Shown here piece after piece: positions 1 through 64,000 of a stretch of 64,000 nucleotides of DNA (its first letter is position 1; each line of letters starts with the position of its first letter). The position numbers were made by a program, and so were the translations under genes. The notes under the pieces are model-generated. The model did not search any database. It had not been told where the DNA came from and saw only the letters and a list, made by a program, of their open reading frames with translations. The stretch comes from Pseudomonas sp. KU26590 (lineage in GTDB: Bacteria; Pseudomonadota; Gammaproteobacteria; Pseudomonadales; Pseudomonadaceae). Location: positions 3,253,501 through 3,317,500 of the forward strand of contig NZ_CP110644.1 in assembly GCF_026153515.1 (NCBI RefSeq). The letters run 5' to 3'.

Positions 1-2
1 CG

Positions 3-60
3 GAGTCTCGACGGGACGTCGCTCCCAGCCTGGGCGATGAGGCCGTCGCCGCACTGGATT
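3..60 (+). CDS. possible 3' end of an upstream gene
   Basis: The first 58 bases contain a reading frame open from the window edge that ends in SLGDEAVAALD followed by TGA. The ending looks like a natural protein C-terminus, but the piece is too short to assign to a family. Another frame stays open to base 174, so even the frame is uncertain. The rest of positions 61-178 holds no gene I can support, only the leader of the pyruvate kinase gene. Confidence 0.2.
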
Positions 61-178
61 GAAGCTGACCACGCCGCTGGTCACTTGGGCGGCGTTCGAC
101 GCCTGCGCTCGGGTCAGCGGTACGAGAACTGTCACCTGGAGCTCTTAGCGTGGGTCATCGAGCCCTCCAGGTAGCGCC

Positions 179-2044
179 ATGACTCCGTTGAAAGCCTCCG
201 TTGCACCCGTCGATGACGTTACGCATCAGGCGGCGCTGAAAACGCTGCTGTTCCTGCGGGGCAAGGTCCAGGTGGCCGCCGAGCAGGCCGCGCACCTCAT
301 CCACCTCCATGACGATTACCGCGACAGTGCGGTAAATCTGTTGGGCTATCTCGCGCTGCGCAGGCACGACATCCGTCCGCTGCAAACGCAGCTGGCCGAG
401 CTGGGCCTGTCTTCACTGGGACGCTGCGAACGCAACGTCGCCGAGTCCGTCAACCGTGTCATTGAAGTGCTCCAGCAACTCACCGGCAACGCTGAATCCC
501 CGTACGCCTGGCCCCAATCAGGCAACACAGCCGGTGCGTCCAGTCACACGACCTCGCTGCAAGACCACGGCAACGCGTTGTTCGGCGACGCGCCCCGCGA
601 CAGGGCGGTGCGCATCATGGTCACCATGCCGACCGAAGCCGCCGAGGATTACGCCATGGTCGAGGGCATGCTGGCGACGGGGATGAATGGCCAGCGCATC
701 AACTGCGCCCATGATGGCCCCGAAGTCTGGTCGAAGATGATCGAGCACCTGCGCAAGGCCACGGACACACTCGGCCAACCCTGCCAGGTGGTGATGGACC
801 TGGCAGGCCCCAAGTTGCGTACCGGTCCGGTCAAAGACTGCACCCCGGTGCTGAAAATCAAGCCTGTGCGCGACGAGCTTGGCAGAGTGGTCTCGCCCGG
901 CCGTCTGTATCTGGGTTCTGGCGTGTGCAGTGGCGGTGGCTGGCTGCAACTGCCGGGGGACTGGCTGAAAAGGCTTGCGGTGGACGATGTCCTGCAGCTT
1001 CAGGATGCCCGTGATTCGAAACGCCGGATGCGCGTCTCACGGGTCGACGATTCAGGCTGCTGGGTCGAGCTGGAAAAGACCGCTTACTTCGTTCCGGGCA
1101 CCCTGCTCGAACTCAAGGACGCCAAAGGCCGCACGCCGCAAGCCAGGGTCATGGCCGTGCCCGCCAGGTCCGGCGCCATCAAGCTTGCAGAAGGTGACTC
1201 ACTGCTGCTGATCCACGGCGATGAAGAGGGCCAGCCCGCTGTGACGGACGAGGAGGGCGAGGTCATCACGCCTGCGCGCATCAGCTGCAACTCGGCCGCG
1301 GTGTTCAGGGCGGCGGCGGGCGATCCCATCTGGTTTGACGACGGCAAGATGGGCGGCGTGGTGACGTCGGTTTCACAGGGCACGCTGCAGATCACCCTCC
1401 AGCATGCACCCGACGGCGCAAAGCTCAAGGCGGACAAAGGCATCAACCTGCCGTCCACCGATCTGGGCTTGAGCGCGCTGACCGATGACGACCTGCGCGC
1501 CCTCGAATTTGCTGCCACCCACGCGGACATCGTCGAGGTCTCGTTTGTGAACAGCGCTGACGATGTCAGGGCGGTGATCGCCGAGCTCAGGCGCCTGGAC
1601 GCGCTGCACCTGGGCGTGGTGCTGAAGATCGAAACCCGCAGCGGCTTCGAAAACCTGCCCGAGTTGTTGATCGCCGGCATGGCCATGCCCAGGCTGGGTG
1701 TGATGATCGCCCGAGGGGATCTGGCCGTGGAGACGGGCTTTGAGCGCACCGCCGAGCTGCAGGAAGAGCTGTTGTGCCTGTGCGAGGCGGCCCATGTGCC
1801 GGTGGTCTGGGCCACCCAGGTGCTGGAAACACTCGCCAAAACGGGCGCGCCCACCCGGGCGGAAATCACCGATGCAGCGATGGGCATTCGCGCCGAATGC
1901 GTCATGCTCAACAAGGGCCCGTACATCCTCAAAGCGATCAGCACCCTGGACGATCTGCTCAAGCGCATGCGCGACCACCATGACAAGAAGCGCGACATGA
2001 TGAGAAAGCTCAGCGTGGCGTCGTTTCCGGAACACGCTCACTAG
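179..2044 (+). CDS. pyruvate kinase-like protein with N-terminal extension
   Basis: This 621-residue protein has a pyruvate kinase barrel from about residue 145 to the end. Visible motifs are MVTMPTEAAEDY (usual start of the barrel), MDLAGPKLRTG, VVLKIETRSGFENL with the catalytic Lys and metal-binding Glu, MIARGDLAVE with the second metal-binding Asp, and VVWATQVLETL. The family catalyses phosphoenolpyruvate plus ADP to pyruvate plus ATP. Two things are odd. About 140 helical residues of no recognised family precede the barrel, and the usual C-terminal allosteric domain is missing because the protein stops about 25 residues after the barrel. It is probably a divergent, non-housekeeping paralogue, and enzymatic activity is inferred from the retained residues only. 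It stands alone and converges with the pectinolytic genes, 6 bases from their 3' end. Confidence 0.85.
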   Translation: MTPLKASVAPVDDVTHQAALKTLLFLRGKVQVAAEQAAHLIHLHDDYRDSAVNLLGYLALRRHDIRPLQTQLAELGLSSLGRCERNVAESVNRVIEVLQQLTGNAESPYAWPQSGNTAGASSHTTSLQDHGNALFGDAPRDRAVRIMVTMPTEAAEDYAMVEGMLATGMNGQRINCAHDGPEVWSKMIEHLRKATDTLGQPCQVVMDLAGPKLRTGPVKDCTPVLKIKPVRDELGRVVSPGRLYLGSGVCSGGGWLQLPGDWLKRLAVDDVLQLQDARDSKRRMRVSRVDDSGCWVELEKTAYFVPGTLLELKDAKGRTPQARVMAVPARSGAIKLAEGDSLLLIHGDEEGQPAVTDEEGEVITPARISCNSAAVFRAAAGDPIWFDDGKMGGVVTSVSQGTLQITLQHAPDGAKLKADKGINLPSTDLGLSALTDDDLRALEFAATHADIVEVSFVNSADDVRAVIAELRRLDALHLGVVLKIETRSGFENLPELLIAGMAMPRLGVMIARGDLAVETGFERTAELQEELLCLCEAAHVPVVWATQVLETLAKTGAPTRAEITDAAMGIRAECVMLNKGPYILKAISTLDDLLKRMRDHHDKKRDMMRKLSVASFPEHAH

Positions 2045-2050
2045 CCCCGG

Positions 2051-3682
2051 TTACGGAGCCACCCATTGCACGCTGTCGAACACAAATCCGGGGCTCAAAA
2101 AGCCTGTGCCCGCCTTGCCGGAAGCGACGCCTATTTCGATCACATTCGCGCCGGCGTGCAACGCGGTGCCGGGCACCGTCGTTTCGTACAGCGTGTTGTT
2201 GCCACGATAAGTCCCGCGGGTGATGCCGCGACTGTCAGGCTGATCGGGTGGTGGCGGCACCGGTGCATCCCACACATGGTTGACGCTGATGGTCGGCCGG
2301 GCGCCTGCCTGGGACAACGTCACGAACAGACGCAGTCGATAGTCGTGCAACGCGTTCGGGCCCAGGACAAATTCAATCCGGGTGGGCGTGTTAACGTCTC
2401 GCCACTGCGCTGCAGGGAGGTCGCTTGGCGCACTGGCTCCGACGATGTACGTCCCGCTAGACCACGGGGCCATCCGTGAATCCGACGGATGCTCGGACGC
2501 CAGGAGGTCGGCGTTACGAAAGCCAACTGGCGTGCCATCAGGCGCGCCGATCTGCCACATCACCTGGCCTGGCAGTGGCTGCGCCTCAAGCACCACCCGG
2601 GCAGTTGCGTTCGCGGTCACATCGACAGTGCCTCGCGCAACCTCAAGCTCCTTTTGGTAAAGCACGGTCCGGTAGTGGCCGGGGATGATCCCGTTCAGCT
2701 TGAAGTTCTGATCGTCGCCGACGCTTGCCCAGTACTGCGCGCTGCCGTTGCTCAGCCCCACGACGGCGGGCATGCCAGCCGCCACCCCGGCGATGTGGCC
2801 TGTGACGGCGCCTCGGCCAGCGTTGCTCAAAAAGCCTTTGAGTCCGAGGGAATCATCCACAAATCTGAGATTCATCAACGCGTCGGACGGAGGCCCGCCG
2901 TCGGTAAATAACAGCCCGTACACCCCATGCAAACCGCCCCGATAGGGTTCGGTCTGGGTGTGGTTCGAGTACATGTAGCTATAGAGCTCGTGGGTGACTG
3001 CTGTTTTCTGGGTGGCGATGTCTTTGAACAATGGCCCTCCTGAACTGAGCTCTCGATTGCCCATCAGCATGTAGACCGCGACGCCGGGGCCGTGAACCCC
3101 GTGCAGTGCATCGTCCTTCGCGGGCCGGGCCGAGTAGAACTTGGAACTGGTCCGCCCGTCAGGGAGCAGAAACACATCCTTGCCTTCGATCACCTGCCCA
3201 ACGTTGGAGTCCGTACCGTGATCGGCTTTGGGCAGTCTGCTGACGTTCAGTCGAGTGACGAAGCGCAGCTCGCCTGCCGGTGGCAGGGTCGGGGCATAGG
3301 TTGCCAGGTAGATCGCATCGCGCCCCTTGCGCGCGATGTAGTACTGGATCAGGTCACCCGACCGTGCGCTGACGACAATGCTGTCGCCCCGGGTTTCAAC
3401 GTCAACCTGAGCTGTCCCCAGGCCGGAGGCGAGCTGCGAGCCTTTGCGCTCAGTGGTTTGCAGCTCGTCCCCCCGGAACTGCATCGACACCAGGTCACCG
3501 TTTCGCGTGTCGATGCTGAAAACAAGGTCGGCGCCGGTCTTCACGACGATCCGGGATCCGTCACGGCTGAACCCGAACGTGTTCTCGTCAGCAAAAGCAG
3601 GCAGGCCAATGAGCCACAAGCAGGCACACAGAAACAGCCTGCCAACGCGACGGTGCACAGACTGGCGCTTCGATTCAGTCAT
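2051..3682 (-). CDS. secreted rhamnogalacturonan lyase-like protein (PL4)
   Basis: The 543-residue product has a Sec-type signal peptide (hydrophobic LFLCACLWLIGLPAFA near residues 16-31). An N-terminal beta-sandwich of the polysaccharide lyase family 4 kind follows, beginning FGFSRDGSRIVVKTGADL. A fibronectin-like middle domain and a C-terminal jelly-roll domain with NHVWDAPVP and GNNTLYETTVPGTALHAG match the three-domain layout of fungal and bacterial PL4 enzymes. These cleave the rhamnose-galacturonic acid backbone of rhamnogalacturonan I. The start overlaps the stop of the upstream pectin lyase by 8 bases, so the two are translationally coupled and act on the same plant wall polymer. Family membership is clear; substrate is inferred, and I did not verify each catalytic residue. 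Confidence 0.82.
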   Translation of the reverse strand: MTESKRQSVHRRVGRLFLCACLWLIGLPAFADENTFGFSRDGSRIVVKTGADLVFSIDTRNGDLVSMQFRGDELQTTERKGSQLASGLGTAQVDVETRGDSIVVSARSGDLIQYYIARKGRDAIYLATYAPTLPPAGELRFVTRLNVSRLPKADHGTDSNVGQVIEGKDVFLLPDGRTSSKFYSARPAKDDALHGVHGPGVAVYMLMGNRELSSGGPLFKDIATQKTAVTHELYSYMYSNHTQTEPYRGGLHGVYGLLFTDGGPPSDALMNLRFVDDSLGLKGFLSNAGRGAVTGHIAGVAAGMPAVVGLSNGSAQYWASVGDDQNFKLNGIIPGHYRTVLYQKELEVARGTVDVTANATARVVLEAQPLPGQVMWQIGAPDGTPVGFRNADLLASEHPSDSRMAPWSSGTYIVGASAPSDLPAAQWRDVNTPTRIEFVLGPNALHDYRLRLFVTLSQAGARPTISVNHVWDAPVPPPPDQPDSRGITRGTYRGNNTLYETTVPGTALHAGANVIEIGVASGKAGTGFLSPGFVFDSVQWVAP

Positions 3683-4952
3683 GGGGATGAATCTTCCCCG
3701 CGCCGGCTTGAGCGGGCACTTGGGCCATAGCGGCGTCCGACGACAGCGGCGTGATCAAGTACTGACGGTAGGGTTCGAAGGCCTTGAGGGCGGCGAGATC
3801 CTGAGGCCGGTAATCGTCACCGCTGGCACGGGCGTCGTTGGCGACGCAGGCCCTGCCGATGACCTTAGTGCAGAGGCTTGTCGTGCCCTCTGAAAGCGGC
3901 GCGAAGGGCGCAAAGGCGGTACCGGGTTGTTTGATATCGTTGAACAACGGGTGGGTGACGTCTTCGAAGCGGTTGCCTTCGACCAGCAGGTGCGATGAGT
4001 CGGTCCGCGACATGATGGCCCCCTCGCGGCTCAGGTGGGCAAACACGTTGTTGACCAGCTGCGCGGTGATGTCCGCGTTGCCCATGCCCCCGGCGTGGGG
4101 TGCGCGCCCGGAGGTGTCGTGGATGTAATTGCGCGCGATTGTCAGCGTGTCGTGATGGCCCAGAAACAGCCAGACCCAGTAGTGATGACCGTCGCAGGTC
4201 GACGAGTAGTTGGTGCGACCGTCGAATTCGTTGTTGGACAGCGTGACGTGGGAGGCCGAGCCCCATCCCGTCACGACCATTTGCCGCCCGATGCGCGCAA
4301 AGGTGTTGTGGTCGATCCAGACCCCGTCGGCATCGTCGATTGTCAGGGCATCCCCGGCCCAGACCACCCGGGGGTTGATGTCCGACAGGGTCAGATTACG
4401 GACGATCACGTTGTGGGCGCCGCCTCCGATGAGCAGGCCCATCCCCTGAATTCCCGCTCGATCGCCGCTGCCGATGATCGTCTTGTTCGATCCGACCTTC
4501 AGACGCTGCAACCCGGCGTTGTCATAGGTGACCTGTGCCGGCGGCCTTGTCGCGCAAAAACTGTTGGCGCCGTTTATTGCCCACTGCCCGCCGCCTTTAG
4601 GGCACGCGGTTACCATGCACCCGGTTTCGGTCGTCGTGCTGCTGCCGTTGACTGAGACGGAGCCTCGGAAATCGAAAACGTGGTCAAGCACGATGACTCG
4701 GGGCGTGACGTCGGTGCACTGACCCTTTCTGTCGAAGCTGCTGCACAGGGCGCTCTTCAACTCATCCGGCGTGCGCGGATGTACAGCGGCGACTGCGCCA
4801 CCGCCTGTCACGCCTTGAGCGAAGCCGTCCGGCAGGTCGGCGGCTTGCGCCACCTGGTACAACGACAGGAGAAGCCCCAGCGCGACGGCTGCCACCGCAT
4901 GGACGTTAACCGCGCGATCGGCCCAAGTCGCATTTGCCCTGTGCGTCATCAT
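3675..4952 (-). CDS. secreted pectin lyase (PL1)
   Basis: The 425-residue product has an N-terminal hydrophobic export signal (AAVALGLLLSLYQVAQA, about residues 20-36) and then a right-handed beta-helix of polysaccharide lyase family 1. LSDINPRVVWAGDALTIDD, VWIDHNTFARIGRQMVV and ATCDG-like STCDGHHYWVW match the pectin lyase branch (EC 4.2.2.10), which cuts methyl-esterified pectin by beta-elimination, rather than the calcium-dependent pectate lyase branch. It is the first gene of a two-gene operon with the PL4 lyase. Upstream lie over 200 bases of promoter region and then the REP array. Secretion is probably by type II secretion after Sec export, which is known for such enzymes and not visible here. 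Confidence 0.88.
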   Translation of the reverse strand: MMTHRANATWADRAVNVHAVAAVALGLLLSLYQVAQAADLPDGFAQGVTGGGAVAAVHPRTPDELKSALCSSFDRKGQCTDVTPRVIVLDHVFDFRGSVSVNGSSTTTETGCMVTACPKGGGQWAINGANSFCATRPPAQVTYDNAGLQRLKVGSNKTIIGSGDRAGIQGMGLLIGGGAHNVIVRNLTLSDINPRVVWAGDALTIDDADGVWIDHNTFARIGRQMVVTGWGSASHVTLSNNEFDGRTNYSSTCDGHHYWVWLFLGHHDTLTIARNYIHDTSGRAPHAGGMGNADITAQLVNNVFAHLSREGAIMSRTDSSHLLVEGNRFEDVTHPLFNDIKQPGTAFAPFAPLSEGTTSLCTKVIGRACVANDARASGDDYRPQDLAALKAFEPYRQYLITPLSSDAAMAQVPAQAGAGKIHPHD

Positions 4953-5183
4953 TGTTCTGCTCGCTTGATCCTGCTGGTCAGTCGATGGGAGAGAGGCAGC
5001 TGATCGTCGGCAGCTGACCGGTCCGTCGCGAAAAATGATAACGGCTCGCTGTGGTCCTCTTTTGCCTCTTTACTGCTGGTTCAGGCGTTGTACAGAAACG
5101 TCCTTCCCCCAGAGCGGCGCTGCGGGTGGATGGCGGGGTGGTTGACTGTATTTTTTGAGGGATTGTCGGCCACAGATGATATC
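4953..5183. other. intergenic region upstream of pectin lyase
   Basis: This stretch has no plausible coding frame. It must hold the promoter and regulatory region for the leftward pectinolytic operon. I could not identify a sigma-70 promoter or a known operator by eye. The four-unit REP array follows directly. Confidence 0.5.
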
Positions 5184-5683
5184 TGTGGGACCGGCTTCAG
5201 CCGGGAAGAGGCCAGTGTGAGCACTCTCAATTGCGCAGCGTGACGCCTGACGCCTTCCCGGCTAAAGCCGGTCCCACATTCGAGTTCACACCCAATTTCA
5301 CTGACCCCACGCGCTGTTTCGTAGGACCGGCTTCAGCCGGGAAGAGACCAGTGCGGGCACTCTCAATTCCGCAGCGTGGCATCTGACGTGTTCCCGGCTA
5401 AAGCCGGTCCCACATTCGAGTTCACGCTCAATCTCACTGACCCCACGCGCTGTTTCGTAGGACCGGCTTCAGCCGGGAAGAGACCAGTGCGGGCACTCTC
5501 AATTCCGCAGCGTGGCATCTCACGTCTTCCCGGCTAAAGCCGGTCCCACATTCGAGTTCACGCTCAATCTCACTGACGGCACGCGGTATTGTGTGGGACC
5601 GGCTTCAGCCGGGAAGGGGCCAGTGTGAACACCCCATTTTTGCGTGTTGCGCCTGCTGTCTTCCCGGCTAAAGCCGGTCCTGC
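5184..5683. repeat. tandem array of four REP inverted pairs (REPIN-like)
   Basis: Four similar units occupy 5184-5278, 5321-5414, 5457-5550 and 5592-5683. Each starts with a forward REP (GGACCGGCTTCAGCCGGGAAG) and ends with a reverse REP (CTTCCCGGCTAAAGCCGGTCC), about 50 bases apart. Unit starts are spaced 135-137 bases, and the linkers between units (CATTCGAGTTCAC followed by a C/T-rich tract) are nearly identical. The array therefore grew by tandem duplication of a REP pair plus its linker. Units 2 and 3 are almost the same sequence. REP pairs in Pseudomonas are non-autonomous elements mobilised by RAYT transposases; no RAYT gene is in this window. The array sits between pectin lyase and cyanase. 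Confidence 0.93.
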
Positions 5684-5768
5684 ATTCGAGTTCACACGCA
5701 ATCTCACTGTCAGCGCTTTAAAGCAGGCCCGCCGTTGCGGCGGGCCGACGTCTCAATGCGGGTGCAAC

Positions 5769-6236
5769 TTAAAAAGGACGCAGCGGCAGGAACTTGCCGT
5801 CCAGGGTGATGACTGCACGGTGGCCGCCTTCAGGGTCTTCCACTTTCTTCATGTCGAGCCTGAAGTTGATCGCGCTGATGATGCCGTCGCCGAATTGCTC
5901 GTGGACCAGTGCTTTGAGGGTGGTGCCGTAGATCTGGATCATTTCGTAGAAGCGGTAGATGGTCGGGTCGGTTGGCACGCCGGAGAGGCTGCCGCGCAGC
6001 GGGATGATCTGCAGACGGGCAACGGCCTCGTCGTTCAGCTCAAGCTTTTCGCCAATGACCCTGGCCGCATCGGCCGGCAATGGGTGCTGGCCGAGGAGGG
6101 CCGCGGTGACGTAGGCCAGGCTCAGGCCGGTGCCGTCAGTCAGGTCCTGGAAGGACAGGTGCTTGCGCTGCTTGGCGTCGAGGACCTCGGCGGTGAGTGC
6201 GAGGCTGGGGTCATTGTAAGCATGGGACTGTGTCAT
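5769..6236 (-). CDS. cynS: cyanate hydratase (cyanase)
   Basis: The 155-residue product matches cyanase along its whole length, against 156 residues in E. coli. It has the HTH-like N-terminal domain ([20 protein letters not shown]) and the C-terminal catalytic motif [20 protein letters not shown], with the Arg and Glu of the active site, followed by [11 protein letters not shown] with the catalytic Ser. It converts cyanate and bicarbonate to ammonia and carbon dioxide in the cytoplasm and works as a decamer. The ATG at 6236 was chosen because AGGAG lies just upstream; the reading frame extends 18 codons further without a ribosome site. No cynT carbonic anhydrase or cynX transporter is adjacent, so it is a stand-alone gene. 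Confidence 0.97.
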
Positions 6237-6394
6237 GGAGTGCTCCTGGCGGATGGGGGTTGCTGATTGATGTTGCCCGGTCTGGAGCAATCATCTTCCC
6301 ATCCGCCGATAGCGTCCAAGACCAATAAACAATCCCTCGTATAAGCGCTGCCTATAAGTGCGCGTCAGCCTGATCGCGTCTTGCGCAGTGAGGA

Positions 6395-9049
6395 TCAGAT
6401 CGCCGTTTGCATGAGCTCGCGGACACGCGCAGCCAGCGTTTCAATGGCAAAGGGCTTGGTCAGCACATGCATGCCGGGCTCGAGCTGGTTGGCGCCGATG
6501 GCCGCGCTTTCCGCGTAGCCGGTGATGAATAACGTCCTAAGTCCCGGACGCAGCTCGCGCGCAGCGTCCGCCATCTGGCGTCCGTTCATCCCGCCGGGCA
6601 AGCCCACGTCGGTGACGAGCATGTCGACTCGCATGTCCGAGCGAAGCAGCTTCAGCCCGCTGGCGCTGTCCGCCGCCTCCATGACTGAATAGCCAAGCTC
6701 GCTCAGCACCTCTGTCACCAGCATGCGCACCGTGGGTTCATCATCCACAACCAGGATCGATTCACCAATGCCTGCAGTCTGAGTGGCGGCATCCAGTATG
6801 TGCGCCTCATGGGCGCCGGGATTCCCGTGGTAGCGGGGGAGGTAGATGGACAGCGTTGTCCCTTGCCCGACCACCGAGGCGATGCGAACCTGCCCACCGG
6901 ATTGCTTGGCGAAACCGTAAATCATCGAGAGGCCCAGGCCGGTGCCCTGGCCAATGGGTTTGGTGGTGAAGAAGGGGTCGAATGCCTTCGCCACGACGTT
7001 GGCAGCCATGCCGGTCCCGGTGTCGGTCACGCTGAGGGTCAGGTATTCGCCCTCGGCGACCTCCAGCAACGGTGCTTCCGCTGCTCCCACGACCTGATGG
7101 CGGGTTTCGATGGTAATGCTGCCGCCGTCCTGCATGGCATCCCGCGAGTTGATGCAAAGGTTCAACAGCGCATTTTCCAGCTGGCTCGCGTCGACCAGTG
7201 CGACGCAGCTGTCCTGCGAGCCGACGGTCTGCACGGTGATACTGGGCCCCACGGTACGCTGGATCAGTTCTGTCATGCCTTCGACAAGGCTGTTGATTTC
7301 GGTGGGCCGGGGATCGAGTGTCTGTCGACGGGAAAACGCAAGCAGCCGGTGAGTCAAAGCGGCAGCACGTTTGGTGGCGCCTTGTGCTGTCGTCAGGTAC
7401 CGGTCGACATCTGTCAGACGGCCCTGTGCAAACCGTGCACTCAACAACTCCAGCGAACCGGAGATGCCTGCGAGCAAATTATTGAAGTCATGGGCAAGCC
7501 CGCCCGTGAGTTGACCCACGGCTTCCATCTTTTGCGACTGGCGCAGCTTTTCCTCGGTCTGCATCAACGCCGCGGTACGCTCCGCCACGCGCTGTTCCAG
7601 GGTCTCATTGAGGGTACGCAGGGCGGCGGTGGCGAGGTCGCGCTGGGCTTCGACCGAACGCCGCTCCTCCACATCGATCAAGACACCGGGAAAACTCAGG
7701 GGAACACCTTCCTCGCTGAAGTTGACGCGCCCGTTCGCCTCGATCCAATAGTATTTGCCGTCCGCCCGACGGACCCGGTATTGATGGGCGTAGGCGCCCC
7801 CGCGACGAATGGCTTCGTTAATCGCCGTCATCAGGCCCGCCCGGTCTTCCGGATGGACGGTTTCCACCACCTGTTCCAGGGTAAGTCCTTCCCGCCCCAG
7901 CGCCGGATCGAGGCCAAAGGCCCGGGTGAAGGCTTCATCCACGGTGAAACTGTCGCTGGGCAAGTCCCAGTGCCAGGTGCCGAAAATGGCCCCGGCCGCC
8001 AGGGCCAGCTGCACACGTTCGACGTTCGCGCGGGCGATGGCTTCGCTCTGACGCAGACGTTCCTCGGCATCCCGCCGGCCCGTCACGTCGTTGAAGATGA
8101 TTGCAATCTGACATTCGGCGGGATCGCCGACGGGCACGGCGCGCACGTCAAACCAGCGCTGAAAGGCCTTGGCGTAACTTTCGAATGTGGCCGGCTCGCG
8201 GGTCTTGGCCACCCGTCCATAGGTGTCGAACCAGAATTGCTCCAGATCCGGGGCAAACTCCCTGACCCATTTCCCCCGCAGGTTGACGCCCGCCTCACGT
8301 TCAAAGGCCGGGTTCGCTTCAAGAAAGCGATAATCGACCGGGTAGTCGTTGGCATCGAACTTGACCTGCACGATGGCGAAGGCGGCTTCAATCGTTTCCA
8401 GAATGGTCCTGAAACGCTCCTCGCTTTGACGCAGTGCGGCCTCGGTGTCGCGAATCGGCGTGAGATCGAGCATCGCGCCGATCATGCGCACGGCGTTGCC
8501 TTGAATGTCGCGGATGACGTGTCCTCGGTCGAGGACCTGAGCGTAAGTGCCGTCCACCCGGCGAAACCGGTACTCGTCACTCCAGCCGGTCTGCCTGCCG
8601 TCTATCACGTGATGGATCGAGGTGACGATGCGCTGCCTGTCATCGGGGTGAATCTGAGCAATCCACCAGTCGCCGGTCATCTCGACCGCTGTGGGGGGAT
8701 GCCCGTAGACCCGTTCCAGCGCGTCGTTCCACAGGACGTGGTTTTGCTTGAGGTCCCAATCCCAGATCGCATCATTGGTGGCTTTTACAGCAAGGCGGTA
8801 GCGGATCTGCGCGTCTTCGATCGCCTGCTCGGCAACCTCTCCGGCGGCGCGCTCAGCCATAGGGTCGAACGAGCCTGCGACAGCGTTCGGTCGTGTGCCG
8901 GTGCATAGGCTGTCCAGCCTCAGGGCTTCACTTTGCTTGAGTGCCGAGCGCAACAGCAAGACTTCAGCCTCAAGGGCTTCTCGGGTCAAATGCTTCAAGT
9001 GTCCACCTGCAAAACGTAACGTGATGACCTGAGGTCGGAGGTGCGCCAT
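6395..9049 (-). CDS. hybrid sensor histidine kinase/response regulator with three PAS domains
   Basis: The protein is about 884 residues. A coiled N-terminus (LTREALEAEVLLLRSALKQ) is followed by three PAS/PAC domains (about residues 85-210, 215-340 and 345-470), then a HisKA dimerisation domain with the phosphoacceptor motif GGLAHDFNNLLAG near residue 518. An HATPase domain (TDTGTGMAANV and GTGLGLSMIYGF) and a C-terminal receiver (LVVDDEP, phosphoacceptor Asp in LVTDVGLPGG near residue 813) complete it. It has no membrane segment, so it should sense an internal signal such as redox or light through the PAS domains; no flavin-binding NCRFLQ motif is present. The ATG at 9049 has GGAGG eight bases upstream; longer starts have no ribosome site. 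It stands alone with no output regulator nearby. Confidence 0.9.
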   Translation of the reverse strand: MAHLRPQVITLRFAGGHLKHLTREALEAEVLLLRSALKQSEALRLDSLCTGTRPNAVAGSFDPMAERAAGEVAEQAIEDAQIRYRLAVKATNDAIWDWDLKQNHVLWNDALERVYGHPPTAVEMTGDWWIAQIHPDDRQRIVTSIHHVIDGRQTGWSDEYRFRRVDGTYAQVLDRGHVIRDIQGNAVRMIGAMLDLTPIRDTEAALRQSEERFRTILETIEAAFAIVQVKFDANDYPVDYRFLEANPAFEREAGVNLRGKWVREFAPDLEQFWFDTYGRVAKTREPATFESYAKAFQRWFDVRAVPVGDPAECQIAIIFNDVTGRRDAEERLRQSEAIARANVERVQLALAAGAIFGTWHWDLPSDSFTVDEAFTRAFGLDPALGREGLTLEQVVETVHPEDRAGLMTAINEAIRRGGAYAHQYRVRRADGKYYWIEANGRVNFSEEGVPLSFPGVLIDVEERRSVEAQRDLATAALRTLNETLEQRVAERTAALMQTEEKLRQSQKMEAVGQLTGGLAHDFNNLLAGISGSLELLSARFAQGRLTDVDRYLTTAQGATKRAAALTHRLLAFSRRQTLDPRPTEINSLVEGMTELIQRTVGPSITVQTVGSQDSCVALVDASQLENALLNLCINSRDAMQDGGSITIETRHQVVGAAEAPLLEVAEGEYLTLSVTDTGTGMAANVVAKAFDPFFTTKPIGQGTGLGLSMIYGFAKQSGGQVRIASVVGQGTTLSIYLPRYHGNPGAHEAHILDAATQTAGIGESILVVDDEPTVRMLVTEVLSELGYSVMEAADSASGLKLLRSDMRVDMLVTDVGLPGGMNGRQMADAARELRPGLRTLFITGYAESAAIGANQLEPGMHVLTKPFAIETLAARVRELMQTAI

Positions 9050-9338
9050 GCGCCCTCCGCGACTGCGCCAGCCGGCTGATCCAGCCGTATCGGCGGCCAG
9101 CGTTTTACGCTGCATGCTGGCAGAATGCAATTCGGCTTCAGAAAAGACTCGGGCGCAAACACAAAGGTTCCGGCATCGGGGATGATTTGCCAGGACCTTA
9201 TGGGGGTTTGTTGATTTCTTCGGTATGGCCTTTCTACCGTTCCGGCTGCGATGGGCCTACTGAATGCGCTTGACCTTGCCGCAGTGGAAAGGTCTAGCGT
9301 GACAGCTTCGTCTCTACCCTCAACCAGGATGCCCACTC

Positions 9339-9680
9339 ATGAAAAAGATCGCCGCCGTTGTCAGCGTCATTGCGCTGCTTGCCATAACAGCCGTCAGGGC
9401 TGACCAGACGGAGGACGTCAAACAGATGCATGAGGCCTACCAGCAATCAATGGGCGCCATGAAAGACGACATGCATCACGGGATGATGAGCGACGACCCG
9501 GACGTTGCCTTCGCGGCGGGCATGCTGCCTCACCACGAAGGCGCGGTGGAGATGGCCAAGATCGAGCTCAAGTACGGCAAGGATCCGGAGATGCTGGAAC
9601 TGGCGCGCCAGATCGTAGCGGCGCAGGCGGCGGAAATTGCGCAGATGAAAAAATGGCTGAAAGCGCATCCGGCTCAGTAA
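9339..9680 (+). CDS. periplasmic DUF305 protein, probable copper-related
   Basis: The 113-residue product has a signal peptide (KIAAVVSVIALLAITAVRA, residues 3-21) and one DUF305 domain, a four-helix ferritin-like fold. The family motif MLPHHEGAVEMAKIELKYG is clear, and a Met/His-rich loop (MKDDMHHGMM) precedes it. Members of this family have been linked to copper binding and copper tolerance in several bacteria. The metal role here is inferred from the His/Met residues. It is a single gene followed by a GC-rich hairpin. Confidence 0.85.
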   Translation: MKKIAAVVSVIALLAITAVRADQTEDVKQMHEAYQQSMGAMKDDMHHGMMSDDPDVAFAAGMLPHHEGAVEMAKIELKYGKDPEMLELARQIVAAQAAEIAQMKKWLKAHPAQ

Positions 9681-9694
9681 CCCTGCATCGGCCT

Positions 9695-9715
9695 GCGCCC
9701 CGTGATGAGGGGCGC
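9695..9715 (+). terminator. hairpin after the DUF305 gene
   Basis: GCGCCCC and GGGGCGC form a perfect 7-bp stem with a 7-base loop, 15 bases after the stop codon. There is no T-run after it, so it is a candidate rather than a classic intrinsic terminator. It may serve both the DUF305 gene and the convergent acetyltransferase gene. Confidence 0.45.
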
Positions 9716-9758
9716 TGATATCCAGTCCACGTGGCGTGGGCAGGGCAAGGCGTGCGCA

Positions 9759-10193
9759 TCAGCTCGTGATGTTCGATTCGATCTTCCTGCCCATGCTGAT
9801 GCGCGGTTCGGTTGAGTAACCAAGCGACTCGTAGAACGCCTGGACGCTGGCATTGGTGCTGAGGATTTGCAGGTTGATCTTCATGCACCCCCGCAAAGTC
9901 AGGGCGTGCTCGGCATGACGAACCAACTGCACGCCCAGGCCATTCCTACGATGAGCGGGGTGCACCGCCACCGCATACAGCCATCCACGATGGCCGTCGT
10001 AGCCGGCTAGAACGGTCCCCACCACCTCATGACCCGTCAGGGCAACAAAAAAGAGACCGTCCGCTACAGCCAGCTTTTTGTCGATGGCCAGGCTGGGCGT
10101 GTTATGGGCGGTTTCGTAGCCGAATACGGCGTCCCAGAGTTCGATCACGGCCTGGCGATGAAGCGTGTCCGAATAGTCGGTAATGGCAGCCAT
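9759..10193 (-). CDS. GNAT-family N-acetyltransferase
   Basis: The 144-residue protein is a single GNAT domain. The acetyl-CoA binding signature is HPAHRRNGLGVQLVRHAE, preceded by the beta-strand GWLYAVAVHP and followed by NASVQAFYESLGY, the usual final strand-helix of the fold. The layout resembles the small YpeA-type acetyltransferases. The substrate cannot be deduced. It is a single gene convergent with DUF305 and lies 98 bases beyond the DUF1203 gene on the same strand. Confidence 0.85.
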   Translation of the reverse strand: MAAITDYSDTLHRQAVIELWDAVFGYETAHNTPSLAIDKKLAVADGLFFVALTGHEVVGTVLAGYDGHRGWLYAVAVHPAHRRNGLGVQLVRHAEHALTLRGCMKINLQILSTNASVQAFYESLGYSTEPRISMGRKIESNITS

Positions 10194-10291
10194 GGCGGGG
10201 CTCCTTGTTCAGCGAAATGGGCGATGAGATCTTCTTTCAGCGTTGGCCTGCGCCTCGTGATCAGAAGCGTTGAGATCAGGATCGCTTGCTG

Positions 10292-10759
10292 CTAAGCCCG
10301 ATCAATGCGCCCGGAGTAGCAACCCTGTTTCGCATGATGGGCGTGGATGTAGCTGACGGTAGGGTTGGCAAACATCTGCATGATGACTGGCTCCAGGCCG
10401 GTCCCTTGCGCGACATCCGCGTCGATCATCATTCCGTCGTCGCTAAACCCACGCAGTGACAGCAGGCGAATGCGCATTGACTGGGGAATCTGGTCGACCG
10501 CGTCATAAGCCTGTGTCGCACCCTCTCTGACAAAAATGGCGTGGGAGGCGCGATAGGGCGTGTTCGCGGGCTGGTGGACGTGATTGAGTAACAGCACGCG
10601 CTGACCTACCTCTGCGTCCTTCATCTCAGTGCGATCAGGAAAACCGGGGTGGGCGTCGACGATGTAACGCTTGATCCCAAGCGCTGCCAGTTCATTGTCA
10701 GGCAATCCGTAGAAGGCCTGAAAAGGTGTGGGGCAAAGTCCGGATATGCGAAAGGCCAT
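10292..10759 (-). CDS. DUF1203 family protein
   Basis: The 155-residue product matches the usual length and pattern of DUF1203, with MAFRISGLCPTPFQAFYGL at the start, ERVLLLNH-like QRVLLLNHVHQPANTPYRAS in the middle, and NPTVSYIHAHHAKQGCYSG at the end. The function of the family is unknown. The ATG at 10759 has GGAG upstream and fits the family length. A frame extending 65 codons further upstream has unlike composition and is rejected. It appears to be a single gene. Confidence 0.82.
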   Translation of the reverse strand: MAFRISGLCPTPFQAFYGLPDNELAALGIKRYIVDAHPGFPDRTEMKDAEVGQRVLLLNHVHQPANTPYRASHAIFVREGATQAYDAVDQIPQSMRIRLLSLRGFSDDGMMIDADVAQGTGLEPVIMQMFANPTVSYIHAHHAKQGCYSGRIDRA

Positions 10760-10922
10760 GGTTGGCTCCGAGGGGTATTGAGCCTTGATGCTAAGCGTGC
10801 TCGTGGTGCGTTCACGCTCTGATTCTTGCGGTTGAAACGGCAGGAAATCAAGGGATGCCGGACCCCGCGAGTCACCATGTTCATCGAAGCTGGCGCGCGC
10901 GATCTTCGATGAACGCCGCCAT

Positions 10923-11585
10923 TCAGTGGCGCCACGACCCATGGGGCATTTCAACGTGCCTTTCAGCCTTGGCCAGTGCGATCTTCAGCGCCTCCTTGTT
11001 CAGCGGAATGCAGTACGCCGGCTTGGCGCGTTCAAATCGCCAGCTTTCGTCCAGATTGCCAGCGTCGACCGCATCGAATCCCACCTCGTCCAGCAGCTGG
11101 ATGGCCAGCGATTTCGCTGCAGGGTCATCGGCCGCCACCGGCAATGCGCGTCGGTCGTGCGCCGCACTCGGGCGAGCATCGCGGCTAAGGTCATCCGCCA
11201 GGATCGCGTTGAACACCTTGACCACGCTGGAGCGAGGCAAGTGCTCGGCGAGCAGTCGGCTGGTGGTGGTTTCAAACCTGTCCAGCGCCGGGATAGGGCC
11301 ATCCCGGTCGGGATAGTAATTGTTGGCATCCAGCACCGTTTTGCCCGCAAGCCATTCGGCCGGCAGGGTTGGGTAGTGGTTGAAGGGGATCGCCACGAGA
11401 ACAACATCGCCAAACTGCGTGGCGTCTTCGAGGGTGCCGATTTGCGCGCCCGGGATTTCGATGACCACATCGCCCAGGGTTTGCGGCCCGCGTGAGTTGC
11501 TGAGCATGACTTCATGGCCTGCCGCGATGGCCAATTGCGCCACTGCGCGTCCGATATAGCCTGCCCCGATAATGCCGATGCGCAT
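10923..11585 (-). CDS. NAD(P)-binding oxidoreductase, F420-dependent NADP reductase-like fold
   Basis: The 220-residue protein starts with the dinucleotide-binding motif MRIGIIGAGYIGRAVAQLA. It continues with the typical pattern of the NADPH:F420 oxidoreductase/YjgC-like family, including MLSNSRGPQTL, VVLVAIPFNHY, VLDANNYYPDRDG and SSVVKVFNAI. Pseudomonads do not make F420, so it is more likely an NADP-dependent reductase of unknown substrate. The ATG at 11585 has AGGAG upstream and precedes the Rossmann motif directly. It is divergent from the LysR regulator at 11689, with about 100 bases between, a common arrangement for LysR-controlled genes. Confidence 0.85.
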   Translation of the reverse strand: MRIGIIGAGYIGRAVAQLAIAAGHEVMLSNSRGPQTLGDVVIEIPGAQIGTLEDATQFGDVVLVAIPFNHYPTLPAEWLAGKTVLDANNYYPDRDGPIPALDRFETTTSRLLAEHLPRSSVVKVFNAILADDLSRDARPSAAHDRRALPVAADDPAAKSLAIQLLDEVGFDAVDAGNLDESWRFERAKPAYCIPLNKEALKIALAKAERHVEMPHGSWRH

Positions 11586-11688
11586 GCGATGACTCCTATG
11601 GTGTGCTGGAAGCGGCCATGATGATTGCCAACCAGCAGCGGATAAATAATCATCAGGCACTTAGTCTCGCCACCCGGAGTGTTGAATC

Positions 11689-12576
11689 ATGGACCGTCTC
11701 AGCAGCATGGAAGCCTTCGTCACGGCGGCGGAGTGCGGCTCCTACGCCAAAGCGGCCGAGCGCCTGGGGCTGTCGCCGCAGATGGTCGCCAAGCATGTTG
11801 CCGGGCTTGAGCATCGACTCGGCGCGCGGTTGCTGAACCGCACCACGCGACGCCAGAGCCTGACGGAACTGGGCCACGCGTACTTGGAACGTTGCAGACA
11901 CATCCTCAGTGAAGCAAAGGCGGCCGACTCCCTAGGGGAGATGATGAACGACACCCCGCGCGGCAAATTGAAAATCAGCGCGCCCATCACTTTCGGTTCC
12001 TGTCGCCTCATGCCCTTCGTGACGGAATTTCTGCGACAGCATCCCGAGATTGAAATCGAGCTGCAGTTGACCGATCGCTTCGTTGACCTGGTGGAGGAGG
12101 GGTTCGACATCGCGTTCAGGATCGGCCCGCTGGACGTGTCCAGCCTGACCGCAAGGCCGTTGGCGCCTTATCAGCTGGTCGCTTGCGCGGCGCCTGGCTA
12201 TCTGGCCGAACGCGGCGTGCCGCAAACTCCGCAGGCCCTGAGCCAGCATGAGTGCCTGGGCTATGCCTGGTGGGCGCGGCCCAGTGATCGCGAGTGGGTC
12301 TTCTGCAAAGGCGCGACGGTGGAGCGCGTGCAGGTGGCCAGTCGACTGAGGGTCAATGAGGTCCGCGCGCTGCTGTCGGCGGCGCTGGACGGATTCGGCA
12401 TCGTGCTCGGTCCTTGGGATTTCCTCGAACCCGCCTTGGGCAGCGGCGCGCTGGTGCGACTGTTGCCTGACTATGAGGCGCCGAGCCGGCCCACGCATAT
12501 GCTCTACACCGCGAGCCGGCAGCGAACGGCCAAGCTGCGCCGATTTATTGATGCGGCCCTTGAGCGTTTTGGTTAA
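11689..12576 (+). CDS. LysR-family transcriptional regulator
   Basis: The 295-residue product has an N-terminal winged HTH (MEAFVTAAECGSYAKAAERL, then LSPQMVAKHVAGLEHRLG) and a C-terminal periplasmic-binding-like effector domain beginning GKLKISAPITFGSCRLMPF. It belongs to the branch that includes DsdC/CrgA-like regulators of divergent oxidoreductases. The divergent NADP oxidoreductase at 10923-11585 is the obvious candidate target. The inducer is unknown. Confidence 0.92.
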   Translation: MDRLSSMEAFVTAAECGSYAKAAERLGLSPQMVAKHVAGLEHRLGARLLNRTTRRQSLTELGHAYLERCRHILSEAKAADSLGEMMNDTPRGKLKISAPITFGSCRLMPFVTEFLRQHPEIEIELQLTDRFVDLVEEGFDIAFRIGPLDVSSLTARPLAPYQLVACAAPGYLAERGVPQTPQALSQHECLGYAWWARPSDREWVFCKGATVERVQVASRLRVNEVRALLSAALDGFGIVLGPWDFLEPALGSGALVRLLPDYEAPSRPTHMLYTASRQRTAKLRRFIDAALERFG

Positions 12577-12620
12577 ATCGTAGCGAGCGGGGGCACTCAG
12601 GGATTGCCAGTGATCAGGCC

Positions 12621-13256
12621 TCAGTCGCCAGCCTCCATGGGAGCGTCGATGCGCAGCCCGTCCCATACGCCCATTACATGGGTAATTGCGCCGTCGAGTG
12701 TTTCAAACGTCGCGCCGTCGCGTGCCAAAACCGCCATGCCCAGCATGAAGCTGTCGAACACCGTGGCTAGCGCGACTGGCGCCACCGTTGCGGGCAGTTC
12801 TCCTGCTGCGATGGCCCGTTCGACACAGGCGACAATGGCGGCACGGTTCAACGCTCGCGCATCCGCCAGCGGCTGGGAGATGGTTTTGCTCTCTTCTGTG
12901 GACGCGCTCAGCAAACCCAGCGAGACCAGGCAGCCTTTGGGATGATCCGCCTCGCACTGCATGTTTGCCGAGCAGCGCAGCGTGCGCTCGATCGCTTCTC
13001 TTGGGGCCAGGGAGGTGTCGAACAGGCTATCGGTCACGCGGCCATGGGTGTTCAGGTAGCGCTGCATGACTTCATTGAACAGCGCCTGTTTGGAGCCAAA
13101 TGCTGCGTAAAAGCTCGGCGCGGTGATGCCGCCGCCGATGTTCGCCTTGAGCTGGCTGAGTGACGTTGCGTCATAGCCGTGTTCCCAAAACAGATGCAAT
13201 GCCTGCGTGATTGCCACGTCACGGTCGAACGTGCGCGGTCGTCCCATCTGAGCCAT
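12621..13256 (-). CDS. TetR-family repressor
   Basis: The 211-residue product has an N-terminal TetR HTH (RDVAITQALHLFWEHGYDAT, then SLSQLKANIGGGITAPSFYAAF) and a C-terminal ligand domain of the TetR_C_16-like kind. Start ATG at 13256 has AGGTG eight bases upstream; a GTG seven codons earlier is less likely. It is divergent from the MFS exporter at 13377, with 120 bases between containing an inverted repeat. It most likely represses that exporter and itself. Confidence 0.9.
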   Translation of the reverse strand: MAQMGRPRTFDRDVAITQALHLFWEHGYDATSLSQLKANIGGGITAPSFYAAFGSKQALFNEVMQRYLNTHGRVTDSLFDTSLAPREAIERTLRCSANMQCEADHPKGCLVSLGLLSASTEESKTISQPLADARALNRAAIVACVERAIAAGELPATVAPVALATVFDSFMLGMAVLARDGATFETLDGAITHVMGVWDGLRIDAPMEAGD

Positions 13257-13297
13257 AGAGTTCACCTTTAAAGTCACTTTTCCAGCGATATAAATAC

Positions 13298-13322
13298 TAG
13301 TCGATACATAAATGATTGACTA
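13298..13322. promoter_or_regulatory. inverted repeat, candidate TetR operator
   Basis: TAGTCGAT (13298-13305) and ATTGACTA (13315-13322) form inverted arms with one mismatch in eight, separated by nine bases. The site lies in the 120-base divergent region between the TetR gene and the MFS gene, where a TetR-family dimer would repress both promoters. Assignment is by position and symmetry only. Confidence 0.5.
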
Positions 13323-13376
13323 CCCTGCTTCGGCTCTTTAGATTGCTACCGATCAGTATATTAGTTGGAGGATCGA

Positions 13377-14582
13377 ATGATGACCCATGAGGGAAAGGCC
13401 ACAAAACTGCCGTATGGGGCGCTGCTGGCGCTGGCGATGACCGGTTTTATCTGCATCGTCACGGAGACGCTGCCGGCCGGGCTGCTGCCTGAAATTGGCG
13501 ACGGCCTGGGCATATCGGCGTCGCTGGCAGGCCAGATGGTGACGGCGTACGCGCTGGGATCGTTGCTGGCCGCCATCCCGCTGACCATTGCCACGCGCAG
13601 CTGGCGGCGCAGGACAGTGCTGCTGCTTACCGTCGTCGGGTTTCTACTGTTCAACTCCATCACGGCGCTGTCTTCGGTTTACTGGCTGACGCTGATTGCG
13701 CGATTTTTCGCAGGGGTTTCAGCGGGCCTCGCCTGGAGCCTGATCGGTGGCTACGCGCGGCGGATGGTCGAGCCCGCCGCACAGGGCCGCGCCATGGCAG
13801 TGGCGATGGTGGGTACGCCGATCGCGCTGTCACTGGGTGTACCTCTTGGTACCTGGTTGGGCGGGGTGATCGGCTGGCGGATGTCGTTTGCCGTGATGTC
13901 CGGACTGACGCTGGTGTTGATTGCCTGGGTGCTGATCAAAGTGCCGGACTACCCGGGTCAATCGTCCTCCCGGCGTATGCCATTGCGTCAGGTGCTGTTC
14001 ACGCCGGGCGTGCGTGCCGTCCTCGGCGTGGTGCTGACCTGGATGCTGGCCCACAACATTCTCTATACCTACGTCGCGCCCTTTGTTTCCCTCGCAGGGT
14101 TGGGTGCCCATGTCGATCGGGTGCTGCTGGTGTTCGGCATTGCCGCGCTGGTCGGCATCTGGGTCGGCGGGCGTCTGGTTGATCGTCATCTTCGCACTGC
14201 GGTGTTGCTTAGCCTGGCCACCTTCGCCGGGGTTTCGGTGTTCTTCGGGGTGTTCTCGGGCTCTGCCTCGGCGATCTACTTCGGTGTGTTTGTCTGGGGC
14301 CTGACCTTCGGCGGCGCCGCCACCCTGCTGCAAACTGCCCTGGCTGATGCCGCAGGTGAGGGCGACGACGTGGCCCTGTCGATGAACGTGGTCGTCTGGA
14401 ACAGCGCGATTGCCGGCGGCGGGATTCTGGGTGGCGTGCTGCTTGATCACTGGGGCGCGGGCACCTTTGCGTGGGTGATGGTGCTGGTGCTGCTGATCAG
14501 CCTGGCGATTGCGTTCCGTGCGCGGACCCATGGTTTTGTGCAGGGCGAGCGGTTTGCCATGGAGAGGGTCGTCGCTCATTGA
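13377..14582 (+). CDS. MFS drug/sugar efflux transporter (DHA1 type)
   Basis: The 401-residue product is a 12-helix major facilitator. After a short N-terminus (KLPYGALLALAMTGFICIVT) it shows the conserved acidic residue in helix 1 (ETLPAGLLPEI) and the loop 2-3 signature region (LTIATRSWRRRTVLLLTVVG). Helices continue to ALSMNVVVWNSAIAGGGILG near the end. It exports small molecules from the cytoplasm with protons. GGAGG at 13367-13371 serves either of two adjacent ATG codons (13377, 13380). The divergent TetR gene is the likely regulator. Confidence 0.9.
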   Translation: MMTHEGKATKLPYGALLALAMTGFICIVTETLPAGLLPEIGDGLGISASLAGQMVTAYALGSLLAAIPLTIATRSWRRRTVLLLTVVGFLLFNSITALSSVYWLTLIARFFAGVSAGLAWSLIGGYARRMVEPAAQGRAMAVAMVGTPIALSLGVPLGTWLGGVIGWRMSFAVMSGLTLVLIAWVLIKVPDYPGQSSSRRMPLRQVLFTPGVRAVLGVVLTWMLAHNILYTYVAPFVSLAGLGAHVDRVLLVFGIAALVGIWVGGRLVDRHLRTAVLLSLATFAGVSVFFGVFSGSASAIYFGVFVWGLTFGGAATLLQTALADAAGEGDDVALSMNVVVWNSAIAGGGILGGVLLDHWGAGTFAWVMVLVLLISLAIAFRARTHGFVQGERFAMERVVAH

Positions 14583-14606
14583 GCCGTGCCTTGGCAATCA
14601 TCCTGC

Positions 14607-15014
14607 CTATCTCGGGGGCCGCTCACTGACCGGCACAGTCTGCACGACAGCAAACACCACCTCAAAAACCGTAAACCCGAGAATCAGAAAACTCGCGCCA
14701 TGGGCGACCGCATAAAGCTGCCAGGTCGCGAACAGCGCTCTCGCCAGTGCGTCGTACAACCCCACGCGGCGGCTCGGTTGCGCCAGGCGCCACAACGACC
14801 AGACCACCACCACGCTGCCGAGCAGGTTGGCGAACAGCATCCCGCTGACGTCCAGCACGGGCACAGGCCGCTCCAATGCGAGAGCGGCCGACAGCGTGGC
14901 AAAGGTGTTGAACACCCATGCGGCCGTCCAGGGCGTCATGAAGCCCGCTGTCATTATCAAATCGTAAAAGGCGCTGCCTCTGACGAGGTGCCTGTTGGTC
15001 TTTGCGCTGATCAT
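14607..15014 (-). CDS. small four-helix membrane protein, unknown function
   Basis: The 135-residue product has four predicted membrane helices, including FMTPWTAAWVFNTFATLSAA, LFANLLGSVVVVWSLW and FLILGFTVFEVVFAVVQ. I recognise no named family. GAGGGA lies upstream of the ATG. It is divergent from the MerR regulator, with 74 bases between, so the MerR protein probably controls it. It ends 25 bases beyond the convergent MFS gene. Confidence 0.72.
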   Translation of the reverse strand: MISAKTNRHLVRGSAFYDLIMTAGFMTPWTAAWVFNTFATLSAALALERPVPVLDVSGMLFANLLGSVVVVWSLWRLAQPSRRVGLYDALARALFATWQLYAVAHGASFLILGFTVFEVVFAVVQTVPVSERPPR

Positions 15015-15088
15015 GATCTTCCCTCACAGTTGAGCCCGCAGGCTAAAGCCTGGTCTTAGGTCCAGAGTCAACGTGAGCATGAAACGTC

Positions 15089-15463
15089 ATGAAAATAGGT
15101 GAAGTGGCACTGCGTGCGGATGTGTCTGTCGACGCATTGCGGTTTTATGAGGAGAAAGGCCTGATCAAGCCTCAGCGCAGTGCCAATGGCTATCGGCATT
15201 ATCCGCCGGAGACGCTGCAACTGGTGGGGTACATCAAACTGGCGCAACAGCTGGGGTTTTCGCTGAAGGAGATTGGCGAAAACCTGCCGCTGCTGTGGAA
15301 CAGCGAGCAGGTCTCCAGCGAGCTGCTGGGGCGATTATTCGCCGAGAAAATCGCGTTGCTGGACGAGCGCATCGGGCAGATGCATGCGCTGCGCACTCTG
15401 TTGGCCGAGCGGGCCGGGCAGGTCTGTCCGCTGCTGGGCACTGGCGCCGCTGAGGTCCCCTGA
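15089..15463 (+). CDS. MerR-family transcriptional regulator
   Basis: The 124-residue product has the MerR winged helix (MKIGEVALRADVSVDALRFY, EEKGLIKPQRSANGYRHYPP) and a dimerisation helix (SSELLGRLFAEKIALLDERI). The C-terminal tail is short and carries a single Cys (QVCPLLG). It lacks the paired Cys residues expected of CueR, ZntR or MerR metal sensors, so the signal is probably organic or redox. It sits divergently to the small membrane protein at 14607, its likely target. Confidence 0.88.
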   Translation: MKIGEVALRADVSVDALRFYEEKGLIKPQRSANGYRHYPPETLQLVGYIKLAQQLGFSLKEIGENLPLLWNSEQVSSELLGRLFAEKIALLDERIGQMHALRTLLAERAGQVCPLLGTGAAEVP

Positions 15464-15507
15464 AGGACACATTACCTCGCAATGCCCGAACGTCAGTGAC
15501 GCCGGCT

Positions 15508-16686
15508 TCAGTCGCACAGCGCCTGGCGGTGACGCATCGCTATCGGCCGCACCAGGCTCAGCAATCCTGCCAGGGCCATGGCCGCGCCGACCCAGAGCGG
15601 TGAGCGCAAACCCAGGCCTGCATCGATCGTCACACCGCCCGCCCAGCTGCCGAGCGCCAGTCCGGCGGTGATGACCGAGGTGTGCATGATGTTCACCAGC
15701 GCGCCGGGCTCGGCGGCTTTCATGACGCGCGCGACCATCGCAGGGTTCAGCGCCACACCGGTCAGCCCAAGGGCGAGGAAGCACGTGAGGTTGAGCCACA
15801 GATGATCCCCGGCCAGTGCGAAGCCCGACAACGCCAGCACCATGATTGCCAGACCCCAGCCGACGATCGCCATCATGTAGCGATCCGCCAGCCGGCCGAC
15901 CACCCAGTTGCCCAGCACGTTCGCGACGCCATACAGCGCCAGCAGCGGCGCGACGAATTTCGGCGCGACGCCGACTTCCTGAATCAGAATGGGCGTGCAA
16001 TAGCTGAACGCGGCAAATGTGGCGCCGATGATCAAACCGCTGGTGAGGTACGCCGCCCAGAGGGGTGCAGTTTTCATGTCAGCCCATTGCTGCCGCAGCG
16101 GCGGTTCGCTGCCATTGGCGCCTGCCGGCAGGCGTTTGCTCGCGAGCACCGTGCAGAGCATCGCCAGCACCACCACCAGCCAGGCGCTCGCACGCCAGCC
16201 GAAGTGTTGCTCGACCCACGTAGTCAGCGGCACGCCAACCACAGGGGACAGCATCAGCCCGGCGAGGACCACCGACACCGCTCGGCCGCGTCGTTCCGGG
16301 GTGACCAGGCCTGCGCACACCGTCATGCACAAACCAATGCACACCGCGCTGGCAATCCCCATGACCACGCGAGCAGCGGCAAGCACCAGATAACTTTGAG
16401 CGGCCGCTGCGACTGCGCCGGCCACCACATAACACACGAGCAGAGCGATCAACGAACGTTTATTGCTGACGCCTTTGGACAGCAGCAGGACGGTCACAAG
16501 GGGGCCGCCAATGGCCATGCCCAAAGCGTAAAAGGCGATGAGGTTGCCGACCTGCGCGAGGCTGACCGAGAACGCGTCGGCCAGCGCGGGCATCATGCCG
16601 GCGACCATGAATTCGGCCGTCACAAGCGAGAAGATCGTCAGGCCCAGGAGGTAGACGGTGGAGGGGAGCTTGCTGCGGCTGGACAT
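15508..16686 (-). CDS. MFS transporter (DHA1, AraJ/PbuE-like)
   Basis: The 392-residue product has 12 predicted helices. The N-terminal half contains IFSLVTAEFMVAGMMPALAD with the conserved Glu of helix 1, and the loop 2-3 region LLLSKGVSNKRSLIALLVCY. GIASAVCIGLCMTVCAGLV fits the antiporter motif in helix 5. This subgroup includes exporters of arabinose, purines and drugs; the substrate here is not known. It converges with the MerR gene, 44 bases away. Confidence 0.88.
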   Translation of the reverse strand: MSSRSKLPSTVYLLGLTIFSLVTAEFMVAGMMPALADAFSVSLAQVGNLIAFYALGMAIGGPLVTVLLLSKGVSNKRSLIALLVCYVVAGAVAAAAQSYLVLAAARVVMGIASAVCIGLCMTVCAGLVTPERRGRAVSVVLAGLMLSPVVGVPLTTWVEQHFGWRASAWLVVVLAMLCTVLASKRLPAGANGSEPPLRQQWADMKTAPLWAAYLTSGLIIGATFAAFSYCTPILIQEVGVAPKFVAPLLALYGVANVLGNWVVGRLADRYMMAIVGWGLAIMVLALSGFALAGDHLWLNLTCFLALGLTGVALNPAMVARVMKAAEPGALVNIMHTSVITAGLALGSWAGGVTIDAGLGLRSPLWVGAAMALAGLLSLVRPIAMRHRQALCD

Positions 16687-16787
16687 GGGGTTCCCGAGGG
16701 TAAAGAAGGCCGGCTACCCTAGGGATTGAGACGGGGCAGGTCAACAGGCAATCAAGTCACTGTCCCGGGAAAACGGTCGCTGTCGCA

Positions 16788-17345
16788 TCATCCCGAGGTC
16801 CGCGCTTTAATGGCCCGCCATTCATCGCGCGTCAATTCCCAGAGTTCTTGAACCATCGCGCCAGACACAAAGTGGCCGTTGCGTCGCTCGATCATCCGCA
16901 TGCCCTCGCGTTCGGAGATCTTTCTCGACGCCTCATTGCCCGCCGCTTTGGGGACCTGCATCACCGGTCGCTGCAGGGTTTCGAACCAAAAGGCGTTGAT
17001 GACCTCACACGCCTCCCGCATGTAGCCATGACCGCGCCACGGCGGCGCCAGCCAGAAACCCCGGTGGTTCTCGGGCTGATCGTGAAGGCTGATGCAGCCG
17101 ATCACCCGCGTTGGTTCGCCGATCAGGCGTATCGTCCAGTGCCATTCGCGTCCCTCTGCCACGGCAGGCAGCGCGATGTCGCGGAGGTAGGTCAGCGCGC
17201 CGTCGTCGGGGTAGGGCCATGGCACGTGGCTGTCCAGATAACGGACCACGTCCCACTGGGGAAACACCTGTTGAATCGCGGGCGCATCGGTTAGCTGCAG
17301 CGGGGCGAGAGTGAGTCGGGCAGTCTGGAGCGTGGGGCTGTCCAT
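16788..17345 (-). CDS. GNAT acetyltransferase, RimJ/RimL type
   Basis: The 185-residue product fits the RimJ/RimL-like Acetyltransf_3 group, which begins LQTARLTLAPLQLTDAPAI. It contains RVIGCISLHDQPENHRGFWL and GHGYMREACEVINAFWFETL, the acetyl-CoA binding helix. The group includes ribosomal-protein and amino-acid/antibiotic acetylases; no specific substrate can be given. The ATG at 17345 matches the family start. A longer frame adds 33 unlike residues. Confidence 0.83.
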   Translation of the reverse strand: MDSPTLQTARLTLAPLQLTDAPAIQQVFPQWDVVRYLDSHVPWPYPDDGALTYLRDIALPAVAEGREWHWTIRLIGEPTRVIGCISLHDQPENHRGFWLAPPWRGHGYMREACEVINAFWFETLQRPVMQVPKAAGNEASRKISEREGMRMIERRNGHFVSGAMVQELWELTRDEWRAIKARTSG

Positions 17346-17482
17346 GCGGGCTCTTCTTTGGAATTGCTCAAGGGCGGACGCTACCGCGTCGTAGCGACGC
17401 AGTCCACTGCACCCGCCGATCGCAGCCCCGATGTCGAGAGGCACGACCGGTGCGGGAACCCGAATTCCCGCACCGCTCTACG

Positions 17483-18148
17483 TCAGCTCATGGCATTAAG
17501 CACGCCACCCATGCGCGTTTCCACCTCAGCCCGAGTGGCCGCCCATGCCGGTACGGTGTCGAGCAGACGCTGTTGCCAGGCCATCAGATTCGGGAATTCA
17601 TTGAAAGGCGCGCCTGTCCGCTGGTACTGCGAAAAGGGCGCTGCAATGTCGATGTCCGCCAAGGTCAGGGCATCACCGACGATATAGTTTCGCGTCGCCA
17701 AGTGGGCGTCCAGGACCTTCGCACCGTTGCCGATATTGCTCATTGCCAGCTCAACCACTGCGTCGGTCGGCGGTTTGCCCATCAACGTCTTGCCAGCCCA
17801 TTCGTTGAAGAGAAAGGTAGAGAATACCCGCCATTGTTCTCCCGACCAGAACATCCATTGCAGGACCTCAAACCTCTCTGCTTCTTTTCGTCCCAGCAGG
17901 TTTAAATCCAGGCTCGCGCTTGCGGCAAGGTAGAGGTTGATCGCTGACGCTTCCCAGATCACGGTATCCCCGTCCTGAAGCACCGGCGTCAGGCCGTGGG
18001 GGTTGAGCCTCAAAAACTCAGGGGTATGACTTTCGCCCTTGAAAAGGTCGACATCAATGCGTTCGATCTCGACGCCCATGATCGCGGCCGCAACAGTGAC
18101 GCGCCGAAGACTCCCGGAGCCCGGATCGCCGTAGATTTTGATGGACAT
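17483..18148 (-). CDS. glutathione S-transferase
   Basis: The 221-residue product has an N-terminal thioredoxin-like domain (KIYGDPGSGSLRRVTVAAAI) with the glutathione-binding elements NPHGLTPVLQDGDTVIWEAS. The helical C-terminal domain ends with ALTLADIDIAAPF, the N-capping motif of GSTs. The active residue is likely Ser in GSGS, as in the theta/phi-like classes. It conjugates glutathione to electrophiles in the cytoplasm. It is divergent from a LysR gene at 18327, which probably regulates it. Confidence 0.92.
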   Translation of the reverse strand: MSIKIYGDPGSGSLRRVTVAAAIMGVEIERIDVDLFKGESHTPEFLRLNPHGLTPVLQDGDTVIWEASAINLYLAASASLDLNLLGRKEAERFEVLQWMFWSGEQWRVFSTFLFNEWAGKTLMGKPPTDAVVELAMSNIGNGAKVLDAHLATRNYIVGDALTLADIDIAAPFSQYQRTGAPFNEFPNLMAWQQRLLDTVPAWAATRAEVETRMGGVLNAMS

Positions 18149-18326
18149 GGTTTTTCCTCACAATTCGATGGTGGAACCAGCCGGCGTGGGCATTGGCACC
18201 GATCGCGTGAAGCGGGCCAATGAGTGAATGTCAGCCGTCTGCTCCGTTGAATGACGAGACCACGGTAGACTCTTGCTTCGCACAAAATAATGCTGTCTTT
18301 TCGCAGAACACTTATCTGGAATTCAA

Positions 18327-19214
18327 ATGACTGATCGTTGGCTGGAGATCGAGGTTTTTACCCGGGTCGCGGAGTCGGGCAGCTTCTCCCGCGCCGCTCA
18401 GGCGCTCGGGCTTTCTCAGCCATCGACCTCACGAATTGTTACCGGACTGGAAGCGCGTCTGGGTGTGAAGCTGTTGCTGCGCACGACCCGGAGTGTGGCC
18501 CTCACTGAAGCGGGCGCGGCGTTTCTGGAAAAGGCTCGTCAGGCTGCGGCCGACCTGCAGGACGCGGAAGATGCGGCCCGTGGCATCGATTCCCTGCGTG
18601 GCACCCTCCGTCTGGCGGTGCCCATTGCGTACGGCACCCTGGCGGTGATTCCCGCGTTGCCCGATTTCCTAGAGCGCTATCCCGAACTGCGGGTCGAAAT
18701 CAGCATGCGCGATGAGCGGCAGAACCTCGTGGCAGCCGGGGTCGACATGGCCATCCGTTTGGGCACACTTGAGGACTCCACATTTGGCGCCCGGCGGATT
18801 GCTTCAGTACCGCGGTTGCTCGTCGCGTCCCCGAGGTACCTTGCCAAGCGAGGGTTGCCGGAAACGCCCGAAGATCTGGCGTTTCACGACGCGCTCTTGC
18901 ACGACCCAGGCTATCCAGCGAAAAGCACGTTGACGCTCATCAAGGCTGGGGTTCAGCGAGTGGTCACGCTGCACGGGCGGGTCAAAATTGATGCGGCGCC
19001 GGGTATCCTCGCTGCAGCCACGGCAGGTCTCGGCATCGCCAATGTCACGACGCTCATGGCGGCAGAACCCCTGTGCAACGGCACCCTCGTTCACGTGTTG
19101 CCCGACTGCGCACTAGAGCCCTTGCAAGTGTTTGCCGTATTCCCCTCAGGCCCCAGACCCTCGGCGAAGGTGCGGGCCCTTGTGACTCACCTTATTGACG
19201 TGTTGGGTAACTAG
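18327..19214 (+). CDS. LysR-family transcriptional regulator
   Basis: The 295-residue protein has the HTH EVFTRVAESGSFSRAAQALG followed by LSQPSTSRIVTGLEARLG, and an effector domain starting GTLRLAVPIAYGTLAVIPA. It is in the same CrgA-like subgroup as the LysR at 11689, but the two are clearly different in sequence. The divergent glutathione S-transferase 178 bases away is the likely target. Confidence 0.92.
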   Translation: MTDRWLEIEVFTRVAESGSFSRAAQALGLSQPSTSRIVTGLEARLGVKLLLRTTRSVALTEAGAAFLEKARQAAADLQDAEDAARGIDSLRGTLRLAVPIAYGTLAVIPALPDFLERYPELRVEISMRDERQNLVAAGVDMAIRLGTLEDSTFGARRIASVPRLLVASPRYLAKRGLPETPEDLAFHDALLHDPGYPAKSTLTLIKAGVQRVVTLHGRVKIDAAPGILAAATAGLGIANVTTLMAAEPLCNGTLVHVLPDCALEPLQVFAVFPSGPRPSAKVRALVTHLIDVLGN

Positions 19215-19327
19215 CCTGGCGGGGCAGGGCTGCACGCGAGCGTATGGGCCCAATCAATCTGATCTGTATCTGTTTGGCCCGGTCATGCATCGGTAGCATC
19301 GAACACCCTTCATTCGCCGAGGCCGCC

Positions 19328-19657
19328 ATGAAACTCACCGCCATTCCATTTGGTACGACCGACTGGTCTAAACTCGAAGCCGTCGCACATCCGGGCGAGA
19401 CCGGCACAGCGCTTTGGCGCACTTGCCAGTTTGGTGATGTCAGGGTGCGCATGGTTGATTACTGTCCCGGCTACCTGGCTGATCATTGGTGCAGCAAGGG
19501 CCACATTCTTCTGTGCCTGGATGGTCAGCTCGACACCGAGCTTGAGGATGGCCGGACATTCACCTTGACCCCGGGCATGAGCTACCAGGTGGCTGACAAC
19601 GCGGAGGCGCATAGGTCGTCGAGCGCTGTGGGCGCCAGGCTTTTCATTGTGGATTAG
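19328..19657 (+). CDS. DHCW-motif cupin-fold protein
   Basis: The 109-residue product is a small single-domain cupin. Its conserved core is YCPGYLADHWCSKGHILLCL, with the Asp-His-Trp-Cys motif that defines the family, followed by LTPGMSYQVADNAEAHRSSS. The His and Cys are likely metal ligands. The function of the family is not known. The ATG at 19328 was chosen by family length; the frame upstream of it looks noncoding. It is a single gene. Confidence 0.82.
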   Translation: MKLTAIPFGTTDWSKLEAVAHPGETGTALWRTCQFGDVRVRMVDYCPGYLADHWCSKGHILLCLDGQLDTELEDGRTFTLTPGMSYQVADNAEAHRSSSAVGARLFIVD

Positions 19658-19840
19658 TGCTGCGGCTGCTCGAGGCTGGATACAGGCAAGGCCTGCCAGT
19701 GGGGCTGGGTAACCGGGTGATACGGGGCTCAATGCTCGTGATTTGATCGAACTCCTGCGAATCAGTCCCGGTCAGAGCATGACGGATGTACCGTCACCCC
19801 TTATTCAATAAGCGGCACTCGTTTGCCAAAGGATCTGATC

Positions 19841-20155
19841 ATGCTCGCCAAGAAATACCTTCCTCATCTGCTGTTCACCGCGGTATGCGCAGTCAGCAGT
19901 TTTTCCTACGCGGCCGAACAGCCAAGCGTGACGATGGAGCGACCGGGCGCAGGGGTCAAGGAAATCAAGGAAGGCGACAACGCCCCAGACCAGTACCAAC
20001 GCCCTAGCCTGGCCGTCAAAGACTGGCGCGCACGTCACTTGGCCGCACCGGACGAGAATCAACAGTGGGTGCAGATCAAGGACAAATATGCGTTGATTGA
20101 CATCCCGACCGGGACGATCAAACAGATGGTGCCGAAGGCCAAAGGGCACAAGTAA
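19841..20155 (+). CDS. RcnB-like periplasmic protein
   Basis: The 104-residue product has a signal peptide (YLPHLLFTAVCAVSSFSYAA) and an RcnB-type C-terminal domain: DQYQRPSLAVKDWRARHLAA, then NQQWVQIKDKYALIDIPTG. E. coli RcnB is a periplasmic protein that modulates nickel and cobalt content with the RcnA exporter. Most Pseudomonas RcnB-domain proteins are uncharacterised. AAGGA lies upstream of ATG 19841. It is not near the RcnR-type/DmeF-type genes at 40-41 kb, so a functional link would be indirect. Confidence 0.82.
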   Translation: MLAKKYLPHLLFTAVCAVSSFSYAAEQPSVTMERPGAGVKEIKEGDNAPDQYQRPSLAVKDWRARHLAAPDENQQWVQIKDKYALIDIPTGTIKQMVPKAKGHK

Positions 20156-20160
20156 CGCCA

Positions 20161-20187
20161 TTGGCTGAAACCTCATTCCTCAGCCAA
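20161..20187 (+). terminator. hairpin after the RcnB-like gene
   Basis: TTGGCTGA and TCAGCCAA form a perfect 8-bp stem around an 11-base loop, beginning 5 bases after the stop codon. No T-run follows, so termination is possible but not certain. Confidence 0.4.
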
Positions 20188-20212
20188 CGAATGATGGCGT
20201 GACACATGACGT

Positions 20213-20304
20213 CTTCCCGGCTAAAGCCGGTCCTACAGTGGGTTCAATCGCCCGCTTCACTGGACGCACGTTGTCTCCGGGTAGGACCGGCTTCAGCCGG
20301 GAAG
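20213..20304. repeat. REP pair, tail-to-tail orientation
   Basis: A reverse REP (CTTCCCGGCTAAAGCCGGTCC, from 20213) is followed by a forward REP (GTAGGACCGGCTTCAGCCGG, from 20281). The order is opposite to the pairs at 5184-5683 and 23678-23771, where the forward copy comes first. The forward copy overlaps the 3' end of the DinB gene and supplies its stop codon. Confidence 0.88.
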
Positions 20305-20808
20305 AAGCTCATCCGATGCCCTCAAAGGCAAATCCCCATCCAGATAAAACTCATCCAGTTGTGGCGGCGGTACGCGGGTACCGGACAGCATGGTGTGAAC
20401 CTGCCCACGATGGTGAATCTGGTGCTGGAACAGATGCAGTAACAGGCGATCCACTCGTTCCGGAATAATGCCCGTCGCCCGCACCACCCCAGCTCGACGA
20501 CTAAGCGCGTTCTCATCCAGAACTTCGCAATAGGTAACAAGCCGGACGTCTGCCGCAGTTTGGCGCTGGACGATTTCCTGCAGCGGCAAACGCTCGGGCA
20601 GATCGTGTCGTTGACCTTCCAGATCAAACGTCAGCGCGGCCAGGTAGAACTGATCGACATCCAGTATGTGCCGCAAGGTCAGCTCGATGGAGGGAAAAAA
20701 ACCCGTTCGCGGCGCCCGGAATTCTCCATCGCTCAACCCAAGGCATGCCGAGAGCAATCGCCGGTTCGACCATTGATTATTGTGTGCCTGCGCCAGATAG
20801 CTGTTCAT
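20293..20808 (-). CDS. DinB-family protein
   Basis: The 171-residue product belongs to the DinB/YfiT four-helix bundle family. It begins YLAQAHNNQWSNRRLLSACL, has ELTLRHILDVDQFYLAALT, and ends the core with LLLHLFQHQIHHRGQVHTML. The three metal-binding His residues of the family (in LRHIL and QHQIHH) are present. DinB-like proteins are often thiol-dependent transferases, though most are unassigned. The last residues and stop codon come from REP sequence. The ATG at 20808 was chosen over an upstream start 15 codons earlier because it matches the family N-terminus. Confidence 0.87.
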   Translation of the reverse strand: MNSYLAQAHNNQWSNRRLLSACLGLSDGEFRAPRTGFFPSIELTLRHILDVDQFYLAALTFDLEGQRHDLPERLPLQEIVQRQTAADVRLVTYCEVLDENALSRRAGVVRATGIIPERVDRLLLHLFQHQIHHRGQVHTMLSGTRVPPPQLDEFYLDGDLPLRASDELLPG

Positions 20809-21049
20809 CGATAGAGCCTGGGTGGAGAGCTGGACTGAATGTAGTGAATTCACGGGGGTTTAGTCACACAGCGTTTCCCTCCCCCACTGGACGGCTGACC
20901 GAAAGGTGCCACGGGCCCCCGAGATGCCCATCCGACGAAAGTCCGTTCCGGGCCACTAACAATCACGAAATCCGCCGGTCCAAGCTGTTCGCCGAACCGG
21001 TTGCGACAACCGGTTCACAGGTCGTCAGTATTCCAGGCAGGAGCAGCGC

Positions 21050-23632
21050 ATGAGCATTACCCCCACTTTCGATATCCGCAATTATGGCGCCAAGGGCGAC
21101 GCCGTCACGGACGATACCGTCGCCATTCAGAAGGCCATTGATGCCGCAAACGCTGCGGGTGGGGGCAAGGTTTACATTCCTGGCGGCACCTGGCGGGTGT
21201 CTGACAGCGACGGTTCGGGCAATGCCCTCGCGCTGAAAAGCAACGTCACCCTCACCGGCGATGGTGCCGGTGACAGCGTGCTCAAGCTGGCCGATGGCGC
21301 CGGGTCAAATACCACCTCTCTGTTGGGCGTGGTGGCAGGCAGCACCGTGCGAGACGCGACGGTCAGCAATCTGTCCCTGGAGGGCAATCAGGCCAGTGGC
21401 GGTGGGCAGGTCAGCGGCTGGTCTCAATCGGGGGCGAGCAGTACCAATCTGTTGATCGACGGCGTCACCGCCACTCACTTCAGCGGCAGCGGTTTTGACC
21501 TCACTGGCGCGTCGGTGCATTTGACGGTGCGCAACAGCACGGCCACAGACAACGCCTCCGACGGTTTCGTGCTGGGCGGGTCGCTGGCCGCATTGACCTT
21601 TCAGGACAACCGCGCGCTGGACAACGGCGGCAACGGCATCAACGTCGGCCTGGGCGGCGTGGCGATGTCGCTGACCGACAACCAGGCCTCGGGCAACGCC
21701 GGCGACGGCATTCACGTCCATGAAGAAAGCGGCGTCGACACTGGCTTTTTCAGCGTCATAGGCGGTGACGTCTATGGCAACGGCGGCGATGGCGTGCACA
21801 TGCGCGGCATCGAATACGGCGGCGTGTATCGCCTCGACATCCACGACAACGGTGGGTCTGGGGTCAACCTGCAAGGGACGACCCACATCGAGGTGTCCAA
21901 CAACGTCATTCATGCCAACGCGCAGAGCAACGACGTGCCGGAAGTGGCGATCCGCAACCTGGGCAGCGATAACGGCACGCAGAATTTCGTCTACGACAAC
22001 CTGATCACTGGCAGCACCGGGTCGAGCTGGGGCGTGGCCGAGGTGCCGTCGGACGTGGCAAGCGTCGAAGGCAGTGTGATCTTTGGCAACGTCATCAATG
22101 GCACCCAGGCCGGCGATATCAGTGCAGCAGGCAACGACAGCCAGGTCTACAACAACAGCGATGTGCTCATCGTGCGCGGCAGTGCGGGCGCCGACACGCT
22201 GATCGGCAGCCGCTCGGACGAACTCATCAGCGGCGGAGCAGGGCGCGATCGCATCGATGGCGGAGCGGGTGACGACGTCATTCATGGCGGTGCAGGCGCG
22301 GACCGCCTCAGCGGCGGCACCGGCAGCGATGTGTTTCGCTTCACCTCGGTCAGCGACAGTTATCGCACGGCGACGACGTCCTTCACCGATCGCATTACCG
22401 ACTTCAACGACACCAGCGACCGTCTCGACCTGACCCTGCTGGGATTGTCCGGCCTGGGCAATGGCCACGACGGCACGCTCAAGGCGACGTACAACGCCGG
22501 CACTGACATTACTTACCTCGCCAGCCTGGACGCCGATGCGGCTGGCAACCGTTTTCAGCTGGCACTGGACGGCAATCATCTGAGCACGCTGAGCGCGGCG
22601 AACTTCTTCTCGTCGATTACCGGCACGGCCAGTGACGACAAACTGCTGGGCAGCGCTGGCGATGACGTGCTGATCGGCGGCGCCGGGCGCGACACCTTGT
22701 CTGGCGACGGCGGCGCGGATCGCCTGCTCGGCGGCAGTGGCGGCGACACGCTGACCGGCGGGGCAGGTGCGGACACCTTCGTCTACACCCGCGTCAGCGA
22801 CAGCCTGCGCAATGATGCCAGCGGCAGCTACGCGCAACGCGACCTGATCACCGATTTCAACAGCAACGGTCATGATCGCCTCGACCTCACCGCCTTGGGT
22901 TTCAAAGGCCTGGGCAACGGCTATGACGGCACGCTCAAAGTCGTGTTGAACCTGGCAGGCGACCAAACGGCGCTGAAGTCGCTGGAGCCGGACGCCGACG
23001 GCAACCGCTTTGAAATCCTGCTCAGCGGCAATCATCTGTATGACCTGACCGCCAGCAACGTGCTGTTCGCCAATCCGGACGACACACGCACTGACTCGTC
23101 CCAGCCGCTGACTTCGGTGAACGCCACCGGCACGGCGGGCGTCGACACGCTCTATGGCGACTGGGGCAACGACACCCTGTTTGGCCTGGCGGGCAATGAC
23201 GTCCTGGCGGGCAGCGTCGGCGATGACCTGCTGGTCGGCGGTGCTGGCAGCGACAAGCTCACCGGTGGCTCCGGCGCTGACACCTTCCGCTTCGATCACG
23301 TCAGCGACAGCTACGTCGGCGCGGCAGACCTGATCACCGATTTCACCACCGGCCACGACACGCTGGATGTCTCCGCTTTGGGCTTCACTGGCTTGGGCGA
23401 CGGTCGTGACGGCACCTTGCAGGTCAGCTACAACGCCAACAGCGACCGCACCTACGTGCGCAGCAACGAAGCGGATAGCACCGGTCAGAAATTCCAGGTC
23501 ACCCTGACGGGGGATTACAGCCACAGCCTGAAGGCCGATGACTTTGCTTTTAGCACTGTAGGAAATGCTGCTGAGATCAAGGTGGTGGGTGTGGCAGCGG
23601 CGATGGACCATGTGGTGTTGTCCGACGCCTGA
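21050..23632 (+). CDS. AlgE-like beta-helix protein with three RTX modules
   Basis: The 860-residue product has an N-terminal right-handed beta-helix of about 375 residues, starting FDIRNYGAKGDAVTDDTVAI. Three calcium-binding RTX modules follow (about residues 380-515, 525-665 and 690-835), each with GGAGDD-type nonapeptides and a TDFNxxxDRLDL-type segment. This layout is that of secreted mannuronan C5-epimerases (AlgE A-module plus R-modules). However, the AlgE catalytic loop YGFDPHE is here GSGFDLTG (near residues 145-151), so Tyr and His are absent, and the second catalytic stretch DRHGFN aligns with GGNGIN. It is probably not an active epimerase of the known mechanism. It has no signal peptide, as expected for type I secretion; no transporter genes are adjacent. 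AGGAG precedes the ATG. Confidence 0.85.
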   Translation: MSITPTFDIRNYGAKGDAVTDDTVAIQKAIDAANAAGGGKVYIPGGTWRVSDSDGSGNALALKSNVTLTGDGAGDSVLKLADGAGSNTTSLLGVVAGSTVRDATVSNLSLEGNQASGGGQVSGWSQSGASSTNLLIDGVTATHFSGSGFDLTGASVHLTVRNSTATDNASDGFVLGGSLAALTFQDNRALDNGGNGINVGLGGVAMSLTDNQASGNAGDGIHVHEESGVDTGFFSVIGGDVYGNGGDGVHMRGIEYGGVYRLDIHDNGGSGVNLQGTTHIEVSNNVIHANAQSNDVPEVAIRNLGSDNGTQNFVYDNLITGSTGSSWGVAEVPSDVASVEGSVIFGNVINGTQAGDISAAGNDSQVYNNSDVLIVRGSAGADTLIGSRSDELISGGAGRDRIDGGAGDDVIHGGAGADRLSGGTGSDVFRFTSVSDSYRTATTSFTDRITDFNDTSDRLDLTLLGLSGLGNGHDGTLKATYNAGTDITYLASLDADAAGNRFQLALDGNHLSTLSAANFFSSITGTASDDKLLGSAGDDVLIGGAGRDTLSGDGGADRLLGGSGGDTLTGGAGADTFVYTRVSDSLRNDASGSYAQRDLITDFNSNGHDRLDLTALGFKGLGNGYDGTLKVVLNLAGDQTALKSLEPDADGNRFEILLSGNHLYDLTASNVLFANPDDTRTDSSQPLTSVNATGTAGVDTLYGDWGNDTLFGLAGNDVLAGSVGDDLLVGGAGSDKLTGGSGADTFRFDHVSDSYVGAADLITDFTTGHDTLDVSALGFTGLGDGRDGTLQVSYNANSDRTYVRSNEADSTGQKFQVTLTGDYSHSLKADDFAFSTVGNAAEIKVVGVAAAMDHVVLSDA

Positions 23633-23677
23633 TCACCTTCACCGCATGTGGTCTCTCAGGCTACACGCGATCTCAGT

Positions 23678-23771
23678 GTAGGACCGGCTTCAGCCGGGAA
23701 GAGGCCAGTCCGAGCACCTTCAGCTGTGCGGTGTGACGCCTGACGCTTTCCCGGCTAAAGCCGGTCCCACA
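23678..23771. repeat. REP inverted pair
   Basis: A forward REP (GTAGGACCGGCTTCAGCCGG, 23678 on) and a reverse REP (TTTCCCGGCTAAAGCCGGTCC, to 23771) flank about 45 bases. The pair lies in the 283-base gap between the RTX gene and the LacI gene. The rest of the gap has no coding frame; it includes the LacI promoter region. Confidence 0.88.
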
Positions 23772-23915
23772 ATTAGTCCGCCGCCAGTCCCATGCAAGGG
23801 TGCGCAGTCACTGCCACTGCACCCACTGACTTCAACCTGTCACATCCTCGCCCCTGAAATGCCACATTGACGCCGTAATGTCCTCGCCAATGAGATCGAT
23901 CTCAAGCGAGTGATC

Positions 23916-24947
23916 ATGAGTGACCTGAAAGACGTTGCACGGGTGGCCGGGGTTTCCAGAGCGACCGCTGCCCGTTGTTTCGCCTCCCCCGGAGTGGTAC
24001 GCCCGACGACCCGCGACCAGGTATTCGCCGCCGCTCGAGAGCTAGGTTTTCGACCCAATCTGCTCGGCCGTCAGTTGCGCCTGCAAACCACCCAGCTCAT
24101 TGGCGTGGTCGTGCCGAGCCTGCTCAACCCGGTGTTCGCCGAACAATTTCAAGCCATGGAACGCGCCGCGCGGTTGCGGGGCTACAACCTGCTGCTGGCG
24201 ACCACCGATTACAGCGCCGAGCGAGAAAGCGCAGTGGTTGAAGAATTACTGCGCCAGCGTGTAGACGGCCTCGTCCTCACCGTGACCGACGCCCACAGCA
24301 ATCGCGTGCTGCAAAGCCTGAGCACCGAAGACACGCCCTTTGTCCTCGCCTATCACCAGCCCGGCAGCACCGAATACAGCGCCGTCTCGGTAGACAACCG
24401 TGCCGGCATGGCTCTGGCCACGCGTTATCTGCTGGACGCCGGTCATCGACGCATCGGTATGGTCGCCGGGCCGACGCTGCAGTCCGACCGGGCGCGGCAG
24501 CGTTATGCCGGCTACTGCGACGCCATGGTTGAACACCGCTTGAACGCGATGCCCATCATCGAAATGCCCAGCCACACCCAGGCCGATTTCAGCGCGCTCG
24601 CGCCGCTGTTAAACGGCCCTCAAGCCCCCACAGCGCTGGTCTGCTCCAACGACCTGCTGGCGATCAGCCTGATCGCCGAACTGCGCCGCCACGGATGGGC
24701 GGTCCCGCAGCAACTGTCGATCATCGGTTTCGACGGCATCGAGATCGGCACCCAGATGCACCCGACGCTGTGCAGCGTGGTCCAGCCCATCGGCGCGCTG
24801 GCGACCACCGTCATTGATCAATTGCTGGCGCAGATTGCTGGCGCCGTCCCGACTTCCCATTGCCTGCCGTGCCACATCCGGCCGGGCGAAAGCACTCAAC
24901 CCTACAATCAGCCCTACGAGGAGACGCTCCATGATCCGCTTCAGTAA
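23916..24947 (+). CDS. LacI-family transcriptional regulator
   Basis: The 343-residue product has the LacI HTH (LKDVARVAGVSRATAARCFA), the hinge region (ELGFRPNLLGRQLRLQTTQL) and a periplasmic-binding-like sugar/effector domain ending LSIIGFDGIEIGTQMHPTL. Its 3' end overlaps the start of the ABC substrate-binding gene by 17 bases, so it is the first gene of the transporter operon and probably its repressor. The inducer would be the transported compound or a derivative of it. Confidence 0.93.
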   Translation: MSDLKDVARVAGVSRATAARCFASPGVVRPTTRDQVFAAARELGFRPNLLGRQLRLQTTQLIGVVVPSLLNPVFAEQFQAMERAARLRGYNLLLATTDYSAERESAVVEELLRQRVDGLVLTVTDAHSNRVLQSLSTEDTPFVLAYHQPGSTEYSAVSVDNRAGMALATRYLLDAGHRRIGMVAGPTLQSDRARQRYAGYCDAMVEHRLNAMPIIEMPSHTQADFSALAPLLNGPQAPTALVCSNDLLAISLIAELRRHGWAVPQQLSIIGFDGIEIGTQMHPTLCSVVQPIGALATTVIDQLLAQIAGAVPTSHCLPCHIRPGESTQPYNQPYEETLHDPLQ

Positions 24948-25935
24948 AACCCTGGCGGCACTGCTGCTGTGTGGCGTAGCCAGCCTGACCCAGGCCGCCG
25001 AAACCGCCATCTGCTACAACTGCCCGCCGGAATGGGCGGACTGGGGTACCCAGCTCAAGGCGATTGCCGACAGCACCGGCGTGCAGGTGCCGCTCGACAA
25101 CAAGAACTCCGGGCAGTCACTGGCACAGCTCGTGGCGGAAAAAGCCGCACCGGTGGCGGACGTGGTGTATTACGGCGTGACCTTCGGCTTGCAGGCGCAG
25201 AAAGCCGGCGTCGTCGGCACCTACAAACCCAAGGGCTGGGAGCAGATTCCCCCAGGTCTGAAAGACCCGGAAGGGTACTGGTTCGCGATTCACTCCGGTA
25301 CCCTGGGAATCATGGTCAACGTCGATGCACTGGGTGGCTTGCCGGTCCCGCAAAGCTGGGCTGATCTGCTCAAGCCGGAATACAAAGGCATGGTCGGTTA
25401 CCTCGATCCGTCCAGCGCCTTTGTCGGCTACGTCTCCGCTGTGGCGATCAACCAGGCCATGGGCGGCACCCTGGATAACTTCGCGCCGGCCATCGACTAC
25501 TTCCAGAAACTGGCGAAGAACTCACCGATCGTGCCCAAGCAAACCGCTTATGCGCGAGTGCTGTCTGGTGAGCTGCCAATCCTGGTGGATTACGATTTCA
25601 ACGCCTACCGCGCCCGCTACAAGGACAAGGCCAACGTCGCCTTCGTCATCCCGAAGGAGGGCAGCATCAGCGTGCCCTACGTGATGAGTCTGGTCGCCAA
25701 TGCCCCGCATCAGGCCAACGCCGAGAAGGTGCTGGATTTCGTCCTCTCCGAGCAGGGCCAGGCGTTGTGGGCCAAGGCGTATCTGCGTCCGGTGCGCACC
25801 ATGAAGATGCCGGCTGACGTGGCGGCGCAGTTTCTGCCGGACAGCGATTACGCCCGCGCCGGCGTGGTCGATTACCAGCACATGGCCGATGTCCAGGAAG
25901 CCTTCGCCGCGCGCTACCTGAGCGAGGTCAAGTAA
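24931..25935 (+). CDS. ABC transporter periplasmic substrate-binding protein
   Basis: The 334-residue product has a signal peptide (LAALLLCGVASLTQA) and a type II binding-protein fold of the iron(III)/spermidine/aminoethylphosphonate group. Recognisable stretches are ICYNCPPEWADWGTQL, FAIHSGTLGIMVNVDALGG and AKAYLRPVRTMKMPADV. GAGGAG precedes the ATG at 24931, inside the 3' end of the LacI gene. The ligand cannot be read from the sequence. The operon's phosphodiesterase suggests a phosphodiester or other phosphorylated compound. Confidence 0.9.
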   Translation: MIRFSKTLAALLLCGVASLTQAAETAICYNCPPEWADWGTQLKAIADSTGVQVPLDNKNSGQSLAQLVAEKAAPVADVVYYGVTFGLQAQKAGVVGTYKPKGWEQIPPGLKDPEGYWFAIHSGTLGIMVNVDALGGLPVPQSWADLLKPEYKGMVGYLDPSSAFVGYVSAVAINQAMGGTLDNFAPAIDYFQKLAKNSPIVPKQTAYARVLSGELPILVDYDFNAYRARYKDKANVAFVIPKEGSISVPYVMSLVANAPHQANAEKVLDFVLSEQGQALWAKAYLRPVRTMKMPADVAAQFLPDSDYARAGVVDYQHMADVQEAFAARYLSEVK

Positions 25936-26805
25936 GTGAGCAGCACGGTTTTGAAGGCGCAGGATGCCCGCGCGCGCGGGTCTCTGACAGGGCGTCTGCG
26001 TCCGACGTCGGCCTGGGCACTGGCGCCAGCAGCGGCAGTTTTGGCGGCGTTCTGGCTGTTACCGCTGGCGCACCTCATATTGCTCGGCGGACAGCAACGG
26101 GACGGCGCCGGCAGCGGTTATTGGCAAGTGCTCAGCAGCCCGCAGTACCTGGGCAGCCTGGCGCAAACCTGTGTGCTCGCGGCGGTGGTGACCTTCGCCG
26201 CGCTGTTGGTCGGCGGCATCACCGGCGTGTTTCTCGCCCGTCAGCGCTTTTTCGGGCGCACGACGCTGGTGGCGCTGCTGACGTTTCCGTTGGCGTTTCC
26301 CGGCGTGGTGGTGGGCTTTCTGGTGATTCTGCTGGCGGGGCGGCAAGGGCTGTTCGCCATGCTCGGCCTGAAACTGGCGGGTGAGCGCTGGGTGTTCGCC
26401 TATTCCCTGGCGGGGCTGTTCCTCGGCTACCTGTATTTTTCGATTCCCCGAGTGATCCTCACGATTATGGCCGCCTGCGAAAGCCTCGACCGCAGCCTGG
26501 AAGAAGCCGCGCATTCCCTCGGCGCCGGGCACTGGCGCGTGGTGTGTGACGTGATCATTCCCGGGCTGGCACCGGCTTTGGTGTCCTGCGGCGCGATCTG
26601 TTTTGCCACGTCCATGGGCGCGTTCGGCACCGCCTTCACCCTCGGCACTCAGCTGAACGTCACGCCCGTGGCGATCTACAACGTGTTCACCAACTACGCC
26701 AACTTCACTGTCGCGGCTGCGCTGTCGGTGGTGTTGGGCGCGCTGACCTGGGCGGTGTTGCTGCTCGCGCGGCGCATGGTCAAGCAATCGAGGACGGTCC
26801 TGTGA
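25936..26805 (+). CDS. ABC transporter permease (first)
   Basis: The 289-residue inner membrane protein has six predicted helices and the EAA loop EEAAHSLGAGHWRVVCDVII, which contacts the ATPase. The GTG start follows the stop codon of the binding protein directly. It pairs with the permease at 26802. This two-permease layout is that of the PotBC/PhnUV type of importer. Confidence 0.9.
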   Translation: MSSTVLKAQDARARGSLTGRLRPTSAWALAPAAAVLAAFWLLPLAHLILLGGQQRDGAGSGYWQVLSSPQYLGSLAQTCVLAAVVTFAALLVGGITGVFLARQRFFGRTTLVALLTFPLAFPGVVVGFLVILLAGRQGLFAMLGLKLAGERWVFAYSLAGLFLGYLYFSIPRVILTIMAACESLDRSLEEAAHSLGAGHWRVVCDVIIPGLAPALVSCGAICFATSMGAFGTAFTLGTQLNVTPVAIYNVFTNYANFTVAAALSVVLGALTWAVLLLARRMVKQSRTVL

Positions 26806-27596
26806 AGCGCTCATCGCTGTTCATCGCGCAACTGCTGTTCACGCTGCTGGTCTGCGCCTTCATGCTGGTGCCGGTGGTGATGTCGCTGCTGGCCGGCCTG
26901 ACGCGCAATTACTTTCAGGGCGTGTCCAGCGGTTTGACCTTCGACTGGATCGCGCAAGTCTGGCAGGCCTACTCGCCGACCGTCTGGCTCTCGCTGCAAC
27001 TGGCCTTCGCCTGCGCGGTGTGCGTCTGCGTGATCGGTGTACCGGCCGCGTATGCATTGGTGCGGGTGAACAACCTCTTCAGTCGCGCCTTCGAGGAATT
27101 GATGGTCTTGCCCGTCGCCATGCCCGGCCTCGCCAGCGCCCTGGCCCTGCTGCTGACCTACGGCCAGTTCGGCAGTTTCCGCAGCAGTTGGTTGTTCATC
27201 CTCGTCGGCCACGTGCTGTTCACACTGCCGTTTCTGGTGCGGCCGGTGATGGCGGTGATGCAGCGTCAACATCTGCCAACGCTGGAGGAGGCCGCCGCGA
27301 GTCTTGGCGCCGGGCCGCTGCGACGGTTTTTCAGCGTCGTGGTGCCCAACTGCCGGGCGGGGATTCTCGCCGGCGTGCTCATGGTGGTGACGCTGTCCCT
27401 GGGTGAATTCAACCTGACGTGGATGCTGCACACGCCCATGACCAAAACCCTGCCGGTGGGGCTGGCGGACAGTTACGCCTCGGCGCGGCTGGAAGTCGCC
27501 AGCGCCTACACCCTCATATTTCTGTTGATGATCGTGCCGCTGCTGGTGGCGTTGCAGGCCATCAGCGCACGCCTTTCCCGTGGAGAGCAAAGATGA
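26802..27596 (+). CDS. ABC transporter permease (second)
   Basis: The 264-residue inner membrane protein has six predicted helices and the EAA loop EEAAASLGAGPLRRFFSVVV. Its GTG start overlaps the preceding stop by 4 bases (GTGA), and its stop overlaps the ATPase start (ATGA). It forms the heterodimeric channel with the upstream permease. Confidence 0.9.
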   Translation: MKRSSLFIAQLLFTLLVCAFMLVPVVMSLLAGLTRNYFQGVSSGLTFDWIAQVWQAYSPTVWLSLQLAFACAVCVCVIGVPAAYALVRVNNLFSRAFEELMVLPVAMPGLASALALLLTYGQFGSFRSSWLFILVGHVLFTLPFLVRPVMAVMQRQHLPTLEEAAASLGAGPLRRFFSVVVPNCRAGILAGVLMVVTLSLGEFNLTWMLHTPMTKTLPVGLADSYASARLEVASAYTLIFLLMIVPLLVALQAISARLSRGEQR

Positions 27597-28624
27597 CTGG
27601 AACCACGCTGCGGCTGATCGGCTGCCGCAAGGCCTTCGCCGACGGCACTGTCGCTGTTCACGACCTCAACCTGACCATCGAGGCAGGTGAGACCCTGGCG
27701 ATCCTTGGTCCGTCCGGATGCGGCAAAACCACCACGCTGCGGATGATCGCCGGCCTCGAACGCCCGGACGTCGGCCAGGTGTTCTTCGGCGATCAGGACG
27801 TCACTCGCCTCCCCATCGAGCGCCGCGACGTCGGCATGGTCTTTCAGAATTACGCGCTGTTCCCCAACCTGACGGTGGAAGGCAACATCGTGTATGGCCT
27901 GAAGGTGCGCGGCATGGCCGTCGCCGAGCGGAACAAGCGCTGCGCCGAACTGCTGGAACTGGTGGGCCTGCAAGAACACGCCAAGCGTGGCATTCATGAG
28001 CTGTCCGGTGGACAACGGCAGCGGGTGGCATTGGCCCGTGCCTTGGCGCCACGGCCGAAAGTCCTGCTGCTCGATGAACCGCTGGCCGCACTGGACGCGC
28101 AACTGCGTGAACGCCTGCGCAGCGAGCTCGATCAACTGCTGCGCGGCCTCGGCATCACGTCTGTGTTCGTCACCCACGATCAGGGCGAAGCCATGGCCCT
28201 TGGCGACCGGATTCTGGTCATGCAGCAAGGGCGCATCGCCCAGCTCGGCACGCCGCGGGAAATCTATCAGCAGCCGGCGAATCCGTTCGTGGCGAGCTTT
28301 GTCGGCAACCTCAACGCTTTTACGGTGGCTGGGCGCACGGTTAAGGGCCTGAAAGTCAGCGGCGGCGAACTGCCCTGGAGTGAGGCGGGTGAGCCGGCGA
28401 CGGTGTATTGCCGACCCGAGCATCTGCGGGTGGTGAAGAGCGAAGGGCACCTGCAAGGACGTTTGCTGGGCCAGTTTTTTCAGGGGGCGCAGAGCCGTTT
28501 GCTGATCGACGTCGGCGCGGCGCAACCGTTGCTGGTCGACAGCGCCGACAACGTCATTCATGCCCCGGGTGATCTGATCGCCCTGGCCATCGAGCCGCAG
28601 GCGCTGTTTGCCCTGCACCCGTAA
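27593..28624 (+). CDS. ABC transporter ATP-binding protein
   Basis: The 343-residue product has Walker A GPSGCGKTT, the signature LSGGQRQRVALARAL, Walker B VLLLDEPLAALD and the switch His in FVTHDQGEAMAL. A C-terminal TOBE-type domain follows from about residue 240. It belongs to the PotA/FbpC/MalK-like importer ATPases. ATG 27593 overlaps the permease stop. It energises the importer formed by the three preceding genes. Confidence 0.94.
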   Translation: MTGTTLRLIGCRKAFADGTVAVHDLNLTIEAGETLAILGPSGCGKTTTLRMIAGLERPDVGQVFFGDQDVTRLPIERRDVGMVFQNYALFPNLTVEGNIVYGLKVRGMAVAERNKRCAELLELVGLQEHAKRGIHELSGGQRQRVALARALAPRPKVLLLDEPLAALDAQLRERLRSELDQLLRGLGITSVFVTHDQGEAMALGDRILVMQQGRIAQLGTPREIYQQPANPFVASFVGNLNAFTVAGRTVKGLKVSGGELPWSEAGEPATVYCRPEHLRVVKSEGHLQGRLLGQFFQGAQSRLLIDVGAAQPLLVDSADNVIHAPGDLIALAIEPQALFALHP

Positions 28625-28646
28625 TCCTTGTTTAAGTGAGTTGAAT

Positions 28647-29480
28647 GTGAACGTCCCGTTTCTCGTCGCACAGATCAGCGACCTGCACCTTAAAGCCGGC
28701 AACAAGCTGACCTATGGCGTGGTCGACACCCTCGGCGCCTTGCGTCGAGCGGTTGATCATCTGAATGCCAGCACGCCGCGCCCGGACATCGTGGTGATCA
28801 GTGGCGATCTGGTGGATTTCGGTCGGCCGGATGAATACGCCGTCCTGCACCCCGAGCTGGCGTGTCTGAGCATGCCGTATTACCTGGTGCCCGGTAATCA
28901 CGACGTCCGCGAGCACCTGCTGGCTGAATTTGCCGATCACGTTTACTTGCCGCTCTGTCCCAACTCACCCCTGGATTGGGTCGTCGAAGAGCACCCGGTG
29001 CGCCTGATCGGACTGGATTCGACCATTCCGGGCGCCCACGGCGGACAAGTGCTGGACAGTCAGATGCGCTGGCTGGATGACGTGCTTGGCCGACGCCCCG
29101 ACGTGCCGACGCTGTTGATCATGCACCACCCGCCGTTTGTCACGGGGATCGGCCACATGGAACACGAGTCCTTCATCAACGGCGCGGCGCTGGAAGAAGT
29201 CATTAAACGCCACCCGCAAGTAGAGCGCGTTCTGTGCGGCCATCTGCATCGGCCGATGCAACGGCGCTTTGCCGGCAGCATCAGCTGCACCTGCCCGGGC
29301 ACTTCGCACCAGATCGTGCTCGACCTGCGCGAGGAAGCTCCGGCGCATTTCAACCTCGAACCGGCGGGCTACCTGCTGCATCGCTGGGATGCGGAGCGGG
29401 GCCTGGTGACCCACAACGGCGTGTTCGGCGATTACCCGGGGCCGTACCCGTTTTATGACGCGCAGGGGTTGATCGATTAG
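28647..29480 (+). CDS. GpdQ-like metallophosphodiesterase
   Basis: The 277-residue product is a calcineurin-type metallophosphoesterase of the class III/GpdQ group. It has all five metal-binding motifs: QISDLHL, SGDLVDFG, PGNHDVRE, MHHPPF and CGHLH. GpdQ hydrolyses glycerophosphodiesters, and relatives act on cyclic nucleotides. It is the last gene of the LacI/ABC operon, 22 bases after the ATPase. A likely role is cleavage of the imported phosphodiester in the cytoplasm; that is inference from position. The start is taken as GTG 28647, as no ATG fits the domain start. Confidence 0.9.
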   Translation: MNVPFLVAQISDLHLKAGNKLTYGVVDTLGALRRAVDHLNASTPRPDIVVISGDLVDFGRPDEYAVLHPELACLSMPYYLVPGNHDVREHLLAEFADHVYLPLCPNSPLDWVVEEHPVRLIGLDSTIPGAHGGQVLDSQMRWLDDVLGRRPDVPTLLIMHHPPFVTGIGHMEHESFINGAALEEVIKRHPQVERVLCGHLHRPMQRRFAGSISCTCPGTSHQIVLDLREEAPAHFNLEPAGYLLHRWDAERGLVTHNGVFGDYPGPYPFYDAQGLID

Positions 29481-29578
29481 GCACGCCCATCTCGGTGGAC
29501 TGTCCTTACGCTTTGGCCTGGCGCCGCCCGAATGTTCTGCGGGCGCCGATCGTTGGGGCACGACTGAAATGGAGTCAC

Positions 29579-29674
29579 CTATAATCAGTCTATAATTGCT
29601 CTATAATCACCTATAAACGCATATTTCACCCATATCTATAATTGGTCTATAGTCGTTCTATAATTGCCTATAAA
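29579..29674. repeat. eight CTATAAT-like repeats in two phased blocks
   Basis: CTATAAT or a one-base variant occurs at 29579, 29590, 29601, 29611, 29636, 29647, 29658 and 29668. Five copies are exact CTATAAT, two are CTATAAA and one is CTATAGT. The spacing is 11, 11, 10 in the first block, then 25, then 11, 11, 10 again. Both blocks therefore have one site per helical turn and the same internal layout, 57 bases apart. The array ends 20 bases before the ATPase start codon. It looks like a cooperative protein-binding array; each copy also contains or approximates the -10 hexamer TATAAT. Confidence 0.85.
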
Positions 29675-29694
29675 GCAGTGCCTGAGGTCTACAA

Positions 29695-30849
29695 ATGCCA
29701 GAAATCTTCTACCACCGTCCCGAGCTGGCTACCCGGCTCTCCAAGCTGATCATGCAGATATCTGTGGGCAGCTCGGCCAGCTCAGGCGTCTTCCTGGCGG
29801 CGCCAAGACGCACTGGCAAATCCACCTTCGCGCGTGAAGACCTGCGCCCTGCGCTGGAAAAAGCGGGGGCGATCGTGCTGTATGCCGACCTCTGGCAAGA
29901 CCTGACCAAAGACCCCGGCCTGGTCATCGTGGAAGCCATCCGCGAAGCGGTCGGCCGCAGTGACGGTTTCATTACCCGGCTTGCAAAGTCCTCCGGCATA
30001 GAGAGGGTGGTTGTGGGCGGGCTGAATTTCAGTCTGGATAAAATCGGTCTCGGCAAGGACATCGACCTCACCACTGCGCTGGTGGCGCTCTCCGATGAGT
30101 CGAAGAAGCTCATCGTTCTGATGATCGATGAAGCGCAGCACGCGATCACCACCGAGGCGGGTGTAGCGGCGCTGTTCGCGCTCAAGGCGGCAAGGGACGA
30201 GCTCAACAGCTCCCGGCACCATGGCCTGCGCATCGTCTGCACCGGCTCGAACCGGGACAAGCTGGCGATGCTGCGCAACAGCAAGGATCAGGCGTTCTTC
30301 GGGGCGTCGATGGTGCCGTTCCCGACGCTCGATCAAAACTACATTGACTGGCTGTGCGCCAACATTGACCTGCCATCACCGCTCGACCCGGCGGAGGTGT
30401 TCCAGCTCTTCAAAGAAAGTGGCTATCGCCCCGAACTGCTCGGTGCGGCGGCTGATGCCATCCGCTTTGACTTTTTCATTGACCCTCAAGACGTACCAGA
30501 GCGGTTTGCCGAGCTTGTTCGGGCGCAAGCGGATGAACTGAACGCGAACCTCAAGAAGGTGATCCACAGCCTCACCCCGATCCAGTCCGCCGTGATTCGC
30601 GTCATGGGCAGTATGGGCGACAGCTACGCCCCCTTCGAGGCGCCCACCATGGCGTTGTACGCCACAGCGCTGAAGCAGGCAGGCGTCGTAGAAAGTGAGA
30701 TCAAAGTTGAGGTGCCGGGTGTGCAACAAGCCCTCATTGCCCTGCAGGAAAAGAACCTGGTGTGGAAGGCTTCACGGGGTGTTTATGCGGTGGATGAGCA
30801 CGTGATCGTTGATCTGCTTCGCGCCGACGGGCTGCTGGAAGGTTTGTAG
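29695..30849 (+). CDS. orphan AAA+/STAND-type ATPase
   Basis: The 384-residue cytoplasmic protein has a P-loop ATPase domain of the archaeal-ATPase/AAA type, with Walker A APRRTGKSTF near residue 38 and Walker B LIVLMIDEAQ near residue 140. A sensor-like LRIVCTGSNRDKL follows. The C-terminal 110 residues look like a winged-helix module (LTPIQSAVIRVMGSM to EKNLVWKASRGVYAVDEHVI). No nuclease, protease or transmembrane part is visible. The function is unknown. GAGG lies before the ATG, and the phased repeat array immediately upstream suggests tight or cooperative control. A small HTH gene converges on its 3' end. Confidence 0.82.
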   Translation: MPEIFYHRPELATRLSKLIMQISVGSSASSGVFLAAPRRTGKSTFAREDLRPALEKAGAIVLYADLWQDLTKDPGLVIVEAIREAVGRSDGFITRLAKSSGIERVVVGGLNFSLDKIGLGKDIDLTTALVALSDESKKLIVLMIDEAQHAITTEAGVAALFALKAARDELNSSRHHGLRIVCTGSNRDKLAMLRNSKDQAFFGASMVPFPTLDQNYIDWLCANIDLPSPLDPAEVFQLFKESGYRPELLGAAADAIRFDFFIDPQDVPERFAELVRAQADELNANLKKVIHSLTPIQSAVIRVMGSMGDSYAPFEAPTMALYATALKQAGVVESEIKVEVPGVQQALIALQEKNLVWKASRGVYAVDEHVIVDLLRADGLLEGL

Positions 30850-30870
30850 CCTCGCGGCAGCCCGGAGTGG

Positions 30871-31110
30871 TTACCTCTTGAGGGCTATGGCCTCTTGGAC
30901 AAGGCACTCAAGGGCGAACTGCTCGGTGTACGTCATCTGAATGGGCGTTGTTTCTCCCTTGACGGTTCTTTCGCCATCCAGGATGTAGCGGATGCGCTTG
31001 TCAGTCACACCGATACGCTTCGCGATCCATGAAGGCGTTTGGCCAATCCGCGAAATCAGCTTGTCGGCGTATTCGGTTGAAGGGTTATAGAGGTCTGCGT
31101 TGGGTGTCAT
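30871..31110 (-). CDS. small helix-turn-helix protein
   Basis: The 79-residue protein has a Cro/XRE-like HTH around residues 17-50: LISRIGQTPSWIAKRIGVTD, then KRIRYILDGERTVKGE. A hydrophobic helix follows (YTEQFALECLVQEA). It converges with the ATPase gene, with 21 bases between the two stops. It may regulate the ATPase through the CTATAAT array, but it does not carry that array before its own gene, so the link is a guess from proximity. The 159-base gap up to the GGDEF-EAL gene holds nothing else I can support. Confidence 0.75.
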   Translation of the reverse strand: MTPNADLYNPSTEYADKLISRIGQTPSWIAKRIGVTDKRIRYILDGERTVKGETTPIQMTYTEQFALECLVQEAIALKR

Positions 31111-31269
31111 GTGACGTCCAGATAGAGGTTAGGTGCTGGGTGTTTAGGCGAGTGCCGCACAGTGTGCCAATAACGGTGCTGTGTCGCGACCTCAATGTGT
31201 TGGGCTCGGACTGCGACGGTTCCGAGGGGATGATTCTCATGGCAGCCTGTGTAAATACTATTTGCCGGT

Positions 31270-34179
31270 TTACGCGAAATCAGGCTCAGAGAATCTTATA
31301 TCCAGGGTACGTGACGACTTGATCATGGCAGCGCACTGATCACTCGGCACGGGTTTGCTAAAAAGATAGCCTTGTATTTGATCGCAGCCATGCCTGATGA
31401 GCAGTTCCAGTTGCTCGGATGTTTCGACGCCTTCGGCAATAACCTTCAAATCCAGTTCGTGCGCCAATACGATGACCGCTCGGGTGATGGCCGCGTCTTC
31501 ATGATTGCTCATGATGTCTTTTATGAACATCCTGTCGATTTTAAGGGTGTCTATGGGGAATCGTTTCAAGTAGGCCAGGCTGGAATAACCCGTGCCGAAG
31601 TCGTCGACTGAAAGACCTATGCCATACGATTTGATATCGCGAAGGATTTCAACTGCCGACTCCGGATCAATCATCAGCACGGATTCGGTGAGCTCAAACT
31701 CTAAAAGAGCGGGGTTGATACCGTATTCTTCCAGGATGTGCTTGACGATTTTAGCCAGGCCTTTTACCTGAAGCTGCCTGGCGGAGAGGTTGATGGCGAT
31801 CGGTACCACTCGGAAATTATGTTCTTCCCAGTTTTTCAGGGTTTCACAGACTTTGCGGATCACCCATTCGCCGACAGGAATGATCAGGCCGGTGTCCTCA
31901 AGCATGGGGATAAAATCAGCGGGAGAAACCAGGCCGAGGGTTGGATGATTCCACCTCAATAAAGCCTCAAAACCGCTTATCCGGCCATCTGTGAGGCTGA
32001 CCTTCGGCTGGAAATGCAGAATGAACTCATCCCGATCAAGCGCACCGCGCAAGAGTGTTTCAGTCTGCAGGCGTTTAACTGCACTGGCGTTCATCTCGGC
32101 ATCGTAAAACTTGAAATTGTTGCGACCACTTTTTTTCGCGTTGTACATCGCGGTATCCGCATTCTTGAGGATAACGCCCGCGTCACTCCCATCAAACGGA
32201 TAATGAGCGATGCCTACGCTCGCTGAAACAAATATATCCTGGCCGCGAAGGTTAAACGGTTTCCCCAGTGCATCGACGACATGGGTCGCGAGCGACTTGA
32301 TGAGGTGTTCCGAATAAACAGGATGGGTAACCACGATCGAAAATTCGTCACCTCCCAGCCGCGCAACCATACTGTTGTCATCAATGAATTCTTCCAATCG
32401 CCGGCTCGCCTGGATAAGCAATTCATCGCCTACAGAATGCCCCATGGTGTCGTTGACGGTTTTGAATCTGTCCAGATCGATGAATATGACGCTGATTACA
32501 TCTGACGCGTTGAGACTGATGGCCCCGCGCAGATAATTGTTGAGAAACCAGCGATTAGGCAGATCTGTGAGCGAATCATTTTCGGCCAGGTAGGTGAGCT
32601 TTTTCTTTGCGTCATCCCTTTCAAGCGCGGCTGCCATCAGGTTTGCCAGTGTTTGAATGTAGCTGACGTCTTCACGTGTAAAGAGGTAGTCCGTGGTGGC
32701 ATAGACCCCCAAAATGCCCTTAAAAACTTCTCTGCAAGACAGGTCAACTTCGATGCTGCTCCTAATTCTTTCAGCGTCCACTGTCGCACCCGAAAGCAAT
32801 TTGCCTGCACCCGCCTCATCAAGGTCGTTGGCACACTCAGTAGAAGCAGCAGTGCCGTTCAACAATTCGTTGTTATAACCCCTCCGGCTGTCAAAGTGGG
32901 TCAAACCCACCTCGGCATTGATGATGATCCGGCGACTCACTCTATCAACGACTAACAACGCGGCCTTGCTCAGTTTTAATCCTTGGGCGGCCGTCAGTGC
33001 TGCCAGTTCACCCAAGACACTGACGTTTTCTTCTGTCAATGCCTGCTGGCCAAACAAGGCGATAAGGTTTTGCCTTCTGGCGTTATCCAGAATCGCGACC
33101 TCAAACTCTTTGCGATCCGTAATATCGATATCGATGCAAATATATTTTTCAACGCCGCCCCTGTCATCGAGAATAGGGATGATAGTGCGTCGATGCCATT
33201 TGTCCTTTCCGGTACGACCTGACAGCCTGACCTCTCCGTTCCACACCTCATTTTCAGGTGCCCATTGCCATGGCTGTGTCGCTGAAGACATGCCGGTCCA
33301 CACTTCATCGATCTTCAATTCTAAAAGCTCAGCCCGTGAATGCTGTGAGCGTGTCACGAATCGTTCGTTAGCGTAGGTGATACGGCCGGAGGGCGAAAAT
33401 TCGCAAACGATTGAAACCTCATCCAGTGCGTTTTTATGCTGCACCAGGGTATTCATCAACGATTCGATGCGCTGACCAAAGTGATTGCGCATACTCGCTG
33501 CCGTGCGGTTCACCGCTTTTATAGCCTCCTGTATTTCCACGGGAGCATCGGCGACCAACATCGCTTCTGCGGCCACTGCGCCTGAAGCGATTTCCGCTTC
33601 ATAGGAGTGAAGCTTGTCCAGATGGGCAAGCGAACGCTTGATCAGGAATCCCATCAACAGCAAACTTGTCAGCAAAAAAAGCACTGCCAGTACCGTCGCC
33701 TGCACCACCAAGGTACAAAGCTCGGCCGCTATTTTCTCGGCATTAAATGACAGGCGCATCACGCCATAATCTTTCCCCCCGATCGTTATCGGACGGTTGA
33801 CATCGAATAATCGTGCAGCAACCTCCGACTCTATCCACGCAGGGGCTCTGCCAAGAGGCGCCTTGGGTGCCTGCAGACGGATGACGCCACCTGACAGGTC
33901 AATAAACATGGCCGACTTGAACGGCGAGCGAGACACGGTTTTTTCGAGGGTTCTTTTGATGGTGTCGTAATCGCCTATGACGACACTTTCCTCTACGGCC
34001 TGCGCGGCAACCTCTATCAGCATGTTAGCGCTGTCTTGTATCTCTTCAATGTGTTGAAGCATCTGGTTTTTATAAAAAAGACCCAGGCCAGTCGTGAGAA
34101 AAACCAGTATCAAAATGGACAGCATCGCCAATATGCGCGACGTCAGTGATCTGGGCATCAGGCTTTTAAAAAAACTCAT
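31270..34179 (-). CDS. membrane GGDEF-EAL c-di-GMP enzyme with PAS and GAF domains
   Basis: The 969-residue inner membrane protein has two helices (about 16-37 and 160-182) around a periplasmic domain. A HAMP-like linker, PAS (about 245-360), GAF (about 375-530), GGDEF (about 545-700) and EAL (about 715-960) domains follow. The GGDEF domain keeps the active motif RLGGDEFSIVV near residue 608. The EAL domain keeps GFEALLRWNHP, ELTESVLM and SVDDFGTGYSSLAYLKRFP. Both diguanylate cyclase and phosphodiesterase activities are thus possible. It lies 31 bases after the PhnD-like binding protein gene in one operon. The periplasmic domain probably receives the signal from that protein. Confidence 0.92.
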   Translation of the reverse strand: MSFFKSLMPRSLTSRILAMLSILILVFLTTGLGLFYKNQMLQHIEEIQDSANMLIEVAAQAVEESVVIGDYDTIKRTLEKTVSRSPFKSAMFIDLSGGVIRLQAPKAPLGRAPAWIESEVAARLFDVNRPITIGGKDYGVMRLSFNAEKIAAELCTLVVQATVLAVLFLLTSLLLMGFLIKRSLAHLDKLHSYEAEIASGAVAAEAMLVADAPVEIQEAIKAVNRTAASMRNHFGQRIESLMNTLVQHKNALDEVSIVCEFSPSGRITYANERFVTRSQHSRAELLELKIDEVWTGMSSATQPWQWAPENEVWNGEVRLSGRTGKDKWHRRTIIPILDDRGGVEKYICIDIDITDRKEFEVAILDNARRQNLIALFGQQALTEENVSVLGELAALTAAQGLKLSKAALLVVDRVSRRIIINAEVGLTHFDSRRGYNNELLNGTAASTECANDLDEAGAGKLLSGATVDAERIRSSIEVDLSCREVFKGILGVYATTDYLFTREDVSYIQTLANLMAAALERDDAKKKLTYLAENDSLTDLPNRWFLNNYLRGAISLNASDVISVIFIDLDRFKTVNDTMGHSVGDELLIQASRRLEEFIDDNSMVARLGGDEFSIVVTHPVYSEHLIKSLATHVVDALGKPFNLRGQDIFVSASVGIAHYPFDGSDAGVILKNADTAMYNAKKSGRNNFKFYDAEMNASAVKRLQTETLLRGALDRDEFILHFQPKVSLTDGRISGFEALLRWNHPTLGLVSPADFIPMLEDTGLIIPVGEWVIRKVCETLKNWEEHNFRVVPIAINLSARQLQVKGLAKIVKHILEEYGINPALLEFELTESVLMIDPESAVEILRDIKSYGIGLSVDDFGTGYSSLAYLKRFPIDTLKIDRMFIKDIMSNHEDAAITRAVIVLAHELDLKVIAEGVETSEQLELLIRHGCDQIQGYLFSKPVPSDQCAAMIKSSRTLDIRFSEPDFA

Positions 34180-34210
34180 TAACAGCCTCTCCAGCTAAGG
34201 GTGAGATTGA

Positions 34211-35062
34211 TTACTTACGGGTGGCTGGCAAGTTGTTATAAAAATCACGGTAGGAAGCATAATCCGCTGCCGTCGCAGGAATGAATTTAATCGGTGCGGG
34301 TGCATGGACTAACTCGGTCGCCTCATGAAGAATGCTGCTGCCGTCTGTATCATATTGCATATTAAAAAATGCCTCGGCGACCGCAGCCAGTTCTTTTTGA
34401 GACACTCTGGGGGATGCCATGAGGGCTAAATCATTAAACAAGGACGACTTCCACAGTACGCGGAATGACTTACCTTCTCTCTCCGTGTAACCGCTGACAA
34501 GCTGTGAGTTGCCCCCCATCGCCTGGGCCTTGCCGCTGAGCAGCTGGCTGAACGCGCCATCCATGTTTCCTGCAAACACAGTGGACGTATTTATTCCTTT
34601 CTTTACCAATTCTGCGCTGGTCACTTTGTAAGCAATAAACGCTTCGGGTCCCGGGTACACGACCTCCTGGCCTTCCAGTTCCGCAAGGCTATGGATGGGC
34701 GAGTCGGCAGGTACGACGATTTGTCCTTCGAGGGCAGGCGCGTCACGACGACCAAATACCTTCCAGCCCATTTTGTCACGGTCGGGGCTAAACAGATGAT
34801 TGGTAAAAGCAAAATCAACTTCTTGTGCGAGCACATAACTGGTGGTGTCAGAGGATGTTCGCCCTAATTTCAGCGTAAGATTCACACCGCTTTTTTCAGA
34901 CACATACCGTATGATCGGGTTCCAGAAACTGGCCGAGAGATTAAGGTTGTATTGGTTGACGGGTGAGAAGTTGTAGACTTTAAGATCTTCAGAGACAGCC
35001 ACATTTGCCAACCCAAAGGACAGCGCAATAATAATAGCTTTGAAGATTAGGCGTGACGTCAC
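34211..35062 (-). CDS. PhnD-like periplasmic binding protein
   Basis: The 283-residue product has a signal peptide (IFKAIIIALSFGLANVAVS) and a PhnD/PtxB-type binding fold. Visible parts are LKVYNFSPVNQYNLNLSASF, VDFAFTNHLFSPDRDKMGW, and DSPIHSLAELEGQEVVYPGP. No ABC permease or ATPase is near it. It is the first gene of an operon with the GGDEF-EAL enzyme, so it likely senses a ligand and controls that enzyme rather than feeding a transporter. The GTG start has GGAG seven bases upstream. Confidence 0.88.
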   Translation of the reverse strand: MTSRLIFKAIIIALSFGLANVAVSEDLKVYNFSPVNQYNLNLSASFWNPIIRYVSEKSGVNLTLKLGRTSSDTTSYVLAQEVDFAFTNHLFSPDRDKMGWKVFGRRDAPALEGQIVVPADSPIHSLAELEGQEVVYPGPEAFIAYKVTSAELVKKGINTSTVFAGNMDGAFSQLLSGKAQAMGGNSQLVSGYTEREGKSFRVLWKSSLFNDLALMASPRVSQKELAAVAEAFFNMQYDTDGSSILHEATELVHAPAPIKFIPATAADYASYRDFYNNLPATRK

Positions 35063-35511
35063 GTGTTAACTCCGGATTGATACTAGCGTCTCACCCAAAG
35101 GTGATCAGGGCTAGATTAAGCCCTGCAATCCAATGCAATCGGCCGGGACAGGTGGAACTTAAGCAGAGGTTACTTAAATAATTAGTTAAGAGCATTGGAT
35201 CCACTGATCCGCCCCTCATCATTGACCCCATTAGCGATAGCCGTTATCCCGCTCTTCTCGAGTGAGGGCCGTCGTTGGAGGCGAGCGTCGGCGGGTGTTT
35301 TCTGTGAGCTGTAGGTAAAAACGCCGAGCAGCGATCAGGCAGGGCAAAACAGGTCAGGAGGGCAGGGGTCGATAGCTGAGGTTCGCGAGTCGCTTCTACG
35401 ACCCCATGGGACAGCTTTCGAAGGACAGTTCGCCTCGTACGGTCCGACTTGGCTGGCTTATGACAGGCTTGTCGAGATTTAAGCAACCACGAATCATCCC
35501 TATTTTATAAA
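35063..35511. other. intergenic region without a supported gene
   Basis: About 450 bases separate the PhnD-like gene from the DoxX gene. The first part, on the minus strand, should hold the promoter of the PhnD/GGDEF-EAL operon. A frame of 80 codons at 35244-35486 on the minus strand has no ribosome site, family resemblance or pseudomonad-like codon use. No clear REP element or hairpin terminator was recognised. Confidence 0.5.
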
Positions 35512-35958
35512 TCACCGAATGCCAAATCGTCTGTCCAGCGAAACTGTACCGGCACCCTTGGCGATGATAATCAGCAGTAATCCGATCCAGGACAAATGAG
35601 TCGGCCACGCATCGGGGTAAACAAATATCTCAATCACCAACGTCATGCCCAGCAGAGCCAGGGCCGAAAGACGACTGAACAGACCGAGAATCAGTAGCAC
35701 CGGGAACAGATGTTCAGCATAGGCAGAAAGATGAGCAGCCAGTTCCGGAGAGATCAACGGCAAGTTGTATTCAGTGCGAAACAGCTCGTAAGTGCTGTCG
35801 GTGATGGTTAAAAAGCCCTCGACCTTGGTCCGGCCGGACAGGATAAAGATCGCGGCAATAGAGACCCGCGCCACCAGTGCCAACACCGAATCATTGATCA
35901 GGCCATGCAGACGGTCGGCGAGGCGGTTCCACAGAGTGAGCAGGCGAGGTGCATTCAC
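35512..35958 (-). CDS. DoxX-family membrane protein of the bufferin operon
   Basis: The 148-residue inner membrane protein has four helices and the DoxX pattern [20 protein letters not shown], with [20 protein letters not shown] and [20 protein letters not shown]. The GTG at 35958 has GGAG eight bases upstream and follows the DUF2063 gene by 15 bases; a TTG four codons earlier is weaker. DoxX proteins are commonly the last gene of bufferin operons (BufD position). Their biochemical role there is not settled. Confidence 0.87.
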
Positions 35959-35973
35959 GGTGTTCTCCAATGC

Positions 35974-36720
35974 TCAGTGAGCGGCAAATACGTTGGCAGC
36001 GATCAGTCGGCTGAGCATGTTCATCAGATCCAGTTCGGGTTCAGCTCGGGTTGCGTATTCGGCCGCCTCTTCCAGGGGCAGATGGGCTGCGCAGGCGTCC
36101 AGGAAGGCACACTCGCCAACACTCAACGGATACCAGGCAATGGACGTGGTGCTGCGGCTGATCAACACGCCTTCGCCGACCCAATCCAGCTCGGCAGGTA
36201 CGTCGATCAGTTCGCGATTGCACCGCCAGAGGGTGTAGGCCGGTTGGTTCGGGAACCATTTCCAGCGAGTCGTGGCGCGCAATTTGAGCCTTACGCCGGC
36301 CAACAGCGCCGGCTCGATGGCTGCAAAGGCGGCGACATCGAGGGCGAGTTGGTCCTCAGCACCGTGCGCTTCATTCCACAGCAGATCGATGCGTGCCACA
36401 TTGCCCAGATAAGGCAGATCCCGGGCGTGCTCGAACGCATCGAGAAACTCCGGGAAGCCTTGGCCGTAATGAAGCAACCGCGCATCGGCAGGCGGGAATT
36501 GGCGGACATACCGCGCGGCGGCGGCCTGCAACCATTCGCTGCCTACCAGACGCTCCACGGTGGGAAAGTTCGCCAACAGGGCATCACTGGCGCCTTTCAT
36601 CACAGTGTTGCGATACACCAGAAATCCCGACTGCTCGGTCAATACCGGCAAGCTCGCGGGGTCCTTGCCATACAAGGCGCTGATAAAGGCGTCCTGAAAA
36701 CCGGCCAGTGACAGATTCAT
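35974..36720 (-). CDS. DUF2063 RiPP-modification partner protein (BufC-type)
   Basis: The 248-residue product is a DUF2063 protein, starting LAGFQDAFISALYGKDPASL and containing GFLVYRNTVMKGASDALLAN, FPTVERLVG and ARIDLLWNEA. In bufferin and related systems this protein partners the DUF692 enzyme and presents the precursor peptide to it. Its start overlaps the stop of the DUF692 gene (TAATG), which means coupled translation and probably a stoichiometric complex. Confidence 0.9.
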   Translation of the reverse strand: MNLSLAGFQDAFISALYGKDPASLPVLTEQSGFLVYRNTVMKGASDALLANFPTVERLVGSEWLQAAAARYVRQFPPADARLLHYGQGFPEFLDAFEHARDLPYLGNVARIDLLWNEAHGAEDQLALDVAAFAAIEPALLAGVRLKLRATTRWKWFPNQPAYTLWRCNRELIDVPAELDWVGEGVLISRSTTSIAWYPLSVGECAFLDACAAHLPLEEAAEYATRAEPELDLMNMLSRLIAANVFAAH

Positions 36721-37571
36721 TACGCAGTCTCCATTAGCAGGTGACGATGGGTGTCCAGGACGCCCTGAGCGCGGCTGCGCTCGATCATCAATTGATCAAA
36801 GGCGGGAATCTGGTCATCGCGTTCAATGAGCGTCGGGCGTGGGCCGATGCGCTTGATCAAGCGTTGATAAAGGGACCAGACCGCCTCGCTGATGGGGCTG
36901 TCGTGGGAGTCGATCAGCAGGCCTGAGTCGCCAGGGTCAGGGGTATGACCGGCCAGATGAACTTCCATGACCGCTTTGGCCGGGAAGGCATCCAGATAAT
37001 CGGCGGCGTTGAAATCCTGGTTATGCGCACTGATAAAGACGTTGTTCACGTCCAGCAGCAGCCCGCAACCGGTTCTGTCGCTTAGTTCGGTGAGGAAGTC
37101 GAGCTCGCTCCAGTCATGGCCGTCGAGCTTTAAATAGTGGGTCGGATTTTCAATCGCAATCCGGCGTCCGAGGGTGGTCTGGGTGCAATCAATGTTGTCT
37201 ACGATCCGTTGCAGCGCTTCATGGGAACGGGGAAACGGCAGCAGGTCGGGGTGGTACTGGCCTCGCCAGGTTGACCAGGCCAGGTGTTCCGACATCAGGG
37301 CCGGTTGAACGCGATCGGCAAGCACCTTGAGCCGTTGCAAGTGGGCCATGTCCGGCGGGCAATCGGCCGCCAGGGACAGGGATACACCGTGCAGTGACAG
37401 CGGGTGCCGGCTTCCAATCGCTTCAAGCCAGGCCAGTCGGGGGCCGCCGTCAACCATGTAATTTTCCGGATGGACTTCAAACCACAGGCCGCTGGCGGTG
37501 CAATCGAGTGCGTGCTCGTAATGCTCTGCCTTGAGACCAAGTCCGGCGCCCATCTTTTGGGAAGTTTTCAT
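36720..37571 (-). CDS. DUF692 multinuclear iron oxidative enzyme (MNIO, BufB-type)
   Basis: The 283-residue TIM-barrel protein belongs to DUF692. It begins GAGLGLKAEHYEHAL and contains WFEVHPENYMVDGGPRLAWL, HGVSLSLA, IAIENPTHYL, LLLDVNNVFISAHN and EVHLAGHTPD. These supply the His, Asp, Glu and Asn ligands for a two- or three-iron centre. MNIO enzymes act on cysteines of RiPP precursors; in bufferins they make thiooxazole groups. The precursor gene lies 27 bases upstream. GGGAG lies before the ATG. Confidence 0.93.
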   Translation of the reverse strand: MKTSQKMGAGLGLKAEHYEHALDCTASGLWFEVHPENYMVDGGPRLAWLEAIGSRHPLSLHGVSLSLAADCPPDMAHLQRLKVLADRVQPALMSEHLAWSTWRGQYHPDLLPFPRSHEALQRIVDNIDCTQTTLGRRIAIENPTHYLKLDGHDWSELDFLTELSDRTGCGLLLDVNNVFISAHNQDFNAADYLDAFPAKAVMEVHLAGHTPDPGDSGLLIDSHDSPISEAVWSLYQRLIKRIGPRPTLIERDDQIPAFDQLMIERSRAQGVLDTHRHLLMETA

Positions 37572-37598
37572 GATTGACGTCTCCCTTGATGTGGCGGG

Positions 37599-37865
37599 TT
37601 ACATGGCTTCCAGAGTACCGTGGCCGTTTGGCGTCTTGATCGAGGTGCAAGTGCCGGCCGGAACGTTTTTCCACGAGTTGGCCTGGTAGTCGGTCTTCGA
37701 AGTGCCAGCACACGTGGTGCCTGCGCCTGCTTTGCAATCATTCTTGCCCGCCATGGAAACGCCGTAGCACTTCTCCATGGCCGCTGGTTTTTCGGCCGCC
37801 ATGACAGAACCGGCAGCAACGGAAGACAGGGCGATTGCGATAGCGGCAATATTGATAGTTTTCAT
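37599..37865 (-). CDS. bufferin-type copper RiPP precursor (DUF2282, BufA1-type)
   Basis: The 88-residue product has a signal peptide ([19 protein letters not shown]) and a DUF2282 core with four Cys at residues 33, 44, 52 and 73. They lie in the contexts [22 protein letters not shown] and VPAGTCTSI. This matches bufferin 1-type precursors, in which the MNIO enzyme modifies cysteines and the exported product binds copper in the periplasm. The signal peptide acts as leader in such systems. GGAG lies before the ATG. A GTAACC-N16-CGAA promoter lies about 80 bases upstream. Confidence 0.9.
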
Positions 37866-37942
37866 GGGTATTTCTCCGAGGATTCAGGTAGTTGGTCAGC
37901 AGTTCAGCGAATCTTTCGCTTTGCTTGCGATCCGGAAAGTAA

Positions 37943-37968
37943 TTCGTCGCGAAACGCCAACCGGTTAC
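37943..37968 (-). promoter_or_regulatory. ECF (SigF-type) promoter for the bufferin operon
   Basis: Read on the minus strand, GTAACC (37968-37963) and CGAA (37946-37943) are separated by exactly 16 bases. This is the consensus described for the SigF/NrsF system of Caulobacter. The start point would fall near 37936, leaving a leader of about 70 bases before the bufferin precursor ATG at 37865. Confidence 0.8.
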
Positions 37969-38110
37969 AGCGATCGAAAAAATATTTGAAATACCGTGAA
38001 AAAATTTGCGCCGCGCGGGGTTTCTCAGTTCACTGCCCACCTGCATTCAGTCAGTGCGCGCTCCTAACGCACTTGATGAAAAGAACAATTAAAAAATTTT
38101 TAACTTTTGT

Positions 38111-38136
38111 GTAACCAGGGCGATTGATGGACCGAA
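38111..38136 (+). promoter_or_regulatory. second GTAACC-N16-CGAA element at the sigma gene
   Basis: GTAACC (38111-38116) and CGAA (38133-38136) are again exactly 16 bases apart, this time on the plus strand. The element overlaps the first ATG (38127) of the sigma factor gene, so a transcript from it would start after that codon. It may drive autoregulation from a later start codon, or act as a competing site. Confidence 0.6.
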
Positions 38137-38696
38137 CTACACATAACGAATCGTTGCGCAGGCGAGAGATCGATCTTCAGACGCTCTTCCTGTCTGGACT
38201 CAAGGGTGAGCAAGCCGACTACGCGCATTTTCTGCGGGAGTTGAGTACACACCTGCGTGGTTTTCTCAGGGCACGGCTGCTGCGTCAGCCAGATGAGATA
38301 GAGGATCTGCTGCAAGAGATTCTGCTGGCGGTGCATAACGGCCGTCAGACCTATCAATCCGATCAGCCGTTGACGGCCTGGGTGTTTGCCATTGCTCGCT
38401 ACAAACTGGCTGATTTCTATCGTTCCCGCTCGCGGCACGATGGGCTCAACGATTCCATTGATGACGCCGAGGAGCTATTTGCCGAGCCCTGCCTGGAACC
38501 GGCTCAGGCAAGTCGCGATCTGGACAAGTTGCTCGAAGAGTTGCCGGACAAGCAGCGCCTGCCCATCATGCACGTCAAGCTCGAAGGGCTTTCCGTTGCG
38601 CAGACGGCGCAGTTGACCGGGCTTTCCGAGTCTGCGGTAAAGATTGGCGTGCATCGCGGGCTCAAGGCCCTAGCGGCCATGATCAGAGGTAAATGA
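38127..38696 (+). CDS. ECF sigma factor, SigF-type
   Basis: The 189-residue product has a sigma-70 region 2 (QPDEIEDLLQEILLAVHNG, then TAWVFAIARYKLADFYRS) and region 4 (LSVAQTAQLTGLSESAVKIG). It is followed by an overlapping NrsF-like anti-sigma gene and faces a bufferin operon, exactly as in SigF/NrsF copper- and oxidant-responsive systems. ATG 38127 has a weak ribosome site; the TTG at 38154 is an alternative, relevant because a promoter match covers the ATG. It should transcribe the bufferin operon when the anti-sigma factor releases it. Confidence 0.9.
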   Translation: MDRTTHNESLRRREIDLQTLFLSGLKGEQADYAHFLRELSTHLRGFLRARLLRQPDEIEDLLQEILLAVHNGRQTYQSDQPLTAWVFAIARYKLADFYRSRSRHDGLNDSIDDAEELFAEPCLEPAQASRDLDKLLEELPDKQRLPIMHVKLEGLSVAQTAQLTGLSESAVKIGVHRGLKALAAMIRGK

Positions 38697-39337
38697 TGAA
38701 TACAGATGATCTTGTTTCCATGCTTTCCACCGGGGTCGAACCCGTTGATCCCAGGGCGATCGCCAAGCGCTTCAGCCTGGCGATGCTGATTGGCGGAGTG
38801 GGGGCTCTGTTGGTGATCCTGCTGCGCTTCGGCGTACGGCCTGATCTGGCCGACGTGGCGACGACTCCGATTTTCTGGGCCAAGGTCGCCTTTCCCCTGA
38901 GCCTGATGGTGGGCGCGTTACTGATGACGACGCGTCTGGCTCGTCCCGGCATGAGTGCGGGTGGCGGCAAGCTGTGGGTGACGCTGGGGGTGGCGGCGAT
39001 CTGGGTCGGCACGCTGTACGGGCTGGCTGTCGCACCTGCCGATGATCGAGTCGCCATCGTCTTGGGCACAACCTGGAAAGTGTGCGCCTTCAATATCACC
39101 TTGCTCTCTGTACCCGGCTTTGTTGCGGTGTTCTGGGCATTGCGCGGCCTGGCACCAACCCGGCCGAAGCTCGCGGGCGCGTGCGGCGGCCTGCTCGCCA
39201 GCTCCCTGGCTACGCTTGCCTACTGCCTGCACTGTCCTGAAATGGCCATACCGTTCTGGGGTATCTGGTATTTTCTGGGGATGCTGGTGCCGACCTTGAT
39301 CGGCGCGGCCATGGGGCCGCGTTGGTTGCGTTGGTAG
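38693..39337 (+). CDS. NrsF-like anti-sigma membrane protein (DUF1109)
   Basis: The 214-residue inner membrane protein has about six helices and the DUF1109 pattern: FSLAMLIGGVGALLVILLRF, LSLMVGALLMTTRLARPG, and TLAYCLHCPEMAIPFWGIWY near the end. The Cys pair in CLHCPE corresponds to the conserved cysteines that sense metal or oxidant in NrsF. Its start overlaps the stop of the sigma gene (ATGATGA). It should hold the sigma factor inactive at the membrane. Confidence 0.9.
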   Translation: MMNTDDLVSMLSTGVEPVDPRAIAKRFSLAMLIGGVGALLVILLRFGVRPDLADVATTPIFWAKVAFPLSLMVGALLMTTRLARPGMSAGGGKLWVTLGVAAIWVGTLYGLAVAPADDRVAIVLGTTWKVCAFNITLLSVPGFVAVFWALRGLAPTRPKLAGACGGLLASSLATLAYCLHCPEMAIPFWGIWYFLGMLVPTLIGAAMGPRWLRW

Positions 39338-39509
39338 TGGCTGATTAGCGCGCTTAGATCGGGGTGGCCTTGGGTTTGAGCAAGATAACGAGCATGTTTG
39401 AACAATTGCGGCCGCTCGGCACCGGTGGAAGTCGGCCAGCAGCCACCGGTCACCAGCAGCGGTTTTCGAGCGCTCTAACCGCAGCCGCACCAAACCCCGA
39501 ATCTATCGC

Positions 39510-39680
39510 TTACTTCAACGCCTTCAAACGCCCGCTCGCCCTTTGCACCGCCGCCATTTTTTCAGGGCGCTTCATGCGCTTCCACTTTCTGATGTCGTCC
39601 TTGGTCCGCCCACAACTCACACACAGATCACCCCTGAGCTGGCACACAGCGATGCACGGATTTTCGATTTCTTTGGCCAT
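39510..39680 (-). CDS. DUF1289 small Cys-rich protein
   Basis: This 56-residue protein begins MAKEIENPCIAVCQLRGD and continues LCVSCGRTKDDIRKWKRM. The four Cys pattern CIAVC...LCVSCGRT...WKRM is diagnostic of DUF1289, a small probable metal-binding family of unknown function. It starts 2 bases after the stop of the gene at 39683-40039, so the two form an operon. It is too short for length-based gene finding but is well supported by motif and context. The 172 bases between it and the anti-sigma gene hold no gene. Confidence 0.85.
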   Translation of the reverse strand: MAKEIENPCIAVCQLRGDLCVSCGRTKDDIRKWKRMKRPEKMAAVQRASGRLKALK

Positions 39681-39682
39681 CG

Positions 39683-40039
39683 TCAGTCACCCTTAACCAG
39701 TCGCTTTTGCCAGTTGCCACCCTGAGCGCGCTGGCATTCTTCCTCAGAGTCGAAGCGGACATTGCGATCCGAGAGCTTCAGATCCATGCAGGCTTCCTTC
39801 AGCGCGGTGGCCGTCAGCTCAAAAATGCGAGCCTTCGCTTCAACCTGAGCGAGCTGTTTGTCCGACAGCGTTTCGAAGACCCAGATCACCTTCAGGGTTT
39901 CAGATAACGCGTCAAGGTCAGCCATGTGGGTCAGCCAAGTGAAGCCGTTGATTTCACCTTTAGCTGTTTCGCACGCTTCGGTCAGCGTGGCGATTAACCG
40001 ACGTTCGATTCGCGCCAGTTCACGTTTGCCGGGTGGCAT
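39683..40039 (-). CDS. hypothetical protein
   Basis: The 118-residue soluble protein is rich in charged helices: KRELARIERRLIATLTEACE, ALSETLKVIWVFETLSDKQL, and a C-terminal segment SEEECQRAQGGNWQKRLVKG. I do not recognise a family. The ATG is 32 bases from the 3' end of the DmeF-like gene on the same strand. It is co-oriented with, and directly followed by, the DUF1289 gene. Confidence 0.72.
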   Translation of the reverse strand: MPPGKRELARIERRLIATLTEACETAKGEINGFTWLTHMADLDALSETLKVIWVFETLSDKQLAQVEAKARIFELTATALKEACMDLKLSDRNVRFDSEEECQRAQGGNWQKRLVKGD

Positions 40040-40074
40040 CGCAGTTTCCTTTGGAGTAGGGGCAGAGGTGCTGA

Positions 40075-41007
40075 TCAGGCCGGTCGAAACTCGACCGTCA
40101 GGTGCCTGATTTCATGGACCGGCTGGAGACGTTCACGGATGGTGTCGGCGTTCGCAGTGGCTGCGCCAACGACGCTGACGATGGCCGCATGGGCTTGGGG
40201 CCCGATCCGCCAGACGTGCAGGTCGGTGATGGTGGCATCCCCCGGCTCTTCAACGAATTGGCGGATCTCCTCGGCAACGTGGGCGTCAGTCTGATCAAGC
40301 AATACGCCTGCGGTCACCCGCATCAAGGTCCATGCCCACCGCGCGATAACGAGGGCGCCAACGATGCCCATGGCCGGGTCCAGCCATACCCAACCCAGGT
40401 AGCGACCGGCGAGCAGTGCAGCGATGGCCAGCACCGACGTCAGCGCGTCTGCGAGGACATGGACATAGGCCGATTTCAAATTGTTGTCGTTGCCATGATG
40501 AGCATGGCTATGGGCGTGATCATCAGGGTGGTGGTCATGATCGTGTCCATGGCTGTGCCCGTGGCCCAGCAACAGGGCGCTGACGATGTTGACGATCAAC
40601 CCGGCAATCGCGATGAGGGTAGCGGTGCCGAACTGAACGTCCGTTGGCTGCAAGAGGCGCATGACGGACTCCACGCCGATTCCCAGGGAAACCATGCCGA
40701 GAATCAGCGCCGACGCGAACCCGCCCAGATCGCCGACCTTTCCTGTGCCGAAGCTGTAACGCTGGCTGGACGCGTTGCGCTTGGCGTATCCATAGGCGGC
40801 CGCCGCGATGCCCAATGCACCAGCATGAGTGGCCATGTGAAAACCATCGGCCAGTAACGCCATCGAGCCGGTGACATACCCGGCGGTGATTTCACCGACC
40901 ATCATCACGACGGTTAACGCCACAACCCAAAGCGTACGTTTGGCATTCTCATCGTGGGCTGAGCCGAGGAACACGTGGTCGTGGGCGTAGTTGATGCTGC
41001 TGTTCAT
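40075..41007 (-). CDS. dmeF: cation diffusion facilitator, DmeF-type Co/Ni exporter
   Basis: The 310-residue inner membrane protein has six helices and a C-terminal cytoplasmic domain of the CDF family. The N-terminus HDHVFLGSAHDENAKRT is typical of DmeF. The metal site residues HMATH and DALTS (with Asp and His) are present. A His-rich loop, HGHSHGHDHDHHPDDHAHSH, lies between helices 4 and 5. It exports divalent metal, probably cobalt and nickel, with protons. Start ATG 41007 gives the usual DmeF N-terminus; a GTG at 41031 overlapping the regulator stop is possible. It follows the RcnR-type gene directly. Confidence 0.92.
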   Translation of the reverse strand: MNSSINYAHDHVFLGSAHDENAKRTLWVVALTVVMMVGEITAGYVTGSMALLADGFHMATHAGALGIAAAAYGYAKRNASSQRYSFGTGKVGDLGGFASALILGMVSLGIGVESVMRLLQPTDVQFGTATLIAIAGLIVNIVSALLLGHGHSHGHDHDHHPDDHAHSHAHHGNDNNLKSAYVHVLADALTSVLAIAALLAGRYLGWVWLDPAMGIVGALVIARWAWTLMRVTAGVLLDQTDAHVAEEIRQFVEEPGDATITDLHVWRIGPQAHAAIVSVVGAATANADTIRERLQPVHEIRHLTVEFRPA

Positions 41008-41027
41008 GAGTGAGTGCCGTGATGTGT

Positions 41028-41303
41028 TCACTTGGAATAACGACGTATGGCTTCAAGAAGCTCTTCGACGCCTTTGTTACGCTCGGCTTCGCTGAGACCA
41101 GGATCCGCAACATGCGCGCGGGCGTGGTCTTCAATGATTTCCTCCATCAAGCCGTTGATGGCCCCGCGCGTGGCGGCAACAAGGTGCAGCGTCTTGGCGC
41201 AGTCGAGATCCGACTCCAATGCCCGCTCCACAGCCTGGAGTTGTCCGGCAATGCGTTTTACGCGCTTGAGAAGATCGTTTTTGTTGGCGGCGATATGGCC
41301 CAT
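41028..41303 (-). CDS. RcnR/CsoR-family Ni/Co-sensing repressor
   Basis: The 91-residue all-helical protein belongs to the DUF156 family (MGHIAANKNDLLKRVKRIAG). It carries His3, Cys35, His60 and His64, the metal ligands of E. coli RcnR at the same positions, in MGHI, DLDCAKTLH and IIEDHARAH. This points to a nickel/cobalt sensor, not the formaldehyde sensor FrmR. It is cotranscribed with the DmeF-type exporter. A perfect palindrome lies 32 bases upstream. AGGGG precedes the ATG at 41303. Confidence 0.93.
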   Translation of the reverse strand: MGHIAANKNDLLKRVKRIAGQLQAVERALESDLDCAKTLHLVAATRGAINGLMEEIIEDHARAHVADPGLSEAERNKGVEELLEAIRRYSK

Positions 41304-41334
41304 CGGATACACCCCTGGCTAGACGGAATGCAGG

Positions 41335-41350
41335 ATAGGGGTACCCCTAT
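41335..41350. promoter_or_regulatory. palindromic operator of the RcnR-type repressor
   Basis: ATAGGGGTACCCCTAT is a perfect 16-base palindrome 32 bases before the repressor start codon. RcnR and CsoR proteins bind G/C tracts inside inverted repeats of this kind. It is the likely operator for the repressor-exporter operon. Confidence 0.78.
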
Positions 41351-41403
41351 ACCTATGCAAGGGCAGACTTACCAATGGATCAACAATGCTCGACAGGGGA
41401 AGC

Positions 41404-41532
41404 GTGATTTTCAAATACGAAGAGGTGAGGGACGACCTGGAGCGCCTGCGTCTGGCCGGCATGGCGCCTGACATGCAAAACGCCGTCATACCCGGTGTAG
41501 TCCCGCCAGATCCGGATTGGGCAATCGCCTGA
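41404..41532 (+). CDS. possible small protein of 42 residues
   Basis: A frame starting at GTG 41404 has AGGGGAAG just upstream and encodes a 42-residue acidic peptide beginning MIFKYEEVRDDLERLRLAGM. An ATG at 41386 in the same frame would make it 48 residues. Its end is PPDPDWAIA. It lies between the divergent RcnR-type operator and the BON gene. I recognise no family, and it may not be expressed. Confidence 0.35.
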   Translation: MIFKYEEVRDDLERLRLAGMAPDMQNAVIPGVVPPDPDWAIA

Positions 41533-41544
41533 AGAGGGGATCTG

Positions 41545-42192
41545 TCAGGCGATGCGCAGATGGTTTTCCACGTTCCTGACACCCGGTACAGACCAGGCGG
41601 CCTGTTCGACCGTTTTACGTTCAAGCCATCTGCCAACAGTCCCCTCAAGCCTGACCTGGTCGCCGTCGGCGGAGACGTGGATCTTGCTCGGATCGAGGTC
41701 CGCGCTTCGCGTCAGCGCTTCGTCAATCAGCTTCTTGATGTCCCGGACGCTCGCCTTGGGCTTTATAACCAGCAGGTTGTTCAGGCCCACTACGCCGTCC
41801 AGTTTCTGGATGGCGTTCTGCGCGGCTTGTTTCTCATACTGCCATTCAACGTCCCCCTCGAGCGTGACCCAGCCCTGCTGGACGTTGATCATGATCTGAT
41901 CGCCGGGGACGGCGGTGCTCCAGCGAATCAGGTCCAGACAGCGCGAGGCAATCATCCCGTCATCAATGGCTGACATGCCGGTCAGCCGCACTTCGATTTC
42001 GTCGGCGATGGCGCGAACGCCTTTCACCTGTTTAACGGCCCGTTGCGCCGCAATCTTCTGGGCGTAGGTCTTCACATGACCGCTCAGGACAACGACGCCG
42101 TCCTCTATGGCAACGCCAATGGCGGCGGCGTCGATGTGGGGTAGAAACTCAAGCTCATCCAGGATGTTCCTGCGCAACGTCAAATCACTCAT
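41545..42192 (-). CDS. BON-domain protein (three domains)
   Basis: The 215-residue product has three consecutive BON domains. They start near residues 1, 75 and 145, with repeated patterns such as GVVVLSGHVKTYAQKIAAQR, GWVTLEGDVEWQYEKQAAQN and DQVRLEGTVGRWLERKTVEQ. Proteins like this (OsmY-like) bind membranes or help envelope stability under stress. No signal peptide is visible, so it is probably cytoplasmic. ATG 42192 has AGAGGA upstream. It is divergent from the envelope operon at 42577. Confidence 0.9.
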   Translation of the reverse strand: MSDLTLRRNILDELEFLPHIDAAAIGVAIEDGVVVLSGHVKTYAQKIAAQRAVKQVKGVRAIADEIEVRLTGMSAIDDGMIASRCLDLIRWSTAVPGDQIMINVQQGWVTLEGDVEWQYEKQAAQNAIQKLDGVVGLNNLLVIKPKASVRDIKKLIDEALTRSADLDPSKIHVSADGDQVRLEGTVGRWLERKTVEQAAWSVPGVRNVENHLRIA

Positions 42193-42576
42193 GGTCAATC
42201 CTCTCGGGTTGCTGACAAAACGCGCGAGGCGACTTCGCCCGGCGCGACGATGTCATCATTAAGAACCCGCTGGAAAATCAGCCATTGAGATTTGTCAGTG
42301 AAAGACGTTTCTGGAAAGCATGGAGTTTTACCCTGCGCGCCGCGGGTGGGCAGCATCTGTCATGAGTGCGAAGCGCTTAATGCATCCGTAAAAGCGCTTG
42401 CTCCAGTCGCAGCTCACTGTTCTTCCTCAGAACCCCCTGCCAGCGACAAAAACGGTTGTGACTCTTTTGAAATTTGTGTGTAATCCGCGCACTTCTTCAG
42501 GGATGAAGGCCGATCAACGATTCCATCGTGCTAACTCATCCCTGCATATCTCTCCTTCACTCCAGAGGACTGTGCG
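42193..42576. other. divergent intergenic region
   Basis: These 384 bases separate the BON gene from the three-gene envelope operon and must hold both promoters. Short frames here (for example on the plus strand at 42292-42483) show no ribosome site or family match. I could not identify a specific operator or small RNA by eye. Confidence 0.5.
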
Positions 42577-43470
42577 ATGGGTTTGGCAAAAAGAGCCACT
42601 GCTGCGTTGCTCGTTTTGAGCATTGGTTTTTCATCCGGTTGCGCCACGTCGGGTACCGACTGGGCTAACAAGGAAAACATTGGCACCGTACTCGGCGGCG
42701 CCGCTGGCGTACTGATCGGCAGCCGCATTGGCGCGGGAGGCGGGCGAACCGCAGCGATGTTGATCGGCGGAATGGCCGGCGCCTTGCTGGGCAAAACCAT
42801 CGGCGCGAAGATGGATGAAAGCGATCGTCTGGCCCTCGCTGCACAAACCCAGCAAGTCCTCAATAGAAACCAGGACGGCCAGGCCACCAGTTGGCAGTCC
42901 AACCACAGCGGCAGCAGCGCGCAAATCACCCCTGTGAGTACCGAAACCCAATCTCGGCAGGTCGCGGTGAAGCGCCTGCCTAAGATTCAGCCCGTCACCG
43001 ACATGACCGTGCTCAATAAACCCTACCGGACCATCAAGTCGGCCAACCTGCGCAGTGCCCCTGACACCACTGCCGAAAAAGTGGGTGGGTTACCGCCGAG
43101 TTCGACGTTCACAGCCTTGGGCCGCACCCACAATGACTGGATCATGGTCGGCCGCCGCGGCGTCACCGTAGGCTATGTGTATGCCCCGCTGGTGGAAGCC
43201 GTGGCGCCCAAAGTCATAGCGGTTGCCAGCAGTACTGCCACACAAGCTTCCGCCGACACCGCCACTGACCTGGACAACCTCGACACGGCCAGCGCCGCCA
43301 AACAAGGCGTGGACCTTGACGCCATCGACGCCAAGCCGGTGGAAGACAAACTGACCGCACAAACCACCTGCCGCACCATCACCTACGACGTGAAAGCCAA
43401 GGACAGTCAGGCCGAGAAGCAGACCGTCAAGGCCTGCCAGGCGGGTGACGGCGCCTGGGAACTGATTTGA
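42577..43470 (+). CDS. glycine-zipper lipoprotein with SH3 domain, unknown function
   Basis: The 297-residue product has a lipoprotein signal with Cys in SSGCATSGT (residue 22). A glycine-zipper segment follows (VLGGAAGVLIGSRIGAGGGR and LIGGMAGALLGKTIGAKMDE, about residues 39-78), as in 17-kDa surface antigens. A bacterial SH3-like domain (SANLRSAPDTTAEKVGGLPP, about 152-205) and a C-terminal domain with two Cys (TTCRTITYDV, KACQAGDGAWE) complete it. It probably sits in the outer membrane facing the periplasm and peptidoglycan. It is the first gene of an overlapping three-gene operon. Confidence 0.8.
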   Translation: MGLAKRATAALLVLSIGFSSGCATSGTDWANKENIGTVLGGAAGVLIGSRIGAGGGRTAAMLIGGMAGALLGKTIGAKMDESDRLALAAQTQQVLNRNQDGQATSWQSNHSGSSAQITPVSTETQSRQVAVKRLPKIQPVTDMTVLNKPYRTIKSANLRSAPDTTAEKVGGLPPSSTFTALGRTHNDWIMVGRRGVTVGYVYAPLVEAVAPKVIAVASSTATQASADTATDLDNLDTASAAKQGVDLDAIDAKPVEDKLTAQTTCRTITYDVKAKDSQAEKQTVKACQAGDGAWELI

Positions 43471-45401
43471 TGAACAGCGTAAGCAAACTGTTGCCACTGA
43501 CCCTGTTGGCGCTGGCCGTGTGCCCGAATGCCCATGCTGCTGCCTACCGGCTGGCCTTTTCCAAAGGCGAGAACGTCGAGGTATTCGTGGACCATGCCGA
43601 CAATCAGCCGTGGTGCACGAACCCGCTGGCGCTGCGTTTTGCCTTCGCAGGCAAGCCGGACAACGATGGGGTGGCGCGCCTGCTGCCCAAACTCGGCGGC
43701 CTGCTTGCCAGCCAGTGCCCGAGTGCTGCCACGGTGACCTGGAAAAGCTACAACGCCCAAGGCCAGATCGTTGCCATCGGGGTGGCTGCCAAGGCGGAGG
43801 AATGGTCCAGCCATGTCGTCGTGGCTGATATGCTGGCCGTGCCGGCAGCCAAGGTGGCCGCTTCGCCTGTCTCCGAGCCAAGCCCGGCGTCCGTGCCGCC
43901 CGTTCCTGCACCCGTTGCAGCTGCGGCCCCAGTCCCGCCGCCTGCTCCTGCGCCGGTTGCGGCTGCAGATCCAGTGCCACCACCTGCTCCTGCACCCGCT
44001 GTGGCCGCAGATCCAGTACCTGCTCCTGCTCCTGCTCCTGCTCCTGCACCCAGTCCTGCAGTTCCACAACCGGCTGAATCGGAACCGGCTCCGCAGTCCC
44101 CTGCGCCCAAAACGATTACACATGCGACGCCGGCTTTTGCGGTATCCGGCTGGACGCCGCCGGCAGAGGCCGACGCGATCAAGGCCGCCACTTTTTTCCT
44201 GGAACTCAAAGATCAGAACGGGTGCCTGTTTCGTACCACCTACAAGCCAGACGGTGACACCCGCTTCGTGAGTGCAAAATCCACCGGTGTCACCTGCGGT
44301 TCCGATGGCTACGCTGCAGGGGAGGGGGCAGTGGTGGTGCTACGGGCAGACGGGGTGAAGCTGAAGGAATATGAAGGCAGTTTTCATCAAGGCATCCCGT
44401 TCAACAAACAAGCGCCGCAGCTTCCTATCGTAGGCTTTGATAACCAGAAAAACGCCCTGATGCTGCTCACCAGTGACCCGGCCAGTGGCATACATTATCT
44501 GCTGCGAGCGTCTTACAGCTGGAGTGGCTATTGGGACACACGCAGTCCGGCGCTGGTAGCTGTGACCGAAAACCAGGAGCTTTTCCGCCAGCTTGAAACC
44601 ATTAAAACCACGGTATTCACCGCTCTGAGTGCTCTGGACCAAGCCCAGCCAAAAACCCCGAACGTCAGCTTCATTGCCGTTCGAGATGTACCACAGGGCC
44701 TGTTGAAGAATGACCGCGACAGCTGGCTGTATGAATCCAGCATCAACCGGAACTGGAGCACCAAAAGCTGGCAGTTCAACCCGCAAAACGCCAACAACTA
44801 CCTGTTTATGCATGAAGCGCAGGTCGCCGAGCAAAAGCGTGCTGCCGACCGTCAGCGCCAGTACGAAGAACAGAGAAAACTTGAGCAGGCCGGCTACCAG
44901 GCTCAGACCCAGCTCCAGCAGTTTGCCCAACTGAAAACCGAAAGCAGCGACGCTAAATATATCCAGTCTCGACTGCTCACCGACGTCAGCTATGCACCCA
45001 CTTCCGGAGGAGGCTATGCGCGGCTGGTGGCCGGCGGCAAAGCCGCTTACAGCCAGATCGTGCACATCGTCGGCAAGACGGATGGACGCTGGGAAACCGA
45101 TTATCCCTATGAGTCGCAACTGAACATTGTCAGCCCCAACCTGAAGCCTGAGAAGGGCTGGTTCCTGGCCAAAGGCGAGGTCACCGTGGATCCGGTCAAG
45201 CGAGACAGCGAAGACCTGCCGCTGACCCTTGTAGCGGTCAATTACCTGCAAGCCTGCACCGAAGACGGCTGCACGGATTTGCGTGATCCACTGAAAATCA
45301 TGCGCATGCAGTTGGGTGACGACAGCTGGACGCCCGACGCGGCGCGCCAGGTATTCAAACAGGCCTGGCCTGACCGGAACATTCAGGGGGATGTGCAATG
45401 A
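43470..45401 (+). CDS. periplasmic protein with proline-alanine linker, unknown function
   Basis: The 643-residue product has a signal peptide (LLPLTLLALAVCPNAHAAA) and an N-terminal domain of about 110 residues. A long Pro-Ala linker (about residues 140-210, PAPAPVAAA-type) follows, then a C-terminal region of about 430 residues with no recognised family. That region includes a charged coiled segment (AEQKRAADRQRQYEEQRKLE). The ATG overlaps the stop of the first gene (TGATG). The linker could span the periplasm or peptidoglycan. Part of it is encoded by a hexanucleotide repeat. Confidence 0.8.
   Translation: MNSVSKLLPLTLLALAVCPNAHAAAYRLAFSKGENVEVFVDHADNQPWCTNPLALRFAFAGKPDNDGVARLLPKLGGLLASQCPSAATVTWKSYNAQGQIVAIGVAAKAEEWSSHVVVADMLAVPAAKVAASPVSEPSPASVPPVPAPVAAAAPVPPPAPAPVAAADPVPPPAPAPAVAADPVPAPAPAPAPAPSPAVPQPAESEPAPQSPAPKTITHATPAFAVSGWTPPAEADAIKAATFFLELKDQNGCLFRTTYKPDGDTRFVSAKSTGVTCGSDGYAAGEGAVVVLRADGVKLKEYEGSFHQGIPFNKQAPQLPIVGFDNQKNALMLLTSDPASGIHYLLRASYSWSGYWDTRSPALVAVTENQELFRQLETIKTTVFTALSALDQAQPKTPNVSFIAVRDVPQGLLKNDRDSWLYESSINRNWSTKSWQFNPQNANNYLFMHEAQVAEQKRAADRQRQYEEQRKLEQAGYQAQTQLQQFAQLKTESSDAKYIQSRLLTDVSYAPTSGGGYARLVAGGKAAYSQIVHIVGKTDGRWETDYPYESQLNIVSPNLKPEKGWFLAKGEVTVDPVKRDSEDLPLTLVAVNYLQACTEDGCTDLRDPLKIMRMQLGDDSWTPDAARQVFKQAWPDRNIQGDVQ
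44020..44047 (+). repeat. in-frame hexanucleotide repeat in the Pro-Ala linker
   Basis: The hexamer CTGCTC is repeated about four to five times without change, encoding Ala-Pro pairs. Similar but degenerate copies extend from about 43900 to 44060. Slippage here would change linker length by two residues per unit without breaking the frame. Confidence 0.75.
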
Positions 45402-46435
45402 TCCAGAAAAAACTGCTTGTCCCTGCTGCGGCTGTGGCGATACTCGCTGCGGGCTACTTTGGCTTGTGTGCCTATGCCAGCAAGCAGGCACAGAACCGCC
45501 TGGATGACTTCGTGTATGACAACCATCTCAGCGGCACAGTCAGCTGGGCCTCGGTCAGCTCCTCGCCATTTGGCGGCAAGGTCGTGATCAAGGGTGTGGA
45601 GTTTGGAGAGGGGAAAGCAGGCGGTCTGCGTGCCGATAAAGTCATCGTGACCGACTTGATCAACAATGACAGCCGCTCCCGTGTGCGCATCGAAGCCAGC
45701 GGCATACAGGCGTCCAACAGCTCGCTGCAAAGCCTGCAGGACCTGGGCGCAATGGCCGGCTTGACAGGGATGGGCGGTGGCTCAAGGGGCATGAATAATT
45801 TTGGCCCGTTATTAAGCAGCGGTCGCAACGAGCTCAAACCATTCGACCTCATGCTGTTTCTGGACCTGAATGACGACGCCACCCGCGCCACGGGTGAGAC
45901 CCTTTTGGACATGCCAGACCTGTTCACCTTTAGCGCCAGCTATCGCATGGATAACGTCAAGGACCTTCACCGTACGATCAACGACTTGCAGCGCGGCGGT
46001 GAAATGGCCGTCTATGGGTTGCTCGGCGGTGCAGCACAAGGCATGCAAGCTGCATTCGCTCGAGCCGAGTTGAGCGAATTGAACGTCAGTTTCAAGGACA
46101 AGGGCATGGTCAAACGTAGCGCATTGCTCGAACAACGCTACGCCACGCCCTTGGACCCGACTGCCGGCAGCGCCGACAAACAGCGCCAGGCCTGGTTCGA
46201 AAAGAGCCTGGGTAGCTGGCAGAAAAACTGTGAAAGCGGAATGCGCGCAAAGGCCCCGATGCTCAGCGATGGCTGCGAGCTGATGGTTAAGCTGTTCAAA
46301 GGCAAAAACGACGGTATCCAACTGAGCATCGACCCCAAAGACCCGGTCCGGGTCATGGACCTGATGAGCCTGTTCGGCGGCAGCAATAGCAGGCAGCTGA
46401 TGGAACGGTTGAATCCGGAGGTGAGCTCATTGTAG
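45398..46435 (+). CDS. inner-membrane-anchored periplasmic protein, unknown function
   Basis: The 345-residue product has an N-terminal helix (LLVPAAAVAILAAGYFGLCA) and a large domain with the pattern of YdgA/AsmA-like periplasmic proteins. It begins KQAQNRLDDFVYDNHLSGTV and contains SPFGGKVVIKGVEFGEGKAG, a beta-strand-rich stretch. I cannot name the family with certainty. The ATG overlaps the preceding stop (ATGA). It is the last gene of the operon and probably works with the two upstream products in the envelope. Confidence 0.75.
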   Translation: MIQKKLLVPAAAVAILAAGYFGLCAYASKQAQNRLDDFVYDNHLSGTVSWASVSSSPFGGKVVIKGVEFGEGKAGGLRADKVIVTDLINNDSRSRVRIEASGIQASNSSLQSLQDLGAMAGLTGMGGGSRGMNNFGPLLSSGRNELKPFDLMLFLDLNDDATRATGETLLDMPDLFTFSASYRMDNVKDLHRTINDLQRGGEMAVYGLLGGAAQGMQAAFARAELSELNVSFKDKGMVKRSALLEQRYATPLDPTAGSADKQRQAWFEKSLGSWQKNCESGMRAKAPMLSDGCELMVKLFKGKNDGIQLSIDPKDPVRVMDLMSLFGGSNSRQLMERLNPEVSSL

Positions 46436-46530
46436 GTTCGGCGGGACTGACACTATTTTATTTAGTCAGGATGAGCAGGCGTACTCCGCCCACTTCCCGA
46501 AACTTGTTAAAAACTTGGGTGCCGGGCCAA

Positions 46531-46845
46531 ATGGGACAGCAAACAGAAGAGCTGATCGACGTACTTGAGCAACTGATCGAGCTACTTGAAAGCGACGGAG
46601 ATATGCATTGGAGCCGGTGGATGCGGAAGGCACGAGCCATGCTCATCGACTCCGATTATTCCGGGATTGCCTACCTGCGGTCGGCCTATGGAGGCATGGG
46701 TTCGTTCAACGATCTGATGCTTGGACAGAATGTTGCCGGGGTTGGTTATTCCTGGACACCACGGCATGTGGAGATGAACGATAAACTTGAAGCGTTGCGC
46801 AACAGAGCGGCCCAGCTCGCCATTGAAATAAAGCGGTCTTTGTAG
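46531..46845 (+). CDS. DUF6966-like small protein
   Basis: The 104-residue product shows EELIDVLEQLIELLESDGDM followed by HWSRWMRKARAMLIDSDYSG and AYGGMGSFNDLMLGQN. This fits a family of immunity-like or regulatory small proteins, annotated as DUF6966. Function is unknown. A start 20 codons earlier (46471) is possible, but that extension looks noncoding and has no ribosome site. It converges with the gene at 46883. Confidence 0.72.
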   Translation: MGQQTEELIDVLEQLIELLESDGDMHWSRWMRKARAMLIDSDYSGIAYLRSAYGGMGSFNDLMLGQNVAGVGYSWTPRHVEMNDKLEALRNRAAQLAIEIKRSL

Positions 46846-46882
46846 AGTCTGTTGGCAACCGTTCGACTGGGGCGAGATCAGC

Positions 46883-47224
46883 CTATTCGTCCCTTTTGAG
46901 TAACCGGCGCAGCATCGTTATTGCTGCTGTGGCCAACACCAGAATCATGAAAACGGTCCCGGCGACGTTCCAGCCAAAGCGGGTAGGTTCGACATCGGAG
47001 AAGATAATGTCTTTGATACGGTGGCCTTTGGGCCCTGTGAACGCCACGATTTGCCCGCTCATTAACGCCAGGTAGAGCTCGACACTCGCGCCGCAGGCGC
47101 CCACGAAACTGAATATCCCCAACAGCGCGGCATAAAAAGGCTGGCGACTTTTAGGTATCTGGTCGAATAAAGACCTGCGTGGGATGGGGGGCTTGGGGGA
47201 GACTCGGCGTTTGTGGTTTATCAC
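46883..47224 (-). CDS. small two-helix membrane protein
   Basis: The 113-residue product has a basic N-terminus (HKRRVSPKPPIPRRS) and two membrane helices (FYAALLGIFSFVGACGASVE and VAGTVFMILVLATAAITMLR). A loop of about 40 residues lies between them. I recognise no family. It is divergent from the lipoprotein gene at 47383, with about 160 bases between. Confidence 0.68.
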   Translation of the reverse strand: MINHKRRVSPKPPIPRRSLFDQIPKSRQPFYAALLGIFSFVGACGASVELYLALMSGQIVAFTGPKGHRIKDIIFSDVEPTRFGWNVAGTVFMILVLATAAITMLRRLLKRDE

Positions 47225-47382
47225 TGTGGCTGCTCCGTATAATCAATCTTCACATCGTCTGGTATCTGATTCAGGATCAGGATCAGGCGCTGGCTCTGCT
47301 TTCATCATGAGTCATCGCCAGCCGGTGCCGGTTTGATCGCGGGACCGGCTGTTGAAACTATCTGACATCTCTCGCTAAGGAT

Positions 47383-47880
47383 GTGGCGTTGAACAACTTG
47401 TTTTTGATTGGCTGTGTGATCTCGCTCACCGGGTGCGTGGGTCATTATCAGCAGCCCGCAGCGGACGCGCCCCGTGCGACTCTTGAAGCCCAAAAGGGTG
47501 ATAACAATCTCATCGATGGCGGAGCCCAGTCATATTGGGCTTTTTATGACGCGCATTGCCAGGACACTGGTCAAACTGGAGCCCTTGGTACGGTGTCGCC
47601 ATCCTCACCTGGAAAAAATCGATTTTTTATCCAGACCAATCGACGGATTTACCTAACCGCCCTTAGCGCTGGCGTCATTGAGCGCGAGAGCTTTGCAAAA
47701 CCGATGATTCGTAGGAGTTGTCTGAGCGTCAGCAGCTTCGTCCCTGAAACTGGCGCGACGTACCAAGTCACTCATACTGCTCCTGCATGGGGTTGCTCAG
47801 TGGAGATTATCAATCTCCAGACCGGCCAAGCTCCATCGACACTGATTGTCGAACCGGTCACGAAAGAATGTGGGCTGTAA
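47383..47880 (+). CDS. putative lipoprotein
   Basis: The product is up to 165 residues and has a lipobox (LTGC) about 18 residues from the start, preceded by LFLIGCVIS. The mature part contains two or more Cys and has no recognised domain. The start is GTG 47383 or TTG 47389; AAGGA lies just upstream. It is a single gene in a region of small hypothetical genes. Confidence 0.65.
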   Translation: MALNNLFLIGCVISLTGCVGHYQQPAADAPRATLEAQKGDNNLIDGGAQSYWAFYDAHCQDTGQTGALGTVSPSSPGKNRFFIQTNRRIYLTALSAGVIERESFAKPMIRRSCLSVSSFVPETGATYQVTHTAPAWGCSVEIINLQTGQAPSTLIVEPVTKECGL

Positions 47881-48323
47881 ATGGTGCGTCGGGAACATAT
47901 CCCGTGGGCTGTCCAGCAGATCCTGGTCGCACACCCACGCTCAGAGCGTGAGCCCTGCGTGTCTCCTATTTGACGAACCTCAGTTACACGAACCCAATCT
48001 TTACTTCCAGCGTGTGCTCTCTTGCCACAGCCTGGTCAGGCGTCATTTTCGTCTCTTTAAACTTTGCTTAAAAAAGCGCGGCGTCAGCTAATAGCCACTG
48101 CCGTCCGCCTGACGCCGAAGTCCAGGCATCAGCCAGTGACCGCCATACCCTCGCTGTGAGTGGATGTCGTCGGTGGAGACATGGATTCTTCTCCGGTCCA
48201 GCCGTGAATGGTGCAATTCAGTCACCCTAAACTTTGCAGCGTGCTCCCTGGACGACTTCCCGGCTAAAACCGGTCCTACCTCGCGCCGCGTGTCGGCTGC
48301 ATCGGACTAAGTCTGTCGACAGG
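47881..48323. other. intergenic region with a lone REP
   Basis: These 443 bases between two convergent genes have no supported coding frame; a frame at 47846-48091 overlaps the lipoprotein and has unlikely composition. A single REP lies at 48256-48279. The rest holds nothing I can name. Confidence 0.55.
48256..48279 (-). repeat. single REP element
   Basis: CTTCCCGGCTAAAACCGGTC is a reverse REP with one substitution (AAAACC for AAAGCC) relative to the copies elsewhere in the window. No partner REP is found within 150 bases, so this is a lone, probably decaying copy. Confidence 0.8.
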
Positions 48324-49085
48324 TCACTGGCGCAACGCACGGCGAGCATAGCGGCGCACATCGTCCAGCGCCGGCACAACGGCCAGCGCGCCAAGCACCA
48401 GCGAGAGCGGCACGGTCGCGATGTACCCGACGTGTTTAAACCCGTACGCACCGGCCACCCCACCGGCGAAAAAGCTCAAGGCCAGTACGGTCAATATCTT
48501 CAAGCGCGCGCGATTGGCCAGCACACGCGGCTGCCCGGGCGGTGTGGCGCCATTCCAGTAAAAGAATTTGCCGAGTTCAATGCCGATGTCAGTGACGATG
48601 CCGGTGATATGGGTGGTTCTGATTTCGGCCTTGGAGACCTTGGTGATGAGGGCGTTTTGCAGGCCCATGATGAAGCACAGCAGCATCACGGTGAGCGACA
48701 CGATCACGCCGTCCAGCGCCGACAGCCTGGCGCCCAGCAAGCCGAAGCAGATCAGCAAAAATGCTTCCAACAGCAGCGGCAGCGCGAATGCACTGTGCAG
48801 GCGTTTGCGCCGGGAGTAATTGACCATGATGGCCGAGCAGGCGGCACCTGCCATGAAGGAGAGCAGGGCGCTGCCGCCGCGCAACGCTAGGTCGTACGCT
48901 CCCAGCACCGCGTTGTCGGCCATTGACGAGACGATGCCGGTCATGTGCGACGTGTACTGCTGAACCGCCAGAAAGCCTCCGGCGTTGATGGCCCCAGCCA
49001 CAAAAGCCAGGGCGAAGCCAAGCTGCCGGTTCGCGGCGGGGGTGCGTCTTCTGCCGGTCAGGCTGCGGATGTATCTGATTGCCAT
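48324..49085 (-). CDS. DUF1275 (YoaK-like) membrane protein
   Basis: The 253-residue inner membrane protein has about six helices. It begins LGFALAFVAGAINAGGFLAV and contains YTSHMTGIVSSMADNAVLG, LCFIMGLQNALITKVSKAEI and THITGIVTDIGIELGKFFYW, all typical of DUF1275. The family function is unknown. ATG 49085 directly follows a TTG; neither has a strong ribosome site. The PRC-barrel gene lies 39 bases upstream on the same strand, so the two may be cotranscribed. Confidence 0.88.
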   Translation of the reverse strand: MAIRYIRSLTGRRRTPAANRQLGFALAFVAGAINAGGFLAVQQYTSHMTGIVSSMADNAVLGAYDLALRGGSALLSFMAGAACSAIMVNYSRRKRLHSAFALPLLLEAFLLICFGLLGARLSALDGVIVSLTVMLLCFIMGLQNALITKVSKAEIRTTHITGIVTDIGIELGKFFYWNGATPPGQPRVLANRARLKILTVLALSFFAGGVAGAYGFKHVGYIATVPLSLVLGALAVVPALDDVRRYARRALRQ

Positions 49086-49124
49086 CAAAGGGGCCCGTGC
49101 CTGCTGGTTTACCTGACGCCGTAC

Positions 49125-49823
49125 TCATCCGACCTGTGCAATGACCGCCTCGATTCGCCAGTACGCAACCCGCCCGTAGTGTGCGTACAGGGCTTCTTCG
49201 CGTTCACGGTTCAACTGCTGCGTGGATTCGTAATGAGGGGATGCCCTGACGGCGGCCTGTTCGAGGTCTACCGCGACAATCTTGTCCTGCCACGACACCT
49301 CGTCGATCCACTCTGGCGCGATCAGCACCTTGTGTCCATGCCACCAATGGCTGGTATTGACCACCAGGTACTGAATCGCCCAAGTGTCTTCGTTGATCAG
49401 CACGTCATCGACGTGGCCGATTTCACCGTCTGTGGCTTTGATGTGACAGCCGATCAATGCACGGCAGCTGCGCAAGCTCTGATCATCGGTTGGCTCCTGG
49501 GTCGGTGGCGCAATCGCCCAGCTTTCGATCGACGGCTGATCTTGAGCAGCGGCCACGGCGCGCCGCTCATGTTCGGAATCCAGAACATCCCTGACCTCTT
49601 GCTTGTCGACATGGATCGGCAACCTGCGTGAGACCCAATCCGGCAGTCCGGTGGAGAACGGCGAGATCAGTACCTGACCGCCGAACAGCCAGGATCCGGT
49701 CTCGACCACCAGGTACCTGATGACCCAGGCTTCGTTGTCGAAATAGAAATCGTCCACGTCGCCGATATCACCGTCAATGGCGGCGAGGGTGAAACCTTCA
49801 AGGTCTCGCATGCTGCGTAACAT
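49125..49823 (-). CDS. PRC-barrel domain protein (two domains)
   Basis: The 232-residue product has two PRC-barrel domains. The first is at about residues 5-85 (LEGFTLAAIDGDIGDVDDFY, WVIRYLVVETGSWLFGG) and the second at about 120-205 (GCHIKATDGEIGHVDDVLIN, WAIQYLVVNTSHWWHGH). Such cytoplasmic proteins occur in stress-response loci of pseudomonads, but their role is unclear. ATG 49823 has AAAGGA upstream; the longer frame is rejected. It lies 112 bases downstream of the Crp/Fnr gene. Confidence 0.87.
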   Translation of the reverse strand: MLRSMRDLEGFTLAAIDGDIGDVDDFYFDNEAWVIRYLVVETGSWLFGGQVLISPFSTGLPDWVSRRLPIHVDKQEVRDVLDSEHERRAVAAAQDQPSIESWAIAPPTQEPTDDQSLRSCRALIGCHIKATDGEIGHVDDVLINEDTWAIQYLVVNTSHWWHGHKVLIAPEWIDEVSWQDKIVAVDLEQAAVRASPHYESTQQLNREREEALYAHYGRVAYWRIEAVIAQVG

Positions 49824-49935
49824 AGGGCTGTCCTTTGTTGTGCCGGTCGAGTATTCGGCACAGGGGAAGGGTGCAAGCCAGCCACTCGAAATGGCCACGG
49901 ACACTCTGCGCGGTGCTGCGCGGCGCGTCTGTTCG

Positions 49936-50718
49936 TCAGCGCACGTTGCCAGGGTGAGCCGGCGGTGCAGGCCGCACAGGCGTGCCAGCCACTGATGACT
50001 CGTGGCGACGGGTATAGCTCAGCAAGCGGTCGGACTCGGCCTTGACCACCGAATAACATTCGCAGCTCAACCGTTCCAGACGCGGGCGATCCAGGACCTT
50101 GATCTGGCCACGGCTGTATTCGATCACGCCCTGGCGCTGCAGCTTGCCCGCCGCTTCGGTGACACCTTCTCGGCGCACGCCCAGCATATTGGCCATGAGT
50201 TCCTGGGTCATGGTCAGTTGATTGCCTTGCAGCCGGTCCAGCGACAACAGCAACCAGCGGCACAACTGCTGATCGATCGAATGATGGCGATTGCACAAGC
50301 CGGTCTGTGACATTTGCGCAATCAAGGCCTGGGTGTAGCGCAGCATGAGCAGCAACAAATCGCCGTGGCGATCGAACTCTTCCTTGAGCCTATGGCCGGC
50401 CAGGCGGAAGGCGCCCCCGGCACTCTGCACCACCGCGCGACTGGACGTGCTCTCGCCACCCATGAACACCGCGATGCCGACAAGCCCCTCGTTGCCCACC
50501 ACGGCGATCTCTGCCGAGGACCCGCTTTCAGTGACCTGCAGCAAGGACACGATCGAGTCGGTAGGGAAGTACACCTGACGCAGAGTGTCCCCGGGCTCAT
50601 ACAGCACCTCGCCCAATACCAGGTCCACCCACTCCATGTGCGGGGCCAGGCGCAAGAGTTCTTCCTCGGCGAGCGCAGCAAGCAGGTGATTGTCGACGGG
50701 CTGCGGCGCGGTGCACAT
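49936..50718 (-). CDS. Crp/Fnr-family transcriptional regulator
   Basis: The 260-residue product has an N-terminal cyclic-nucleotide-binding-like domain (EVLYEPGDTLRQVYFPTDSI, then AEIAVVGNEGLVGIAVFMGG). A C-terminal winged helix follows (LTMTQELMANMLGVRREGVT, EAAGKLQRQGVIEYSRGQIK). It lacks the N-terminal Cys cluster of FNR and the full cAMP-binding motif, so its signal is not evident. ATG 50718 has GGAG upstream. It follows the glucan synthase gene by 64 bases on the same strand. Confidence 0.9.
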   Translation of the reverse strand: MCTAPQPVDNHLLAALAEEELLRLAPHMEWVDLVLGEVLYEPGDTLRQVYFPTDSIVSLLQVTESGSSAEIAVVGNEGLVGIAVFMGGESTSSRAVVQSAGGAFRLAGHRLKEEFDRHGDLLLLMLRYTQALIAQMSQTGLCNRHHSIDQQLCRWLLLSLDRLQGNQLTMTQELMANMLGVRREGVTEAAGKLQRQGVIEYSRGQIKVLDRPRLERLSCECYSVVKAESDRLLSYTRRHESSVAGTPVRPAPPAHPGNVR

Positions 50719-50782
50719 GGTGGAACTCCAGAAGTAGGGACGACGAACAGAGGGTACTCCAGCGCAGCGCCGGCGCCGCGGG

Positions 50783-53700
50783 TCAATCATCGGCTGCCGT
50801 CGTGTATTCGATCGGCTCGTGTGCTGCTGGCTGCGCACCGCCGCACTCAATCCGTACCCAGCGCTCCACGCCATCGTCCACCAGCGCCAACGCATTGCCT
50901 TCGACCGGTGTGCCATCCAGCGTCATCGAGGTGCCGGCCGTATCGCCACGGACCACCTCGAAGTGGTACTGCGTCCCTGCAAAGCGGTAACTCAGGGTAA
51001 ACCCGGGCCAGTCCGCCGGCATCAAAGGGTTTAGCTGCAGCAGGTTGCCGTTGCGTGTAAGCCCCAGCAGTGACTCGACGCCCAACCGGTACATCCAGCC
51101 AGCGGAGCCGGTGTACCACGTCCAGCCGCCACGCCCTGCATGGGGCGCAATGCCGTAGACATCGGCCGCCATCACGTAGGGCTCGACTTTGTAAGTGTCG
51201 ATCCTGGCACTGTTGAGGGGGTCGGCCGGGTTGATCATGTGCAGCAGCTCCCAGGCTTTGGCCGTATCGCCCAACTGCGCAAAGGCCATCGCCGCCCAGA
51301 CGGCCGCGTGGGTGTATTGCCCTCCGTTCTCGCGCACGCCTGGCACGTAGCCCTTGATGTAGCCCGGGTCTTGCAGGCCTTTGTCGAACGGAGGGTCGAG
51401 CAGCAGGACGGCGCGGATGTCCGGTTTGACCAGGTACTGATCCACCGCCTGCATCGCCAGGTGCTGGCGTTCGGGTGATCCTGCACCGGACAACACCGAC
51501 CAGCTCTGGGCGATGGAATCCAGCCGACACTCATCGTTGACGGAAGAACCCAGAGGCTGTCCATCGTCAAACCAGCCACGGCGATACCACGCGCCGTCCC
51601 AGGCAGCCGCTTCCAGGCTCCCACGGAGTTCTTTCGCGTGTTCATCGCAGCGTGCCGCGAATTCACTGTCGCCGTGGCGCTCGGCCAGCCGTGCGAAACG
51701 CTCCAGCACCTGACACCCGAAAAAGCCCAGCCAGACGCTTTCACCCTTGCCGAGATAGCCCACGCGATTCATGCCGTCATTCCAGTCGCCACTGCCCATC
51801 AATGGCAGACCGTGTTCACCGCGGCTCAGGCTGTGCTCGATGGCGCGAAGACAGTGCTGATACAGCGGCTCCTGCAGCGCTGATAGACCGGGCAAGTCGT
51901 AATAGGATTCTTCCCCCGGCCCCAGCGCGCGCCCTTCAAGGTAGCCGGCGGGTTCGTCCAGCACCGACAGATCACCGGTGACCTCGACGTAGCGGCTGGT
52001 GGCGGCCACCAACCACAGGAAATCGTCGGAGCAAGCCGTGCGCACGCCTCGATTGAGGGGAGGGTGCCACCAGTGCTGAACATCGCCCTCTGCGTATTGA
52101 TGATTCGCGCACAACAACAGGTGCGCCCGCGCTGCTGCTGGATCGGCATGGATCATGGCCATGCTGTCCTGCAGCTGATCGCGAAAACCGATGGCGCCGC
52201 CCGACTGGTAATAGCCACTGCGGGCGAGAAACCGGCAGGCGATGACCTGGTACATCAACCAGCCGTTGAGCATCACGTCCAGGGCCGGCACCGGGGTCTT
52301 CACCTGAACCACGGAGAGCACCGAGCGCCAATGGTCTTTGACTTTCTGCAACTCCTGCGCCGCCACCTGTACGCCTTTGTAACGTTGCGCCAGCTGGGTG
52401 GCCGCCTGGGCGTGTTTCTCCGCACCCAGGCGCAGGACGACTTCCGTGCCTTGCCCGTGTGTGAGCGCCACTGCCACCTGTATAGCGGCGCAGGGGTCCA
52501 GACCTCCACCGGTTTTCCCGGACAGTCCTTTGTGCCGCATTGCTGCGGGAGACTGCAGACTGCCGCTGCGTCCGATGAACTCGGTACGGTCCGCCGTGAC
52601 GCTGTGATCGACGGAATCGGTATCAAAGAATGCCACGCGCTCGCTGAATTCCACCGACCAGGCGTTGCGGGCGAACAAGGCGCCGCTGGCAGGATCCGAA
52701 TGGGTGACCACGTGCATGGCTGATTTACTGCGCAGATCGCCCAGCACCCACTCCACATAGCCCGTCACCGAGAGGTTGCGGTCACGCCCCGACACATTGC
52801 GCAGCACCAGCCTGGAGAACTTGATCGGCGCATCCAGCGCCACGTAAACCCAGAGTTCGCTGCGGATGCCGTCTTCCTCGTGCTCAAACACGGTGTAACC
52901 GAAGCCGTGGCGCGTTCGGTAAGCGCCAGTGCCCGAGGCAGGTCTGGGGGTGGCCGACCAGAAATGACCGGTGTCCTCATCACGCAGGTAAATGACCTCA
53001 CCGACGGGGTCGCTCACCGGGTCGTTGTGCCAGGGCGTGAGGCGGAACTCGTGGGCATTTTCGGCCCAGGTGTAGGCACTGCCGGACTCAGAGATGACGG
53101 TGCCCATCTGGGCATTGGCAATCACGTTGACCCAGGGGGCTGGCGTGGGATGGGAGGCCGGGGCGTTGATGATGTACTCACCGCCATCCTGGCTGAACGC
53201 ACCGTAGGCATTACTCAGTGGCAGCGACACGGGAATCGGGGCAAGGGCCGGCTGCGATGGCGCTGGCACATGAGCGCGGGTCGCGACAAACGCCGGGTGC
53301 ACCCGCACTACGCGGCGTCGGTGAACCTGCTCGGCCAGGGTCCCACGCCCTTCGGCAAACACCAGCCGCGCAGCCGAGAGGATCAGCGTGCGGTCCTCGT
53401 TGGACATCTGCTGCGCCATACGCACGAATATGCCGCCCGGCCTATCCACCAGCGTGGCTTCACTGCCGGACGTGACCAGTCCCATGATCGCGTCCTGCAG
53501 TTGCTGGCGATAACCCACCTGATCTTCGTTCCAGATCAGCAGGTCCGTGAGCAGGCCTTTCTGTCGCCAGTAGGCGTGGGCCTGAATCATCTTCTGGACC
53601 AGCTCGATATTTTCAAGGCTGTTAACCTGCAACAGCACGATGGGTAGGTCGCCTGAAATCGACTGCCCCCACAGGCCTTGCTGATTGCGCAGGTTGGCCG

Positions 53701-56700
53701 TCAGCACGCTGCTGTCCGGGCGCAACGCCGCATTGGCGTAAATCAGCGAGGAGGCCATCTGTTCAAACAGACGCGCGTCGGCGGGCGAGACGTTGAGCTG
53801 GCGCAGCAGCACCTGACTGTGGGTCCATGACAGATCGAAAACCCGGTCCGCGAGGTGCCGATCACGGTACTTGTTGATCAGCGAGAGGCAGTCTTCGCGG
53901 CTGTCCGCGACGCCCGTGACCAGATCGATGGTGCCTTGCTGCCCGGGCTCCAGGTTGATCCGGCAACGGATAGCGACAATCGGGTCCAGCACCGGACCGG
54001 CGCTGCCGGACAAGTGCTCGCAGCCGGGGTCCAGCGCCGCCGGCGACTGGGTGCTGCGGCCGCGACCAATGAAACGCGCGCGGTCGGTCTCGTAGGAAAT
54101 GGCCTGAATATCCACGCCATGGGCGGCCAGCAGGTGGCACATCCACGGCGTGTGTTCATCGCTGGCCCGCGGCCGTCGACTGCAAACGATGGCTTGCAGC
54201 GGCAGCAACAACTCGGTCTGCACGAATAGCTTGCTGAAGGCCGGGTGCATGGCGTCCGTTTCCGGCGACGCCAGCACCACTTCCGCGTAGGTGGTGATCT
54301 CCAGGGTCTTGGCTGAGGTCCCTCGGTTGGTGACGTGCAGGCGGCGCAGTTCGATATTGTCTTCCGGGGAAACGACGATTTCCATATGGGTATCGAAGCC
54401 CAGTTCCCGGGTGCGGAATTCGGCCCGCGCATCGCTGAAAATGGCCTCGTGGCTCTCGGCCCGGTGCAGGGTCGGCTGAAAGGCGCTGGACCAGACAGCG
54501 CCCGTTGCCACGTCCCGCAAGTAGCAGAACGTGCCCCAGTTGTCCTGGGTGGTGTCTTCCTGCCAGCGGGTGGCGGCCATGGTGTCGAGACGGCTGTAGC
54601 CGCCGCCGGCGCTGGTAAGCATGACGTGGTACTTGCCGTTGGACAGCAATTGCACCGCCGGGCGCTTGAGCCCCGGGTTGGCGAACACCCTCAGGTCGTT
54701 CTCCTGACCGGCCCCCGCATCGCCGGCGGCGGGCTGCTGTGCGGTTTGCAGATAAGGCGCTGCCACCTTGGGCACCCGCTCTTGCAACAGCAGCAGGGCC
54801 GATTGCAGGGCCGGATCGGATTCAAAACGCCGTTGCATGGGCTGATCGAGCAACACGCTGGTCAACGCCAGCAGGCTCATGCCCTGATGGTGCGCCATGA
54901 AGGACTGCACCCAGGCGTAACGCTGGCCTCGCGGCAGACGCGCTTCGGTGTAATCAATGGCCTCATAGAGTCCGAAGCGGCCGCAGGCACCTTTGCGGGC
55001 AAGACCCTGCAGGTTTTTGCAGGCCGCGTCGGCGTCCACCATCAAGGCCAGGACGCTGGCGTAAGGCGCGACCACGACGTCGTCGCCCAGGCCGCGCTTG
55101 AGGCCCAGCGCCTGGACGCCGAACGCCCGGTACTGGTAATTGAAATGCGCATCCAGCGTGTAATAGCCCGATTCCGACACGCCCCAGGGAATGCCCAGGC
55201 GCTTTCCATGTTCAATCTGCACGGCCACCGCCGCACGGCAGGTCTGGTCAAGCAGACTGCCGTCGTAGTTAGGCATGACCAGCATGGGCATCAGGTATTC
55301 GAACATCGAGCCGGACCAGGACATCAAGGTCGGTACACCGGCGCAGTCACCGAGCAATCGCCCGAGGGTGAACCACGCCCGCTGCGGAATCTGCCCCTGA
55401 GCGATCACCACAAAGTTGGTCAGACGCACTTCGGATGCCAGCAGGTCGTAATAGCCGGTGTCCAGGCGCCGCTCGTCGGCGTTGTAACCGATCACGAACA
55501 AGTCGCGCTTGTTGTCGTAGAGCAGGGAGAAGTCCATCTGCGCCAGCGCGCCCGTCAGGATGATCAGGCGATCAATCCGGGCAATAGCGGCGAGGGCAGC
55601 CTGGCGGACAGCGTCAATGCGCGGGTGATCATCGAGTCCCCAGTCAGCTTCTTCCAGCCGGGACAGTTCCCGCAGCGTGCTGCGAGGCGGGTGTCGACCG
55701 ATCAAAGGCGTGGGCAGTCGATAACGTTCGAGGGCCGCGATCCAGTCATCACACTGCGCAGTCAATGCGTCTTGCCAGTAAACGCTGTCCTCTGTGCTGC
55801 CCGCCGTCATGGCCGCCACCCGAGCACGGACGGTCTGCAACGCGGTCAACAGCGCATCGGGTTCGTGGGCTTCGGCAACCTCTTCAAGCAGTGGATAGAG
55901 CGAATTCAACGTGCCGCTGGCGTCCGTCGTTTCCAGCAGCGTGTCCAGCGTGATACGCAGGCCTTTAACCATCGTGGCATCGAACACCGCCGCGTCGGGC
56001 AGCTGGATCAAGCCGGCACGCAGGGTCAGCAAGTGCCCGGCCAGGTTGCCACTGTCAACGGTGGAGATGTATTGAGGGCGCAGGGGCTTGAGGGTTTGCG
56101 TGTCATACCAGTTGTAAAAATGGTGCTGGTAACGCTCCAGGTTGTCCATGCTCTCCAGCGAAGCGGACAAGCGCTGCAGCAGTCGCTCGGTGCTGAGATA
56201 GCCGAAGTCGTGGGCCGCCAGATGCGCCAGCAACGCCATGCCCATATTGGTTGGCGAGGTGCGGTGGGCAATCATCGCTTTTGGTTCTTCCTGAACGTTG
56301 TCGGGGGGCAGCCAGTTGTCCTGTGGCCCGACGAATTCGTCGAAAAACGCCCACGTCCGCCGTGAGAGCACTTGCAGAAAGCGCAGTGCCTCCACCGAGG
56401 GCTCGAACACTGCATGTTCCGGCACCGCGCTCAGGCGCCAGGCGATCCATGGCCCGGCAGCCCAGGCGAGCAGGAACGGCATGGCGATCAGCAGAGCCAG
56501 CGGGTCAGCCAGTAAACCGGCAAACCCGCAGAGTGCGAGCAGAGGGCCTATCCACATCTCGCGGTAGAGCGCCGGCAGTGGATTTTGCGTGTTGCGCTCG
56601 ACTTCCCGGGAGGGTTGCCATTGCAATAACAGGCGACGGCTGAACAGGATCCGCCAGAGCGAACGCGCGATGGCGCCCACGCTGTAATACATCTCGAACG

Positions 56701-59431
56701 GCAACCATGCGACGGTTGCAGCGATCTGGGCGAGGTCCTGGCCCAGACTCCTGCACAGCGCGGCGAGGTATTGCCGATAAGGCACGTTCAACGGCGGTTG
56801 CAACCCATCGGTCAGGGTCCTGAGCAGCGGTTGCATGACCAGCAAGCCGAGCACCGCCAAGGTCCAGGCCAGCGGTTCACTGCTGGCGAACCAACCCCAG
56901 GCCAGCATAAGCAACACAGCCGCCGGTTCAAGGCTGCGGCGCAGGTTGTCGAGAATCTTCCAGCGCGCCATGACATCGAGACGGTTGCGTGTCCATTCTC
57001 TGCGCGTGTTCAGGGTCCAGGGCAGGATCCAGGGGGTCAGCTGCCAATCGCCGCGAATCCAGCGATGGCGTCGTTTGACGTCCACGCTGTAGCGGGACGG
57101 GTATTGCTCATACAGCTGCACATCGCTGAGCAGGCCTGACCGGGCGTAGCAGCCCTCGATCAAGTCGTGACTGAGGACCTGGTTGTCCGGCAGACAGCCC
57201 TCCAGCGCACAGGTGAACGCGTCGACATCGTAGATGCCCTTGCCAATGAAAGAGCCTTGTTTGAACAAGTCCTGGTAAATGTCCGACACCGCCCGGGTGT
57301 AGGGGTCGACGCCGCCACCACTGCCGAACAGGCGTGAATAGATCGAGCGGGGCGTACTGGTCAGGCTGATGCCGACCTGGGGTTGCAACAGCGCGTACCC
57401 GGAAATGACCCGCTCACGGCTTGCGTCGAACACCGGGCGGTTGAGCGGGTGCATCATGGCGGCCACGCACTGGCGGGCCACCTCGCCTGGCAGCAGGGTG
57501 TCGGTATCCAGGGTCAGCACATAGCGCACAGACACAAGGGCCGAGGTGTCGCCGACAACGGTGCTGAAACGGTTTTCGCCGGCACCCCGCAGCCACGCGT
57601 TGAGGTCGGACATCTTGCCGCGTTTGCGTTCGTGGCCCATCCAGGCACGCTCACCGGCGTTCCAGCGGCGGGGGCGGTGAAACAGGAAAAACCGCGCTGG
57701 CAACTCGTCCGCATATTTGCCGTTGAGTCGGTTGATTGCCTCGGAGGCGTAGACGAGCAGGCCTGCATCCGCTGCCTGCACTTGCGTCGCTGAGTCGAGA
57801 AAGTCGGTGAGCAGCGCGAAAAACAGATTGCTGTCTCGATTGGCCAGAAACCTGACTTCCAGCCCCTCTACCAGTTCGTCGATGTCCGCGCGCGACCCGA
57901 TCATCGTCGGGATGGCCACCAGCGTGCGCGCCTCATCGGGAATCCCGTCGGCGTAATCCATTTTCGGCAGCATCGCCGGCAGCAGGCTGAACGTGACCAG
58001 CCAGTTGATGAGACTGAACGCCAGGCGACTGGTCATGACCAGACAGGGCACTGCCAATGCAATGAGCGCGATATTCGGCAGCCCGTCCCGGTGCGCCGAA
58101 GCCAGCAGCGGCAGTGCAAAAATAATCGTCAGGGCTCCCGCAGGTGCCAGGTAGAACGTCAGCGGCGAACGTTGCAGCAGGCGTTTCCACCTTTCGTGAA
58201 AGGGCACACGGGCACCGACTTTCTGTTCGAGAACCCCGATGCCGGGTCCGACCAGGTAAAACCCGATGTGCCCGGCGAGATCGTCCCCGCCGCCCGCGTC
58301 CCGATGTTCCCGGGACAGCGCCACAACGGTTTGCGCGACGAACATTTCAGCGCTTCGACTGCGTCTGGCCAGCCGTTCGATGGCGTGGCGATAGCTGTCA
58401 CGGGTGGCGAAGTCCATGTGCGGGTAGACCTCAGCCGGATCCTGTTGAAGCGTCTGCTCGACATGGCTCATCGCTTCGACAAACTCACGCCAGGGGGTCG
58501 CAGACAGCAGGCGCAGGCTGGCGATGCTGTTGCTGATCGACACCTGATCGGCTGACTGTTGCTGTGCATCGAATTGCACCTGTCGCTCCGTACTCGAACC
58601 GGTCTCGGCGAGCAACTGCTCGATCCAGTTGAGCGGCAACGCCAAGGCAGCGCTTTGGCCCTGCAGGCGGCGGGCGAACTCGGCGACGAATGCAGCGGTC
58701 ATGGGCGGGGATGAATGCGCCATGTCGGCGACAGTCAACACCACGCTCTTCACGTCGTGCTCGGACACTTCGATCAACCGCTCGGCCCAATCATCAGCCA
58801 GGTTGCGATCGTCCCAGTTGGCGATGACCCGCGAGGCCACTCGCCGCAAGTTCTCTATCAATGCTAGGCGCAGCATGATCGGGATCGCCCAGAGTTCGCC
58901 CAGCGTCAGCGGCATCACCGTCTGGTACGAGACGACGAAGCGCTTGAGGCTCAGCTCGTCAAACCGGCCATCACCGTGGGAGATCGTCTCCAGCGCGAGG
59001 TCATAGACCCGTGGCAGACCCGAGGAGGGCCCATTGCTAAGGCGTGGCAATTCCCGGCTGTAACCCTTGGGAAGGTGGGAGCGTGCGGTGCGGATGTGAT
59101 CTTCGATCAGGAAAAAATTATCGAGCAGCCACTCGGCGGCAGGGGTGATGCGGCGGTCGGACGCCTGGGCTTGGGTCAACGCGTTGCAGCTCTTTTTGAG
59201 CAGTGCCTCGTTGTCATCCAGCCTGCCCAGCAGGAAATCACGCGTGGTCACTGCACCCAGCTGATGCTGGCTGGCCAGGGCTATGCCGTGGCTGGCCATC
59301 TGGTCGGCGCTGAACAATTCGGCGCGCAATATCCGTTCGTAAGCAAATTCCAGCTTGGGATGACCCCCGGCGCCGCGAAACAGACTGACCCGGGAGATCG
59401 CCTGCTTGGTGCGTGTCCATGTGCTCGTCAT
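50783..59431 (-). CDS. ndvB: cyclic beta-glucan synthase (NdvB/Cgs type)
   Basis: The 2882-residue inner membrane protein matches NdvB/Cgs of Rhizobium and Brucella in length and layout. An N-terminal region with several helices leads to a glycosyltransferase family 84 domain (about residues 480-900) with LTLDTDTLLPGE near 637. Large carbohydrate-binding regions follow, then a C-terminal glycoside hydrolase family 94 domain with SGDWNDGMNRVGYLGKGESV near 2549. These proteins prime, elongate and cyclise beta-1,2-glucan from UDP-glucose and set ring size by phosphorolysis. The glucan is periplasmic and matters in osmotic adaptation, biofilms and plant interaction. AGGGAA precedes ATG 59431. It lies 127 bases after the two-component operon. 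Confidence 0.93.
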   Translation of the reverse strand: MTSTWTRTKQAISRVSLFRGAGGHPKLEFAYERILRAELFSADQMASHGIALASQHQLGAVTTRDFLLGRLDDNEALLKKSCNALTQAQASDRRITPAAEWLLDNFFLIEDHIRTARSHLPKGYSRELPRLSNGPSSGLPRVYDLALETISHGDGRFDELSLKRFVVSYQTVMPLTLGELWAIPIMLRLALIENLRRVASRVIANWDDRNLADDWAERLIEVSEHDVKSVVLTVADMAHSSPPMTAAFVAEFARRLQGQSAALALPLNWIEQLLAETGSSTERQVQFDAQQQSADQVSISNSIASLRLLSATPWREFVEAMSHVEQTLQQDPAEVYPHMDFATRDSYRHAIERLARRSRSAEMFVAQTVVALSREHRDAGGGDDLAGHIGFYLVGPGIGVLEQKVGARVPFHERWKRLLQRSPLTFYLAPAGALTIIFALPLLASAHRDGLPNIALIALAVPCLVMTSRLAFSLINWLVTFSLLPAMLPKMDYADGIPDEARTLVAIPTMIGSRADIDELVEGLEVRFLANRDSNLFFALLTDFLDSATQVQAADAGLLVYASEAINRLNGKYADELPARFFLFHRPRRWNAGERAWMGHERKRGKMSDLNAWLRGAGENRFSTVVGDTSALVSVRYVLTLDTDTLLPGEVARQCVAAMMHPLNRPVFDASRERVISGYALLQPQVGISLTSTPRSIYSRLFGSGGGVDPYTRAVSDIYQDLFKQGSFIGKGIYDVDAFTCALEGCLPDNQVLSHDLIEGCYARSGLLSDVQLYEQYPSRYSVDVKRRHRWIRGDWQLTPWILPWTLNTRREWTRNRLDVMARWKILDNLRRSLEPAAVLLMLAWGWFASSEPLAWTLAVLGLLVMQPLLRTLTDGLQPPLNVPYRQYLAALCRSLGQDLAQIAATVAWLPFEMYYSVGAIARSLWRILFSRRLLLQWQPSREVERNTQNPLPALYREMWIGPLLALCGFAGLLADPLALLIAMPFLLAWAAGPWIAWRLSAVPEHAVFEPSVEALRFLQVLSRRTWAFFDEFVGPQDNWLPPDNVQEEPKAMIAHRTSPTNMGMALLAHLAAHDFGYLSTERLLQRLSASLESMDNLERYQHHFYNWYDTQTLKPLRPQYISTVDSGNLAGHLLTLRAGLIQLPDAAVFDATMVKGLRITLDTLLETTDASGTLNSLYPLLEEVAEAHEPDALLTALQTVRARVAAMTAGSTEDSVYWQDALTAQCDDWIAALERYRLPTPLIGRHPPRSTLRELSRLEEADWGLDDHPRIDAVRQAALAAIARIDRLIILTGALAQMDFSLLYDNKRDLFVIGYNADERRLDTGYYDLLASEVRLTNFVVIAQGQIPQRAWFTLGRLLGDCAGVPTLMSWSGSMFEYLMPMLVMPNYDGSLLDQTCRAAVAVQIEHGKRLGIPWGVSESGYYTLDAHFNYQYRAFGVQALGLKRGLGDDVVVAPYASVLALMVDADAACKNLQGLARKGACGRFGLYEAIDYTEARLPRGQRYAWVQSFMAHHQGMSLLALTSVLLDQPMQRRFESDPALQSALLLLQERVPKVAAPYLQTAQQPAAGDAGAGQENDLRVFANPGLKRPAVQLLSNGKYHVMLTSAGGGYSRLDTMAATRWQEDTTQDNWGTFCYLRDVATGAVWSSAFQPTLHRAESHEAIFSDARAEFRTRELGFDTHMEIVVSPEDNIELRRLHVTNRGTSAKTLEITTYAEVVLASPETDAMHPAFSKLFVQTELLLPLQAIVCSRRPRASDEHTPWMCHLLAAHGVDIQAISYETDRARFIGRGRSTQSPAALDPGCEHLSGSAGPVLDPIVAIRCRINLEPGQQGTIDLVTGVADSREDCLSLINKYRDRHLADRVFDLSWTHSQVLLRQLNVSPADARLFEQMASSLIYANAALRPDSSVLTANLRNQQGLWGQSISGDLPIVLLQVNSLENIELVQKMIQAHAYWRQKGLLTDLLIWNEDQVGYRQQLQDAIMGLVTSGSEATLVDRPGGIFVRMAQQMSNEDRTLILSAARLVFAEGRGTLAEQVHRRRVVRVHPAFVATRAHVPAPSQPALAPIPVSLPLSNAYGAFSQDGGEYIINAPASHPTPAPWVNVIANAQMGTVISESGSAYTWAENAHEFRLTPWHNDPVSDPVGEVIYLRDEDTGHFWSATPRPASGTGAYRTRHGFGYTVFEHEEDGIRSELWVYVALDAPIKFSRLVLRNVSGRDRNLSVTGYVEWVLGDLRSKSAMHVVTHSDPASGALFARNAWSVEFSERVAFFDTDSVDHSVTADRTEFIGRSGSLQSPAAMRHKGLSGKTGGGLDPCAAIQVAVALTHGQGTEVVLRLGAEKHAQAATQLAQRYKGVQVAAQELQKVKDHWRSVLSVVQVKTPVPALDVMLNGWLMYQVIACRFLARSGYYQSGGAIGFRDQLQDSMAMIHADPAAARAHLLLCANHQYAEGDVQHWWHPPLNRGVRTACSDDFLWLVAATSRYVEVTGDLSVLDEPAGYLEGRALGPGEESYYDLPGLSALQEPLYQHCLRAIEHSLSRGEHGLPLMGSGDWNDGMNRVGYLGKGESVWLGFFGCQVLERFARLAERHGDSEFAARCDEHAKELRGSLEAAAWDGAWYRRGWFDDGQPLGSSVNDECRLDSIAQSWSVLSGAGSPERQHLAMQAVDQYLVKPDIRAVLLLDPPFDKGLQDPGYIKGYVPGVRENGGQYTHAAVWAAMAFAQLGDTAKAWELLHMINPADPLNSARIDTYKVEPYVMAADVYGIAPHAGRGGWTWYTGSAGWMYRLGVESLLGLTRNGNLLQLNPLMPADWPGFTLSYRFAGTQYHFEVVRGDTAGTSMTLDGTPVEGNALALVDDGVERWVRIECGGAQPAAHEPIEYTTAADD

Positions 59432-59558
59432 TAGTTTCCCTGAAATGACTTGCACTCCGGCGAACGCAGCGTGTTGGGCAGTGTGCACAGCGGAGCGCCG
59501 GCACCGATGTGCCCTGGTGAACGAAGCGTTCAGACCACGCCAGTGTGAGTACGCTTGA

Positions 59559-60935
59559 TCAGGGCTGTCTGTTCGCTGGCGCACATAGTGTCGCGCGCAA
59601 GCCTTTTCCTGCGCGGTTCTCCAGGGTAATTTCACCGCCGAGGCGTCGTGCAATCGATTGCACGATGGTCAGGCCCAGCCCCGCGCCCTGATCGTTGCCG
59701 CGGCTGTAGAAGCGCTCGAAAAGGCGCTCCCGCTCGGCTTCGTCAATGCCGGGCCCCTCGTCCGCAACGCTGAGCTGGAAAAAGCCATCGGCCACGCCCA
59801 GATTGACGATCACCTGACCGTTCAAGGGCGAAAAATTGACCGCATTGGTGACCAGGTTCTGCAGGGCAATGTCGATGGCGGCGAAATCGGTTCGTACCAT
59901 CAGGGAAGGTTCATCGCAGTCGAACACCAATTCCAGCCCCCGGCTCAAGACCCACGGCGTCATTTGCACCAGGCTCTCGCGTACAGCCGCAACAAGATCG
60001 GCGTCGCGGGTGAGAACCGCGCCTGCCCCGGGCTCCATCCGCGCGACGGTCAGCAACTGATTGACCAGCCGTGCCGTGCGGTCAACGCCGACGATGAGGT
60101 AACTCAGGGACTGGTCGCGCTGCGCGCCGTCGTGTGCCTCCAGCACGTTTTGCGCATGAACGCGAAGCACCGCCAGCGGGGTGCGCATTTCATGGGCGGC
60201 GTCGGCGATGAAGCGCCGTTCACGGCTCAACACCTCCTGAATCTGTCCGAGCAGTCTGTTCAGTGCCGCTTGCATGGGTTCCAGCTCGCTGGGCAGCGGG
60301 GCCAGTTGCAAGGGATCGAGGGAGCCGGGATGACGACCGCGCAGCGTGGCGGCCAGGTCGGCCAGCGGCTTCAGTCCCCAGCCAATGGCCAGCCAGATCG
60401 CGCCCATCAGCAGCAGGCTGCCGATCAGGTTGGGGATCACCGTGTGGCGGACGATGCGGTTGACCAGGTCCGAGCGCACGTCGTCGCGCTCGCCGACCCA
60501 GATCAGCAGGTCGTGTTGCTCGTCCCTGAGCACGAAGGTGCGCCATTCATGTTTGCCCAGATCATTGATGTCGCTGAAGCCGTTGTACTGGGGCGCACGG
60601 GTCAAACTCGGCGCGCTGGGGGTGTGCACCAGCAGTTGCCCCTGAAGGTCCCAGACCTGAAAGGCGATTTTGCTCTCGTAGGGGTGGCCGTCGACCCTGG
60701 GTTCGGCCTGAGCCAGGGCCTGATTGAACGCCTGGTACAACTGCGCATGCTCCTGCCGCGCCAGGGGCATGCGCATCACGCCCTGCAGCAACCGGGCATT
60801 GGTGGCGAGCTGGGCGTCATAGACTTCGGCGATTTCGTGGTTGCTGTCATGGAGGTTGACCAGCGTCAGGATCAGCAGTCCGATCAGCACCAGTCCGAGA
60901 ATCAACGTCAGCGTGCGTCGACGGATCGAAGTCAC
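59559..60935 (-). CDS. sensor histidine kinase, QseC-like
   Basis: The 458-residue inner membrane kinase has two helices (LTLILGLVLIGLLILTLV and LIGSLLLMGAIWLAIGWGL) around a periplasmic domain of about 130 residues. A HAMP-like linker, the HisKA box FIADAAHEMRTPLAVLRVHA, and an HATPase domain (DEGPGIDEAERERLF, GAGLGLTIVQSIARRLGG) follow. It overlaps the response regulator by 4 bases, and the pair resembles QseBC/PmrAB. It is the last gene of a six-gene operon whose upstream genes are metabolic, so the ligand may relate to their product. Confidence 0.92.
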   Translation of the reverse strand: MTSIRRRTLTLILGLVLIGLLILTLVNLHDSNHEIAEVYDAQLATNARLLQGVMRMPLARQEHAQLYQAFNQALAQAEPRVDGHPYESKIAFQVWDLQGQLLVHTPSAPSLTRAPQYNGFSDINDLGKHEWRTFVLRDEQHDLLIWVGERDDVRSDLVNRIVRHTVIPNLIGSLLLMGAIWLAIGWGLKPLADLAATLRGRHPGSLDPLQLAPLPSELEPMQAALNRLLGQIQEVLSRERRFIADAAHEMRTPLAVLRVHAQNVLEAHDGAQRDQSLSYLIVGVDRTARLVNQLLTVARMEPGAGAVLTRDADLVAAVRESLVQMTPWVLSRGLELVFDCDEPSLMVRTDFAAIDIALQNLVTNAVNFSPLNGQVIVNLGVADGFFQLSVADEGPGIDEAERERLFERFYSRGNDQGAGLGLTIVQSIARRLGGEITLENRAGKGLRATLCAPANRQP

Positions 60936-61594
60936 GGGCGATCCTCTACCAGATAGCCGACGCCGCGTACGGTGCGGATCAGCTCGCTGGAAAACTTCTT
61001 GCGCAGGTGATGGATGTGCACTTCAAGGGTGTTGCTTTCCGCCTCTTCATTCCAGCCGTACAGCAACTGCATCAAGCGTTCGCGGGTCATCACCCGGCCC
61101 GGTGGCGAGAGCAGTTCGTACAGCAACTGGTATTCCTTGGGGGTGAGGGCGACGGGTTCGTTCTTGTAACTGACTTGCTGGGTGGCCGGGTCCAGGCGAA
61201 TGCCCGCGTGCTCGATCGTGACCCGCGCACGCCCGGCACTGCGCCGCAACAATGCGCGCAGGCGGGCCTTGAGTTCGGACAGGTCGAAGGGCTTTATCAG
61301 GTAATCGTCGGCCCCTGCGTCGAGGCCGGCAATGCGATCGTCAGTGGAATCGCGTGCCGTGAGGATCAGCACCGGCAGGGCCGAGCCACTTTCACGCAGG
61401 CGCCGCAACACTGCGAGGCCGTCGAGCCTGGGCAATCCGAGGTCAAGAATGGCCAGATCAAACGCTTCGCTCAACAACGCATGGAGAGCGCTGGCGCCGT
61501 CTTTCACCCAGTCCACCGTGTAGCCTTCGCGACTCAACGCCTGATGAATGCCCTCACCGAGGGCAACATCGTCTTCAACCAGCAGCAAACGCAT
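60932..61594 (-). CDS. OmpR-family response regulator, QseB-like
   Basis: The 220-residue product has a receiver (MRLLLVEDDVALGEGIHQAL, phosphoacceptor Asp in LAILDLGLPRLDG, Lys in DDYLIKPFDL) and an OmpR-type winged helix (LTPKEYQLLYELLSPPGRVM, EVHIHHLRKKFSSELIRTVR). It lies 10 bases after the TPR gene and overlaps the kinase gene. It probably controls its own operon and possibly the neighbouring ndvB gene. Confidence 0.94.
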   Translation of the reverse strand: MRLLLVEDDVALGEGIHQALSREGYTVDWVKDGASALHALLSEAFDLAILDLGLPRLDGLAVLRRLRESGSALPVLILTARDSTDDRIAGLDAGADDYLIKPFDLSELKARLRALLRRSAGRARVTIEHAGIRLDPATQQVSYKNEPVALTPKEYQLLYELLSPPGRVMTRERLMQLLYGWNEEAESNTLEVHIHHLRKKFSSELIRTVRGVGYLVEDRP

Positions 61595-61604
61595 GAATGC
61601 TCCG

Positions 61605-62246
61605 TCATTTCAGTTTTTTGTTTACGTCCACCAGCAATAGCTGGATATCTTTACGACGTCCACTGTCCGCCACTTCACGCCCGGGGCGGGGTGCGGCGAG
61701 CAAGGCTTTCTCCAGCGCTTCCGTTGCCTGAGCGTAGTGGCCTTGGCGGTAGAGATGATCGCCCCAGAAGTAAAGCGGATCGATGCCGTCGGGATTGAGT
61801 TTCAGCGCCTGCTCCAGCAGCCCTTGCGCTTTATCGGCATCGCCGAATCCGATGGGCCAGCCCGGCACGCGATCGTACAGCGCAGCCAGGCTGGCGTAGG
61901 CGGAGCCTTGCAAGGCATTGGGGTCCAGCGTCATGGCTTTTTCGAGGTCGGCTTTTGCGGTTTTCACCTTGCTCAATGCACCCAGTCCGCCCTGGGCACC
62001 GGCCCAACTGCTGGTGACAATGCCCGACCATATCCATGCCTCGGCGACGGCGGGACGCTGCTGGGTGAAGGCGGAGGACTTGGCGGCCAACTGCTCAAAG
62101 GCAGCGACGCGCTGGTCTTCCGGCAACTGGTATTGAATCCGCGCCCAATCCTGCTGGATGCCGGTCAGGCGTTGCTGGTCAGGTGCATCCAGTGCCCACA
62201 CCGGCAGGGTGAAGGTGGCGAGCAGTACGACGAGTAGACCTTTCAT
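61605..62246 (-). CDS. periplasmic TPR-repeat protein
   Basis: The 213-residue product has a signal peptide (GLLVVLLATFTLPVWALDA) and tetratricopeptide-like repeats in the second half. Examples are AKADLEKAMTLDPNALQGSA, AQGLLEQALKLNPDGIDPLY and YAQATEALEKALLAAPRPGR. No specific family is recognised. It overlaps the SDR gene by 4 bases and the regulator gene follows by 10, so it belongs to the operon from 64000 to 59559. Confidence 0.85.
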   Translation of the reverse strand: MKGLLVVLLATFTLPVWALDAPDQQRLTGIQQDWARIQYQLPEDQRVAAFEQLAAKSSAFTQQRPAVAEAWIWSGIVTSSWAGAQGGLGALSKVKTAKADLEKAMTLDPNALQGSAYASLAALYDRVPGWPIGFGDADKAQGLLEQALKLNPDGIDPLYFWGDHLYRQGHYAQATEALEKALLAAPRPGREVADSGRRKDIQLLLVDVNKKLK

Positions 62247-63052
62247 GGCTTGGTGCTCTTTTCGAGGGGGGCGCTGCTGAGTCGGCGAATGAGGGGCAAG
62301 TGTTTGCGCAGCCCACGGTCCACCACGGCAGGCAGCAGACTGTTGAGGCGTACGAAGAACTGTTCAGGCCAGCCCATGTACAGCTCGCGCTGATTACCGA
62401 CAATGGCACGGACAACGGCTGCGGCGACCGTCTGCGGATCGTCCTCGGCGGTCTTCAGGGCAGAGTTGAGGGCGCGCGCTGCGGGACTGTTCATCGTCGT
62501 GCGGGTGGCGCGCGGGGCGACGTACAACACGCCGACCCGCGTATCCGCCAGCTCACGGCGCAAGGCTTCGGAAAACCCGCGCAGGGCAAACTTGCTCGCG
62601 CAGTACGTGGCGTAACCGGCGTAGCCGATCGAGCCGTAGGTAGAGCCGACGTTGACCACCATGGCGCGGCTGGCCTGGCGCAGCAGCGGCAACAGCAGGC
62701 CGGTGAGCTGAATCGGCGCGTTCAGGTTGATGTCGAGCATCGAATCGATCTCGTGCCCCGGCAGCTGTTCCAGCATGGCGAAATGATTGACGCCGGCGGC
62801 GTTGATCAGCAGGTTGACCCCTTCCATCGCCTGCGCCGTCATCAGCACGTGCTGACGACCTTCGGCGCTGGTCAGATCGGCCTTTACCCAGTGCAACAGG
62901 TGCGGATACTGCTGTTGCAATGGCAACAGCGGCTCCTGATGCCGGCAGACGGCGAGCACTTCGGCGCCATGGCTGCACAGCGCCTGGGCGATGGCCATGC
63001 CGATGCCGCCACTGGCACCGGTCAGGACGACGCGGGTTTCAGACAGACGCAT
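62243..63052 (-). CDS. short-chain dehydrogenase/reductase
   Basis: The 269-residue product is a classical SDR: cofactor motif VLTGASGGIGMAIAQAL, the NNAG equivalent NLLINAAGVNHF, catalytic Ser in VNVGSTYGSIGYAG, and the YxxxK motif YCASKFALRGFSEAL. It probably uses NADP (Arg/His-rich loop CRHQEPL after strand 2). Its substrate is unknown, but the flanking ligase and diiron protein suggest a fatty or acyl compound. It overlaps the diiron gene by 14 bases and the TPR gene by 4. Confidence 0.93.
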   Translation of the reverse strand: MRLSETRVVLTGASGGIGMAIAQALCSHGAEVLAVCRHQEPLLPLQQQYPHLLHWVKADLTSAEGRQHVLMTAQAMEGVNLLINAAGVNHFAMLEQLPGHEIDSMLDINLNAPIQLTGLLLPLLRQASRAMVVNVGSTYGSIGYAGYATYCASKFALRGFSEALRRELADTRVGVLYVAPRATRTTMNSPAARALNSALKTAEDDPQTVAAAVVRAIVGNQRELYMGWPEQFFVRLNSLLPAVVDRGLRKHLPLIRRLSSAPLEKSTKP

Positions 63053-63728
63053 GGGCGAGCTCCTTCACCGGTGCGGCCTGAGCGACGGGCAACTGACGAA
63101 ACATGTCGGTGTACAGGCCGTACACCACTTTCGAGGCCTTGATCACGGCCGCCTGATCCTCCGGGTCTTCAAGACGGTCCATCAGTTTGCGATAGGTCTC
63201 CATGTGGCCGACATCGAGGCTGCCGTGGGAACTCAGGTAGCGGAAGGCCGTGGCCGGCAGCCCCAGGCGCTGCTGAATGCTGCCCGCCGCATGGGTCGCC
63301 AGCGCAATGCTGGTGCCTTCCAGCACATTGACCATGCCGAACAGTCCCACCGGGTTGCCCCGCGCGATGACATCGTAGAGGTAGGCGACCATGAGCTCGA
63401 TAGGCAGGCCAGGCGTACCGTCGCGCACGGCATCGGCATCGCCACCGCAGGCGCGCACGTCGTTGAGGATCCACTGCTCGTGGCCGTATTCGTCTTCGAT
63501 GTACTCGCACACCGCGCCACGCAGCCATTCCAGCCGCGAAGGCAGCCGCGCGCCACAGGCCATCATCAACGGCACGGTATGGCGCACGTGGTAATACGCC
63601 TGAGTCAGGAAGGCGCGATAGCTGTCCAGCGAGACTTCACCGTGCAGCGCCTGATGGATGACGGGCAGATTGAACAAGGTCTCGCGCTCGGTGCGGGTGG
63701 CGTCTTGCAGGGATTCGAAAAAACTCAT
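63039..63728 (-). CDS. heme-oxygenase-like diiron protein (TenA/PqqC-like fold)
   Basis: The 229-residue helical protein belongs to the iron-containing redox enzyme family. It contains YRAFLTQAYYHVRHTVPLMM, the metal-ligand stretch EYIEDEYGHEQWILNDVRAC and SHGSLDVGHMETYRKLMD, which supply Glu, His and Asp ligands for a two-iron site. Relatives oxidise or cleave fatty acids or amino acids; UndA of Pseudomonas is one. It overlaps the acyl-CoA synthetase stop (ATGA) and the SDR start. The substrate is probably the acyl compound made by the ligase; this is inference. Confidence 0.88.
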   Translation of the reverse strand: MSFFESLQDATRTERETLFNLPVIHQALHGEVSLDSYRAFLTQAYYHVRHTVPLMMACGARLPSRLEWLRGAVCEYIEDEYGHEQWILNDVRACGGDADAVRDGTPGLPIELMVAYLYDVIARGNPVGLFGMVNVLEGTSIALATHAAGSIQQRLGLPATAFRYLSSHGSLDVGHMETYRKLMDRLEDPEDQAAVIKASKVVYGLYTDMFRQLPVAQAAPVKELAHASV

Positions 63729-64000
63729 GATTGAAGGTCCTTTGCTCGCGTGGGCTCAGTGAACAGATGTCGGTAATTCGCCAGGATGGCGTCGCGCCGG
63801 GGTCGGCCGTTGGCGGTGGCCATGCCGTTGACGGTGGTGAAAGGCTGATCGAGACGGGTCCAGGTGTGGACGCGTGCGTAGTCCGGCAGCGCCTGATTGG
63901 CCTGCTCGACAGCGCTGTGCAGGTGCGAGTCGGTGGCGTCCGGGCGCAGTGGCCACAGCAGCGCATGGTTGCGCGGCAGGGCTTCGCCGTAGACGAATGC
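63725..64000 (-). CDS. AMP-dependent acyl-CoA synthetase (partial, 3' end)
   Basis: The last 91 residues of an AMP-forming ligase are seen; the 5' part lies outside the window. The end contains YARVHTWTRLDQPFTTVNGM and ATANGRPRRDAILANYRHLF, which match the C-terminal domain of long-chain acyl-CoA synthetases, where the usual form is LTxNGRPKR. The catalytic Lys usually found in this region appears replaced or shifted, so activity is uncertain from this fragment. The stop overlaps the diiron gene start. Confidence 0.8.
   Translation of the reverse strand, partial: AFVYGEALPRNHALLWPLRPDATDSHLHSAVEQANQALPDYARVHTWTRLDQPFTTVNGMATANGRPRRDAILANYRHLFTEPTRAKDLQS

Follow-up and report, generated by a model that had tools for sequence, protein, structure and literature searches.

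The origin repeats of the archaeal Orc1/Cdc6 initiators adjoin the initiator gene. Direct repeats of 11 bp make up the PhoB-type pho box and parC of plasmid R1, the latter forming two blocks beside a promoter. MuB and TnsC are DNA-coating ATPases that are not known to use sequence arrays and that work with a transposase. GInt islands are described as having a short AT-rich 3' end beside a multi-recombinase operon (PMC5385486).

The locus described here, an array of CTATAAT-like units upstream of an ATPase gene, was compared with these systems. Like the archaeal Orc1/Cdc6 initiators, the ATPase is predicted to combine an AAA+ core with a C-terminal winged helix, although the identity is 10-16%. 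The array differs from archaeal origin repeats in consisting of 7-bp direct repeats, one per turn, in a bacterial promoter region. With respect to the archaeal ATPases SSO1545 and PABY2304, the protein reached 14.5 bits against the PF01637 (ATPase_2) gathering score of 33.2 and, having missed this cut-off, is filed as a relative and not as a member. The array shares 11-bp direct repeats with the pho box and parC but differs in unit sequence and reader families. A parC-type centromere comes with genes for an adaptor and a cytomotive ATPase, whereas this ATPase is Orc-like and no second gene was constant at 13 sites. In contrast to MuB and TnsC, no transposase is constant beside the ATPase array. 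A possibly GInt-like arrangement was seen on the RW109 plasmid, where a stand-alone block lies 3' of a multi-recombinase operon; the available GInt text (PMC5385486) contains no CTATA string, and the ATPase array is promoter-proximal. By the tests applied, the array was assigned neither to the sigma-70 promoter arrays, nor to the parC-type centromeres, nor to the proven transposon ends. No description of the unit string or its arrangement was found in the open PMC literature, screened mostly by title and start of abstract. By analogy, the array may act like a cooperative operator or an iteron set.

Layout of the array and the ATPase gene

Eight CTATAAT-like units lie at 29579-29674 of the window (the whole 64,000-nucleotide stretch of Pseudomonas DNA that was analysed), in two blocks of four (29579-29617 and 29636-29674). 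The units start at 29579, 29590, 29601 and 29611 in block 1 and at 29636, 29647, 29658 and 29668 in block 2. The spacing is 11-11-10 in both, the block starts are 57 bp apart, and 20 bases (29675-29694) separate the last unit from the ATPase ATG at 29695. These coordinates confirm the layout given in the first-pass annotation. It had also called the blocks identical, which is correct for their spacing but not for their sequences, as the two 39-bp blocks are 82% identical. The features are listed below.

29579..30849, + strand: conserved unit of array and ATPase gene, delimited by similarity between different genomic sites
29579..29617, + strand: block 1, CTATAAT, CTATAAT, CTATAAT, CTATAAA, spacing 11-11-10
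29618..29635, no strand: linker between the blocks, 18 bp
29636..29674, + strand: block 2, CTATAAT, CTATAGT, CTATAAT, CTATAAA, spacing 11-11-10
29684..29687, + strand: GAGG, Shine-Dalgarno-like, 7 bases 5' of the ATG, read from the sequence
29695..30849, + strand: ATPase gene, 384 aa, Orc1/Cdc6/SSO1545-like AAA+ core
29803..29826, + strand: Walker A region PRRTGKST, residues 37-44, with columns invariant in 26 family members
30577..30825, + strand: C-terminal winged-helix region of the predicted model, residues 295-377, candidate DNA reader
30871-31110, convergent to the ATPase gene: gene of a 79-aa HTH protein

Allowing up to three mismatches, we found the complete block pattern twice in the window and never in 100 dinucleotide shuffles of it. 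In the whole 6.18-Mb host genome, CTATAATN4CTATA was found three times, always at the array, and the reversed-pattern control gave no match. A three-unit pattern was present in 27 of 249 Pseudomonas genomes (reversed-pattern control, 0).

The Walker B motif of the ATPase is LMIDEAQ (residues 142-148). In an alignment of 26 family members, R38, R39, G41, K42, L142, D145, E146 and Q148 were invariant. The GK, DE and GS columns expected of AAA+ proteins, which we take to be the Walker A, Walker B and sensor motifs, were likewise invariant. In the predicted model a C-terminal winged helix follows the lid, with helices at residues 295-310, 316-328, 340-352 and 368-377. The ten-residue mean pLDDT was 83-91 over residues 291-350 and 88 over 371-380, and 60-63 over 351-370, so that the wing itself is of low confidence. 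The top matches in a structure comparison included 1w5t, 1w5s, 2v1u and 2qby. By its predicted architecture, the protein is an Orc1/Cdc6-SSO1545-like AAA+ ATPase.

A protein search scored 2,651 relatives out of 7,999 candidates, and those of the 120 listed relatives that bear a name are called no more than 'ATP-binding protein', 'ATPase', 'hypothetical protein' or the like. PADLOC did not place the ATPase in a defence system and gave only a weak mad8 match (E 3e-4). Neither ATPase relatives nor array DNA were found in phages. A Walker-A pattern search of viral contigs returned 34 stretches, none confirmed as a relative, and a short pattern gave 58 raw viral matches.

Conservation of the array upstream of ATPase orthologues

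A search of 249 Pseudomonas genomes with the ATPase protein gave matches in 81 (own genome included), of which 15 had a full-length match at 60% identity or above. The orthologue set was widened with eleven named loci, plasmid matches (105 records) and a class sample (19 of 321, own genome included). We scored the upstream regions of 31 orthologues (50-100% identical) for units at a lenient cut of 5.4 of 7. This set leaves out L005 (same contig as L035), L054 (a fragment with an array), L085/G020 (a remnant) and L042, whose gene matched only from residue 107 and showed no array upstream of there; the near-identical rows L006/L039 and L009/L010 were kept.

At this lenient score, a series of no fewer than three units, with steps of 10, 11 or 20 bp, was present in 29 of the 31 upstreams. 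The hosts were chromosomes and plasmids of gamma- and betaproteobacteria, and the last unit lay 10-54 bp before the ATPase start codon. The close Pseudomonas orthologues (80-100%) have two 11-11-10 blocks; the distance from the last unit of block 1 to the first of block 2, 25 bp in the window, is mostly 24-26 or 34 bp among them. A 60% Pseudomonas clade has a spacing of 10-10-10, and Variovorax, Cupriavidus, Polaromonas, another Comamonadaceae plasmid and a Burkholderiales contig have one short block of mostly 10-bp steps. L013 has a single block, and no array was found upstream of the orthologues L014 and L015.

The flanks of the ATPase unit were unrelated across nine Pseudomonas neighbourhoods. 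In pairwise comparisons of 14 loci from these neighbourhoods, similarity mostly began where the array begins, some 115-125 bp 5' of the ATG (sometimes at block 2 or inside the gene), and ended within about 40 nt of the stop codon. The exceptions were four stray nucleotide matches of 33-142 bp between neighbourhoods; within one neighbourhood, alignments ran on for kilobases or until the fetched sequence ended. No constant neighbour was found in the flanks (1.5-5 kb) of 13 ATPase sites: there were 12 between-site protein matches, none in more than three sites, and no transposase was constantly linked to the array. Given the unrelated flanks and the lack of a constant neighbour, the ATPase unit appears to have been relocated repeatedly with its array retained.

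The first-pass annotation had proposed cooperative, helix-phased protein binding, to be supported if ATPase homologues kept the array spacing while their flanks diverged. Because the spacing was kept in 29 of the 31 upstreams and the flanks have diverged, a cooperative helix-phased protein-binding array is the best reading of the sequences. The array is kept with the ATPase gene across distant bacteria and is therefore very probably the switch of that gene. That it serves as a protein-binding operator of some kind is probable. The linkage of site and regulator gene over long divergence that is expected of an autoregulatory operator was likewise seen in 29 of 31.

A generic repeat shuffle test, which excluded six plasmid orthologue rows, gave uncorrected p<0.05 for 19 of 48 non-redundant upstreams (of 75), with a mean of 5.4, compared with 3.7 for shuffled sequences and 3.6 for control regions. 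One by one, 11 of 15 non-redundant orthologues were significant (not L013, L014, L015 and L044), as were 8 of 33 distant paralogues, the more distant groups having other AT-rich repeats before the gene. Co-divergence of array and protein in these distant groups is only suggestive.

Unit grammar, paralogues and the proposed self-binding

The unit grammar was counted in 34 ATPase blocks and, by the same chain rule, in stand-alone blocks; the rule cut some blocks short at degenerate units. The last spacing was 10 in 32 of the 34 blocks and the other spacings were 11 in 61 of 62. Unit positions 8-11, which lie outside the selecting pattern, were C (75%), G/A (91%), C/G (83%) and T (100%), the T preceding the next unit in all 52 eleven-bp steps. 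The penultimate unit ended in AT in 29 blocks of 34, and the last unit ended in A, which is position 6 of a -10 element, in 30. Both blocks of the ATPase arrays followed the same grammar, as did blocks remote from ATPase genes. Therefore, we ascribe the rule to a binding protein and not to transcription starts.

The host genome contains a second ATPase family member (G000:C1:760148-761206; L063, L069) at 40% identity. All 16 genes examined in the paralogue group have a sigma-70-like promoter, TTGAC-N17-TATACT, upstream. It is overlaid by the reversed units ATTATAG (or similar) and ATTATAC (16/16), and then follow CTATAAT, CTATAAA or CCATAAA and a GTATAAA just 5' of the start (16/16). Because the TTGAC shares bases with the stop codon of the preceding gene, coding constraint accounts for part of its conservation. 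Similar units placed in another layout over a promoter are the trace that an autorepressor would leave.

The chances that the operator is read by the ATPase itself are about even, and self-binding by the predicted winged helix is the leading option. In the mechanism that we propose, one 11-bp unit (T-CTATART-C-N-N) would be one protein contact per helical turn. Four units would form a block that acts as a single cooperative assembly, its end marked by the last CTATARA unit at 10-bp spacing. The C-terminal winged helix of the ATPase would bind the units, and the AAA+ parts would pack side by side on one face of the DNA in a nucleotide-dependent, presumably ATP-dependent, manner. Once assembled, the ATPase would shut or tune its own promoter, a form of autoregulation. 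Such self-reading would explain the phasing, the four-unit blocks, the end unit and the class-wide linkage to the gene, as well as the change of spacing with the ATPase clade and the promoter overlap in the paralogues. The stand-alone blocks of genomes without the ATPase are not accounted for in this way.

Stand-alone blocks and a possible second reader

Stand-alone blocks were found by an exact pattern, which misses decayed ones. Nine of the 27 genomes with the three-unit pattern carry it at an intact ATPase gene, one (G020) at an ATPase remnant and 17 elsewhere. These 17 hold 19 blocks away from the ATPase and include G245, which has an array-free ATPase orthologue. Stand-alone blocks also occur on plasmids. 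When 16 of the 17 genomes were searched with a profile, the ATPase family turned up in three (two full paralogues and a partial match in G054) and no member was detected in the other 13; array-free control genomes gave 0 of 16. The ATPase-free blocks speak against the ATPase as the only reader and are the main evidence on this point. A second reader, or blocks that are targets for a mobile ATPase, must therefore be considered.

The alternative is that a trans-acting factor common in Pseudomonas or on plasmids reads both the ATPase array and the stand-alone blocks, the ATPase gene being one target among them. We consider this possible but unlikely. The 27 stand-alone blocks follow the grammar of the ATPase blocks, with a last spacing of 10 in 25. 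Their units are purer (C at position 8 in 32 of 32, compared with 75% in the ATPase blocks), up to seven clean copies stand in a row (G004), and these blocks therefore look alive. Most of the genomes that hold them lack the ATPase family. In the pair G193/G054, the block is nearly identical whereas the adjacent intergenic DNA differs. However, neither a recurring neighbour gene nor a candidate for the reader was found, and the specificity would have to be common across gamma- and betaproteobacteria. In addition, the spacing tracks the ATPase clade within one genus (10-10-10 at 60%, 11-11-10 at 80-100%), a pattern that a reader common to the hosts would leave unexplained. The stand-alone blocks may be leftovers, targets for a plasmid-borne ATPase or sites of another reader.

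Flanks were common at three stand-alone sites, each in two genomes (G193/G054, G220/G049 and G226/G045). In G220/G049, unit number and spacers have changed with the grammar kept. Short flank pieces were shared by the blocks of G005/G213, G213/G245 and G213/G167, and the other blocks resembled one another in the block itself and, at most, in a short run of bases next to it. At one chromosomal site, P. reidholzensis (L041) has two blocks with the ATPase, and G217 (an 86% complete genome) has a single block without it (G217:C1:2336644-2336669; L106, L223). The flanks are 87-90% identical over kilobases, and neither the left nor the right junction matches cleanly.

Several genes were observed near lone blocks: an Avs2-like gene (L225 308-4456, G229), an AbiEi/DUF6088 gene (L216 5197-5802, G193), an MvaT-family gene directly before the block (L218 5499-5891, G220; a homologue is placed likewise in G049), and TniQ and reverse transcriptase genes. 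For this annotation, 10 ORFs per search were chosen from 116 listed, without a background control, and hence no enrichment of such neighbours is claimed.

Neighbouring genes, plasmids and recombinases

The 79-aa HTH protein has 50 homologues, some of them named VapI-like antidote. Among loci L004-L044, its gene stands beside the ATPase in seven, a count that takes in the window and one duplicate contig; all seven lie at one P. graminis-group chromosomal site. In the flanks fetched for the other loci with an array (1.5-5 kb), it was not found. The earlier suggestion that this protein binds the array is not supported by this distribution, and it was likewise rejected as a partner. Related ABC-transporter genes flank two ATPase sites (window 24694-28700 and L041 7100-11150), on opposite sides of the ATPase; the two sites share no nucleotide flank, and the likeness may be due to chance. 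On the Polaromonas plasmid pPNAP01, the ATPase and its array (L241 2492-3661) lie between genes annotated pglW and pglX in a BREX-2 cluster.

On pWW0, pQBR55, pHS17-127, pPHE24, pFIDG-26323 and pPNP1, blocks with conserved flanks follow tnpS-like recombinase genes on their 3' side. At a threshold of E 0.1, 42 plasmid records matched a 67-bp stretch of pWW0, and in 15 the match covered 80% or more of its length. The pWW0 block (L234 3999-4060) is a conserved stretch of about 100 bp with CTATAAT units whose flanks appear partly inverted by eye. On a P. veronii plasmid (L182 11216-14293), a tnpS-like gene is followed by DUF5131, TcmP (three-Cys-motif partner) and a many-unit block, and this layout recurs on a G004 contig (L222), with seven clean units in its block.

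The tnpS-like tyrosine recombinase is present in 191 of 249 Pseudomonas genomes, mostly as one match each, including the host (G000:C1:3642743-3643669); the full-length matches listed are 64-91% identical to that of pPNP1. Counting G020, 18 genomes have a block off an intact ATPase; a strong tnpS homologue is present in 17 of these and a weak one in G180. With so many homologues, and with no three-unit chain within about 1.5 kb of 30 fetched tnpS-like loci, the TnpS-like recombinase was uninformative as an array reader.

The blocks might instead be ends or targets of mobile elements, at which the ATPase unit was placed as cargo or helper. The array and gene occur in nine neighbourhoods, and the P. 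reidholzensis and G217 site differs in blocks and ATPase within closely similar flanks. Blocks lie 3' of tnpS-like genes on six plasmids and of the recombinase operon on the RW109 plasmid, four chromosomal blocks (G004, G054, G193 and G049) lie 2-25 kb from a tnpS-like gene, and one flank family looks partly inverted. Against this, the distance from the last unit to the ATPase ATG stays at 10-54 bp even among widely diverged loci, which is the behaviour expected of a promoter element, the 30 tnpS-like loci have no nearby chain, and the junctions at the G217 site match uncleanly. Accordingly, we regard a recombination or attachment site as very unlikely.

The gene that ends about 30 bp from the start of the L007 ATPase array is presumably glmS-like, as judged from its start. 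Two lone blocks (L229 and L231) lie 2-3 kb from a homologue of it, with TniQ genes between, so the glmS-like gene may mark a shared hot spot.

The array as possible promoter elements or silencer site

The first-pass annotation had also suggested that the units are overlapping -10 elements, which sigma-70 RNA polymerase would read as overlapping promoters or pause sites. The units do hold TATAAT/TATAGT hexamers, and the window contains one weak promoter match, TTCACC-17-TATAGT (9 of 12; 1 found versus 0.4 expected), as its sole match. However, bases beyond the hexamer are conserved, and the same grammar is found where no ATPase gene follows. An array of sigma-70 elements would carry T at hexamer position 6 in every unit, whereas the terminal units end in A (30/34). 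Furthermore, TTGAC-N16-18-TA[TC]A[AG]T was found in 0 of 31 orthologue upstreams, that is, the TTGAC partner was absent from all 31. The suggestion is not supported, and tandem -10 elements are very unlikely. Least probable of all is that the phased TpA-rich minor grooves, which MvaT prefers, nucleate MvaT/H-NS-type silencers or bend the DNA intrinsically: each array unit has two TpA steps, and blocks directly follow homologous MvaT-family genes in G220 and G049, and one lies 143 bp from such a gene on pPUV-3, but the G/C-containing spacer bases are conserved.

Discussion

Self-binding by the ATPase may extend beyond its own promoter. In a wider version, which we consider quite unlikely, the locus is a mobile self-marking module in which an Orc/Cdc6-like ATPase coats phased arrays, its own promoter first and then the scattered stand-alone blocks. 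If this were true, an arriving ATPase would switch or mark accessory regions, be it as chromatin-like control, as target choice or as a minimal initiator with iterons.

The array gives the ATPase family a concrete DNA address. With it, one can ask whether bacterial Orc/Cdc6-like ATPases regulate in a sequence-specific way, and its motif lets hidden target sites be listed. The stand-alone blocks pose the question of what reads the 11-11-10 code where the ATPase is missing.
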